Assembly (NCBI GenBank): GCA_020532215.1
Contig: JAJBBF010000103.1
Span: forward strand, 1-43,071
Length of the DNA: 43,071 bases
Direction: 5' to 3'
From: Candidatus Cloacimonadota bacterium
GTDB lineage: Bacteria > Cloacimonadota > Cloacimonadia > Cloacimonadales > Cloacimonadaceae
This document shows, in pieces, positions 1-43,071 of the stretch. The notes beneath the pieces were generated by a model. It was not told the origin of the DNA. It worked only from the letters and a program-made list of their open reading frames with translations, and made no database searches. How positions within the stretch are numbered: position 1 is the first letter of the stretch; every line of letters begins with the position of its first letter. The translations under genes were made by a program, and so were the position numbers.

Positions 1-1650
1 ACCAAGAAATGGATCGAACAGTCCTCTGAAGTTGAATCCGAATATGAATCTGCTTTGACCGACCAAGCTGTGAAAGCCAGGACCCTGGACGTTCTGCGCG
101 GACAACTGCAGGATCAGGATTCCCTGCTGGTGAAGGTGGAAAATGTTCTTCAGGCCCCGTACATTGATGAACTGCGCAAGCAGATCACAAATACCCAGGC
201 CACCATTGCCCGGCTCCGGACCAATGAAAACTACTCTGAGAACCATCCCCAGATGATCCTCCTGCAGGAGGAACTGGCCAAAACCAAGAACACTCTTGAT
301 ACGGAAATACAGAAGTTCATCGCCATCTCTCTAAACCAGGATCCGCTGGCGGTGAGAAACGATCTGCTGATGAAGATCGTTCAGGCCGAGGTCGAATTGG
401 AAATGGCGCGCACTCTGGTCAACGGCCTGGAGCAGACCAAGGTCATATACGATGACCGGTTGATCACGCTTCCCGACAAAGAGTTGGAATACGCCCGACT
501 GTTGCGCAGCATGTCTCTGGACGAAAAGATCTACGGCATCATGATGGAAAAATATGAGGATGCCCGTATTGCCGAGCAAGCCAAGATCGGTAACATCCGC
601 GTCCTGGATTACGCCGAGATGCCGGGCAGTCCTATCAAACCGCGCGTTTCGATGAACATGCTGGTGGGCATCATCCTCGGTCTCGGTTTGGGTGTCGGCG
701 CCGCCTTTTTGGTACACTCTCTCGACACCAAGCTCAGGACCCTGGAGGACATGGAAAACTACGTCCGCCTTCCTATCATGGGCACCATTCCCGTCATCCA
801 GGAATCCGAATCGCGGATCATGGAATTCAACAACATGATCGAACAGGCCGAGGGCGAAAACAAGGAACAACTAAGCAGATCGCTGCATTATGTGATGATG
901 CAGCTGGTCTCGCATTACGCGCCGAAATCGCCCATCGCTGAATCCTACCGTACGCTTCGTACCAACATTCTGGCCAAAAAACCAACTGGTAGCACCACCC
1001 TGCTGGTCACTTCCTCAGGCCCCAAGGAAGGTAAGTCCACCACCATCGTGAACCTGGCCATCACTCTTTCCCAGATGAATGCCAAGGTGATCCTGGTAGA
1101 TATGGACATGCGCCGCCCGATGATCCACAGCAAATTCGGCGTGGAAAAGGAAAACGGCCTCAGCGATTACCTGATCGATACCGAAGTGGCTCTCGAGCAG
1201 GTGGTAAAAGCTTCAGGCATACCCAATCTGGACGTGATCACCAGCGGATTCATCCCGCCCAACCCCTCGGAGCTGATCTCTTCGGCCCAAACCGACAAAC
1301 TCATCGAGGATCTCCGGGTCCGTTACGATTTCATCTTGTTCGACACCCCGCCCATCATTGCCGTCACAGACGCCCTCATCCTCACCAAGAAGGTTGACCT
1401 GACCTTCATAGTTGTCCGCTGCGGCTTCACCGAGAAAGGCGTTATCAAGCGTACCAAGGAACTAATGGAAAACATCGACGCCACCATCGACGGCATCATC
1501 GTCAACGGCGTCTATGTCCAGAAGTATTACAGCAAACAGAACTACTACTATTATTACTACTATTACTACTACTACTATGGAGAAGACATCCCCCAGAAAC
1601 AGAAAAAAAGCGCAGCACGTTTCCTACGCAAAAATAAATCTGTTTCTTGA
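1..1650 (+). CDS. Polysaccharide biosynthesis tyrosine autokinase (Wzc/CapB-type BY-kinase), 5' truncated by window edge
   Basis: Frame is open from base 1. Coiled-coil/Wzz-like region with GNVR-like tail and TM, then Walker A 'TSSGPKEGKSTT', 'VDMDMRRP', 'DTPP', and a C-terminal poly-Tyr cluster. Confidence 0.93.
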   Translation, partial: TKKWIEQSSEVESEYESALTDQAVKARTLDVLRGQLQDQDSLLVKVENVLQAPYIDELRKQITNTQATIARLRTNENYSENHPQMILLQEELAKTKNTLDTEIQKFIAISLNQDPLAVRNDLLMKIVQAEVELEMARTLVNGLEQTKVIYDDRLITLPDKELEYARLLRSMSLDEKIYGIMMEKYEDARIAEQAKIGNIRVLDYAEMPGSPIKPRVSMNMLVGIILGLGLGVGAAFLVHSLDTKLRTLEDMENYVRLPIMGTIPVIQESESRIMEFNNMIEQAEGENKEQLSRSLHYVMMQLVSHYAPKSPIAESYRTLRTNILAKKPTGSTTLLVTSSGPKEGKSTTIVNLAITLSQMNAKVILVDMDMRRPMIHSKFGVEKENGLSDYLIDTEVALEQVVKASGIPNLDVITSGFIPPNPSELISSAQTDKLIEDLRVRYDFILFDTPPIIAVTDALILTKKVDLTFIVVRCGFTEKGVIKRTKELMENIDATIDGIIVNGVYVQKYYSKQNYYYYYYYYYYYYGEDIPQKQKKSAARFLRKNKSVS

Positions 1651-2452
1651 GGTTCTGGGAAAGCTCCCAGACAACTATCACGAGATCGAGACACTGCTCT
1701 GCAGTGTCTCTCTCTATGATACGCTCAAATATGCTTTGACAAAAAGGCAGGGCATAAAATTGTGGTCTAACTTGCCTGAATTGCCTGCAAAAAGCAATCT
1801 TGTTTTCAAGGTGGCCCAGTATCTGCTGGATGAGTTCAAACCCGATCAGGGTGTGGATATCCACCTGACAAAGAGGATTCCTTTGGCAGCCGGTTTGGGA
1901 GGCGGAAGCAGCAACGCCGCGATAACTTTGCGTGCCCTTAACTCCCTGTGGAATTTGCAGTTGAGCATTGCCGAGCTGGAACTTGTCTCTGCGCGTTTTG
2001 GCAGCGATATCCCCTTTTTTCTGCACGGTGGAACTGCCTGGGCCACCCACAAAGGCGAGTTGGTTCAGCCCCGGCCGGACGTCCAGATGGAATTGCTGCT
2101 GGTTAATCCGAATATCGGCATTGCCAGCGCCGAAGCCTATGCCTTGGTACCGGACGCTTCAGGCAGCGACAGGCAACACCTGGAGCAGCCAATTGGCCAC
2201 AAGTGGCTTTTCAACCGCTTGGAACCTGGCATCAGGCAAGCTTATCCGGCAGTGGACCGGTTGCTGAGTTATCTGCATGAAGCGGGAGCTGATGCCGCGA
2301 TCATGAGTGGAAGCGGATCGACCTGCTTCGGAGTTTTTGAGGATGCCGCCAAAATGCAGGCATGCAAGGATTTTTTCGACCAAGTTGGTTATTGGACAAA
2401 AATAGTAAGGACAGTATCTAGGAAAGAGTACCAAAGTGAATTCGAAGCTTAA
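1577..2452 (+). CDS. ispE: 4-diphosphocytidyl-2-C-methyl-D-erythritol kinase
   Basis: 'SYAKINLFLEVLGKLPDNYHEIETL' and GHMP motif 'PLAAGLGGGSSNAA'. ATG at 1577 chosen over the ORF start at 1514, which reads through the repeat. Confidence 0.93.
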   Translation: MEKTSPRNRKKAQHVSYAKINLFLEVLGKLPDNYHEIETLLCSVSLYDTLKYALTKRQGIKLWSNLPELPAKSNLVFKVAQYLLDEFKPDQGVDIHLTKRIPLAAGLGGGSSNAAITLRALNSLWNLQLSIAELELVSARFGSDIPFFLHGGTAWATHKGELVQPRPDVQMELLLVNPNIGIASAEAYALVPDASGSDRQHLEQPIGHKWLFNRLEPGIRQAYPAVDRLLSYLHEAGADAAIMSGSGSTCFGVFEDAAKMQACKDFFDQVGYWTKIVRTVSRKEYQSEFEA

Positions 2453-3380
2453 ACTATTCACCGGAAAAGCCAACCGGCCCCTGGCCGAGGAAGTGGCACG
2501 CTTTGCGGGTGTGCCCCTCGCGGATATTGACCTGTTCAAATTTGCCAATGATGAGTCTTTCGTAAAGATCAACGACAACGTTCGGGGCGCAGACGTATTC
2601 GTGATTCAACCAACCTGCAGGCCCGTCAACGACAACCTGATGGACCTGCTGATCATGATCGACGCCCTGAAACGCGCGTCAGCCCAGAGGATCAACTGCG
2701 TAATCCCCTATTATGCCTACGCCCGCTCGGACAAGAAGGACCAGCCCCGGGTTCCCATCACGGCCAAACTGGTTGCGGACCTGCTGACGGTAGCTGGCGC
2801 GGACAGGATCATCACGGTCGATCTCCACGCGGAACAGATCCAGGGGTTTTTCAACATACCGGTCGATCATCTGTATTCCATCCCCACTTTTGCCCGCTAC
2901 CTGCTGAGCATGGAGATAGAGGACCCGGTGGTCATTTCCCCCGATTCCGGCGGAGCCAACCGCGCCCGCGCTTTGGCCAAAAGGCTGAACTGCGGCCTGG
3001 CCATTGGCGATAAACGGCGTACGGGAAATGACGACCAAACTGTACTTCTGAACATCATCGGGGATGTTTGCGGAAAAACGGCCATCCTCTTTGACGACAT
3101 CATCGACACCGGAGGCAGCCTGGTAAAGATCGCCGACGTCCTGAAAGATTATGAAGTCAAGAAAATCTATGCCGCTTGCACGCATGGCGTGCTGTCCGGA
3201 GCAGCGGTAAAAAACATAGAGAAATCTGCAATAGAGAAGCTTTTTGTCACCAACACCATACCGCTGCCTGAAGCAGCGGCGAACTGCCCCAAAATAGTAC
3301 AGCTTTCCATAGCCGAAATGCTGGCCATAGCGATAAAAAAAATACACATAGAGGAATCTCTCAGTATTCTGTTCAAATAG
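2436..3380 (+). CDS. prs: Ribose-phosphate pyrophosphokinase
   Basis: 'KLFTGKANRPLAEEVA', 'PYYAYARSDKKDQPRVPITAKLVADLL', 'DLHAEQIQGFF', PRPP loop 'FDDIIDTGGSL'; GTG start overlapping ispE. Confidence 0.96.
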   Translation: MNSKLKLFTGKANRPLAEEVARFAGVPLADIDLFKFANDESFVKINDNVRGADVFVIQPTCRPVNDNLMDLLIMIDALKRASAQRINCVIPYYAYARSDKKDQPRVPITAKLVADLLTVAGADRIITVDLHAEQIQGFFNIPVDHLYSIPTFARYLLSMEIEDPVVISPDSGGANRARALAKRLNCGLAIGDKRRTGNDDQTVLLNIIGDVCGKTAILFDDIIDTGGSLVKIADVLKDYEVKKIYAACTHGVLSGAAVKNIEKSAIEKLFVTNTIPLPEAAANCPKIVQLSIAEMLAIAIKKIHIEESLSILFK

Positions 3381-3401
3381 ATATTGAGACTGGAGGAATA
3401 A

Positions 3402-4010
3402 GTGATATTCAATCTCGAAGCAAAAAAAAGAACAACCACCAAGCGCAGTGAGTTGAACGCTCTGCGCCAGCAGGGAATGATCCCGGCGGTGCTTTATGGA
3501 AAGGCAGTGGAATCCACTCCCATAGCCATCGACCGCGGAACCTTTCTGCAGTGCTACAAAAAAAGCTTCAACGAACTGGCTTTCTATGAGATCGAACTCG
3601 ATGGCGCCAAACACCACACGATCCTGAAAGACAAACTCATCCATCCCGTCACGCGGAACATTCTGCACATCGATTTCATGGTCATCGAAGAATCCGCCCA
3701 GATGGAATTCGAGGTTCCGGTTCAGTACATCGGAGAGGCCATTGGCACCAAGGAAGGCGGATTCGTGGATGTTGTGCAGAGAACCGTGAAGGTTACCTGC
3801 CGGGCCAAGGATTTGCCGGATGACATCCAGCTGGACATTTCCGGAATGCGCGTTGGCGATACCATGCACATCAAAGACTTGCCCGAAGGCAAGTGGCATT
3901 ACAAGGATCATCCTGATGTAGCCCTGGTTGTCGTGCACGCCAAGAAGACCGAGGAAGTGCCTGTTGTGGAAGCCGCTCCTGAAGCCGAGGAAGAAAAACC
4001 TGAAGAATGA
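3402..4010 (+). CDS. rplY: 50S ribosomal protein L25/general stress protein Ctc
   Basis: L25 N-terminal fold (LNALRQQGMIPAVLYGK), Ctc beta domain, acidic C-terminus; GTG start after GGAGG. Confidence 0.93.
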   Translation: MIFNLEAKKRTTTKRSELNALRQQGMIPAVLYGKAVESTPIAIDRGTFLQCYKKSFNELAFYEIELDGAKHHTILKDKLIHPVTRNILHIDFMVIEESAQMEFEVPVQYIGEAIGTKEGGFVDVVQRTVKVTCRAKDLPDDIQLDISGMRVGDTMHIKDLPEGKWHYKDHPDVALVVVHAKKTEEVPVVEAAPEAEEEKPEE

Positions 4011-4615
4011 AACTGATCCTGGGACTGGGGAACATTGGCAGCGAATATGAGTTGTCCCGGCATAATGCCGGATTCCTCTGTCTCGATCTGTGGTCCCACA
4101 AGCACAACATGAGCTTCAAACATGACCGCCATTTCAGCTATCTTCGCTTTCGCGGGGCTTGCCTGATCAAACCAGGTACCTATATGAACCGCTCGGGCCA
4201 GGCCTTGGCCGAGGCGCAAAAACGCTGGAAGATCTCTGAAGCGCTGGTCATCCACGACGATATTGAACTCCCGCTGGCCAGGCTGCGGCTGCGCGAAGGC
4301 GGCGGAGACGGTGGCCATAATGGCATGAGATCCTTGCTGGAAATCATGCCAGCCGAGGATCTTAAACGAGTCCGCGTGGGCATTGGCCGCGACAGCGGAA
4401 ATCCCCGCGACTACGTTTTGGATGACTTCAGCCTGGAGGAACTGCAGCTGCTGCAGCCTTCCCTGGATCTGGCCTGCGAGTTTATTGACGAATATATACG
4501 AGGCGATTTCAACTCTGTGTTGAACGCCTATAGCGTATGGAAAAAATCCTGTTCCGGGGAGAAAAACCCTGGAAACACAAGACCAAAGGAGATAAACAAT
4601 GGAAAAGAATTATGA
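4007..4615 (+). CDS. pth: Peptidyl-tRNA hydrolase
   Basis: 'MKLILGLGNIGSEYELSRHNAGF', 'KPGTYMNRSGQAL', 'HDDIELPLARLRLREGGGDGGHNGMRS'. Confidence 0.96.
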   Translation: MKLILGLGNIGSEYELSRHNAGFLCLDLWSHKHNMSFKHDRHFSYLRFRGACLIKPGTYMNRSGQALAEAQKRWKISEALVIHDDIELPLARLRLREGGGDGGHNGMRSLLEIMPAEDLKRVRVGIGRDSGNPRDYVLDDFSLEELQLLQPSLDLACEFIDEYIRGDFNSVLNAYSVWKKSCSGEKNPGNTRPKEINNGKEL

Positions 4616-4889
4616 ACTTATGGTGATTCTGTCGCCTAAGCTCAGCGACGAGGAAGCCGCCGCCCTTAACGAAAGCATCCTCAACCTTCTCAAGGAACAC
4701 AAAGGCGAGATCGTGAAAACCGACCCCTGGGGTAAACGCATTCTGGCCTATCCCATCAACAAACATACTGAAGCCCATTATTTTGTGAACTACCTGAGCA
4801 TGGACGCCACCGGAGTCAAAAGCGTCAAGCAACAGCTTAACATCAATGAACAGGTGCTCCGGCACATGTTCATCGTAAAAGAACAATAG
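4599..4889 (+). CDS. rpsF: 30S ribosomal protein S6
   Basis: 'MEKNYELMVILSPKLSDEE...' S6 family; followed by ssb and rpsR. Confidence 0.96.
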   Translation: MEKNYELMVILSPKLSDEEAAALNESILNLLKEHKGEIVKTDPWGKRILAYPINKHTEAHYFVNYLSMDATGVKSVKQQLNINEQVLRHMFIVKEQ

Positions 4890-4897
4890 GAGGAAAG

Positions 4898-5338
4898 ATG
4901 GCAGATCTGAAAGTACCCCGGCTGAACAGAGTGCTCATTGCCGGCCGCATCACCAAAGACCTTGAGTTGAAGTACACCCCAAAGGGAACCGCAGTTGTAA
5001 ACTTCTCGGTTGCCATGGACAAACGCTACAAAGACGATTCCGATCAATGGCAGTCTTCTTCGATCTTTTTGGATGTAGTAGCCTGGAACCAGCAAGCTGA
5101 AACCATCTGCAAAATGGCCAGCAAAGGCACCGCCATTCTGGTTGAAGGAAGGATCGACGTTAGGTCTTACGTGGACCAAAACAACAATAACCGCAAGGTT
5201 TTTGAGATCATTGCAGATTATATCCAGACCCTCGAATGGAAACCCAGGGATGGCAGCGGCGACAATCAGGAAGCCCCCCTGCCCCAGGAACCGCCCCAGT
5301 CTTCCGGCGAAACAACCAACGATGACGTACCCTTTTAA
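4898..5338 (+). CDS. ssb: Single-stranded DNA-binding protein
   Basis: OB-fold 'LNRVLIAGRITKDLELKYTPKGTAVVNFSVAMDKRY'; acidic 'NDDVPF' tail. Confidence 0.96.
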   Translation: MADLKVPRLNRVLIAGRITKDLELKYTPKGTAVVNFSVAMDKRYKDDSDQWQSSSIFLDVVAWNQQAETICKMASKGTAILVEGRIDVRSYVDQNNNNRKVFEIIADYIQTLEWKPRDGSGDNQEAPLPQEPPQSSGETTNDDVPF

Positions 5339-5351
5339 TTTGGAGTAAATA

Positions 5352-5588
5352 ATGAACCTGACAGACCGAAAAAAGAGATTCACCCGGAAAAAATACTGCC
5401 GTTTCTGCGCCAATAAAGAACTCGTTATCGATTATAAGAACCTGGATACTCTGCGCCAGTTCATCTCGGATGTTGGCAAGATCGATCCCGCCCGCATGAC
5501 CGGCACTTGCGCCAAACACCAGAGGAAGCTCACCACAGAGATCAAGCGCGCCCGCCAAATGGCGCTGCTGCCCTACGTGATAGAGTAG
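5352..5588 (+). CDS. rpsR: 30S ribosomal protein S18
   Basis: '[64 protein letters not shown]'. Confidence 0.96.
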
Positions 5589-6424
5589 TGCCCGTAATCG
5601 CCTTGCTCCTGGGTGCTTTGGCCAGCATCAGCCCCTTTCTGGGCTTGCTGTTGATGCAAACCAGCTGCCGCAGCCTGCTGCTGCGGACACAAGGAAAACC
5701 CCTGAACCGGGCTCTGCTTTGGTTGGTTTTCCCGGTGCTGCTTGCCGTTTTTTCCTATCGGCAGCCGGATTCCCTGGTGTTTGCTTCAGATGCCATTTTT
5801 GGCGCCGGACTGGTCACCCTGCTCTACCTGTTTACCCTGATAAAGCAGGGCAAGCCGTCGGTGGCCCTCGCCCAGGCAGCAATATTGGTCATAGCCTATG
5901 GCGCGGTAAGGTCTTTTCTGTTCGCAGCCCAACTTACCGCCGCCCACGACCAGGCGATCACTGAACTGAACAAACTTGTACCCCAGATAATGCAGATGGC
6001 GGAAACCCAAAACAACCTGGCCCTGATGCGCCTGCTTCTGCCGGCCAGCTGGACGGTCACCCAATTGACCGCTCTCGTCGCCGGACACCTGATCTTTCTG
6101 CATCTGAGCGGGGCCAAGTCCATCCTCAGGGATTTCACCCTACCTGCTTATTACAACCTGCTGATCCTGGCGGTTCTGCCGCTGTATTTCTTTCCCCAGC
6201 TGCGTGGCGTTTGGATCAATACCCTGCTTGCGCTCTTTGTTTTACCGCTGGTGCAGGGGACCGGAGTGATCCTGAACTGGTTATCACGCCTGGCCTCGAA
6301 TGCCTTTGTCACCGTGCTGGTGATAGCGCTGGCTGTTTTCAACCTGATCCTGGTCGCCCTCTTGGGATTTGCCGACATCTGGCTCGATTTCAGGAAATTA
6401 AGAACTAAAGGAAACTACGCATGA
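5588..6424 (+). CDS. Multi-pass membrane protein, YybS/DUF2232-like
   Basis: Hydrophobic multi-TM protein between rpsR and rplI, a position typical of YybS/DUF2232. GTG start at 5588 overlaps the rpsR stop by one base. Confidence 0.7.
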   Translation: MPVIALLLGALASISPFLGLLLMQTSCRSLLLRTQGKPLNRALLWLVFPVLLAVFSYRQPDSLVFASDAIFGAGLVTLLYLFTLIKQGKPSVALAQAAILVIAYGAVRSFLFAAQLTAAHDQAITELNKLVPQIMQMAETQNNLALMRLLLPASWTVTQLTALVAGHLIFLHLSGAKSILRDFTLPAYYNLLILAVLPLYFFPQLRGVWINTLLALFVLPLVQGTGVILNWLSRLASNAFVTVLVIALAVFNLILVALLGFADIWLDFRKLRTKGNYA

Positions 6425-7038
6425 AAGTCATCCTCCTCAATCACATAGACAAGATCGGGAGAAAAGGCGAAGTTGTGACCGTGAAACGCGGTTTTGCCCG
6501 CAACTACCTTATACCCCGCGATCTGGCAATTTATGCCACCCCCCAGAACATGAAACGTCTCAGCTCCATCCAGAACCAGGCTGCTGAGGAAGAAGAAAAA
6601 CTGATCGCTGAGCTGAAAAAGCTTGACGATAAGATCAGAAACCTCAGTCTGGCATTTGTCCGCAAAGTGGATGAACATGACAGCATGTTCGGCTCTGTCT
6701 CCGAAACTGACATTGCTCAGGAACTGGCCGCCCATGATATCACGGTTCACAAGTCCCAGGTCCTGATGGACAAGCATATCAAGACTTTGGGCGAGCACAC
6801 TGTTCAGATTCGCCTGCATAAGGACATCGTGTCAGAATTGAAAGTGCTGGTCGAAAAGGAAGCCAAAGAAGCTTCAGCCGAAGAGCCGGAGCCCGCCCCC
6901 GCCGTGGAGGAAGAGCCTGTGGAACCCGAACTCCCGGCAGAGGAAGAAGCAGAGGAACCCGAACTCCCGGCTGAGGAAGAAGCAGAGGAACCCGAGACCA
7001 AAACCGAAGAACCGATCCTGACTGAAGACGAAAAATAA
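6421..7038 (+). CDS. rplI: 50S ribosomal protein L9 with extended acidic C-terminus
   Basis: 'MKVILLNHIDKIGRKGEVVTVKRGFARNYLIPRDLAIYAT'; extra Glu/Pro-rich tail. Confidence 0.95.
   Translation: MKVILLNHIDKIGRKGEVVTVKRGFARNYLIPRDLAIYATPQNMKRLSSIQNQAAEEEEKLIAELKKLDDKIRNLSLAFVRKVDEHDSMFGSVSETDIAQELAAHDITVHKSQVLMDKHIKTLGEHTVQIRLHKDIVSELKVLVEKEAKEASAEEPEPAPAVEEEPVEPELPAEEEAEEPELPAEEEAEEPETKTEEPILTEDEK
6922..6996 (+). repeat. 33-bp in-frame tandem repeat (two full copies plus a partial) in the rplI tail
   Basis: GAACCCGAACTCCCGGC[A/T]GAGGAAGAAGCAGAG at 6922-6954 and 6955-6987, then GAACCCGAG. Confidence 0.9.
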
Positions 7039-7052
7039 ACTGGGAGAAACCC

Positions 7053-7793
7053 ATGAAGAACACCCTGTTTTACATTACCAGGATCCTGGCTGTGATCGTG
7101 ATGATCGGAGCTTTGTCCCTGGTGGGGGCAGGCAATCCAAAAGCCCTGCCTTTTTACGTTCTCTTCTTTGTCGCTGTCTTCGCGGTCATTTACCTGCTGA
7201 ACAGAAGCGCCAAGAAAAGCGAGCGGGAAGGAAAATCCGGCGCCGGGGCCAAGCCTGTGGTCCAGATCATTGGTGTGGTGCTGTTTGTGGCCATAGCCTC
7301 GATCCTGGGGCTGCTGCGCCACGGCATCCTGGGTTACGTGGTGATGTTTGCCGTGCTGGCCGCCATCCTGGCCCTGATCTATTTCACTCTCAAGAATCGT
7401 CAGCGGCATTTTGAGATCACTGCCTCCAATCCTGTGCTCAAACCAATTCTGAGCGCGGTGATGGCTGTCCTGGCCCTTGGCCTGCCCCTGCTGATCGCCA
7501 TTACCAGCGATCTGATCGTTCCCACCGCTGTTCCGATCATCATCGCCATTGCCGCGATCCTGGCCTTTATCGCCCTGATCGTGCTGGCCTTGCTGATCAC
7601 GAACCGCAAAAGCGTGAACGCGGGGATGGGGGCGGCTGGATACGCTCTGGTGATCCTGGCTGCCATTCTGCCGGGGATCATGGTATTGCTGACCACCAAT
7701 GATTCCAGCGCTTTTGCCATGGCCTATCTGGCCGCCCTGGTGGCTGCCGTTCTGGCTTACTTTGGTCTGAACCTGGTTTACAAACTCGACTGA
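7053..7793 (+). CDS. Hypothetical multi-pass membrane protein
   Basis: About seven hydrophobic segments; SD 'GGGAGAAA' upstream; ends at a strong terminator. Confidence 0.75.
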   Translation: MKNTLFYITRILAVIVMIGALSLVGAGNPKALPFYVLFFVAVFAVIYLLNRSAKKSEREGKSGAGAKPVVQIIGVVLFVAIASILGLLRHGILGYVVMFAVLAAILALIYFTLKNRQRHFEITASNPVLKPILSAVMAVLALGLPLLIAITSDLIVPTAVPIIIAIAAILAFIALIVLALLITNRKSVNAGMGAAGYALVILAAILPGIMVLLTTNDSSAFAMAYLAALVAAVLAYFGLNLVYKLD

Positions 7794-7823
7794 TCCGGCT
7801 TCTGCCGGATCGGTCTTTTTTTT
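7792..7823 (+). terminator. Rho-independent terminator
   Basis: GATCCGGC-TTCT-GCCGGATC followed by GGTC and T8. Confidence 0.9.
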
Positions 7824-7840
7824 CCAGGGGAGAACCCAGC

Positions 7841-8128
7841 ATGCCACTCAGCCCGGTATCCCAGCTGCTGAAGCAGGTGCTCACCCGGATCAGTGGCGAG
7901 AAGTACCAGCCTTTCATCCTGCTCTACCGCGGCTGGGAAAGCATCGTGGGAGAACTTCTGGCCTCGCGTTCCCATCCCTTCCGTTTTCATGACTCCGTTC
8001 TTTATATCGCGGTGCAAAACAATTCCTGGCTGCAGGAGCTGTATCTGCGCAAAGCTGAGATCCTGCGCCAATGCAGGGCCCAGATTCCCCAGGAGATCAA
8101 AGACATCATCTTTTTCATCAGGAGTTGA
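7841..8128 (+). CDS. DUF721/DciA-like protein
   Basis: Small protein with 'LLYRGWESIVGELLASRSHPFRFHDSVLYIAVQNNSWLQELYLRKAEIL', the DUF721 pattern. Confidence 0.75.
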   Translation: MPLSPVSQLLKQVLTRISGEKYQPFILLYRGWESIVGELLASRSHPFRFHDSVLYIAVQNNSWLQELYLRKAEILRQCRAQIPQEIKDIIFFIRS

Positions 8129-8130
8129 AC

Positions 8131-8778
8131 ATGCCTGAAGTTCAGATCGCGGCCTCGGTGCTTTCCTGTGATTTTGGCAATCTGGAGCGAGAACTGGCCG
8201 CTGTGAGCACTGCCGATCTGCTGCACCTGGATATCATGGACGGGCATTATGTGCCAAATCTCAGCTTTGGCCAGCCTTTGATCGCCAGGATCAGCGAGCT
8301 TTCCGATCTGCCTCTGGACGCTCATCTGATGGTCACCAATCCCGCAGATCACATCGATATCCTGGCCGATCTCGGAGTTAAGATGTTCAGTTTCCATCAG
8401 GAGTGTGAACACCATGTCCACCGGCTCGTGCAGCGGATCAAGGATCGCGGCATGCAGGCCGGGATCGCTCTCAATCCCGCCGTGCCTGTCTCCACCCTGG
8501 ATTGCATCTTGCCGGATCTTGACTACGTGCTGCTGATGAGCGTCAATCCGGGCTTTTCCGGCCAGAAATTCATCCCCTCCGTGTTCGCAAAGATAAAGAC
8601 ACTCAAAGAAATGATTAAGCGTCAGGATCTTCCCGTTCGCATCGAAGTGGATGGCGGAGTAACTGCTGAGAACGCCGCGGCTTTGATCTCCGCCGGAGTG
8701 AACATCCTTGTTTCCGCTTCATACATTTTTGGCAGCAAGAACTATGCCGCGGCGATCAGCGGTCTGCGCGGGTTGTGA
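8131..8778 (+). CDS. rpe: Ribulose-phosphate 3-epimerase
   Basis: 'IAASVLSCDFGNLERELAAV', 'LHLDIMDGHYVPNLSFG', 'VNPGFSGQKFIPSV', 'EVDGGVTAENA'. ATG at 8131. Confidence 0.95.
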   Translation: MPEVQIAASVLSCDFGNLERELAAVSTADLLHLDIMDGHYVPNLSFGQPLIARISELSDLPLDAHLMVTNPADHIDILADLGVKMFSFHQECEHHVHRLVQRIKDRGMQAGIALNPAVPVSTLDCILPDLDYVLLMSVNPGFSGQKFIPSVFAKIKTLKEMIKRQDLPVRIEVDGGVTAENAAALISAGVNILVSASYIFGSKNYAAAISGLRGL

Positions 8779-8906
8779 TCTTTTCCCCTCCCTGCTTATG
8801 CCTCACAGACTTTTACCGGCCGGATGAAAACCCTGTGTTAAATCCCGTAGCAACTCAAATCCTGCAATTGCGGCCATCCAAGCCCCTGCCGGCTCTTATC
8901 TTTTGC

Positions 8907-8953
8907 GCCCCCCGCCTGATCCCCGCATCTGGTGCGGGCATTTGGCGGGAGGC
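8907..8953 (+). promoter_or_regulatory. Nested hairpin in the ffh leader
   Basis: Outer stem GCCCCCCGCC/GGCGGGAGGC (one mismatch) enclosing perfect inner stem CCCGCA-TCTGG-TGCGGG. Confidence 0.55.
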
Positions 8954-9049
8954 AAACGAGCGGCCGTACTCCTGGGGATAAGGGCCGGATCGCTGTCATG
9001 AAACATATTCGCCACCATATCACCTTCAGACCACCCGGAGGAACTGCCA

Positions 9050-10381
9050 ATGTTTAACAGCCTTTCCGAAAAACTGGACAAAGTTTTCCGCAATATCCGC
9101 GGCAAAGGCTATCTCACCGAACAGAACATCAAAGACGCCCTGCGCGAGATCCGCATGGCCCTGCTCGAGGCGGATGTAAACTTCCGCATCGTCAAGAATT
9201 TTGTTGCTGAAGTGGAAAAACGTGCCCTGGGCGCCGAGGTGATGAAATCCCTCACGCCCGGACAGCAGGTCATCAAGATAGTGCACGAACAGCTCGTAGC
9301 TTTGATGGATACTGAGGATTTCGAGCTTAAGGTTTACAATAACAAGCTTACCAAGGTGATGCTCGTGGGATTGCAGGGTTCGGGAAAAACCACCGCCTGC
9401 GCGAAACTGGCCCTGCATTTCCGGAAAAAGAACCTCAAGCCGATGCTGGTGGCCTGCGACGTTTACCGTCCGGCCGCCGTCGACCAGCTGCAGATCCTGG
9501 GCAAGCAGATCAATATCCCTGTGATCTCGGAAGATACCAAGGACGTGCTCAGGATAGCCGATTCCTCTCTGCGCCAGGCCCAGAAGGACCTGATGAATCT
9601 GCTGGTCTTCGACACCGCGGGACGCCTGCACATCGATGAAGTCATGATGGACGAGGTGGTGCGGCTCAAGTCTTTCATCAAGCCCGACTATATCTTGTTT
9701 GTGGCCGATTCCATGACCGGCCAGGAAGCGGTGAACGTAGCCAGGGAATTCTATGAAAAACTGGCCTTTGACGCCGTGATCCTTACCAAGCTGGATGGCG
9801 ATGCCAGAGGCGGCGCGGCTCTCTCCATCAAAGCCGTCACGGACCGTCCGGTGGCCTTTGTGGGCATTGGCGAAAAACTCAGCGACCTGGAGGTTTTCTA
9901 TCCGGACCGCATGGCCTCGCGCATTCTGGGCATGGGCGATGTGCTCAGCCTCATCGAGAAAGCCGAGGAAGCCGTGGACGCCAAAGAGAGCGATAAGCTC
10001 GCCAAAAAAATGCTCAAAAACCAGTTCACCCTCAACGACTTTCTCAAACAGCTGCAGAGCATCAAAAAGATGGGCTCGCTGGAATCCATCATCCGCATGA
10101 TCCCTGGCTTAGGACACAAGCTCCCCGCCGACCTCAAGATCGACGACAACGCCCTCAAACACGTGGAGGCGATCATCCAGTCCATGACAGATAAAGAACG
10201 CGAACGCCCGGAAATCCTCAACGGCAGCCGCCGCCTGCGCATCTCCAAGGGCTGCGGACGCCCCGTGATGGAAATAAACCGCCTCCTGCGCCAGTTCGAG
10301 GACATGAAGAAAATGATGAAGAAATTTTCCACCCCCCAGGGCATGAAAGACCTGGAAAACATTATGGGCAAGTCTCAATAA
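9050..10381 (+). CDS. ffh: Signal recognition particle protein Ffh
   Basis: NG domain 'GLQGSGKTTACAKLAL', 'DTAGRLHIDEVMMDE', 'TKLDGDARGGAALSI'; methionine-rich M domain. Confidence 0.97.
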   Translation: MFNSLSEKLDKVFRNIRGKGYLTEQNIKDALREIRMALLEADVNFRIVKNFVAEVEKRALGAEVMKSLTPGQQVIKIVHEQLVALMDTEDFELKVYNNKLTKVMLVGLQGSGKTTACAKLALHFRKKNLKPMLVACDVYRPAAVDQLQILGKQINIPVISEDTKDVLRIADSSLRQAQKDLMNLLVFDTAGRLHIDEVMMDEVVRLKSFIKPDYILFVADSMTGQEAVNVAREFYEKLAFDAVILTKLDGDARGGAALSIKAVTDRPVAFVGIGEKLSDLEVFYPDRMASRILGMGDVLSLIEKAEEAVDAKESDKLAKKMLKNQFTLNDFLKQLQSIKKMGSLESIIRMIPGLGHKLPADLKIDDNALKHVEAIIQSMTDKERERPEILNGSRRLRISKGCGRPVMEINRLLRQFEDMKKMMKKFSTPQGMKDLENIMGKSQ

Positions 10382-10434
10382 ACTGGGAAGAAGGGAATCA
10401 AACCTTTATTTTTGAAATATATCTGAAAACAAAG

Positions 10435-10462
10435 GCCCGGCCAAACCAGCCGGGCTTGTTTT
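10435..10462. terminator. Probable bidirectional terminator between convergent genes
   Basis: GCCCGGC-CAAACCA-GCCGGGC followed by TTGTTTTTT. Confidence 0.85.
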
Positions 10463-10483
10463 TTCCCAAAGTGTCAGCGAGCG

Positions 10484-12576
10484 CTATTTGATGCGTGCCA
10501 CCCGTCGCGTCGCGCTTAACGAACCAGCGTCTAGCCGCAGCAGATAGAGCCCGGAGGGAACTTCCCGGCCCTGGTCATCCCTGCCGTCCCAACTGAACCG
10601 GACTTCGCCGGCGGGCAGCAAACCTTCGTGCAGATGCCGCAGCGCCTGTCCCCGCAGATTGTAAACCGTAACAGATGCGGAACTTTTGGCAGGTAGAGAA
10701 ACGTCCAAAAAACAGTCAGCGGCAAAGGGATTGGGAAAAGCTTGCAGACCGGGCGCAGCCACCGGTGGGATCTCCTCAGAAGGCGAAGAAACAGTCGGAA
10801 ACTGCAGATCCAGCGCCATGTACATCACGTTACCCCAGTCGATTTCATGTGAAGGCGGCAGCGCCGCGCCCCAGTTATGGTCGTCCAGAAACATCAGCCA
10901 GAGCCGCTTCCAGTCTCCCGTGGGGCCTGGCGTAGCCAAAGGCAGCAGTGCGTCCGAGGGATACACCCACATCGGCGTCATGCCCGCCAGTTCAGGGTTT
11001 GTTACTCCGCTCAGCACCGCCGGCTCGCTCCAGTGCGCGCCCTGGTCCGAGCTCAGCGCCAGAAAGATCTCCGGGTCGTCTTCATAAGCCGCGTACTGCA
11101 AAGAATCAGCCGGGTGAAGATTGTACATCCGGGCTTTGTAGCTGTCCTGCCAGAGGCAGGCCATACTGCCGTCCGCGCCTCCGCCGGTAAGGCGAAGATA
11201 GTTATAGGCAAACATCATCATCATGGTTCCGGCCATATGCTCCGTGTCCCAATGGCTGAAGGGAAACTGGAAGCGCATGTCCGGCTGCTCCTGGCTCAGG
11301 GGCCAGTTGTCGTAATTTAGATTGCCGTCCGTGTCCCAGGGCATCCACCAGAGGTCGTCGGAACTTGTTCCCGCCACGGGAAAAACTTCGCGGATGGCAA
11401 ATTGCTGCGTGTCCGGATCGAACACAACCTCCTTGACCGTGAACAGATCCGGGTTCAGATAGCTATCCTCGCCTATCGTCAGGAACCAGAGCCCGGGAAA
11501 ATGCAGCACTCCGTCGGCATCGATCAGCAGGTTGAAGTGCCCGGAACTGCCAATGCTGTAATAGATCTCGTCATCCGGTACAGCTGTTTGGTTGGGCGGC
11601 TCGCCCTGGTAAAAAGCGTGGCGCATCAACCAGCTGTTCCAGGGATTGTAGGAAGGGATCCTGCTGGAGTGGCTGTAATGCTGCCAGGTGCCGGCGCCGT
11701 AGTTGTCGCAGACGAAGACGTCGAGGTCCGGCTCATCGCTGGCCTCGTAAGTGTTCGGATCGTAGGCCGAATGGTAGCCGGCATAGTAGATGCGGCCGTC
11801 ATCGCCCACCGCGAAAGAGCCGCACATCCTGCGCACAAAGGTATCCGCCTCCGCGTGCCAGGCATCCAGCACAGGAATGGTGGTGTAGGACCAGTTCAAA
11901 GGCTGCAGCGCGTCCAGCAGGGCGGCATTGAAATCCGCGTAGCCGATCAGCACGTTCTCGGAAACATTTCCACCCACTCCTCCCGCGGCCAGGCGGTTCC
12001 TGCCCAGGATGTAGACCCGGCGCATGCCCGGGTTGGGTGAGGGACCGGTCTTGATGCTGGGCCAGACGAACTCGTCGTTCTCGTGTCCCGCTGGCAGGGA
12101 GGGCGGATCGAAGACCGGGATCCGGTCGCTGTAGATGCCGGGAAAACTCACCGGATCGTGTTCGTGCATGAACACCACTTCCAGCTGGTTATCCGCGTCG
12201 TGGCTCTCGTGCCAGGCATAGAGCGCTTTTCCGGTGCTTTGGTCCCAGGCCAGCGAGGCATAACCCATCTGCACATCCAGTCCTGCCAGGGATCCACCAC
12301 CGTCTGCAGCTGCCCCTCCGCATCCACGTAGCTGAAATAGACCTTGCGTAAACCGCTGTAACTTCCCCGTCGCGCGTGATAGACCATCACCCGGCCGCTG
12401 TTTAAATCAGGCGAAAATTCCGCCACAGGCAGGTCGTGATAGCCGCCGATCATATAATCGTAATAGCTTTGGGTCACGAAGACCGGGGGAACGGAGATCT
12501 CGTACAAGGGCGTTTGGGCGCTCAATATCCCCAGGCAGGCGCAACCACAGACCAGAAGCAGAGATAAATGTCGCAT
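10484..12576 (-). pseudogene. Secreted BNR/Asp-box protein with C-terminal sorting domain, interrupted by a frameshift
   Basis: ORF 12148..12576 carries the signal peptide (MRHLSLLLVCGCACLGILSAQ); ORF 10484..12274 carries the rest with Asp-box 'SSDQGAHWS' and FlgD-like C-terminus 'AFPNPFAADCF...SGLYLLRLDAG...TRRVARIK'. Frames switch near 12275-12305. Confidence 0.75.
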
Positions 12577-12714
12577 CTTACCACCTCTCGCGCGGCCTGG
12601 TGTAATGTATTAATAAGACCGGCCGCTTCCTATTTACAATTCTCTTCACCCCCCCCATTGTCAAGTAAAATATTATCAAACCAATATTAATGCTCAGGTC
12701 CAGTCCGCTCTTGG

Positions 12715-12787
12715 TATCATTACGGGATAAATACGGGATCAATACGGATGAAATCCGTATTGATCCCGTATTTATCCCGTAATGATA
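12715..12787. repeat. Long perfect palindrome, copy 1
   Basis: 35-bp arms TATCATTACGGGATAAATACGGGATCAATACGGAT around a GAA loop; second copy at 32947-33017. Confidence 0.97.
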
Positions 12788-12985
12788 ATGGGGGCCGGGC
12801 AGGATTTGGACTCCGGACGGTACATTTCGAGGGTTGGCTTTATCCTGGAGAAATTTGCGCGCGTTACTACAGCTCAAACCCTCTTGGCAAGGTACTTCTG
12901 GCGATTTGTTAAGAAAAACTAACATAAAAACCCTTGCCAGAATAACCGCCTTGCGCGGATGTTGCATTCATAAACAGGTAGATAA

Positions 12986-13693
12986 ATGAGCTTGATATAC
13001 ATTGTTGAAGACTCTGCGGACATGCTGTCCGTGGAGAAAACTTTGTTGGAAGGCTCCGGCTATAGGGTCCGGGGCTTCCCGGATGCCAGGTCCCTGCTGA
13101 AGGGGTTGACCGAAGAGATTCCGGACCTGCTGATGCTGGACCTGGCGCTTCCGGATCGCGACGGGCTGGACGTATGCCGTGACCTCAAATCCGATCCTGT
13201 GTTCCGCAACGTTCCCATCATCATGGTCACGGGGCGGATGGAGCACCAGGACATTGTGAAGGGCCTGGATCTCGGCGCGGACGACTATATCTGCAAACCT
13301 TTCGCCCTGGATGAACTAACGGCCAGGGTGCGCGCCATCCTGCGCCGCAGCGAACGCCCCACCCTCAGCGGCATAGTGGAAATAGCTCCCGGCCTGCGTT
13401 TGGACCTGCAACGCCAGGAACTGCTCACAGACACAGACAAGATCATCCTCCCACCCTCGGAATTCAGGATAATGCATTTGCTGATCAGCCGGCCGGACTG
13501 GGCTTTCCGGCGCAGCGAGATCCTCGACCACCTTTGGGGCGATGACAAGATTGTGGTGGAACGCACAGTGGATGTGCACGTCCGCAACCTGCGCGAAAAA
13601 CTCGGGGACCGCAGCAGCCTGATCCAAAAGGTGCACGGCGTGGGCTATTGCTTCAATCCCAAACCGGAGGACGGCGAAGAAGAGGACGATTGA
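12986..13693 (+). CDS. OmpR/PhoB-family response regulator
   Basis: REC domain (VEDSADM, 'LLMLDLALPDRDGL', 'KPFALDELTARVRAILRR') plus winged-helix 'VVERTVDVHVRNLREKLGDRSSLIQKVHGVGYCF'. Confidence 0.95.
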   Translation: MSLIYIVEDSADMLSVEKTLLEGSGYRVRGFPDARSLLKGLTEEIPDLLMLDLALPDRDGLDVCRDLKSDPVFRNVPIIMVTGRMEHQDIVKGLDLGADDYICKPFALDELTARVRAILRRSERPTLSGIVEIAPGLRLDLQRQELLTDTDKIILPPSEFRIMHLLISRPDWAFRRSEILDHLWGDDKIVVERTVDVHVRNLREKLGDRSSLIQKVHGVGYCFNPKPEDGEEEDD

Positions 13694-13748
13694 AGATCCG
13701 CTCCGATGATCTTTCCCGTCCCTGATAAGATGGATTCCCAAGAAAAAA

Positions 13749-13779
13749 AGCCCGGCAAAACCGGGCTTCTTCATTATTT
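13749..13779. terminator. Hairpin terminator between convergent genes
   Basis: AGCCCGG-CAAAA-CCGGGCT followed by TCTTC; T-run (A7) also present on the other strand. Confidence 0.8.
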
Positions 13780-13791
13780 GAGAGGGGTGGG

Positions 13792-15522
13792 TCAGATGTT
13801 CAGGGTCAGGGCGTCCACCACCAGTTTCTGCAGTTCGGGTTTTTCCTGAAGGTCGCTGCCCAGCAGGAAATCGCGGCGCTGCTGGAAACGGTCGTGGAGC
13901 AGTTCCCGATACTTATCCAGATTTCCGCGTTTGGCAGGGTCGTAGCGGTCGTAATAACCGGGCAGGATCTTCTCCACGCTGGCGCGGGTAGGGATCATTG
14001 CTCCGGGCAGAACGCTCCAGGGCTCCCACTCAAGCTGATCGAGCAGGATGGCAGTTTGGAGGGTGAGGGAGGTTTTGAGCGGAATTGCTTCCAGAACTTC
14101 GTCGGATTCCTTCCAGTAGCCGCGGGAGTTGAAGCAGTAGAAGTCAGCGCCGTTGTCGGCCACATGGATGAAAGCCTCGACGTCGCGGTGGAGTTCGTAA
14201 ACGCGGAAGGGATTGGCAAAGGGTTCAAAGACCAGCTTCTTGAGGTCTTCCTCAGTTACATTCTCTGCTCGGTTGCGCTGGGTCATGAGCGCGGCGCCCA
14301 TGGCGATGGCCAGATGTTTGTCCTCCAGTTTGAGGATGGGCGGCAAGACCGAGTCTTTCATCAGCCAGACCAGGGCTTTGGGGAAGGCGCAGCGGTTGAC
14401 GTAGTTGCCCAGCAGGGCGCGGTCCAGCAGGGCGCGGCCGTTTTGGTTGCGGGCGTCCTGGCCGATGGGAAGGCGCTTGCCGTCCAGTTCCACGATCGCG
14501 TGGTTCATCACGGCCAGAGTGTATTTCCAGTCGGGATGGTCCGGAGGCCGGCTGTCGGTTTTATCGAAGAGGGTGGGTTCCCAAACGCGGCAGATCTTGT
14601 TCTCGAGGTCGATCTGGAAGGCGTCGTCGTGCAGCACCACCTTGGAAACGCCTGCGGGCATGGTTCCGGCGTTGTCGTGGCTGTTCGTATGGGAGGATTT
14701 TCCCGTTCCGGAAAGGCCGTAGAAGGCGATGGAGCGCTTGCCAAGCTCGTGGAATCGGGGATCGTCGCAGGTGCCGAAATCGAGTTCCTTGATGCCGCCA
14801 TGGCAGGCTGCCATGCCGATGCGGATACCTGAGGTCCAGGCCAGGGTGAGGGTGCCTTTCTTGCGCTCACCGAAATAGCGCATGCCGAGGTTGACGATCA
14901 CGTTGTGCTTTTCGTCCACCAGGGCCAGTTGGGGGGCGCCGACGTTGTTGTAGAACGGATCGTCGCAGGTCCATTCGTTGAAAGCGACAATGATGATGTC
15001 CTGGATGGGCAGTTTGGGGCTGGCTTCATATTGCTCTCTGAGTTGCTCGTAGGGCGCGAAGTTCACCAGCCAGTTATATACGTTGGCGATGTCGCTTTCT
15101 GTGGTGATGAAGGTGGCCTTTAGCATCAGGTCCTTATCCAGCCCCAGCACAGCCTCAGCCTTTACCAGCGGATAGTGCTGCATCTGCCAGACGGCTTCGC
15201 GGAAATCTCCTTCCAGCTTGTTTTTCTTGCTGGCATCCAGCCGATGGTAGAAGCGGCGGGCTTTGGCTGTTCGGCCCAGGATGTTGCCGTGGCAATCGTC
15301 CAGAACCATGGCGTCGGTGGGCAGATTGTGCAGTTTGATGAATTCGGGATAGACAGGCAGGTCGGTGACGGTGACGCCGGGCTGGTTCTTAGCCATTTCA
15401 TAGGCTTCGCGGATATCGATCTTGCGCACTTTGTGAGAGTTCATAAGCGTCTCGGCGATGGCGCGGATCGGAGACATCTCTTTCAGGCTGCCGTAGTATT
15501 CGGCGCTGCTTTTGCTGGCCAT
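13792..15522 (-). CDS. pckA: Phosphoenolpyruvate carboxykinase (ATP-type), divergent
   Basis: 'IAFYGLSGTGKSSHT' P-loop, 'HDDAFQIDLENKICRVWEPTLFDKTD', 'NQNGRALLDRALLGNYVNRCAFPKALVWLMKDSVLPPILKL'. Confidence 0.82.
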   Translation of the reverse strand: MASKSSAEYYGSLKEMSPIRAIAETLMNSHKVRKIDIREAYEMAKNQPGVTVTDLPVYPEFIKLHNLPTDAMVLDDCHGNILGRTAKARRFYHRLDASKKNKLEGDFREAVWQMQHYPLVKAEAVLGLDKDLMLKATFITTESDIANVYNWLVNFAPYEQLREQYEASPKLPIQDIIIVAFNEWTCDDPFYNNVGAPQLALVDEKHNVIVNLGMRYFGERKKGTLTLAWTSGIRIGMAACHGGIKELDFGTCDDPRFHELGKRSIAFYGLSGTGKSSHTNSHDNAGTMPAGVSKVVLHDDAFQIDLENKICRVWEPTLFDKTDSRPPDHPDWKYTLAVMNHAIVELDGKRLPIGQDARNQNGRALLDRALLGNYVNRCAFPKALVWLMKDSVLPPILKLEDKHLAIAMGAALMTQRNRAENVTEEDLKKLVFEPFANPFRVYELHRDVEAFIHVADNGADFYCFNSRGYWKESDEVLEAIPLKTSLTLQTAILLDQLEWEPWSVLPGAMIPTRASVEKILPGYYDRYDPAKRGNLDKYRELLHDRFQQRRDFLLGSDLQEKPELQKLVVDALTLNI

Positions 15523-15576
15523 TATTCCTCCTGGTATGGCTTATTTTTTTAAACAATTCTCAAATTTCAGGCCCGC

Positions 15577-16755
15577 TCAGATCACTTTCAGTTCTTTGCC
15601 GATGGTGCGGAACTTATCCAGGGCGAAATCCAGCTGGGCGTTGCTGTGGGTGGCCATGAACGAACAGCGGATCAAACAGGAATTGGGCGGAACCGCCGGC
15701 GGGATCACGGGATTGATGAAAACCCCCTCCTCGCCGAGGCGTTTCCACATGTGGAAAGCGGTGTTCATGTCTCCCACGTGGAGCGGGACCACAGGGGTGC
15801 AGGACGTTCCGGTGTTGTAGCCCATGCCCTGGAACTCCTTCAGCATGTAGTGGGTGATCTCCCACAGGCGTTCGATCCGCTCGGGTTCTTCCTCCATGAT
15901 CTTGAGCGCGGCCAAAACGCTGGCCGTGGAAGCAGGAGGCAGTGAAGCGGAAAAGATCAGGGCACGGGATTTGTGTTTCAGATAGTGGATCACATCCTCA
16001 TCCGCGGCGATGAAACCGCCCACGGAAGCCAGTGATTTGCTGAAGGTACCCATGATGAGATCGGTCTTCGCGGTGAGCCCGAAATGCTCGGCGGCTCCGG
16101 CTCCCATTTTCCCCAAAACGCCAAGGGAATGGGCTTCATCCACCATCAGGTTGGCGCCGTATTGGGCGGCCAGTTTGCTGATCTCGGGCAGGTTGGCGAT
16201 ATCGCCTTCCATGGAAAAGATGCCATCCACGATGATCAGGCTGTTTTTTCCCTCTATCTTTTGCAGAACCCGTTCCAGGGAAGCCATGTCGTTGTGGTTG
16301 AAGCGCAGCATGGTGCCCAGGGAAAGCGCGCAGCCGTCAATGATGGAGGCGTGGTCAAATTTGTCCGTGATCATAAACTCGTCTTTACCGACCATCGCGG
16401 AGATGCAGCCCACATTGGCCTGGTAACCGGTGGGATATGCCAGCGCGGCTCCCTTGCCCACCAGGCGGGCGAGCTCTTCCTCCAGCTGGAGGTGGATATC
16501 CAGGGTGCCGTTCAGGAAACGGGATCCGGCACAACCGCTGCCGTATTTTTTCACCGCAGCGATGGATGCCTCTTTCACCTTGGGATGGATGGTGAGCCCC
16601 AAATAGCTGTTGGAACCCATCATCAGCATTTTCTGCCCGTTGCAGATCACTTCGGTATCCTGCTCGGAGGATATTTCCCTGAAATAGGGATAAAAACCCA
16701 TGGCCATGGCGCGCTTGGCGTCTTGGAAGGAATGACATTTGTCGATCAGACTCAT
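15577..16755 (-). CDS. Alpha-oxoamine synthase family PLP enzyme, serine palmitoyltransferase-like
   Basis: 'GFYPYFREISSEQDTEVICNGQKMLMMGSNSYLGLTIHPKVKEAS', 'VDEAHSLGVLG', PLP lysine 'MGTFSKSLASVGGF'. Confidence 0.85.
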   Translation of the reverse strand: MSLIDKCHSFQDAKRAMAMGFYPYFREISSEQDTEVICNGQKMLMMGSNSYLGLTIHPKVKEASIAAVKKYGSGCAGSRFLNGTLDIHLQLEEELARLVGKGAALAYPTGYQANVGCISAMVGKDEFMITDKFDHASIIDGCALSLGTMLRFNHNDMASLERVLQKIEGKNSLIIVDGIFSMEGDIANLPEISKLAAQYGANLMVDEAHSLGVLGKMGAGAAEHFGLTAKTDLIMGTFSKSLASVGGFIAADEDVIHYLKHKSRALIFSASLPPASTASVLAALKIMEEEPERIERLWEITHYMLKEFQGMGYNTGTSCTPVVPLHVGDMNTAFHMWKRLGEEGVFINPVIPPAVPPNSCLIRCSFMATHSNAQLDFALDKFRTIGKELKVI

Positions 16756-16768
16756 TTATACCTCATAT

Positions 16769-17830
16769 TCAGATAATACGGAATTCTTTCAGGTTTTTCT
16801 GCAATGCCGAAAGCAGACTGAAGATCATATAGACCAAGGGAACGGAGATCAGCATCCAGATCACCCCGCCGAAATAGCTGCCGGCCAGAACCGTGAGAAT
16901 CACCAACAGCGGATGCATCTTCATGGTTTTCCCTATTATGGCCGGATAGACCATATAGTTGTCTACCTGCTGCACTAAGAACATGGCCAAGCCGGCCCAG
17001 ATGATATTCACCGGCGCCATGCCGCTGATCAGGATCACCAGAACGGCGATCAGGCCTCCCAGCCAGGGCCCGATATAGGGAATGATGTTGGTGAGGCCGG
17101 CAATGGCTCCGATCACGATCGCGTAGGGCACCCCCACGATGCTGAGCACGAAAGTGGACATAATGCCCACGGCCAGCATCTCCAGCAGGATGGCGCGGAT
17201 GTAATTGCCCACGTTCTCATCCACCTTTTTCAGCAGGATCAGGGTGATCTCGAAATACTTGTTTGGCACCAAACTCATCAGAGCCCGGCGGATGCGCTTT
17301 TTATCGCTGAGCAGGAAAAAACTGAAGATGGGCACCATCAGGACCATGGCCAGGGTGCCCAGGATGGGTTGATAGTTCGAGATCAGCAGCTGGGGAAACT
17401 CGCCGATCTTGTTCACGGCCGTTTCCAGAAAGCTGTCAAACCTGGCCAGCAGATGCATCTGGGGCACGGAATGATCCAGGTTTTCCACCAGTTCATGCAG
17501 TGACCTGATCACCGGAAGATCCACAATTAGCTGCAGCGGGGACTGGTCGGTCCGGCTGAGCAAAGCCAGAAATTGATTACCCTGTCTGATCAGCTCGGGA
17601 ACGTAGGTGGCGATCAGCCAGGTGAGCACTCCGGCGATGATAAAATAGAGGATCAGCACTCCCAGCCAGCGGGGAATCTTCTTATACTCCATCCAGGTGA
17701 TGGCGGGGTCCAGAAAATAAGCCAAAACCAGCGCTAGCAGCAGATAGATGAGCAGCGGGCTGTAAAAGACCAGCGCCAAAACGCAGGCCAGCAGGATGAT
17801 GAGAGTGAAGATCAGCCTGGTCCAGTTCAT
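16769..17830 (-). CDS. AI-2E family transporter/PerM-like membrane protein
   Basis: Multi-TM 'LVLAYFLDPAITWMEYKKIPRWLGVLILYF', 'IPYIGPWLGGLIAVLVILI', 'VDNYMVYPAIIGKTMKMHPLLVIL'. ATG at 17830. Confidence 0.9.
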   Translation of the reverse strand: MNWTRLIFTLIILLACVLALVFYSPLLIYLLLALVLAYFLDPAITWMEYKKIPRWLGVLILYFIIAGVLTWLIATYVPELIRQGNQFLALLSRTDQSPLQLIVDLPVIRSLHELVENLDHSVPQMHLLARFDSFLETAVNKIGEFPQLLISNYQPILGTLAMVLMVPIFSFFLLSDKKRIRRALMSLVPNKYFEITLILLKKVDENVGNYIRAILLEMLAVGIMSTFVLSIVGVPYAIVIGAIAGLTNIIPYIGPWLGGLIAVLVILISGMAPVNIIWAGLAMFLVQQVDNYMVYPAIIGKTMKMHPLLVILTVLAGSYFGGVIWMLISVPLVYMIFSLLSALQKNLKEFRII

Positions 17831-18318
17831 GATCTGTTCTGGCGGGAATGCTCCGCGATAAAGTCGCTGAGGAAACAGCAACAGGCTTTGAGCAGTTTGA
17901 CGCCGAGAGCGGGATCTTTGGCAATCAATTCCTGAAAATCCTTCTCGGACAACGCCCTGAGCTTTAGGTCAGTTCGGGCATTGGCGCTGTTGAGGCGTTT
18001 TTTTTCGCTGAACAGGTCCAACACCCCTACGAATTGGTGTTTCTTGAGCACGGTATTGCCATCCGCGGCCAGGATGGGGGTAAGTTCCATCTCACCGGAT
18101 TCGATGAAATAGATGACCTCAAGGGGGTAATTCGCTTCAAAGATGCTCTCCCCAGCCTTGAATTCCCGCTCGTGCAAAAAGCTCGCCATGATTTTTCGCT
18201 GGTGGGCGTTGAGCTCTTTGAAGAGGGAGTACTTCAGCAGGTCTTTGTGTAGATCGGGAGAGACGAACAGGCGTTTGAACCAAAGCAGAAATCTGGGAGC
18301 CATTGCAACCTCCTTCAT
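17827..18318 (-). CDS. Cyclic nucleotide-binding domain protein without evident output domain
   Basis: cNMP-BD pattern 'REFKAGESIFEANYPLEVIYFIESGEMELTP...QFVGVLDLFSEKKRLNSANARTDLKLRALSEKDFQELI'; 4-bp overlap with the next gene. Confidence 0.8.
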   Translation of the reverse strand: MKEVAMAPRFLLWFKRLFVSPDLHKDLLKYSLFKELNAHQRKIMASFLHEREFKAGESIFEANYPLEVIYFIESGEMELTPILAADGNTVLKKHQFVGVLDLFSEKKRLNSANARTDLKLRALSEKDFQELIAKDPALGVKLLKACCCFLSDFIAEHSRQNRS

Positions 18319-18950
18319 GTGCTTATCAGGGGTACGAAAGTGCAGCCGCCGTGCTGGCTGGTGCTGAAACCCTCGGCCGTGCGCGTAACTTTATTGAGGA
18401 TCTGATAGTATCCACTGCCCACCGGCACCACCATGATCCCATCCACAGCCAGCTGTTTTCTGACCCCGGCCGGTATGTCGGTTGCCGCGGCGCTGACGAT
18501 GATCTTGTTGAATTCCTTAAAGGGCGGATAGGCTTTTTGCCAACCTTGGGCGCCATCGCCAATGCGGAAATGGATGTTTTTGTAGGCCTGTTCTTTCAGC
18601 AAGCCCTGGGCTCTGAGGGAAAGAGGCTCCAAGCGCTCAATGGTGCAAACGGTTTGGGCCAGTTCGGCCAAAAGAGCGCTCTGATAGCCGCTGCCGGTGC
18701 CGATTTCCAAAACCGTGTCCGTATCCTTCAGTTCCAGATGCTCCAGCATGATGGCTATCATCAGAGGCTGGGAAATGGTTTGGCCCAGATCGATCGGCAA
18801 GGGCTGGTTGCGATAGGCGTAATCGCGGTATTGGGGCAAAACGTAGACCTCGCGGGGCACCTTGGCAAAAGCTGCCAAAACACGTTCGTCGGTGATCCCG
18901 GACCGGGCCAGATCCTGCACCAAAAGTGCCCGCTGATCAGCAAAACGCAT
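18315..18950 (-). CDS. pcm: Protein-L-isoaspartate O-methyltransferase
   Basis: 'VPREVYVLPQYRDYAYRNQPLPIDLGQTISQPLMIAIMLEHLEL', 'VLEIGTGSGYQSALLAEL'. ATG at 18950 overlaps the surE stop. Confidence 0.94.
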   Translation of the reverse strand: MRFADQRALLVQDLARSGITDERVLAAFAKVPREVYVLPQYRDYAYRNQPLPIDLGQTISQPLMIAIMLEHLELKDTDTVLEIGTGSGYQSALLAELAQTVCTIERLEPLSLRAQGLLKEQAYKNIHFRIGDGAQGWQKAYPPFKEFNKIIVSAAATDIPAGVRKQLAVDGIMVVPVGSGYYQILNKVTRTAEGFSTSQHGGCTFVPLIST

Positions 18951-19723
18951 CAGCCATTCTCGAACTGGAGCAGAGAATTGGTCTCCAGCCATTCCAGGAT
19001 GCCGGGAAAAGCTTCACCATGGGTGAGGCTGATGCCCAGCGGAGTTATGGAAACGTAGTTTTCGGCGATTGCTTCGGCGTCGGTGCCTTTCTGTATCTCC
19101 CAATCGGGCAGATCCCCGCCGATCCGGTACACAAAGCCGTCTTCCAGTTCTTCCCGCAGCGTGATGAAATTGTAGTAGCGGCGGTGCCCGGTGCTGGTGA
19201 GCCGGATTCCCTGGATGGCTTCCGGCAACACATTGGGAAAGTTTATGTTCAGGATCCCGCGCTGAGGTATCAGGGTATCCACTCCCAGTTCCAGCAGTTT
19301 AACCATCCAGCCCGCAGCGGTGTCAAAATTTTGGTTCTGGTAGGAATTGATGGAAACCGCGATCGCCTTGTAACCGAAGAGGCTGGCTTCCAAAGCCGCG
19401 GCCACGGTTCCGGAGTAAAGTACGTCCTCACCCATGTTCTGCCCGGCGTTGATGCCGGAGATCACCAGGTCCGGTGTTTCTTGCAGGATCTTCTGGGTGG
19501 CCAGCACTACACAATCCACCGGGGTGCCGTCCACGCTGTATTCGTTGTCCTTCAGTACCTTCATCCGCAGGTCCCGGCGCAGGGTTATGGAGTGAGAAGC
19601 CGCGCTGCGTTCGCGGTCCGGTGCCACGATCGTTATCTCATGCCCGGCTGCTTGCAGATGCCTGGCCAGAGTCCTGATCCCGATGGCAAATACGCCATCA
19701 TCGTTGGTCAGCATTATCTTCAT
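18950..19723 (-). CDS. surE: 5'/3'-nucleotidase SurE
   Basis: 'MKIMLTNDDGVFAIGIRTLARHL', 'APDRERSAASHSITL', 'DLVISGINAGQNMGEDVLYSGTVAAALEA'. Confidence 0.96.
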   Translation of the reverse strand: MKIMLTNDDGVFAIGIRTLARHLQAAGHEITIVAPDRERSAASHSITLRRDLRMKVLKDNEYSVDGTPVDCVVLATQKILQETPDLVISGINAGQNMGEDVLYSGTVAAALEASLFGYKAIAVSINSYQNQNFDTAAGWMVKLLELGVDTLIPQRGILNINFPNVLPEAIQGIRLTSTGHRRYYNFITLREELEDGFVYRIGGDLPDWEIQKGTDAEAIAENYVSITPLGISLTHGEAFPGILEWLETNSLLQFENG

Positions 19724-19751
19724 GCTATGTTTCCTTATCCTCCTTCTTGCT

Positions 19752-20096
19752 CTAAGGGCGCATGTAAACCAGCACCACGATCAGGATGATCGCCGCCATG
19801 GCCAAAAAAACCCAATGCTCGGCCAAAAAAGTCCAGAGCGTGCGTCTGTGGCGCCGTTTTCTTCTTAATCCCCTGGAACCTTCAGAGGCAGTCTTTTTCA
19901 ATTTCAGCTTGAGTGCGGTCAAACCGCGGGCCTTGTTGTAGGCCTTCTCCGCTTCCGTTAGCCACTTGACTCTGCCATCACCCATCCGGTAAGGCTTGTA
20001 ACCCAGTTCCGCGTAGTGCTTTTTATGCACCTCGGGAACGTCGCCAATGCTTGCCGGATCCAGCTCCTCGACGATTTCGAAGCGTTTCTTGCTCAT
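19752..20096 (-). CDS. Hypothetical basic protein with C-terminal TM helix
   Basis: 114 aa; Arg/Lys-rich middle then 'HWVFLAMAAIILIVVLVYMRP'; good start context upstream of surE. Confidence 0.6.
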   Translation of the reverse strand: MSKKRFEIVEELDPASIGDVPEVHKKHYAELGYKPYRMGDGRVKWLTEAEKAYNKARGLTALKLKLKKTASEGSRGLRRKRRHRRTLWTFLAEHWVFLAMAAIILIVVLVYMRP

Positions 20097-20363
20097 AAGG
20101 TTTCCTTTGAAAAGTTACTTAATTTGAGGTAAATAATTCTGTCAAGCACTATCTCGCCTGCGATAGTAAGCGGTTTCAGGCATTCCTGCCTTCTTTTGGC
20201 CAGAGTCAAAAACCCCATGGCCGTCTGCGCGAGCCGATCTTCCCGCCAGCGGTTTCAAGCCACATTATTGGAGACCTCGACCAATTCAAAAAAGAAATCT
20301 TGGGTTTGGGAGCAAAAATTGTATGCACTTAAGCAGAATTGCCTTTTATGGAGAAAACCTTGT

Positions 20364-22385
20364 ATGAATAAGATGCCCTGGCTGAGTGTGATGATTCTGA
20401 TGCTGGCTCTGCCTTTTTTCGCCCAGCTTGAAGCAGATCAAGCATTACCAACCGACCAATGGGGAGATTTTGGCCGTTTCACAGAAACACCCCCGCCAGC
20501 CGGGCCGGTTCGCCCCGTCGCAGAATTTGAACCTGCCTCTCACGTCCTGATCCGTTATCCGCTGGGCATTCCGCTCTCGCTGGTAGTTCAGCTTTCGAAC
20601 ACCGCTGATGTGATCTGCCTGGTGTCCTCCGCTTCCCAGCAAAACTCTGCTGCCAGCGCTTTCACCAACGCTGGAGTGAACATGGCCAGGGTATCCTTTC
20701 TAACTGCCGCCACAGATTCTTACTGGACCAGGGATTACGGGCCCTGGTTTATCTTCGACGGAAACGGCGATTATGGAGTGGTGGATTTCCGCTACAACCG
20801 GCCCCGGCCCAACGACAATCTCATTCCCCAGGTTTTCGCCAACCAGCTTGACCTGAATTACTGGGGCATGAACCTGTACCAGACTGGCGGCAATTATATG
20901 TGCGACGGGATCAATACCGCCGCCCAAACCACCATCGCCTACACCGAGAACGCTGGACTCAGCCAAGCCCAAGTTGATCAAAAAATGCAGGATTATCTGG
21001 GGATAGAGAACTACCATGTGTTGCCGGACCCCAACAACACCTATATCGACCACATCGACTGTTGGGGCAAGTTTTTGGCTCCGGACAAGGTTTTGATCCG
21101 CAGCGTGCAAAACTCCCACGCCCAGTACAACGCCATCGAACAGACCGCCGCCTACTTTGCCGGAACAAACTGTGCCTGGGGTTATCCCTACCGGGTTTAC
21201 CGGGTCAATACTCCCCAAAACCAACCTTACACCAATTCCCTGATCCTGAACAAGCGCGTCTTCGTGCCCATAATGAACAGCAGCTACGACGCGGCGGCCC
21301 TGCAGGCCTATCAGGACGCCATGCCGGGCTACGAGATCATCGGCGTGGCCAGTTCCGGATCCACCTCCTGGGAATCCACCGATGCCCTGCACTGCCGCAC
21401 CCACGAAATCCCGGACCAGGAGATGCTCCATATCAGCCATCTGCCCTATCACGGCGAATACGGCTACGATCCCGCCTGGGATTTCAATGCCAGCATCACC
21501 GCCCACAGCGGACAAGCGCTGATTGCAGATTCGGTCTATGTGGCCTACAGAGTGAATCAGGGCGCCTGGCAGACCGCGCTGCTGGCACATCTTGGCTCAA
21601 ATGGCTATGAGGCCACGCTTTCGGGTTTCGCTCCCGGCGATACCATCCGCTATTTCATCCACGCCGCCGATCAATCCGGACGCAGAACCGATCATCCCGT
21701 CTTCGCCGAGCTTGATCCCCACATCTTTGCCCTGGCCGCCGATACTGAGCCGCCCACGATCATACACGATCCACCCTCCTCCATAGCCAGCGGGGAACAC
21801 AGCTTTTCAGCCCTGATCACAGACAATATCCAGGTTGGCTCTGTTTATCTGCATTACAGGACCGACTCCGGCGAGACCACCTCCCTGCCCATGACGGCCG
21901 ATCCCGAAGCCCCGCCCAATTATTGGGCTGCGGATGTCGATCTGCAGTTCGAACCCGGCGCCCAGCTTTTCCATTACCAGATCGAAGCCCGCGACAACGC
22001 CAGCCCGCCCAACGCCGCCACCTACCCCTTCCCGGGCGAATGGCTGAACATCCCGATCGACCCGGTGAACATATCTGACGATAATATACTGCAACCAGAA
22101 TTATCAGCTTTGAATGCTTTTCCCAACCCCTGTCGAATCGGCCTATCCGGTTATCTGTCAATAGAATGCAAAACTGTGGTGAATTCTACACCCATGTTGA
22201 ATATTTTCAACAGCAAAGGTCAACTCGTTTTCCAGGAAACTAACCTCGGATTCCGTAAAGATGGGATCAAATACCTGTGGAACGGAATCGACCATCATGG
22301 ACACAAAGTGGCCTCCGGCGTTTATTTTCTGCGGTTGGATTGCGATGCCAAAGTACTGACCCGCAGGGTCTTAATACTGGATTAA
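20364..22385 (+). CDS. Secreted peptidylarginine deiminase, PPAD type, with C-terminal sorting domain
   Basis: Signal peptide; 'SYWTRDYGPWFIFDG', 'DFRYNRPRPND', 'YIDHIDCWGKFLAPDKVLIRSV', 'PYTNSLILNKRVFVP', 'TDALHCRTHEIP'; C-terminal 'AFPNPCR...SGVYFLRLDCDAKVLTRRVLIL'. ATG at 20364. Confidence 0.9.
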   Translation: MNKMPWLSVMILMLALPFFAQLEADQALPTDQWGDFGRFTETPPPAGPVRPVAEFEPASHVLIRYPLGIPLSLVVQLSNTADVICLVSSASQQNSAASAFTNAGVNMARVSFLTAATDSYWTRDYGPWFIFDGNGDYGVVDFRYNRPRPNDNLIPQVFANQLDLNYWGMNLYQTGGNYMCDGINTAAQTTIAYTENAGLSQAQVDQKMQDYLGIENYHVLPDPNNTYIDHIDCWGKFLAPDKVLIRSVQNSHAQYNAIEQTAAYFAGTNCAWGYPYRVYRVNTPQNQPYTNSLILNKRVFVPIMNSSYDAAALQAYQDAMPGYEIIGVASSGSTSWESTDALHCRTHEIPDQEMLHISHLPYHGEYGYDPAWDFNASITAHSGQALIADSVYVAYRVNQGAWQTALLAHLGSNGYEATLSGFAPGDTIRYFIHAADQSGRRTDHPVFAELDPHIFALAADTEPPTIIHDPPSSIASGEHSFSALITDNIQVGSVYLHYRTDSGETTSLPMTADPEAPPNYWAADVDLQFEPGAQLFHYQIEARDNASPPNAATYPFPGEWLNIPIDPVNISDDNILQPELSALNAFPNPCRIGLSGYLSIECKTVVNSTPMLNIFNSKGQLVFQETNLGFRKDGIKYLWNGIDHHGHKVASGVYFLRLDCDAKVLTRRVLILD

Positions 22386-22439
22386 GAGACTGTGGAAATA
22401 ATTCAACAGCAAAAAAACGAAAAAAACCAAAAAAAACTC

Positions 22440-22467
22440 TTGACAGATTATCCGGGATATCTATCTT
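22440..22467 (+). promoter_or_regulatory. Candidate sigma70-type promoter for the M14 peptidase gene
   Basis: TTGACA-N16-TATCTT upstream of a leader hairpin. Confidence 0.45.
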
Positions 22468-22507
22468 CGGAATCAGCCTACAGACCCTACATAGAATGCC
22501 CTCCGAG

Positions 22508-22547
22508 CAGTGGGGATGCCGCCCGGCATTCCCCACTGTATTTTTTT
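22508..22547 (+). terminator. Hairpin plus T-tract in the leader between PAD and carboxypeptidase genes
   Basis: CAGTGGGGATGCCG-CC-CGGCATTCCCCACTG (one bulge) then TATTTTTTT. Confidence 0.85.
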
Positions 22548-22568
22548 ACGCCAACTTTGGGAGCTTAA

Positions 22569-25061
22569 ATGAAAACCATCATCTTGATCCTCACCATCAT
22601 CATGCTATCCCTGCCACTTTTTTCCAGCCCGCGCATGGTGGCCCGCCTGGACAATCCCACTCCCTCGATGCTGCAGCGCTTTGCCAGCCAGGATGCAGAT
22701 ATCGCGGCTTATAAACCCGGGGCCTGGCTGGACCTTGTGCTCACCCAGGAGCAGTTTACCGCCTTGGTCAAGGAATTCCCCAGCCTGCGCATTACTCAGA
22801 CTGAAGCCCAGTTGAAGGAAAACCTCCGTTCCGCGAAAGATATTCCGGGCTATCGCTCTTACACTCAGATGTTGAATGAACTTACGCAGCTCCAAGCCCA
22901 GTATCCCGGATTGATGCAGCTTTCCAGCATCGGCACCGGCTGGGGTTCCATCTATGCGGACCAGGGGGCAACTTATTATCAGAATTTCGACCACGAACTC
23001 TGGGCCGTGAAGGTCTCCGCCAACGTCCAGTTGAATGAAGACGAGACAGCCTTTTACTTCGTGGGCGAACACCACGCGCGCGAACCTTTATCCACGGAAG
23101 CCTGCATGGGAATCCTGATCCATTTGCTGGAAAACTACGGCAGCGATCCCGTTGTGACAGGCATCCTGGACACCAGCGAGGTCTGGATCGTTCCGCTGCT
23201 GAATCCCGACGGCCACAAGATCGTGCTGCAGGAAACCGATATTTGGTGGCGCAAAAACCTGCGCGACAACAACGGCAACCAGAGCTTCAACCACGGAAGC
23301 TACGGCACCGGTTGGGACGGGGTGGACCTGAACCGCAATTACAGCTGGCATTGGGGCTACACCAGCGCCACCGACGACCAGAACTCTGCCACCTATCACG
23401 GACCTGAGGCTTTCAGTGAGCCGGAAACCCAGGCCCTGCGCGACTTTCTGCTCTCCAAGCCTTTTCTGGCCGGGATCGGCTACCACACCTATGGAGAATA
23501 TGTGCTTTATCCCTATGGTTATGTGGATGGCATCGCCGCCCCGGACCAAGCTGAACTGGCTTCCCTGGCCGAAGTTATCGCCACTATGCTGCCTTCGCAG
23601 GATTACGGAACCTACGCTCCCGGACCTTCCTGGGGCCTGTATCCCGTTAGCGGTGGCCTGGATGACTGGATGTACGGAGAAACCGGCGCTTTCGCCTATA
23701 CGATAGAGATGGCCACCCAGTTCATCCCGCCCGCGGCTCAGGTACCCCAGATCGTGCAACATCAGGTGAATGGCGCCCTGGCGCTGCTGCTGAGGAAAAA
23801 CCGCAATACCCTCCGTGGGCACATCACTGACGCCAACACCGGCGAGCCTCTGTCCGCGCTGGTGCTCGTGGACGGCATCGACGACCAGCCGGTGTACCGG
23901 AAGCCCCGCTCTTCCGATCCGGAATTTGGATCCTACCATTATTTCCTGCCCTCCGGCTACCACACTGTCCATTATCTTTGTCCCGGTTACGCCACCCAAT
24001 CGCTAACGCTCTATGTTTCCCCGGATGCACAGACGATCCAGGACATATGCCTCGCCCCCACCCCAGCCCAGGAACTGAATATCCTTGTCCAAAACGACTT
24101 TTTTGACCCCCTCCCGGGAGCCGTGCTCAGCTTTGACGACCTCCCGCTGGGGGAACTGGTCTCCGGTCCCGACGGATACATCACCATTGCGGATTTCCAC
24201 CCCGGTCTGTACCGCCTCACCCTGTCCAAACCCGGCTATGAAACCCTTAAACTCCGGCGCGAGATAAACTGCACAACAATAACCCTACGCCTCACCGGAC
24301 AGCCCGTGATGAGCGAGGATTTTGAGCTTAGCCTGGGCAATTGGGTTAGCACCGGCGCTTGGAACCGGACCGATTCCGAATCATTCAACGGAGATTACAG
24401 CCTCACGGACAGCCCCAACGGCAACTATTCCAACAACGGCAATTCTGCCTGCTCGCTGGCAGAGCCGATCCCACTGCAAAATGTCCAGAACGCCAACCTC
24501 CAGTTCCAGCTGAAGCGCTCTCTCGCTCTGGATGGCGATAATCTCATAGTGGAAGCTTCCACCAATGGCAGCAATTGGATCGTGCTGGGCTTTTTCGAAG
24601 GTTCAGCCGATTGGGAACTGCAATCCTACAATCTGAACAGCTTCATCGGCCACAACCTGTATTTCCGTTTCCGCCTCAACACCACCTCCTACGGATCTTC
24701 CAACGGCGTTTTCATCGATGACCTTAAGCTGTTCGTCAACGCCGATGTTTCGGCCAATTCAGACCCCGCGACGCCTCCGGCTTCCCTTACCCTTACCGCC
24801 GGACCCAATCCCTTCTCCGCCGTCACCAGCATCAGCTTGAAAACCAATTCCGCCGTAAGCGGCATAAATGTTGGCATATACAATCTGAAGGGACAGCTGA
24901 TCCGAAAACTGGGCACGTGGGACTTTGGCAAAGGCAACCACCAGCTGCTTTGGGATGGCCTGGACAACAGAGGAAACTCTGTCGCCAGCGGGATCTATCT
25001 GTTGCGGGTCGCCACTTCCGGCGGTACCCTCGCCACGCTCAGATTGGCCAGGATCAGATAG
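22569..25061 (+). CDS. Secreted M14 zinc carboxypeptidase with regulatory-like domains and C-terminal sorting domain
   Basis: Signal peptide; 'EHHAREPLSTEA', 'VPLLNPDGH', 'GVDLNRNYSWHWGY', 'GYHTYGEYVLYPYGY', 'FAYTIEM'; C-terminal 'AGPNPFSAVTSISL...SGIYLLRVATSGGTLATLRLARIR'. Confidence 0.93.
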   Translation: MKTIILILTIIMLSLPLFSSPRMVARLDNPTPSMLQRFASQDADIAAYKPGAWLDLVLTQEQFTALVKEFPSLRITQTEAQLKENLRSAKDIPGYRSYTQMLNELTQLQAQYPGLMQLSSIGTGWGSIYADQGATYYQNFDHELWAVKVSANVQLNEDETAFYFVGEHHAREPLSTEACMGILIHLLENYGSDPVVTGILDTSEVWIVPLLNPDGHKIVLQETDIWWRKNLRDNNGNQSFNHGSYGTGWDGVDLNRNYSWHWGYTSATDDQNSATYHGPEAFSEPETQALRDFLLSKPFLAGIGYHTYGEYVLYPYGYVDGIAAPDQAELASLAEVIATMLPSQDYGTYAPGPSWGLYPVSGGLDDWMYGETGAFAYTIEMATQFIPPAAQVPQIVQHQVNGALALLLRKNRNTLRGHITDANTGEPLSALVLVDGIDDQPVYRKPRSSDPEFGSYHYFLPSGYHTVHYLCPGYATQSLTLYVSPDAQTIQDICLAPTPAQELNILVQNDFFDPLPGAVLSFDDLPLGELVSGPDGYITIADFHPGLYRLTLSKPGYETLKLRREINCTTITLRLTGQPVMSEDFELSLGNWVSTGAWNRTDSESFNGDYSLTDSPNGNYSNNGNSACSLAEPIPLQNVQNANLQFQLKRSLALDGDNLIVEASTNGSNWIVLGFFEGSADWELQSYNLNSFIGHNLYFRFRLNTTSYGSSNGVFIDDLKLFVNADVSANSDPATPPASLTLTAGPNPFSAVTSISLKTNSAVSGINVGIYNLKGQLIRKLGTWDFGKGNHQLLWDGLDNRGNSVASGIYLLRVATSGGTLATLRLARIR

Positions 25062-25106
25062 CGGACCCGCCCTGCCGGTTCAAACCGGTCCGAACAAGAT
25101 GAATTG

Positions 25107-25140
25107 AGGCCCCGAAGCCATAATTGGCTTCGGGGCCTTC
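25107..25140. terminator. Bidirectional hairpin between convergent genes
   Basis: GGCCCCGAAGCC-ATAATT-GGCTTCGGGGCC, perfect 12-bp stem. Confidence 0.8.
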
Positions 25141-25170
25141 ACTGCGATTTCCGAAAGCCGCCGGACGATG

Positions 25171-26622
25171 TCAGGGCGATGCAAACGCGGCCACTTTATC
25201 CAGATAGCCCTGCATGTTAAATTTGCGCTTCAGCCCTGCCGCGTTCATATAGCGCACGCTGCCAAAGACAGCACGGGATTGCCAGGGCCGGTCGTGCTTG
25301 CCGAAGCACCAGGCGATCCCGGCGAAAGAATTGGGATCCCGCCCGTCCAGCTGGTATTTGTTATTAAGCCACAGCATCACTTGGAAGGCCGTATCAGGAT
25401 CCGGGCTCCATTCTATGATCTTCTTGCCCCAATACATACGCATATAGTTGTGCATCTTCCCGGTAATGGCCATCTCACGCTGGGCCGCGTTCCACCAGGG
25501 GTCTTCCGTGGCAGCGCTTTCCAATTCTTCGGGGCTGTAAATGGCGGGCCGGGAATCCAGCAGATGATCGTTGAGGCTTTGCCTGGCCCAGAGCGGAACG
25601 CAGGCGTAGTTGTCGTAATCAGGGTTGAACCAGCAGAAATTACAGCTCAACTCCCGGCGGATGATCAGTTCTTCCAAAAACGAAGCGAGTCCTGCCTGCA
25701 GCGGTTCAAGCCCGCTTTTATCGCCGATCAGGCCAGCCGCGGCATAGGCCGGAACTCCGCAAAATTCCAAAGCCCGGACCGCCACCTCCAGCGAGGAGAT
25801 CTGCCCGAAATGCAGCCAGGGGCTCAGATCGCTCTGGATGCCCAGGGAGGGATCGTTGCGTTTTTGCGCGTAGCGAATCAGCTTTTCGGACAGAAAGGAA
25901 TCCAGCCTTTTTAATCCTTCTGACCTGCCCCCTTTGAACACGGATACCGGGGTTACAGAAGCGTCGATCCGCAAATACCGGGCGGCAAACTCAGTCAGTC
26001 CGTCCAAGCCCAATCCTTGCTTGTAACTCAGCCGCGGTATGGATGCGGGTAGCTCCGGCCCCGGCTTTTTCAACTTGGGCAGCCCCAACTGATCCGGCGG
26101 CAGCAGAAAAGCTTCCAGATGCTTCAGGATCTTCCTGCGGATGGTGGCCGCGGCGTATTCTTCCTTGTTGGAAGCGGTCTCCACCGGCACCACTACGTCG
26201 CTTTCCACCTCCAGCCAGCGCTGTGGTCCCAGTTTGGCGGAAAGTTTCTCCCGCCAATTCCGCTGCCAGCGCAGATAACCCCGGTCTGCAACAACGAAAG
26301 CCCTGTCTTTGGCAATGGCAGCGATCACCTCTGGCGGTTGGCCGGCGCAGAGGTGAAAGGGGATTCCCTGTCCGGCCAGTTCCGAGGCGGTTTCCGCCAA
26401 GCCTTCCAGCATGAATTGATAGTGGCGCTGGTTGGCTTCAGGAACATCCCCGCTGAGCACGAAAACCACTATCAGCGGCACTTTCCATTCCGCTGCCAGC
26501 GTTCCGGCCAGGTTCAGGGCGTGGTTGTAATCAATCCGCTGGGATTGCTGCATCCAATAAAGCACAAACTCCGGTTTTGCCCCGGCCAGCGGTGGCGGGC
26601 TGCCAATTCTGGCTTCATTCAT
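25171..26622 (-). CDS. Class II deoxyribodipyrimidine photolyase
   Basis: 'LIIRRELSCNFCWFNPDYDNY', 'ITGKMHNYMRMYWGKKIIEWSPDPDTAFQVMLWLNNKYQLDGRDPNSFAGIAWCFGKHDRPW'. ATG at 26622. Confidence 0.93.
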   Translation of the reverse strand: MNEARIGSPPPLAGAKPEFVLYWMQQSQRIDYNHALNLAGTLAAEWKVPLIVVFVLSGDVPEANQRHYQFMLEGLAETASELAGQGIPFHLCAGQPPEVIAAIAKDRAFVVADRGYLRWQRNWREKLSAKLGPQRWLEVESDVVVPVETASNKEEYAAATIRRKILKHLEAFLLPPDQLGLPKLKKPGPELPASIPRLSYKQGLGLDGLTEFAARYLRIDASVTPVSVFKGGRSEGLKRLDSFLSEKLIRYAQKRNDPSLGIQSDLSPWLHFGQISSLEVAVRALEFCGVPAYAAAGLIGDKSGLEPLQAGLASFLEELIIRRELSCNFCWFNPDYDNYACVPLWARQSLNDHLLDSRPAIYSPEELESAATEDPWWNAAQREMAITGKMHNYMRMYWGKKIIEWSPDPDTAFQVMLWLNNKYQLDGRDPNSFAGIAWCFGKHDRPWQSRAVFGSVRYMNAAGLKRKFNMQGYLDKVAAFASP

Positions 26623-26754
26623 CCGCTTTTCCCCATAAATATTGATTTTACTGGACAATTTCTGCGGCGGCCAAAAATGTGTCAACCGATATCCCGCGTT
26701 CAGGCTTGCGGTTGCTGGGGCGAAAAGCCGTCCGGGTGGAACGGAATTTGCATA

Positions 26755-26768
26755 ATTACGATCGTAAT
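26755..26768. promoter_or_regulatory. Perfect 14-bp palindrome in the photolyase/pgs divergent intergenic region
   Basis: ATTACGATCGTAAT. Confidence 0.45.
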
Positions 26769-26822
26769 GCTGCTGAAAATCCCTTTTCACGCCAGCCTGA
26801 CTAGACGATAAATGAGGAATTG

Positions 26823-28022
26823 ATGACTGTTTTGATCCTTGCGACGGCGCTTTTGATCGGATTCTGGATCCATGAATACTGGCGGCACCAGCGCAACGTG
26901 AAAGCCATCCCAATCCGGATCCACGTAAATGGAACCCGGGGGAAATCAAGCGTGACCCGTTTGATAGCGGCCGGACTCCGGGCCGGGGGCAAACGCACGG
27001 TGGCCAAGATCACCGGCACCCTCCCGCGCGTGGTATTGCCGGATGGGCGGGAATCTGCCATCATCCGCTTGATGGGGGCGAACATCATCGAACAGAAATA
27101 TATTTTTCGCCACGCCTCCAGCGAGAAGCCGGACGCCATCGTGGTGGAATGCATGGCCGTGAACCCCACCTTCCAGTGGATCACCGAACGCAAGTTTGTG
27201 CGCAGCACCATCAGCGTGATCACGAACTGCCGGGCGGACCATCAGGACCTGATGGGCTGCACGGAACAGAGCGTTACGCTGAGCCTGAGCAACACCATCC
27301 CCAGCGGCGGGATCTGCTATACGGCCGAAAACGTCCACTTTGGCCTGCTGGAGAAAGTGGCCAAAAAGCGCCATTGCCAGATCCGCCAGATCCGCCCGGT
27401 TGACGTAACCCAGCAGGAACTGGCGCAGTTCCGCTACATCGAGCATGCCGAAAACGTCCAGCTCGCCCTCGCCGTCTGCGCCGAAGCCGGCGTTCCCCGC
27501 GATATCGCCATCCGCGGCATGCAAAGCGCCAACCCCGATCCGGGAGCCCTGCGCAAATACGTGATCCACGAAAGCCGTAAAGTTATCACCTTCTACAACG
27601 TTTTTGCCGCCAACGATCCGGAATCCACTGCCACAGTGATCGGCATGGTCACCGGCCACCTCAAAAACGTGGAGAAGATCATCATTCTGAACAGCCGCGG
27701 AGACAGGCTTTATCGCTCCCACCAGCTGGTAGACGAGGTGGTGAAGCTGGACTATTCCTACGTGCTGCTCACCGGTGAGATCACGGATAAGGTGGAGGCC
27801 TATGCCCTGCACGCCGGGATCCCCAGGAAACAGCTGTTCAACCTGGGCGAGCCGCTGCCGGAAGTCATCTACAACAAAGTGGTGGAACTCACCAACAGCG
27901 AATCGCACGTGCTGGGGATCGGCAACATGGCCGGCAAGATCAAATACGGCGCGCAGATCGTAGCGCATTTCAAACATAAATCGAGAAAGCAAAATGAGGA
28001 ATTAAAGTGGTTGAAGCTGTAA
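26823..28022 (+). CDS. pgsB: Poly-gamma-glutamate synthase PgsB/CapB-like ligase
   Basis: N-terminal TM, 'IRIHVNGTRGKSSVTRLIAAGLRAGGKRTVAKITGTLPR', 'VECMAVNP', 'TNCRADHQDLMG'. Confidence 0.93.
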   Translation: MTVLILATALLIGFWIHEYWRHQRNVKAIPIRIHVNGTRGKSSVTRLIAAGLRAGGKRTVAKITGTLPRVVLPDGRESAIIRLMGANIIEQKYIFRHASSEKPDAIVVECMAVNPTFQWITERKFVRSTISVITNCRADHQDLMGCTEQSVTLSLSNTIPSGGICYTAENVHFGLLEKVAKKRHCQIRQIRPVDVTQQELAQFRYIEHAENVQLALAVCAEAGVPRDIAIRGMQSANPDPGALRKYVIHESRKVITFYNVFAANDPESTATVIGMVTGHLKNVEKIIILNSRGDRLYRSHQLVDEVVKLDYSYVLLTGEITDKVEAYALHAGIPRKQLFNLGEPLPEVIYNKVVELTNSESHVLGIGNMAGKIKYGAQIVAHFKHKSRKQNEELKWLKL

Positions 28023-28462
28023 TTCAGGCCGCTGTGGGCCTGGGCGTCATCATCAGTCTGATCTTCAGCGAGATGCTGGGCGCCTCCGCCGGAGGTATAG
28101 TGGTTCCGGGCTATCTGGCCCTGTATCTGGACAAACCCATGCAGATCCTGGGCACCTTGCTGGTCAGTTTGCTCACCTGGGCTATCATTCGGGTAATCAG
28201 TCAGTTCACCCTGATGTTCGGAAAACGGCGCATGGTGCTGAGCATTCTGATCGGATTCATCCTGGGCTGGGCCACCCGCCTGCTGGTGTTTCAAAACTTC
28301 ACCGTATATACCTTTCAGATGCAGTCCATCGGCTACATCGTGCCCGGCCTCATCGCCAACTGGTTCGAGCGCCAGGGCTTCGTGAAAACCCTCGCCACCA
28401 TGGGCATCGCCGCGATCGTCGTGCGCCTGGCCCTGATGGTGATCTTCAACGGGGAGGTATAA
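28007..28462 (+). CDS. pgsC: Poly-gamma-glutamate biosynthesis protein PgsC/CapC
   Basis: Multi-TM 'GVIISLIFSEMLGASAGGIVVPGYLALYLDKP', 'GYIVPGLIANWFERQGFVKTLATM'; overlaps pgsB. Confidence 0.92.
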   Translation: MVEAVIQAAVGLGVIISLIFSEMLGASAGGIVVPGYLALYLDKPMQILGTLLVSLLTWAIIRVISQFTLMFGKRRMVLSILIGFILGWATRLLVFQNFTVYTFQMQSIGYIVPGLIANWFERQGFVKTLATMGIAAIVVRLALMVIFNGEV

Positions 28463-28464
28463 GC

Positions 28465-29586
28465 ATGTACCGTCCTTCCCTTAAATCCGGCTGGTCCCTG
28501 ATCATTCTCTTCGCGCTCAGCGTGATCCTCTTTGTGATCGCCCATAGCAGCTATGTAACCATCGAGGCCGATTTCCACCAGTCCAAAGTGGATGCCGCCC
28601 GGCTGATGGCAGCTTTTATGGACAGTCTGCGGGCCGAACAGCAGGAACTGGGGATCCCCTTCGATCCCATCAACGATCCGCTGCAGACCGGCCTTATCGG
28701 CGCTGCCCGCACCACCATAACCACAGACCGCGGCTTGCTGTCGGAAAAACAGGCCGCCCTCAATCCCAATCTCGCAGCCGTTTTTGTGGAAGAGCTCTCC
28801 AAACAGGGCCTCAAAGCCGGCGATCACGTTGCAGTGGCCTTCACCGGCTCGAATCCCGGGGCGAATCTCGCCCTCTACGCCGCCCTCCAGGTGATGAAGC
28901 TGGAGCCCGCCATCATCGTGGCCCTTTCCTCTGCCTCCTATGGTGCCAACCGGGAGGAATACACCTGGCTGGATATGGAGGCGATCCTGAGGCAGAAAGG
29001 CCTGATCGATTTTGGCTGCCAGTACGCCTCCCTCGGTGGCAAGGACGATCTGGGGATCGGGCTTTCGGACAACGGTATCACCGCCCTGTTCGATGCCATG
29101 TCCCGCAACGGGACCAGCCAGATCATCGGCGCCACCTTTGCCGAAAACGTTCAAACCCGGGCTGAGGCCTACAAACAGCTGCTGCCCCAGGGCAAGCGCT
29201 ACAAGCTGTTCATCAATATCGGCCGCGGCCTGGCCAATGTTGGCAGCATTCCCAATGCCAACCAGATCCGGGAAGGCCTCAATCCCAAGCTGGCCGAAGA
29301 GCAGTTCGATCCCGAAGGCGTGATGATGGTGATGGCCAAAGAAGGCGTGCCCGTTTTCAGCATGCAGCATCCCCGCCGCTGGATCCGCCGCTATAAGCTG
29401 GAAGAGCCTTCCGGCCAAATGCCCGAGCCCGGCGTCGGCCCTGCCTTCAGCGTAAAAAAACACAACGTCACCGTTGCCGCCATCTGCCTCGCCATCCTTC
29501 TGGCGGCTATCGTTGCCGTGATCATTTTCGACCGCCACGACCGTCATTTCATGGCCAATATCGTCGATCCCGATGAAGAATTGTAA
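28465..29586 (+). CDS. Poly-gamma-glutamate system protein (PgsW-like)
   Basis: N- and C-terminal TM helices; 'GDHVAVAFTGSNPGANLALYAALQVMKLEPAIIVALSSASYGAN'; directly downstream of pgsC. Confidence 0.8.
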   Translation: MYRPSLKSGWSLIILFALSVILFVIAHSSYVTIEADFHQSKVDAARLMAAFMDSLRAEQQELGIPFDPINDPLQTGLIGAARTTITTDRGLLSEKQAALNPNLAAVFVEELSKQGLKAGDHVAVAFTGSNPGANLALYAALQVMKLEPAIIVALSSASYGANREEYTWLDMEAILRQKGLIDFGCQYASLGGKDDLGIGLSDNGITALFDAMSRNGTSQIIGATFAENVQTRAEAYKQLLPQGKRYKLFINIGRGLANVGSIPNANQIREGLNPKLAEEQFDPEGVMMVMAKEGVPVFSMQHPRRWIRRYKLEEPSGQMPEPGVGPAFSVKKHNVTVAAICLAILLAAIVAVIIFDRHDRHFMANIVDPDEEL

Positions 29587-29599
29587 TTTTGGAGCATAA

Positions 29600-30415
29600 A
29601 TGTTCAAACGTCTGATCCTTGTTCTTGCCTGCCTGGCGGCCCTGGTCGCCCTCCCGGCGAAGGTCAAGCCCCTCAATTTCAACGATCCCGGCAACCGCCG
29701 CCTGCTCAAGACCGAAGCCGGAAATTACTGGTATTACCGCTCTCTACCGGAAAAATCCATGACCCTCGATGTGCAGGGCATCGAAAGCATAGACCTGCGT
29801 TCCTTCGGCCTGGAAGACCTGCGGAAACCCCAGGTGATCACCATCATCGGCGGCACAAAAAAGACCTGGGACCTCAGCCTTGATCAGCGCCTCGGCGGCT
29901 TTTACCTTTACCACGAAATCAAGGTACCCATCCCGGCCGGCACCAAGTCCATCCAGGTCCTCTGCTATGAGCGCAGCATCTATTTCCGCCCCTTTTACAC
30001 GGTGAAGCCGGCCCCCAAACCCAAAGCCGCCAAACCGGCCAACCTGGCCGTTAAAGCCCACGGCGGGGTGATCACCATCAGCCACAACGGCACCGACAGC
30101 CCCTACTATGTCTTCAACCCCTCCCAAGGGCTAAAATTCACCCTCAACAACGGCCGCACCGCGATCGTCTATGTGCGCGCCAGATTGCTCGACCGCAGCC
30201 TGCCGGTCTTTGAAGTTTACCGCGACGGCAAACTGCTTGACACCCATGAATTCACTCTGCGCCGGACCACCAAATACAGAGCGGTGGGAGTTGACCACCT
30301 GACCACCGGGATGAAGCTGGAATTGCCAGAAAACAGTGGATCGGCGGAAATTGAACTGCGCGCCAAAAGCGACCACATGTTCTTCGCCCGGCCGCTGCTG
30401 CGCAAAGCGGATTGA
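29600..30415 (+). CDS. Hypothetical secreted/periplasmic protein in the pgs operon
   Basis: Signal peptide 'MFKRLILVLACLAALVALPAKV', beta-rich sequence, 14 bp downstream of the previous gene. Confidence 0.75.
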   Translation: MFKRLILVLACLAALVALPAKVKPLNFNDPGNRRLLKTEAGNYWYYRSLPEKSMTLDVQGIESIDLRSFGLEDLRKPQVITIIGGTKKTWDLSLDQRLGGFYLYHEIKVPIPAGTKSIQVLCYERSIYFRPFYTVKPAPKPKAAKPANLAVKAHGGVITISHNGTDSPYYVFNPSQGLKFTLNNGRTAIVYVRARLLDRSLPVFEVYRDGKLLDTHEFTLRRTTKYRAVGVDHLTTGMKLELPENSGSAEIELRAKSDHMFFARPLLRKAD

Positions 30416-30423
30416 GACAGCTT

Positions 30424-31557
30424 ATGCCTGATCCCAACAAGAAAGAACCGCTGGAACCCCTCTCCGATCAGCAGTCCGGCAAACCAGGGGAAAAGGGTTC
30501 ACGCCCGGAACGGGATGACCGCCCCCAGGGGAAACCTCCGGTCAAAGCGCCCCGCAGCATCATTCCGATCATTATGGGCCTGGCTCTGTTTCTGGCTTTG
30601 GCGCCCCGGCCCCTCTGCGCCCAGCTCGAGATCGGCGTCTCCCTGGGAACCTCTTATTCAGACAACGTTTTCCAGCTCTCCGAATATGACCTGAACCGCT
30701 GGGACCACAGCCATCCCAACCTCGATTACGCGAACACCACGGACGACCTGGCCCTCGACGCCCGCTTCGACCTGGCCTGGCCCATCCGCTACCAGTGGTG
30801 GAAATTCATCCCCTCGGTGACCGCCAAGATCTCCCAAAACCTTTCGAACCCGGACAAACAGCGCCAGGACGCCCTCTTCCGCCTGCGCGTGGAACGCTAT
30901 TACTGGAATTTCACCGCCCTCTACGGCTACTACCCGGAAAACTACGTGCGCAGCTACATCGATACTGATGGCAGCCAAAGGCTGGAAAAATTCAGCTACG
31001 CCCGTAACCTTTACCGCGGCGACCTCAACCTCAAACCTTTTAAAAACACCACCCTGCAGTTGCATGGACGCTACGAGCAGTATTATTACAACGAATTCTG
31101 GACCGAGTTCGACGCCAACGCCACCACCCTCGGCCTCGGAGCCCGCTATGCCTTTCCCGCTTTCAGCCTCAGCGCCAATTACCGCTACCGGATCTTCGAT
31201 AATCACCGCCACGACGCCGAGGACGGCAGCTACGAAAGCAACCGCTACAGTGGAAACATCCGCCTCAAAAGCACTCCCCTCAACGACGACAAGCCTTCCG
31301 GGCCCTCTTTCTATCCCGAACTCACCCTCTCATACGAGGAACGCTTCTTCCAATCCCTGGACCCCTGGTATGGCGGCCGCGCCGATTTTATCTACAACAC
31401 CAGCGCCGCCCTCAATTTCGAGATCGAACCCCGCTGGAATTTAAAGCTTGACTACTCTCACGCCTACAGGAATGTAGAATCGCCTGTGGAGGAAGTCCGC
31501 CGCGCCAGGGAATACAGCGAAAACGAGGTCTCCGCCACGGTCAAATACAGCTTTTAG
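30424..31557 (+). CDS. Predicted outer-membrane beta-barrel protein in the pgs operon
   Basis: Hydrophobic 'IIMGLALFLALAPRPLCAQ', amphipathic beta repeats rich in Tyr/Trp, terminal 'EVSATVKYSF'. Confidence 0.75.
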   Translation: MPDPNKKEPLEPLSDQQSGKPGEKGSRPERDDRPQGKPPVKAPRSIIPIIMGLALFLALAPRPLCAQLEIGVSLGTSYSDNVFQLSEYDLNRWDHSHPNLDYANTTDDLALDARFDLAWPIRYQWWKFIPSVTAKISQNLSNPDKQRQDALFRLRVERYYWNFTALYGYYPENYVRSYIDTDGSQRLEKFSYARNLYRGDLNLKPFKNTTLQLHGRYEQYYYNEFWTEFDANATTLGLGARYAFPAFSLSANYRYRIFDNHRHDAEDGSYESNRYSGNIRLKSTPLNDDKPSGPSFYPELTLSYEERFFQSLDPWYGGRADFIYNTSAALNFEIEPRWNLKLDYSHAYRNVESPVEEVRRAREYSENEVSATVKYSF

Positions 31558-31566
31558 GTGCACACC

Positions 31567-31896
31567 ATGGAATTCAGACAAGAAAGCGACATTAAAAAGA
31601 TCCGGGAATTCCTTGATCTTTCCGAGAACCACAAGATCGAACTCCGCCACTACAAAAGCCCCGTCCTCGTTTGGGCGGTCTCGGACGGCACAGCCTATTA
31701 CACCATCTGGGAACATGAACTGCTGCAAAGATTTGGCCTCGCCAATGTCGATGGCTGGGATTTCGAGGAAGACCTGCTCTTCTGTCCGGACTGGATGGCG
31801 GAGGACTGGGATGAGGACTCCGATCCCGAAGACGATGACGATGACGATCTGGGGCTGATCTGCGACATCAAGCTGCCCCCTTTGAAAAAGGACTGA
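31567..31896 (+). CDS. Small acidic hypothetical protein
   Basis: 'MEFRQESDIKKIREFLDLSENHKIELRHYKS...DEDSDPEDDDDDDLGLIC'; tightly spaced between the barrel gene and gpsA. Confidence 0.65.
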   Translation: MEFRQESDIKKIREFLDLSENHKIELRHYKSPVLVWAVSDGTAYYTIWEHELLQRFGLANVDGWDFEEDLLFCPDWMAEDWDEDSDPEDDDDDDLGLICDIKLPPLKKD

Positions 31897-31910
31897 GCGC
31901 GGAGGCCTGG

Positions 31911-32930
31911 ATGCGGGTCGCCGTGATCGGCGGAGGCGGATGGGGCCTTGCCCTGGCCAAACTGCTGGCGGAAAACTCCCATCAAGTCTTGGTTTGGGAA
32001 CACGATCCGGATTTTCTGCGAACCCTTCAGTCAACCAGCTCCAACCCCCTGCTCCTGCCCGGGATAGTTCTGCCGCCGGCCATATCTTACACCGGTGATT
32101 TCTTCGCCCTGGCGGATTTCCAGCCCCAACTGGCGGTTCTGGCCACCCCCTCCCAATTTATCCGCGCCACCCTGGCAAAAATCCCGCCCGCGGCGGCTGA
32201 GCGAATCTGGGATCCCGGTCATCTCAAGGCCGTGGTCAATGTGGCCAAAGGCATCGAGGAAACATCCCTGCTTACCCCCGGCGGCATTCTGAAGCAGATC
32301 CTTCCCGCCCGGATCCATCCCCGCCTCTGCACCCTCTCCGGACCCAGCCACGCCGAGGAAGTGGCCGGCCAGATCCCCACGACCGTGGTCATCGCCGGAC
32401 CGGATGACGCTCTGCTGCGCGAGCTGCAAAGCGTTTTCAGCAACCCTTATTTTCGCGCCTACCGCAGCTCTGACCTCATCGGAGTGGAGATGGGCGGCGC
32501 GGTGAAAAACGTGATCGCCATCGCCGCCGGGATCGTGGCCGGTCTTGGTTTTGGCGATAACACCATGGGCGCCCTGCTCACCCGCGGGCTGGTGGAGATC
32601 CAGCGCCTGGGAGAAGCCTGCGGTGCAGACCCGGATACCTTTTTGGGACTCTCCGGTGTCGGCGATCTCATCACCACGGCCATTTCACCCCACAGCCGCA
32701 ACCGCCGCGTTGGCTTTGCCATCGGCTCTGGACGCAAGCTGAAAGAGATCATGGCCGAAATGAAGATGGTGGCCGAAGGCGTGGCCACCACCCGCTCCGT
32801 GTACAACCTGGCCCGTGAAAAAAACGTGGAAATGCCCATCACCGAAGAGGTTTATGCCACCCTTTACCAGGACAAGGATCCCCGCCAGGCTATCCTCGAA
32901 CTCATGACCCGCGAACTCAAAGCCGAATAG
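31911..32930 (+). CDS. gpsA: Glycerol-3-phosphate dehydrogenase [NAD(P)+]
   Basis: 'VAVIGGGGWGLALAKLLAENSHQVLVWEHD', 'LSGPSHAEEVA', 'GVEMGGAVKNVIAIAAGIVAGLGFGDNTMGALLTRGL', 'LSGVGDLITT'. Confidence 0.97.
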   Translation: MRVAVIGGGGWGLALAKLLAENSHQVLVWEHDPDFLRTLQSTSSNPLLLPGIVLPPAISYTGDFFALADFQPQLAVLATPSQFIRATLAKIPPAAAERIWDPGHLKAVVNVAKGIEETSLLTPGGILKQILPARIHPRLCTLSGPSHAEEVAGQIPTTVVIAGPDDALLRELQSVFSNPYFRAYRSSDLIGVEMGGAVKNVIAIAAGIVAGLGFGDNTMGALLTRGLVEIQRLGEACGADPDTFLGLSGVGDLITTAISPHSRNRRVGFAIGSGRKLKEIMAEMKMVAEGVATTRSVYNLAREKNVEMPITEEVYATLYQDKDPRQAILELMTRELKAE

Positions 32931-32935
32931 CTGGT

Positions 32936-32948
32936 TGGCTCCCAGCAT
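32936..32948 (+). repeat. 13-bp direct repeat, left copy
   Basis: TGGCTCCCAGCAT, identical to 36287-36299. Confidence 0.85.
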
Positions 32949-33017
32949 CATTACGGGATAAATACGGGATCAATACGGATTTCATCCGTATTGATCCCGT
33001 ATTTATCCCGTATTGAT
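32947..33017. repeat. Long palindrome, copy 2
   Basis: 34-bp arms with one mismatch around a TTC loop; same arm sequence as copy 1 and same right flank TGATAATGGGGGCC. Confidence 0.97.
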
Positions 33018-33110
33018 AATGGGGGCCAGATGGGGTTTTTCCCTTTTTCAGATCGAGTGAGTGAAGCTACAGGACATTTTTTCTTTGCACAGCCTCATAC
33101 TATTTCGCCT

Positions 33111-33530
33111 TCATATATCCAAGTTTAGCCACTTGAAATTGGTCAGTTTTGAGACCATATCTTTATTATTGACCAGGTACGAGTAACCTTCAATCAGAGC
33201 TTTCTGCACATCATCAAGCGATCCATAGGCTGTATTCCTGAATTTTAGATCTCTGATCTTTGACCAAAGATGTTCGGGGGGATTCAGCTCAGGGCTATAA
33301 GCGGGCAGGAATATCAGCCGGATATTATCAAATTGCTTGAGATGATTTGTAGTATGCCACCCTGCTTTGTCCATGATGATGATGTTACGGTAATTGCGAT
33401 ATTCAATCCCCTTTATCATATGTTGGAACACACATTGGGAGTGGAAGATAATTCAGTATGGTACAGATAAGCCGAAGGGTTCAATCTTGAAAGAGTTTGA
33501 TATCGCCCAGAACTCCATCTCCGATATATA
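33111..33530 (-). pseudogene. IS630-family transposase relic
   Basis: C-terminal DDE motifs 'NIIIMDKAGWHTTNHLKQFDNIRLIFLPAYSPELNPPEHLWSKIRD'; upstream in-frame sequence looks degraded and contains a stop; no N-terminus. Confidence 0.85.
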
Positions 33531-33563
33531 GGATGTTTCAGCAGCTTTGCCAACGCCTGTAAA

Positions 33564-36029
33564 TCAGATCTGATCCACCGTATAGCCCATACCCTCATAC
33601 CCCTTGATCCTCTTTCGGAACATCGCGGCCAGCACCGGCACCTCCCGGTCAACATAGTCATAGATCGTTACCTGGGTTTTGTTAGCATGGGCCCGGTGCA
33701 ATCGCCCCGCGTATTGCTGCAGGGTGCCCTTCCAGGAAATCGGCAAAGTTAGGAAGAGCGTATCCAGCCGGCTGTCATCAAAGCCTTCCCCGATATATTT
33801 TCCGGTTGAGATGATCACTCTTTCCTCATTATCCGGAATGGCTTGCAGCTGTTCCCTGACTGCCTTGAACTGCTTGCGGCCCATTCCTCCCCTCAGGCTG
33901 ATGATGTTTTTGGAAAAGCCCACCAGCTTGGAAGCAAAGAACTCCACGTGGGCAGTCCTCTCTGTAAGAATCAGAGGGCTTCTTCCAGCTACAATCGAGG
34001 CAATGATATCGTCCAGGATCAGCTTGTTCCGGGCCTCATCTTCGATCAGTGCCTGATAGACAGCTGTTATTCTGGCCTCTGGTTGTTGCAGGCTTTCCGG
34101 CAACTGAAAAGCAGTGTGGCGCACCTTGACCTTGTGGGTGAATGATCTCGATGCCAGCTGTGATCTGGCATCCACCTTGTAACGGATGGGACCGCACTGC
34201 ATGTACACGATCGGATGCTGTCCGTCTTTGCGGACTGGCGTGGCAGTAATGCCATAAACATACTTAGCCCTGGCTTCCTTGAGGACCTGTTCAAAGCTGA
34301 AAGCGGAGATATGGTGGCACTCATCCACGATCACCATGCCGTAATCACTCACGAATTCCTTAACTTTGCGTCCCTGATACAGGCTCTGCAAAATGGCCAC
34401 GTCGATCTTGCCGCTTCTTTTGTCCTTGCCGGCTCCCACTGCGCCAAATTCTGCGCCGTCCAGAAAGCAGCCCAGCCGTTCCAGCCACTGCTCCATCAGT
34501 TGACGGCGATGGACCACTATCAGGGTGTTGGTTTTTCTCTGCGCGATCATCCAAATGGCCACCACCGTTTTTCCAAAGGCTGTGGTCGCCGATAGAATCC
34601 CATTGTCACGCGCGAGCAGGGACTGCCCGGCCATTAACTGCTCCGGACTCAGTTTACCGATGAATTCAGCTGTTAGTGCCTCTCCAGTATATCTGAGATC
34701 CCTAACATTTGTTATGATGCCTAATTTTCCCATCAGAGCCGACAAAGCATCGCAACAGCCCCGGGGTAGGGCCAGATATTCATCGCTTTCGCCTGAGAGA
34801 TTGATGATCCTGGGTATGTTGTAGATCGGCATCCGCAGGGCTTGGGCTTTGTAAAACTCCGGATTCTGGAAGGCAGCCAACCTGATGATGTGACTCAGCA
34901 ATTTCTGCGGCAGGCCTGCTTTTTCGATGTAGATCATATTGCTGAGGACGATGTTTGCCTGGGCTGGCAGGTCTTCATATTCTTCAAATGCGGGGGTTCT
35001 ATGTTGCCAAGGTGGGATTTCCTCTTGATCCGCTTCAGCTAGCATTCCTGCTACTTTATGCCTGGCCGTGAGTTCAGAAATATACTGAGTTAATTTTGCT
35101 GGACCAATCCTCTTGAAGTTGGCCAGCCATTGCCATTGATCTTCCATCGGGCTAAGCTCATCATCCAAAAACACGCTGTTGCCCTGTTCTCTGGACTGTT
35201 TCTGGAGCGGTAGGGCGATCAGATTGCCAAAACCTCCCTTGGGCATGGAGTCCTGATTGGGGAAAAGCCTGTCGTAGGAATCAAGCCCGATCTGATGACG
35301 GCTGTCGAGCGTGGCAGTGATAATGGCTGATCCCAGTTTTCTGGCCATCCCAGCAGACACGGCTTCCTCAAAGAACATCCACACATGCGCGCCATTCCCC
35401 GATCTTGATCTCTCTGTATATGCTGGGATAGAGTGCGTAGAACAGGTTTGCTTGATGGCCAGAACATCCTCCCGCCATTCCTTCTTGTCAAAATCTATAG
35501 CCAAAAAATGGCAGGTATCGTTGTCCAGCAGGGGATAAATACCGACAACTATTTCGCCTTTCAAATGTCTGTAGATCTGGCTGGCATCGAGCGGTATGAG
35601 TTGCCTGTGTTCGCATTTGGCACAGGGGGTCTTCTTGTATTTGCCGCAAATCCCAAGTTTCCAGTCGTTCAAGCAAGCAGGTGAGTAGCCGGACCGGTTG
35701 TTCTTGCCGCTCCACCGGATCGCAAAAACATCCTCTCGTCCGCGAAAGAGGCTTCGAAAGAGGGCAACCTTTTCCTGGGGAGAAGACTGATTATTGATGG
35801 ATTCCACATGAGGTGAAGATGGAATGTCTGATGTCCTGGCCAATTTCTCTGGTTTTGCCCGTTCCTCCATGTCCATTGCAACACGATCACCCTTCCTGAG
35901 CTCAGCCAAATTCTCTTTGAGCCTCCCGTTTTCTCGCTCCAGGATGGCAATCCTTTCCAAAGCTTTCTTCAATTCCTCATCGTTGCTATCGTGATCATCT
36001 CTCATGCTTATATCCTTAGGCGCATCCAA
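33564..36029 (-). CDS. AEP primase-SF2 helicase fusion, TOTE conflict system-like
   Basis: N-terminal coiled coil; Cys cluster 'CLNDWKLGICGKYKKTPCAKCEHR'; AEP motifs 'FLAIDFDKKEW' and 'ERSRSGNGAHVWMFFE'; 'GGFGNLIALPLQ'; helicase 'SATTAFGKTVVAIWM', 'VDECHH', 'GITATPVRKDG', 'QQYAGRLHR'. Confidence 0.85.
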   Translation of the reverse strand: MDAPKDISMRDDHDSNDEELKKALERIAILERENGRLKENLAELRKGDRVAMDMEERAKPEKLARTSDIPSSPHVESINNQSSPQEKVALFRSLFRGREDVFAIRWSGKNNRSGYSPACLNDWKLGICGKYKKTPCAKCEHRQLIPLDASQIYRHLKGEIVVGIYPLLDNDTCHFLAIDFDKKEWREDVLAIKQTCSTHSIPAYTERSRSGNGAHVWMFFEEAVSAGMARKLGSAIITATLDSRHQIGLDSYDRLFPNQDSMPKGGFGNLIALPLQKQSREQGNSVFLDDELSPMEDQWQWLANFKRIGPAKLTQYISELTARHKVAGMLAEADQEEIPPWQHRTPAFEEYEDLPAQANIVLSNMIYIEKAGLPQKLLSHIIRLAAFQNPEFYKAQALRMPIYNIPRIINLSGESDEYLALPRGCCDALSALMGKLGIITNVRDLRYTGEALTAEFIGKLSPEQLMAGQSLLARDNGILSATTAFGKTVVAIWMIAQRKTNTLIVVHRRQLMEQWLERLGCFLDGAEFGAVGAGKDKRSGKIDVAILQSLYQGRKVKEFVSDYGMVIVDECHHISAFSFEQVLKEARAKYVYGITATPVRKDGQHPIVYMQCGPIRYKVDARSQLASRSFTHKVKVRHTAFQLPESLQQPEARITAVYQALIEDEARNKLILDDIIASIVAGRSPLILTERTAHVEFFASKLVGFSKNIISLRGGMGRKQFKAVREQLQAIPDNEERVIISTGKYIGEGFDDSRLDTLFLTLPISWKGTLQQYAGRLHRAHANKTQVTIYDYVDREVPVLAAMFRKRIKGYEGMGYTVDQI

Positions 36030-36174
36030 AACAACACCTTATATCGGTCAATGCTTTTCGGTACCATAACCAAACAAACTCGACCGATACCTTTCTGTTT
36101 TCTGTTAGTCTAGTTCTGTCGCGCGGCATGCCAGTAATCAACAGTGGTCAATTTACTCGCAGGTTTTCTATGGT

Positions 36175-36245
36175 ATTTGCAAAAAGAATGAAACTGGAGT
36201 CTCACCAAAACCGGCGATTTGCAACGAAAGTGATACTATTTGCAA
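36175..36245. promoter_or_regulatory. Three ATTTGCAA repeats upstream of the primase-helicase gene
   Basis: ATTTGCAA at 36175-36182, 36217-36224 and 36238-36245; start spacings 42 and 21 bp. Confidence 0.6.
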
Positions 36246-36286
36246 TTTCACTTGATTCTCTATAGGCAAACTCAAATCTCACTGCC

Positions 36287-36299
36287 TGGCTCCCAGCAT
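36287..36299 (+). repeat. 13-bp direct repeat, right copy
   Basis: TGGCTCCCAGCAT, identical to 32936-32948. Confidence 0.85.
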
Positions 36300-36382
36300 A
36301 GAAAGAGACCTGCGCGTCCATTATTTTGGTTGACATCCAGCCTGTATCTGTCAAACTGGTTTGTTAACCAAAGGATAAGAAT

Positions 36383-37462
36383 ATGGATATCAAAATGACC
36401 CGGGAGTTCGTGCAAAAACTCCCCAAAACAGACCTGCACGTGCACCTCGACGGCAGTGTGCGCATCGCCACCATCATCGATCTGGCCAAGCAGTTCAAGA
36501 TCGAGCTGCCAACCCTTGATCCGGAGGAACTGCGCCGGCTGATAGTTTGCGGCGACCACACCGTGAGCCTGGAAGACTATCTGCGCGGTTTCGGGATCGT
36601 GAACCTGGTGCTGCAGAACAAGGAAGGCCTGCGCCGCGCGGCCTACGAACTGGCCGAAGACGCCGCCGCGGAAAACGTGCGCTACATGGAAGTGCGCTAT
36701 TCCCCCATCCTGCATACGGACAGGGGCCTCAAACTCACCGAGATCTCCCAGGCGGTGATCGACGGGCTGAAACAGGGCGAACGCGATTTCGGCATCCAAA
36801 CGGCCGTGATCATCTGCGGCATGCGCAACATGGACCCCACCACCTCGGTGAAGCTGGCGGAACTGGCGGTGGCCTTCAAAAACAAGGGCGTTATCGGTTT
36901 CGACCTGGCCGGCGGCGAATACAACAACCCCGCCAAAGACCATAAGGAAGCCTTCGACCTGTCGCTGAAAAACAACCTCAACATCACCATCCACGCCGGC
37001 GAGGCCTACGGCCCGGACAGCATCCACCAGGCCCTGCACTATTGCGGCGCCCACCGCATCGGCCACGGCACCCGGCTGGTGGAGGACGGCGACCTGCTGA
37101 ACTATGTGAACGACCACCGCATCCCGCTCGAGATCTGCATCAAGAGCAATTTTCACACCAAGGCGGTGCCAGACATCCGCAGCCACCCCATCGATTTTTA
37201 CATCGATTACGGCCTCCGCGTGACCATCAACACAGACAACCGCACCATATCCGACACCACCGTCACCGACGAATACATGCTGGCCATCAACGAGCTGAAG
37301 CTGGATTATGCCACCATCAAGGACGTGATCCTGAACGGCTTCAAAAGCGCGTTCGTGCCTTATAAAGAACGGGTGCGCCTGATCAATTCGATCCTCAAAG
37401 AACTCGATGAGATCGAGGAGAACGAGCTCAAAACCAAAGTGAAGATACGGGAAAACCTCTGA
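36383..37462 (+). CDS. add: Adenosine deaminase
   Basis: 'LPKTDLHVHLDGSVR', 'HAGEAYGPDSIHQAL', 'RIGHGTRL', 'INTDNRTISDTTVTDEY'. Confidence 0.95.
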   Translation: MDIKMTREFVQKLPKTDLHVHLDGSVRIATIIDLAKQFKIELPTLDPEELRRLIVCGDHTVSLEDYLRGFGIVNLVLQNKEGLRRAAYELAEDAAAENVRYMEVRYSPILHTDRGLKLTEISQAVIDGLKQGERDFGIQTAVIICGMRNMDPTTSVKLAELAVAFKNKGVIGFDLAGGEYNNPAKDHKEAFDLSLKNNLNITIHAGEAYGPDSIHQALHYCGAHRIGHGTRLVEDGDLLNYVNDHRIPLEICIKSNFHTKAVPDIRSHPIDFYIDYGLRVTINTDNRTISDTTVTDEYMLAINELKLDYATIKDVILNGFKSAFVPYKERVRLINSILKELDEIEENELKTKVKIRENL

Positions 37463-37464
37463 TC

Positions 37465-38064
37465 ATGCGCGACCTCATCCAAAACTCATTCACCGCAGCC
37501 GGCCGCGGCCTGAAAGCCTTTTTGGCAAATGAAGAAAACTTCGCCGCCATCGAAAAGGCGGCCCGGCTGATCGCTGACTGCTTTGCCCGGGGCGGCAAGG
37601 TGATCGCCTTTGGCAACGGCGGCTCGATGTGCGATGCCATGCACTTCGCGGAAGAATTCACGGGCCGCTTCCGCCGGGACCGCAAAGCCCTGCCCGCCAT
37701 CGCTTTGTCCGATCCCAGCCAGCTTACCTGCGTGGGCAACGACTACGGCTTCGAGCAGGTCTTCGCGCGCGGCGTGGAAGCTTTCGCCCGGCCGGGTGAC
37801 GTGGTATTGGGGATATCCACCAGCGGCAATTCAGACAACGTGATCAAGGGTTTGGAAGCCGCCAGGCTACTCGGCTGCCATACCCTCGCCCTGCTGGGCA
37901 AAAACGGAGGCAAGATCGCCGGGAGCTGTGGCCTGGAAATCATCGTGCCCGGCGAGCACAGCGACAGGATCCAGGAACTGCACACCCTGATCCTGCACAT
38001 CATCATCGAAGGTGTGGAGGAATTGCTGTTCGCGGATGAGGCTTCCGGAGGCATAAACACATGA
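37465..38064 (+). CDS. gmhA: SIS-domain phosphoheptose isomerase (GmhA-like)
   Basis: 'GGKVIAFGNGGSMCDAMHFAEEFTGRFRRDRKALPAIAL', 'GISTSGNSDNVIKGLEAA'. Confidence 0.88.
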   Translation: MRDLIQNSFTAAGRGLKAFLANEENFAAIEKAARLIADCFARGGKVIAFGNGGSMCDAMHFAEEFTGRFRRDRKALPAIALSDPSQLTCVGNDYGFEQVFARGVEAFARPGDVVLGISTSGNSDNVIKGLEAARLLGCHTLALLGKNGGKIAGSCGLEIIVPGEHSDRIQELHTLILHIIIEGVEELLFADEASGGINT

Positions 38065-39095
38065 AAAGAATAACTTTGACCCTGATGATATTGCTTGCTG
38101 CGGCACTCGCCTGCGGACAGGGCAACTATTACGACGCCGTGATTGACCTCACCGGACAGGAACTTTATACCGCGCTGCACGCTCTGATCTCCACCAATAC
38201 CTACAGCAGTTACGACGGCGCCAAGGTCTTCCTCTTTCAGCAGCTGGACAACCACAACGGCTATGTGACCTGCATCTATACCGGTTACGAACATTACGTA
38301 GGCTACGATTACTACGGCTCCAGCGATCCCAACACCGAGCACACCTATGCCCAAAGCTGGTTTTCCTCCAGCGAATCCACGCGCAAGAAAGCCGACCTGC
38401 ACCACCTCTTCCCCTCAACCATGCAGGTGAACAGCTCCAGGGGCAACTATCCTCTCTTCACCGTGGCCAACCACGCCGCGGCGGATGTGTATTACAACGA
38501 CACCCCCTGGCAGAGCTTCCGGGGCCTGAGTTCCAACGGCTACACGGTGTTTGAACCGGCCGATGAATCCAAGGGCAATATCGCCCGCGCCCTGCTCTAT
38601 TTCAACACCCGCTATTACGACAGCCTCACCCAGCAAAACGTGAACATGATCCCGGACCTGGCGCAGTGGCATTACGACGATCCGCCCGACGCGGCTGAGA
38701 TCGCGCGCAACAGCGCCATCCAGGGTTTTCAGACCAACCGCAACCCCTTTATCGACCATCCGGAATTCGTGGGCCGCATCTGGGGCGGATCGCCGGTTCA
38801 GGACGAAAGCGTGGTCCCGGGCGCGGAACTCCGTTTGGAACAGGTCTGGCCGAATCCTTTCAGTGACTCCACCACCCTGGCTGTCCAAAGCAAGGAAGCC
38901 CTGCAGGCCAAGGTTTGCGTTTATGATGTAAAGGGCCGGCAAGTGAAGGCTTGGGAACAAAACCTGCCCCGGGGTAGTTCAGAAATATCCTGGAACGGCA
39001 GGGATGAGAGGGGCCTGAAAGCCGCTCCCGGAGTGTATCTGATCCAAGTGCGGACAGCCGGGCAAAGCCTCAGCGCCAAAGTGCTGCTGAACTAA
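38061..39095 (+). CDS. Secreted endonuclease I family nuclease with C-terminal sorting domain
   Basis: 'NTEHTYAQSWF', 'KADLHHLFPSTMQVNSSRGNYPLF'; C-terminal 'VWPNPFSDSTTLAV...APGVYLIQVRTAGQSLSAKVLLN'. Confidence 0.9.
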   Translation: MKRITLTLMILLAAALACGQGNYYDAVIDLTGQELYTALHALISTNTYSSYDGAKVFLFQQLDNHNGYVTCIYTGYEHYVGYDYYGSSDPNTEHTYAQSWFSSSESTRKKADLHHLFPSTMQVNSSRGNYPLFTVANHAAADVYYNDTPWQSFRGLSSNGYTVFEPADESKGNIARALLYFNTRYYDSLTQQNVNMIPDLAQWHYDDPPDAAEIARNSAIQGFQTNRNPFIDHPEFVGRIWGGSPVQDESVVPGAELRLEQVWPNPFSDSTTLAVQSKEALQAKVCVYDVKGRQVKAWEQNLPRGSSEISWNGRDERGLKAAPGVYLIQVRTAGQSLSAKVLLN

Positions 39096-39115
39096 GATCC
39101 GCTTAAATCAGGAGC

Positions 39116-39152
39116 CGCAAACGTCCCCGTTTGCGAAGTTCCGCAGGAACTT
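39116..39152 (+). repeat. Two adjacent perfect hairpins
   Basis: CGCAAACG-TCCC-CGTTTGCG then AAGTTCC-GCA-GGAACTT. Confidence 0.85.
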
Positions 39153-39181
39153 GTTTTCAACGCGCTCTGATTGCTTGGCAA

Positions 39182-39393
39182 AGCCCGAAGGGCGACAGAA
39201 TATAGCGAGGGTGTGAAGTAAGCGCAGCGAACGAAACCCCTCGTTCCAGAGCAGCGATAAATTTGTTTTCCAGGCCTCCCCCCTCCTCGAAAACTTCCCC
39301 GTTTTCGGGGAGGGGGAGGCCATTTTTTGATCACTATCATGGCTCGCACAAATTCGAGGGGCTTGCCTCCTATATTCTGTCGCCCTGCGGGCT
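39182..39393. repeat. 24-bp inverted repeat pair (39182-39205 and 39370-39393)
   Basis: AGCCCGAAGGGCGACAGAATATAG versus CTATATTCTGTCGCCCTGCGGGCT; one mismatch in 24. Confidence 0.9.
39273..39328 (+). terminator. Very strong intrinsic terminator
   Basis: GGCCTCCCCCCTCCTCGAAAAC-TTCCCC-GTTTTCGGGGAGGGGGAGGCC then ATTTTTT. Confidence 0.88.
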
Positions 39394-39458
39394 GTTTAAG
39401 GATAATACGTGTTTAAACCAGCGATTTATCATATTCTCCCCCAGTTACTTCTGAGAAA

Positions 39459-39485
39459 TTAGCAATCTACCATATAGACTGCTAA
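39459..39485. promoter_or_regulatory. CIRCE-like element (candidate HrcA operator)
   Basis: TTAGCAATC-N9-GACTGCTAA versus CIRCE TTAGCACTC-N9-GAGTGCTAA; one mismatch per half-site. Confidence 0.8.
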
Positions 39486-39492
39486 AAAATCC

Positions 39493-39520
39493 TTGACATC
39501 TGTCCGCGCCTGGTTATTTT
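39493..39520 (+). promoter_or_regulatory. Candidate clpB promoter
   Basis: TTGACA-N16-TATTTT immediately downstream of the CIRCE-like site. Confidence 0.55.
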
Positions 39521-39540
39521 GTCTTCAAAGAGGAGGCGCC

Positions 39541-42099
39541 ATGAACGCACAGAAATTTACTTTGAAGAGCCAGGAAACCATCCAGGCGATGCAGACCCTG
39601 GCAGAAGAATACGGACATCAGGAGATCCGCGACCTGCATCTGCTGGCCGCGCTGCTGCGGCAGAGCGATTCGCTGGTGCTGCCGGCCCTGCAAAAGCTGG
39701 AGGTGAACACCTCCGCGCTTACCGCCGAGGCAGAAAACGCGCTGAAAAAACTGCCCCGGGTTAGCGGAGCCCAGGTTTACCTGGCCCAGGATACTCTGGA
39801 CGTGCTGCATCAGGCGGAACGCGACGCGGAGCGGCTGCAGGACGATTATATCAGCCTGGAGCATCTGCTGCTGGCGCTGCTGGCCAAAGGCAAAGAGGCC
39901 GCCAAATTGCTCAAGGCCGCGGGAGCTTCTTCGGAGAAGCTGCTGCTTGCCTTGAAAGAACTTAGAGGCAACCAGCGGGTGACGGACCAGAACCCCGAGG
40001 CCAAATTCCAGGCCCTGGAAAAATACGCCCGCAACCTCACGCGCCTGGCCCGGCAGGAAAAGCTGGACCCCGTGATCGGGCGCGACGATGAGATCCGCCG
40101 CAGCGTGCAGATCCTTTCCCGCCGCCGCAAGAACAACCCCATCCTGATCGGCGAACCGGGGGTGGGCAAAACCGCCATCGTGGAAGGCCTGGCCCGCCGC
40201 GTGGTGGCTCGCGACGTGCCGGAAAACCTGAAGGACAAGGAAATTTTGGAACTGGACATGGCGGCGCTGCTGGCCGGGGCGAAGTTCCGCGGCGAGTTTG
40301 AGGAACGCCTCAAAGCCGTGCTGGCCGAGGTGGAAAAATCCGACGGACAGATCATCCTTTTCATCGACGAGATCCACACCGTGGTGGGGGCCGGGGCCGC
40401 CGAAGGCGCCGTGGACGCCTCGAACATGCTCAAACCCGCTTTGGCACGGGGTTCGCTGCACTGCATCGGCGCCACCACCATCTCTGAATACCGCAAACAC
40501 ATCGAGAAGGATCCCGCCTTCGAACGCCGCTTCCAGCCTGTGCTGGTGCAGGAGCCCAGCGTGGAGGAGACCATCTCCATCCTGCGCGGCATCCGCGAGA
40601 AATATGAGGTGCACCACGGCGTTCAGATCACCGACACAGCCTTGGTTTCCGCCGCCGTGATGAGCGACCGCTATATCGCCGACCGTTTTTTGCCGGACAA
40701 GGCCATCGACCTCATCGACGAGGCCTGCGCCAAGCTGCGCATGGAGATCGACAGCCTGCCCGTCGAGCTCGACGAGATCGAACGCAAGCTGCGCCAGCTG
40801 GAGATCGAGCGCCTCTCTTTGGCCAAGGAGGAGGACCCGCTGTCCAAACAGCGGCTGGAGAAAGTGGCGGCCGAGATCGCGCAACTGGGAGAGGAGCAGA
40901 AAGCCCTGCGCCTGCGCTGGGAGAACGAAAAGAAAGGTTTTGAACGCACCCGCGAACTGCGCGCGGAGATCGATGCCCTCAAAAGCCAGGCCGACAAGGC
41001 TGAGCGCGAAGGCGACCTGGAAACCGTTTCCAAACTGCGTTACGGCAGCATCAAGGAAAAAGAAAAGGAACTGGCTGAACTCACCCAAAGCCATGATCAA
41101 ACCGAAGCCGCTGATCCGCTGATCAAGGAAAAGGTGGACGAGGAACTGATCGCGGAGGTGGTATCCAAATGGACCAACATCCCGGTGTCTAAACTGGTGC
41201 AGAGCGAGATGAGCAAGTTGCTGGGGCTGGAGGAGATACTGGCCCGGCGCGTGATCGGCCAAAGGGAAGGGATCACCGCCCTGGCCAACGCCATCCGCCG
41301 TTCCCGCAGCGGCCTCAGCGACAGCAACCGGCCCATCGGCTCCTTCATCTTTCTGGGCCCTACCGGAGTGGGCAAAACGGAACTGGCCAAGACCCTCGCC
41401 GCCTACCTCTTCGACACCGAAAAAGCCATGCTGCGCCTGGACATGAGCGAATTCATGGAGAAACACTCGGTGGCCCGGCTCATCGGCGCTCCCCCCGGCT
41501 ATGTGGGTTACGACGAAGGCGGCTACCTCACCGAAGGCGTGCGGCGACGTCCCTACAGCGTGATCCTCTTTGATGAGATCGAAAAAGCGCATCCGGACGT
41601 GTTCAACATCCTGCTGCAGATCCTCGACGACGGCCGGCTCACCGACGGCAAGGGCCGCACCGTGGATTTCCGCCACAGCGTGATCATCATGACCTCGAAC
41701 ATCGGCTCGCAGGAGATCTATGAAGCCAGCGACCTCGAAGCCCTCCGGCCCCGGCTGCTGGCCACCCTCAAGCAGTATTTCCGGCCGGAATTCCTGAACC
41801 GCCTGGACGACATCATCATCTTCCACCGCCTCAGCCAGGCCAACATCCGCGAGATCGTGAAGATCCAGCTGACCCAATTGGCCGGCCGCGTGCGCGAAAA
41901 AGGCATCGAACTCAGCTGGACGGAGGCCCTGGTGGACCACATCGCCGCTGCCGGCTACGATCCCCAGTTCGGTGCCCGGCCCCTCAAACGCCTGATCCAG
42001 AAAGACCTGGAGGACGCCATGGCCAGGGCCGTGCTGAGCGGACAAGCCGGACAGCAGATGAAACTGGATTATCAGAACGGTAAAGTGATCATCACCTGA
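39541..42099 (+). CDS. clpB: ATP-dependent chaperone ClpB
   Basis: Clp-N domain, two AAA modules ('[15 protein letters not shown]', '[15 protein letters not shown]'), coiled-coil middle domain, '[12 protein letters not shown]'. ATG at 39541 after GAGGAGG. Confidence 0.97.
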
Positions 42100-42122
42100 T
42101 CGCGATACCTGAATAGACATGC

Positions 42123-42152
42123 CGCCCCGAAACAACATCGGGGCGTTTTCTT
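42123..42152 (+). terminator. Rho-independent terminator after clpB
   Basis: CGCCCCGA-AACAACA-TCGGGGCG followed by TTTTCTT. Confidence 0.85.
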
Positions 42153-42154
42153 CC

Positions 42155-42183
42155 TTGACAGGATTTCCGGCGGTAAATATCTG
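42155..42183 (+). promoter_or_regulatory. Candidate sigma70-type promoter
   Basis: TTGACA-N17-TATCTG just upstream of the lipoprotein gene. Confidence 0.5.
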
Positions 42184-42200
42184 TTGTTTTGGGAGTTGAT

Positions 42201-43071
42201 ATGAAGAAAATCGTCTATCTGTTGGTGCTGGCCCTGCTGGCTCTGCTTGCGGGCTGTGACCTCTTCTGTCCCGAAGACGAGCCTTCCGGCTGGATCGAAA
42301 TTGCCGGCCAGGATTTTCCCGTCTATGTGGGCCATTTTGCCGATTACGAGCACACCGATGCCAGTGGAAATTCCCTGGGCACGGTGGTTTACGGCGAAGA
42401 CGGCGATGCCAGCGACTGGCAGATCTTTGCCTATGATCCTTCCACCCGGGGCGCTCTGCCCAAAATGGCCGTCAAGGCAGGCGGGGCCAGGGATGAATAC
42501 CACATCCTGGTCCAGGCGTTTTCTTACACCTCAGTTGATCTTGGCGCTGCCATCCTTTTTAACGGCAATGACACAGGTTTCATCACGCCGCACACCTTCA
42601 GCTATCAGGGTGCCTACGATCCGGCTTTGGAGGACAGTTTTTTGTGTCGTTGCCCTATCATGAGTTCTTTTGCGGTCCGGAGGTCAGCTTCGCCCCGGAC
42701 ACCAATACCTACAGCTATGTCTTCCATGGTTTGCCATTTATCCCTCCCTGGTATTCCTACACCGCCAGCCTGGATGAACAGGGCCATGTTCTGCTGAGAT
42801 GGACATTTGAGTCGGAACCAAACGAGCTGGGGTTCCAGATCCACCGCTCTGAGACGTACAATGACATTGCCACAGCCGAGGTGGTCAATCCGGAACTTAT
42901 CCCCGCCACCAACACCGGCGAGATGCACGATTACAGCTATACCGACGTGAACGTGTCCCCCGGCCACACCTACTATTACTGGCTGGAGCGGGTCTTTGAC
43001 GGAGCAGACTCTTGCCTTTACGGTCCATGGTCAGTTCTCACACCCCCGGCTGACAACAGGATCGCTCCGGC
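42201..43071 (+). pseudogene. Lipoprotein with FN3-like region, frameshifted; truncated by window end
   Basis: Lipobox 'LLALLAGC'; frame changes at T6 (42638-42643). Downstream alternate frame reads FFVSLPYHEFFCGPEVSFAPDTNTYSYVFHGLPFIPPWYSYTASLDEQGHVLLRWTFESEPNELGFQIHRSETYND and stays open to the window end. Confidence 0.7.

Follow-up and report, generated by a model that had tools for sequence, protein, structure and literature searches.

The primase-helicase gene and its surroundings

The window, by which we mean the whole stretch of 43,071 nucleotides that was analysed, comes from a Candidatus Cloacimonadota bacterium and contains an 821-aa open reading frame (ORF) on the minus strand at 33564-36029. 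The gene stands alone between gpsA and an adenosine deaminase gene, both on the plus strand, and directly downstream of it lies a piece of an IS630 transposase. With these three as neighbours no nuclease or partner gene adjoins it, in agreement with an earlier interpretation made from the DNA alone (the sequence-only reading). The ORF opens with TTG at 36029. An in-frame ATG at 36005 is the equivalent of the start of its relatives and is preceded at 7 nt by the Shine-Dalgarno sequence AAGGA, so the coding sequence probably begins at this ATG and encodes 813 aa. The features of the locus are listed in Table 1.

Table 1. Features of the primase-helicase gene and its flanks (window positions; residues are numbered on the 821-aa ORF)
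Feature	Positions	Strand	Basis
AEP primase-SF2 helicase, probable coding sequence	33564-36005	-	Start of relatives and AAGGA; the mechanical ORF extends to TTG 36029
N-terminal long helix, predicted coiled coil, residues 12-53	35871-35996	-	AlphaFold2 model
AEP (Prim-Pol) catalytic domain, residues 86-315, including C119/C128/C136/C139	35085-35774	-	PF22548; Foldseek, 7nqd
Mixed alpha/beta region N-terminal to the helicase motor, residues 357-444	34698-34961	-	AlphaFold2 model
SF2 helicase motor of XPB/UvsW type, residues about 459-821	33567-34655	-	ResIII; 6p4f; fold
IS630-family transposase remnant, C-terminal third	33111-33431	-	DDE_3 7.9e-14; NF033545 positions 221-291 of 299
Dispersed 93-bp palindrome, left edge of the foreign segment	32936-33028		At least 40 genomic places
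Remnant of a palindrome-repeat arm, right edge, beside the promoter of the adenosine deaminase gene	36282-36299		Direct repeat

The IS630 remnant is present as a single copy in the genome. The palindrome at the left edge is near-perfect, is built of ~11-bp repeats (e.g. CCGTATTGATC) and recurs at 84-100% identity in at least 40 places of the 1.9-Mb genome and also in genus mates; it has the appearance of a transcription terminator or of a REP- or MITE-like element. In one genus-mate locus (L204) the palindrome unit is repeated in a long tandem at positions 1-130. Homology to the gpsA locus of a genus mate (G024) stops at 33045, and in two genus mates the palindrome or its units lie immediately 5' of the adenosine deaminase gene. 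In the nearest genus mates the palindrome or its units thus flank both gpsA and the adenosine deaminase gene, each at its own locus. A clean empty site with gpsA next to the adenosine deaminase gene was not found, and the two genes were not adjacent in the relatives examined, which indicates that the primase-helicase gene lies at a synteny breakpoint and is not a clean insertion. The GC3 of the gene is 0.60, compared to 0.65-0.82 in the neighbouring genes. No defence genes were found among the ten larger ORFs of the window that were scanned.

Domain architecture of the protein

The sequence-only reading had described a coiled coil, a Cys cluster, the primase motifs DFD and SGNGAH and the helicase motifs AFGKT, DECHH and QYAGRLHR, and all of these were found in the ORF. 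The primase motifs are DFD (D179/D181) and SGNGAH (S210-H215), the Cys cluster is formed by Cys119, Cys128, Cys136 and Cys139, and the helicase motifs are AFGKT (GKT at 486-488), DECHH (569-573), TAT (595-597) and QYAGRLHR (772-779). The N-terminal helix of 42 residues fits a coiled coil and is variable in sequence across relatives. An HMM search with the model of the AEP-TOTE domain, proposed as a check by the same reading, returned a significant match (PF22548, residues 86-315, E=2.2e-98; score 329 bits, the cut-off being 27), and the helicase half matched ResIII (3.5e-21) and DEAD (8.3e-11) in Pfam. PADLOC assigned the primase half to PrimPol (PDLC01465, E=2.8e-94). Together with the matches in fold described below, this establishes the fusion of an archaeo-eukaryotic primase (AEP) to an SF2 helicase that had been proposed.

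The solved structures nearest in sequence by phmmer were the archaeal XPB-II 6p4f (1.2e-19) and the CAPP Prim-Pol domain (1.9e-15). An AlphaFold2 model built from a 53-sequence alignment had a pLDDT of 85.6. Foldseek matched the primase domain of the model to the CAPP Prim-Pol 7nqd with a TM-score of 0.81 by target length. For the helicase part it found XPB and T4 UvsW, with XPB alignments of about 440-500 columns. In the model, the mixed alpha/beta region preceding the motor is probably the counterpart of the N-terminal accessory domain of XPB.

GKT and DECHH were kept in 105/105 aligned family members. Conservation of the primase residues was read from invariant columns of the 53-sequence alignment, as a strict regular-expression count is too rigid for the primase motifs; D179, S210, G213, H215, D253 and Cys119, Cys128 and Cys139 were invariant, while D181 and Cys136 varied very little. 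From these residues the protein looks catalytically intact, and primase, polymerase and helicase activities are predicted from its motifs and fold.

Distribution and mobility

Genomes with the gene number 2 of 13 in the genus, 7 of 50 in the family and 11 of 125 in the phylum Cloacimonadota. A housekeeping role shared by the whole phylum, an outcome that the sequence-only reading had named as refuting its own proposal, is thereby excluded. The genome carrying the window has one copy, and the neighbours differ at every Cloacimonadota copy. Some copies in the phylum are broken, by an IS21-type insertion (L179), by a frameshift (L180) and by reduction to an N-terminal fragment (L181). The window protein is 63-67% identical to its relatives and keeps every catalytic residue.

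Outside the phylum, relatives were confirmed at a minimum of 362 places in GTDB species genomes. At a coverage of at least 80%, 89 of 72,556 plasmid records carry the family, conjugative or mobilisable plasmids being among the carriers. No phage record (n=50,697) reached 80% query coverage, and the phage matches listed covered the helicase half only; an origin as a phage replication protein was rejected on this basis. Matches were also found in 872 of 5426 complete E. coli genomes, where the gene has a fixed place in genomic islands, following YfjI and Gp2 in a module of integrase, HTH, YfjI (DUF3987) and Gp2. The copy in strain EDL933 is frameshifted and sits at the map position of Z1568, from which we infer that it is Z1568 itself. 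Collectively, these results show that the gene is horizontally transferred, is found on plasmids and islands, is patchily distributed and often broken, and has a low GC content.

Neighbours of the relatives

No conserved partner gene was found, the commonest neighbour cluster being present at 9 of 98 loci. Some families nevertheless recur among the 149 immediate neighbours, namely Schlafen/AlbA_2 (SLFN_AlbA_2, 7), AAA_14 and DUF4143 (7 and 5) and Fic (6), and HipA proteins were also seen. SLFN_AlbA_2, AAA_14/DUF4143 and Fic each occurred fewer than twice among 122 genes lying more than 3.5 kb away. The AlbA_2 neighbours are mostly from Clostridia and the Fic neighbours mostly from Deltaproteobacteria, and these counts therefore reflect few independent events. 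Within Cloacimonadota, known defence genes lie beside two of the four intact relatives. One (L176) adjoins Shedu SduA (E=6e-97) and Hma HmaC (E=0), and the other (L177) adjoins a type I methylase, a specificity subunit and an HEC-06/DUF262 protein.

A gene overlapping the upstream end of the primase-helicase gene was found only at a few beta- and gammaproteobacterial copies and one clostridial copy. In the Azotobacter and Cupriavidus plasmids this gene encodes ~181 aa without a Pfam match and overlaps the AEP-helicase start (L226:7451-7996, and the C-terminal part of L233:7133-7990); it clusters with a neighbour at locus L080. This gene is possibly a lineage-specific partner.

Nuclease tails in one branch of the family

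The layout was compared with that of relatives for a missing nuclease, another check put forward earlier. Most of the highest-scoring chromosomal relatives from outside Cloacimonadota are 950-1000 aa long and have at the C-terminus a further domain of about 150 aa, which the window protein lacks. In the 75 proteins sampled, this domain is a PLDc_2 domain (Pfam) with the motif HxKx4Dx6GSxN. The H-K-D residues are intact in 57 of the 75 tails and at least one of them is lost in the other 18; in 14 tails, mostly of Clostridia, the catalytic His is replaced while the domain is kept (L031, L034, L058, L062, L067, L069, L076, L081, L089, L090, L091, L094, L095 and L096). In a Verrucomicrobiales relative (L047:7770-10871, plus strand) a DUF559 (Vsr-like) domain takes the place of the PLD domain, which by its sequence is a putative independent nuclease fusion.

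In a mixture-model tree, the PLD-bearing proteins formed one clade with support of 100/100 and the nuclease-less Cloacimonadota proteins were its sister. In a quick tree, all PLD-bearing proteins fell on one side of a single branch, rows truncated at a contig end excepted. Like the Cloacimonadota proteins, the plasmid copies found in alpha-, beta- and gammaproteobacteria, Actinomycetota and Campylobacterota lack the nuclease. The trees are unrooted and sample the 80 best matches plus selected plasmid copies, and within them a single gain of the PLD domain, rather than its loss elsewhere, would be the simplest reading. The sequence-only reading had called the protein a stand-alone or reduced version. 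Stand-alone describes it well, but reduced does not, since the nuclease-less form is widespread and the PLD-bearers are a single clade. Recent truncation of a PLD tail by the IS630 element was likewise rejected, because all intact Cloacimonadota relatives share the same end point and group as a clade separate from the PLD-bearing one. In literature other than the founding AEP-family (2005) and TOTE (2022) papers, we found no description of the single-origin PLD tail, its decay in some Clostridia or the DUF559 replacement.

Relation to known systems

The family carries the TOTE name in both Pfam and RefSeq. TOTE stands for TPR, OB, TBP and Effector according to the part of PMC12458937 that quotes Aravind/Iyer 2022. 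The window protein has the TOTE-type effector domain, and shares this domain model with TOTE systems, but the TPR, OB and TBP components are missing. TBP (PF00352) was found in none of the nine Cloacimonadota carrier genomes, including that of the window (80% complete), whereas archaeal controls were positive. Of 42 other carriers, 41 likewise lack TBP, and the one that has it is an archaeon, in which TBP is ordinary. No TPR or OB (cold-shock) gene flanks the window gene, and neither type is among the 25 commonest families of the 149 nearest neighbours. The earlier assignment to the TOTE primase family therefore holds for the domain and fails for membership of the conflict system: an AEP-TOTE domain is present, a TOTE system is not.

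The gene instead encodes a stand-alone AEP-helicase of a kind already described, namely the Z1568-like AEPs and the non-CRISPR CAPP-helicases, of which the window protein is a new member. AEP motifs I-III and the fused SF2 helicase are present, and the protein matches over its full length, with about 44% identity, the E. coli protein that RefSeq names after the AEP-TOTE domain. The E. coli Z1568-like family has the same AEP-helicase layout, and its homologue in O157:H7 EDL933 lies in an OI-48-type island, the island to which Z1568 maps (PMC3064760). A classification quoted in PMC5862659 assigns the Z1568-like AEP family to the Prim-Pol clade. The E. coli copies belong to the island module described above, whereas the window copy stands alone.

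CAPP_A type 3 proteins ('CAPP-helicase') and their non-CRISPR relatives occur in mobile elements (PMC8211822). The window protein has in common with them a Prim-Pol followed by a helicase, mobile-element carriage and the fold match to 7nqd, but it has no TPR or RT domain. An association with CRISPR was rejected, as no CRISPR-like array was found in the window or at related loci and no Cas1 in the genome carrying the window. The AEP-SF2-PLD proteins of Bacteroidota, Desulfobacterota, Bacillota and others are 44-50% identical over the AEP and helicase and differ by the PLD tail. Archaeal XPB with its nuclease Bax1 shares the helicase fold, and the pairing with a nuclease is paralleled in the relatives of the window protein. 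The window protein differs in being fused to a primase, and no Bax1 gene was seen adjoining it.

Proposed function

No report on the function of the AEP-TOTE family was found in a literature search. We prefer to read the protein as a self-contained, horizontally transferred anti-invader enzyme, a proposal whose chances of being right or wrong we consider evenly balanced. It is based on the intact domains and fold, the patchiness, the broken copies, the low GC3 and the synteny breakpoint between dispersed repeats. It is also based on the defence genes beside two Cloacimonadota relatives, the recurrent SLFN_AlbA_2, AAA_14 and Fic neighbours, the nuclease tails and the lack of a full-length phage copy. 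Against it stand the window copy itself, with no defence gene among the ORFs scanned, the few independent AlbA_2 and Fic events and the loss of HKD residues in 18 of the 75 PLD tails.

CAPP Prim-Pols make DNA primers that are begun with GTP and then extended (PMC8211822). In the proposed mechanism, the translocase would load onto branched or replicating foreign DNA and open it, and the Prim-Pol would prime the exposed strand de novo with DNA primers, an activity that related CAPP enzymes show in vitro. Unscheduled priming and displacement would then upset replication of the invader. A PLD nuclease would have been added to the core a single time in the sister branch, and a DUF559 nuclease in one other lineage, either of them serving to cut the DNA once it is open. 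Action of the window copy would require neither a nuclease nor any TPR, OB or TBP module. A bolder form, in which the protein is a single-gene immune enzyme with priming itself as the weapon, the XPB-like motor bringing the Prim-Pol to invader forks that are poisoned by unscheduled primers, seems to us rather unlikely. If it were true, the nuclease, which the majority of the relatives sampled possess, would be an optional add-on, acquired once as PLD and once as DUF559, and not the original effector. The family is common, both in E. coli and in other species, and bears the TOTE label in RefSeq despite the missing partners. Its separation from TOTE and the confinement of the nuclease to one branch turn a vague annotation into testable questions, namely whether a lone primase-helicase protects cells and whether the nuclease matters.

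A serious rival to defence is that the protein helps mobile elements, priming and unwinding for the replication, mobilisation or post-transfer second-strand synthesis of a carrier plasmid, island or satellite, and that the Cloacimonadota copies are strays of lost elements. AEP-helicase fusions are known that act as plasmid replicases, pRN1 ORF904 among them (PMC4538821), and bacterial AEPs are largely element-borne (PMC5862659). The copies on conjugative or mobilisable plasmids fit this role, and the fixed E. coli island place next to YfjI/DUF3987 and Gp2 suits element replication and speaks against defence. However, only 89 plasmid records and no phage record carry the family at the required coverage, most chromosomal copies have no adjoining replication or mobility module, a fused nuclease would be odd for a replicase, and two Cloacimonadota copies adjoin defence genes. 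On balance we hold this role to be possible but doubtful.

An accessory role in host fork repair, combining XPB/UvsW-like fork remodelling with PrimPol-like repriming past lesions, is suggested by the resemblance of the helicase fold to XPB and T4 UvsW and by the part that Prim-Pols play in damage tolerance (PMC10345425). One copy adjoins sbcD/sbcC-like genes and another is near a umuC-like gene, as judged by sequence. We nevertheless consider this role improbable in view of the presence of the gene in so few genomes of the phylum, the frequent pseudogenes and the relatives with fused nucleases. It is very improbable that the window gene is an inactive remnant stranded next to a transposon fragment; the IS630 remnant downstream and the broken copies elsewhere in the phylum are set against a full-length ORF with a good ribosome-binding site and all catalytic residues kept at 63-67% identity. 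A true TOTE effector with TPR-OB and TBP partners encoded elsewhere in the genome, as the Pfam and RefSeq name would imply, is scarcely credible given the missing TBP and recurring neighbours that include no TPR, OB or TBP gene.

Other genes in the window

The plus-strand gene at 38061-39095 encodes a protein of the endonuclease I family whose C-terminal part has FlgD-like and Por secretion domains, and by these domains its product is probably an exported nuclease. It adjoins a SIS-domain gene and the adenosine deaminase gene, with which it possibly forms a nucleic-acid scavenging cluster. A plus-strand gene at 20196-22385 encodes a Porphyromonas-type peptidyl-arginine deiminase domain and a C-terminal type IX sorting-like domain. 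Two long ORFs on opposite strands overlap almost fully, at 39493-42099 (plus) and 39514-42138 (minus). The former is ClpB-like; the latter, which matched nothing in Pfam, is probably spurious.
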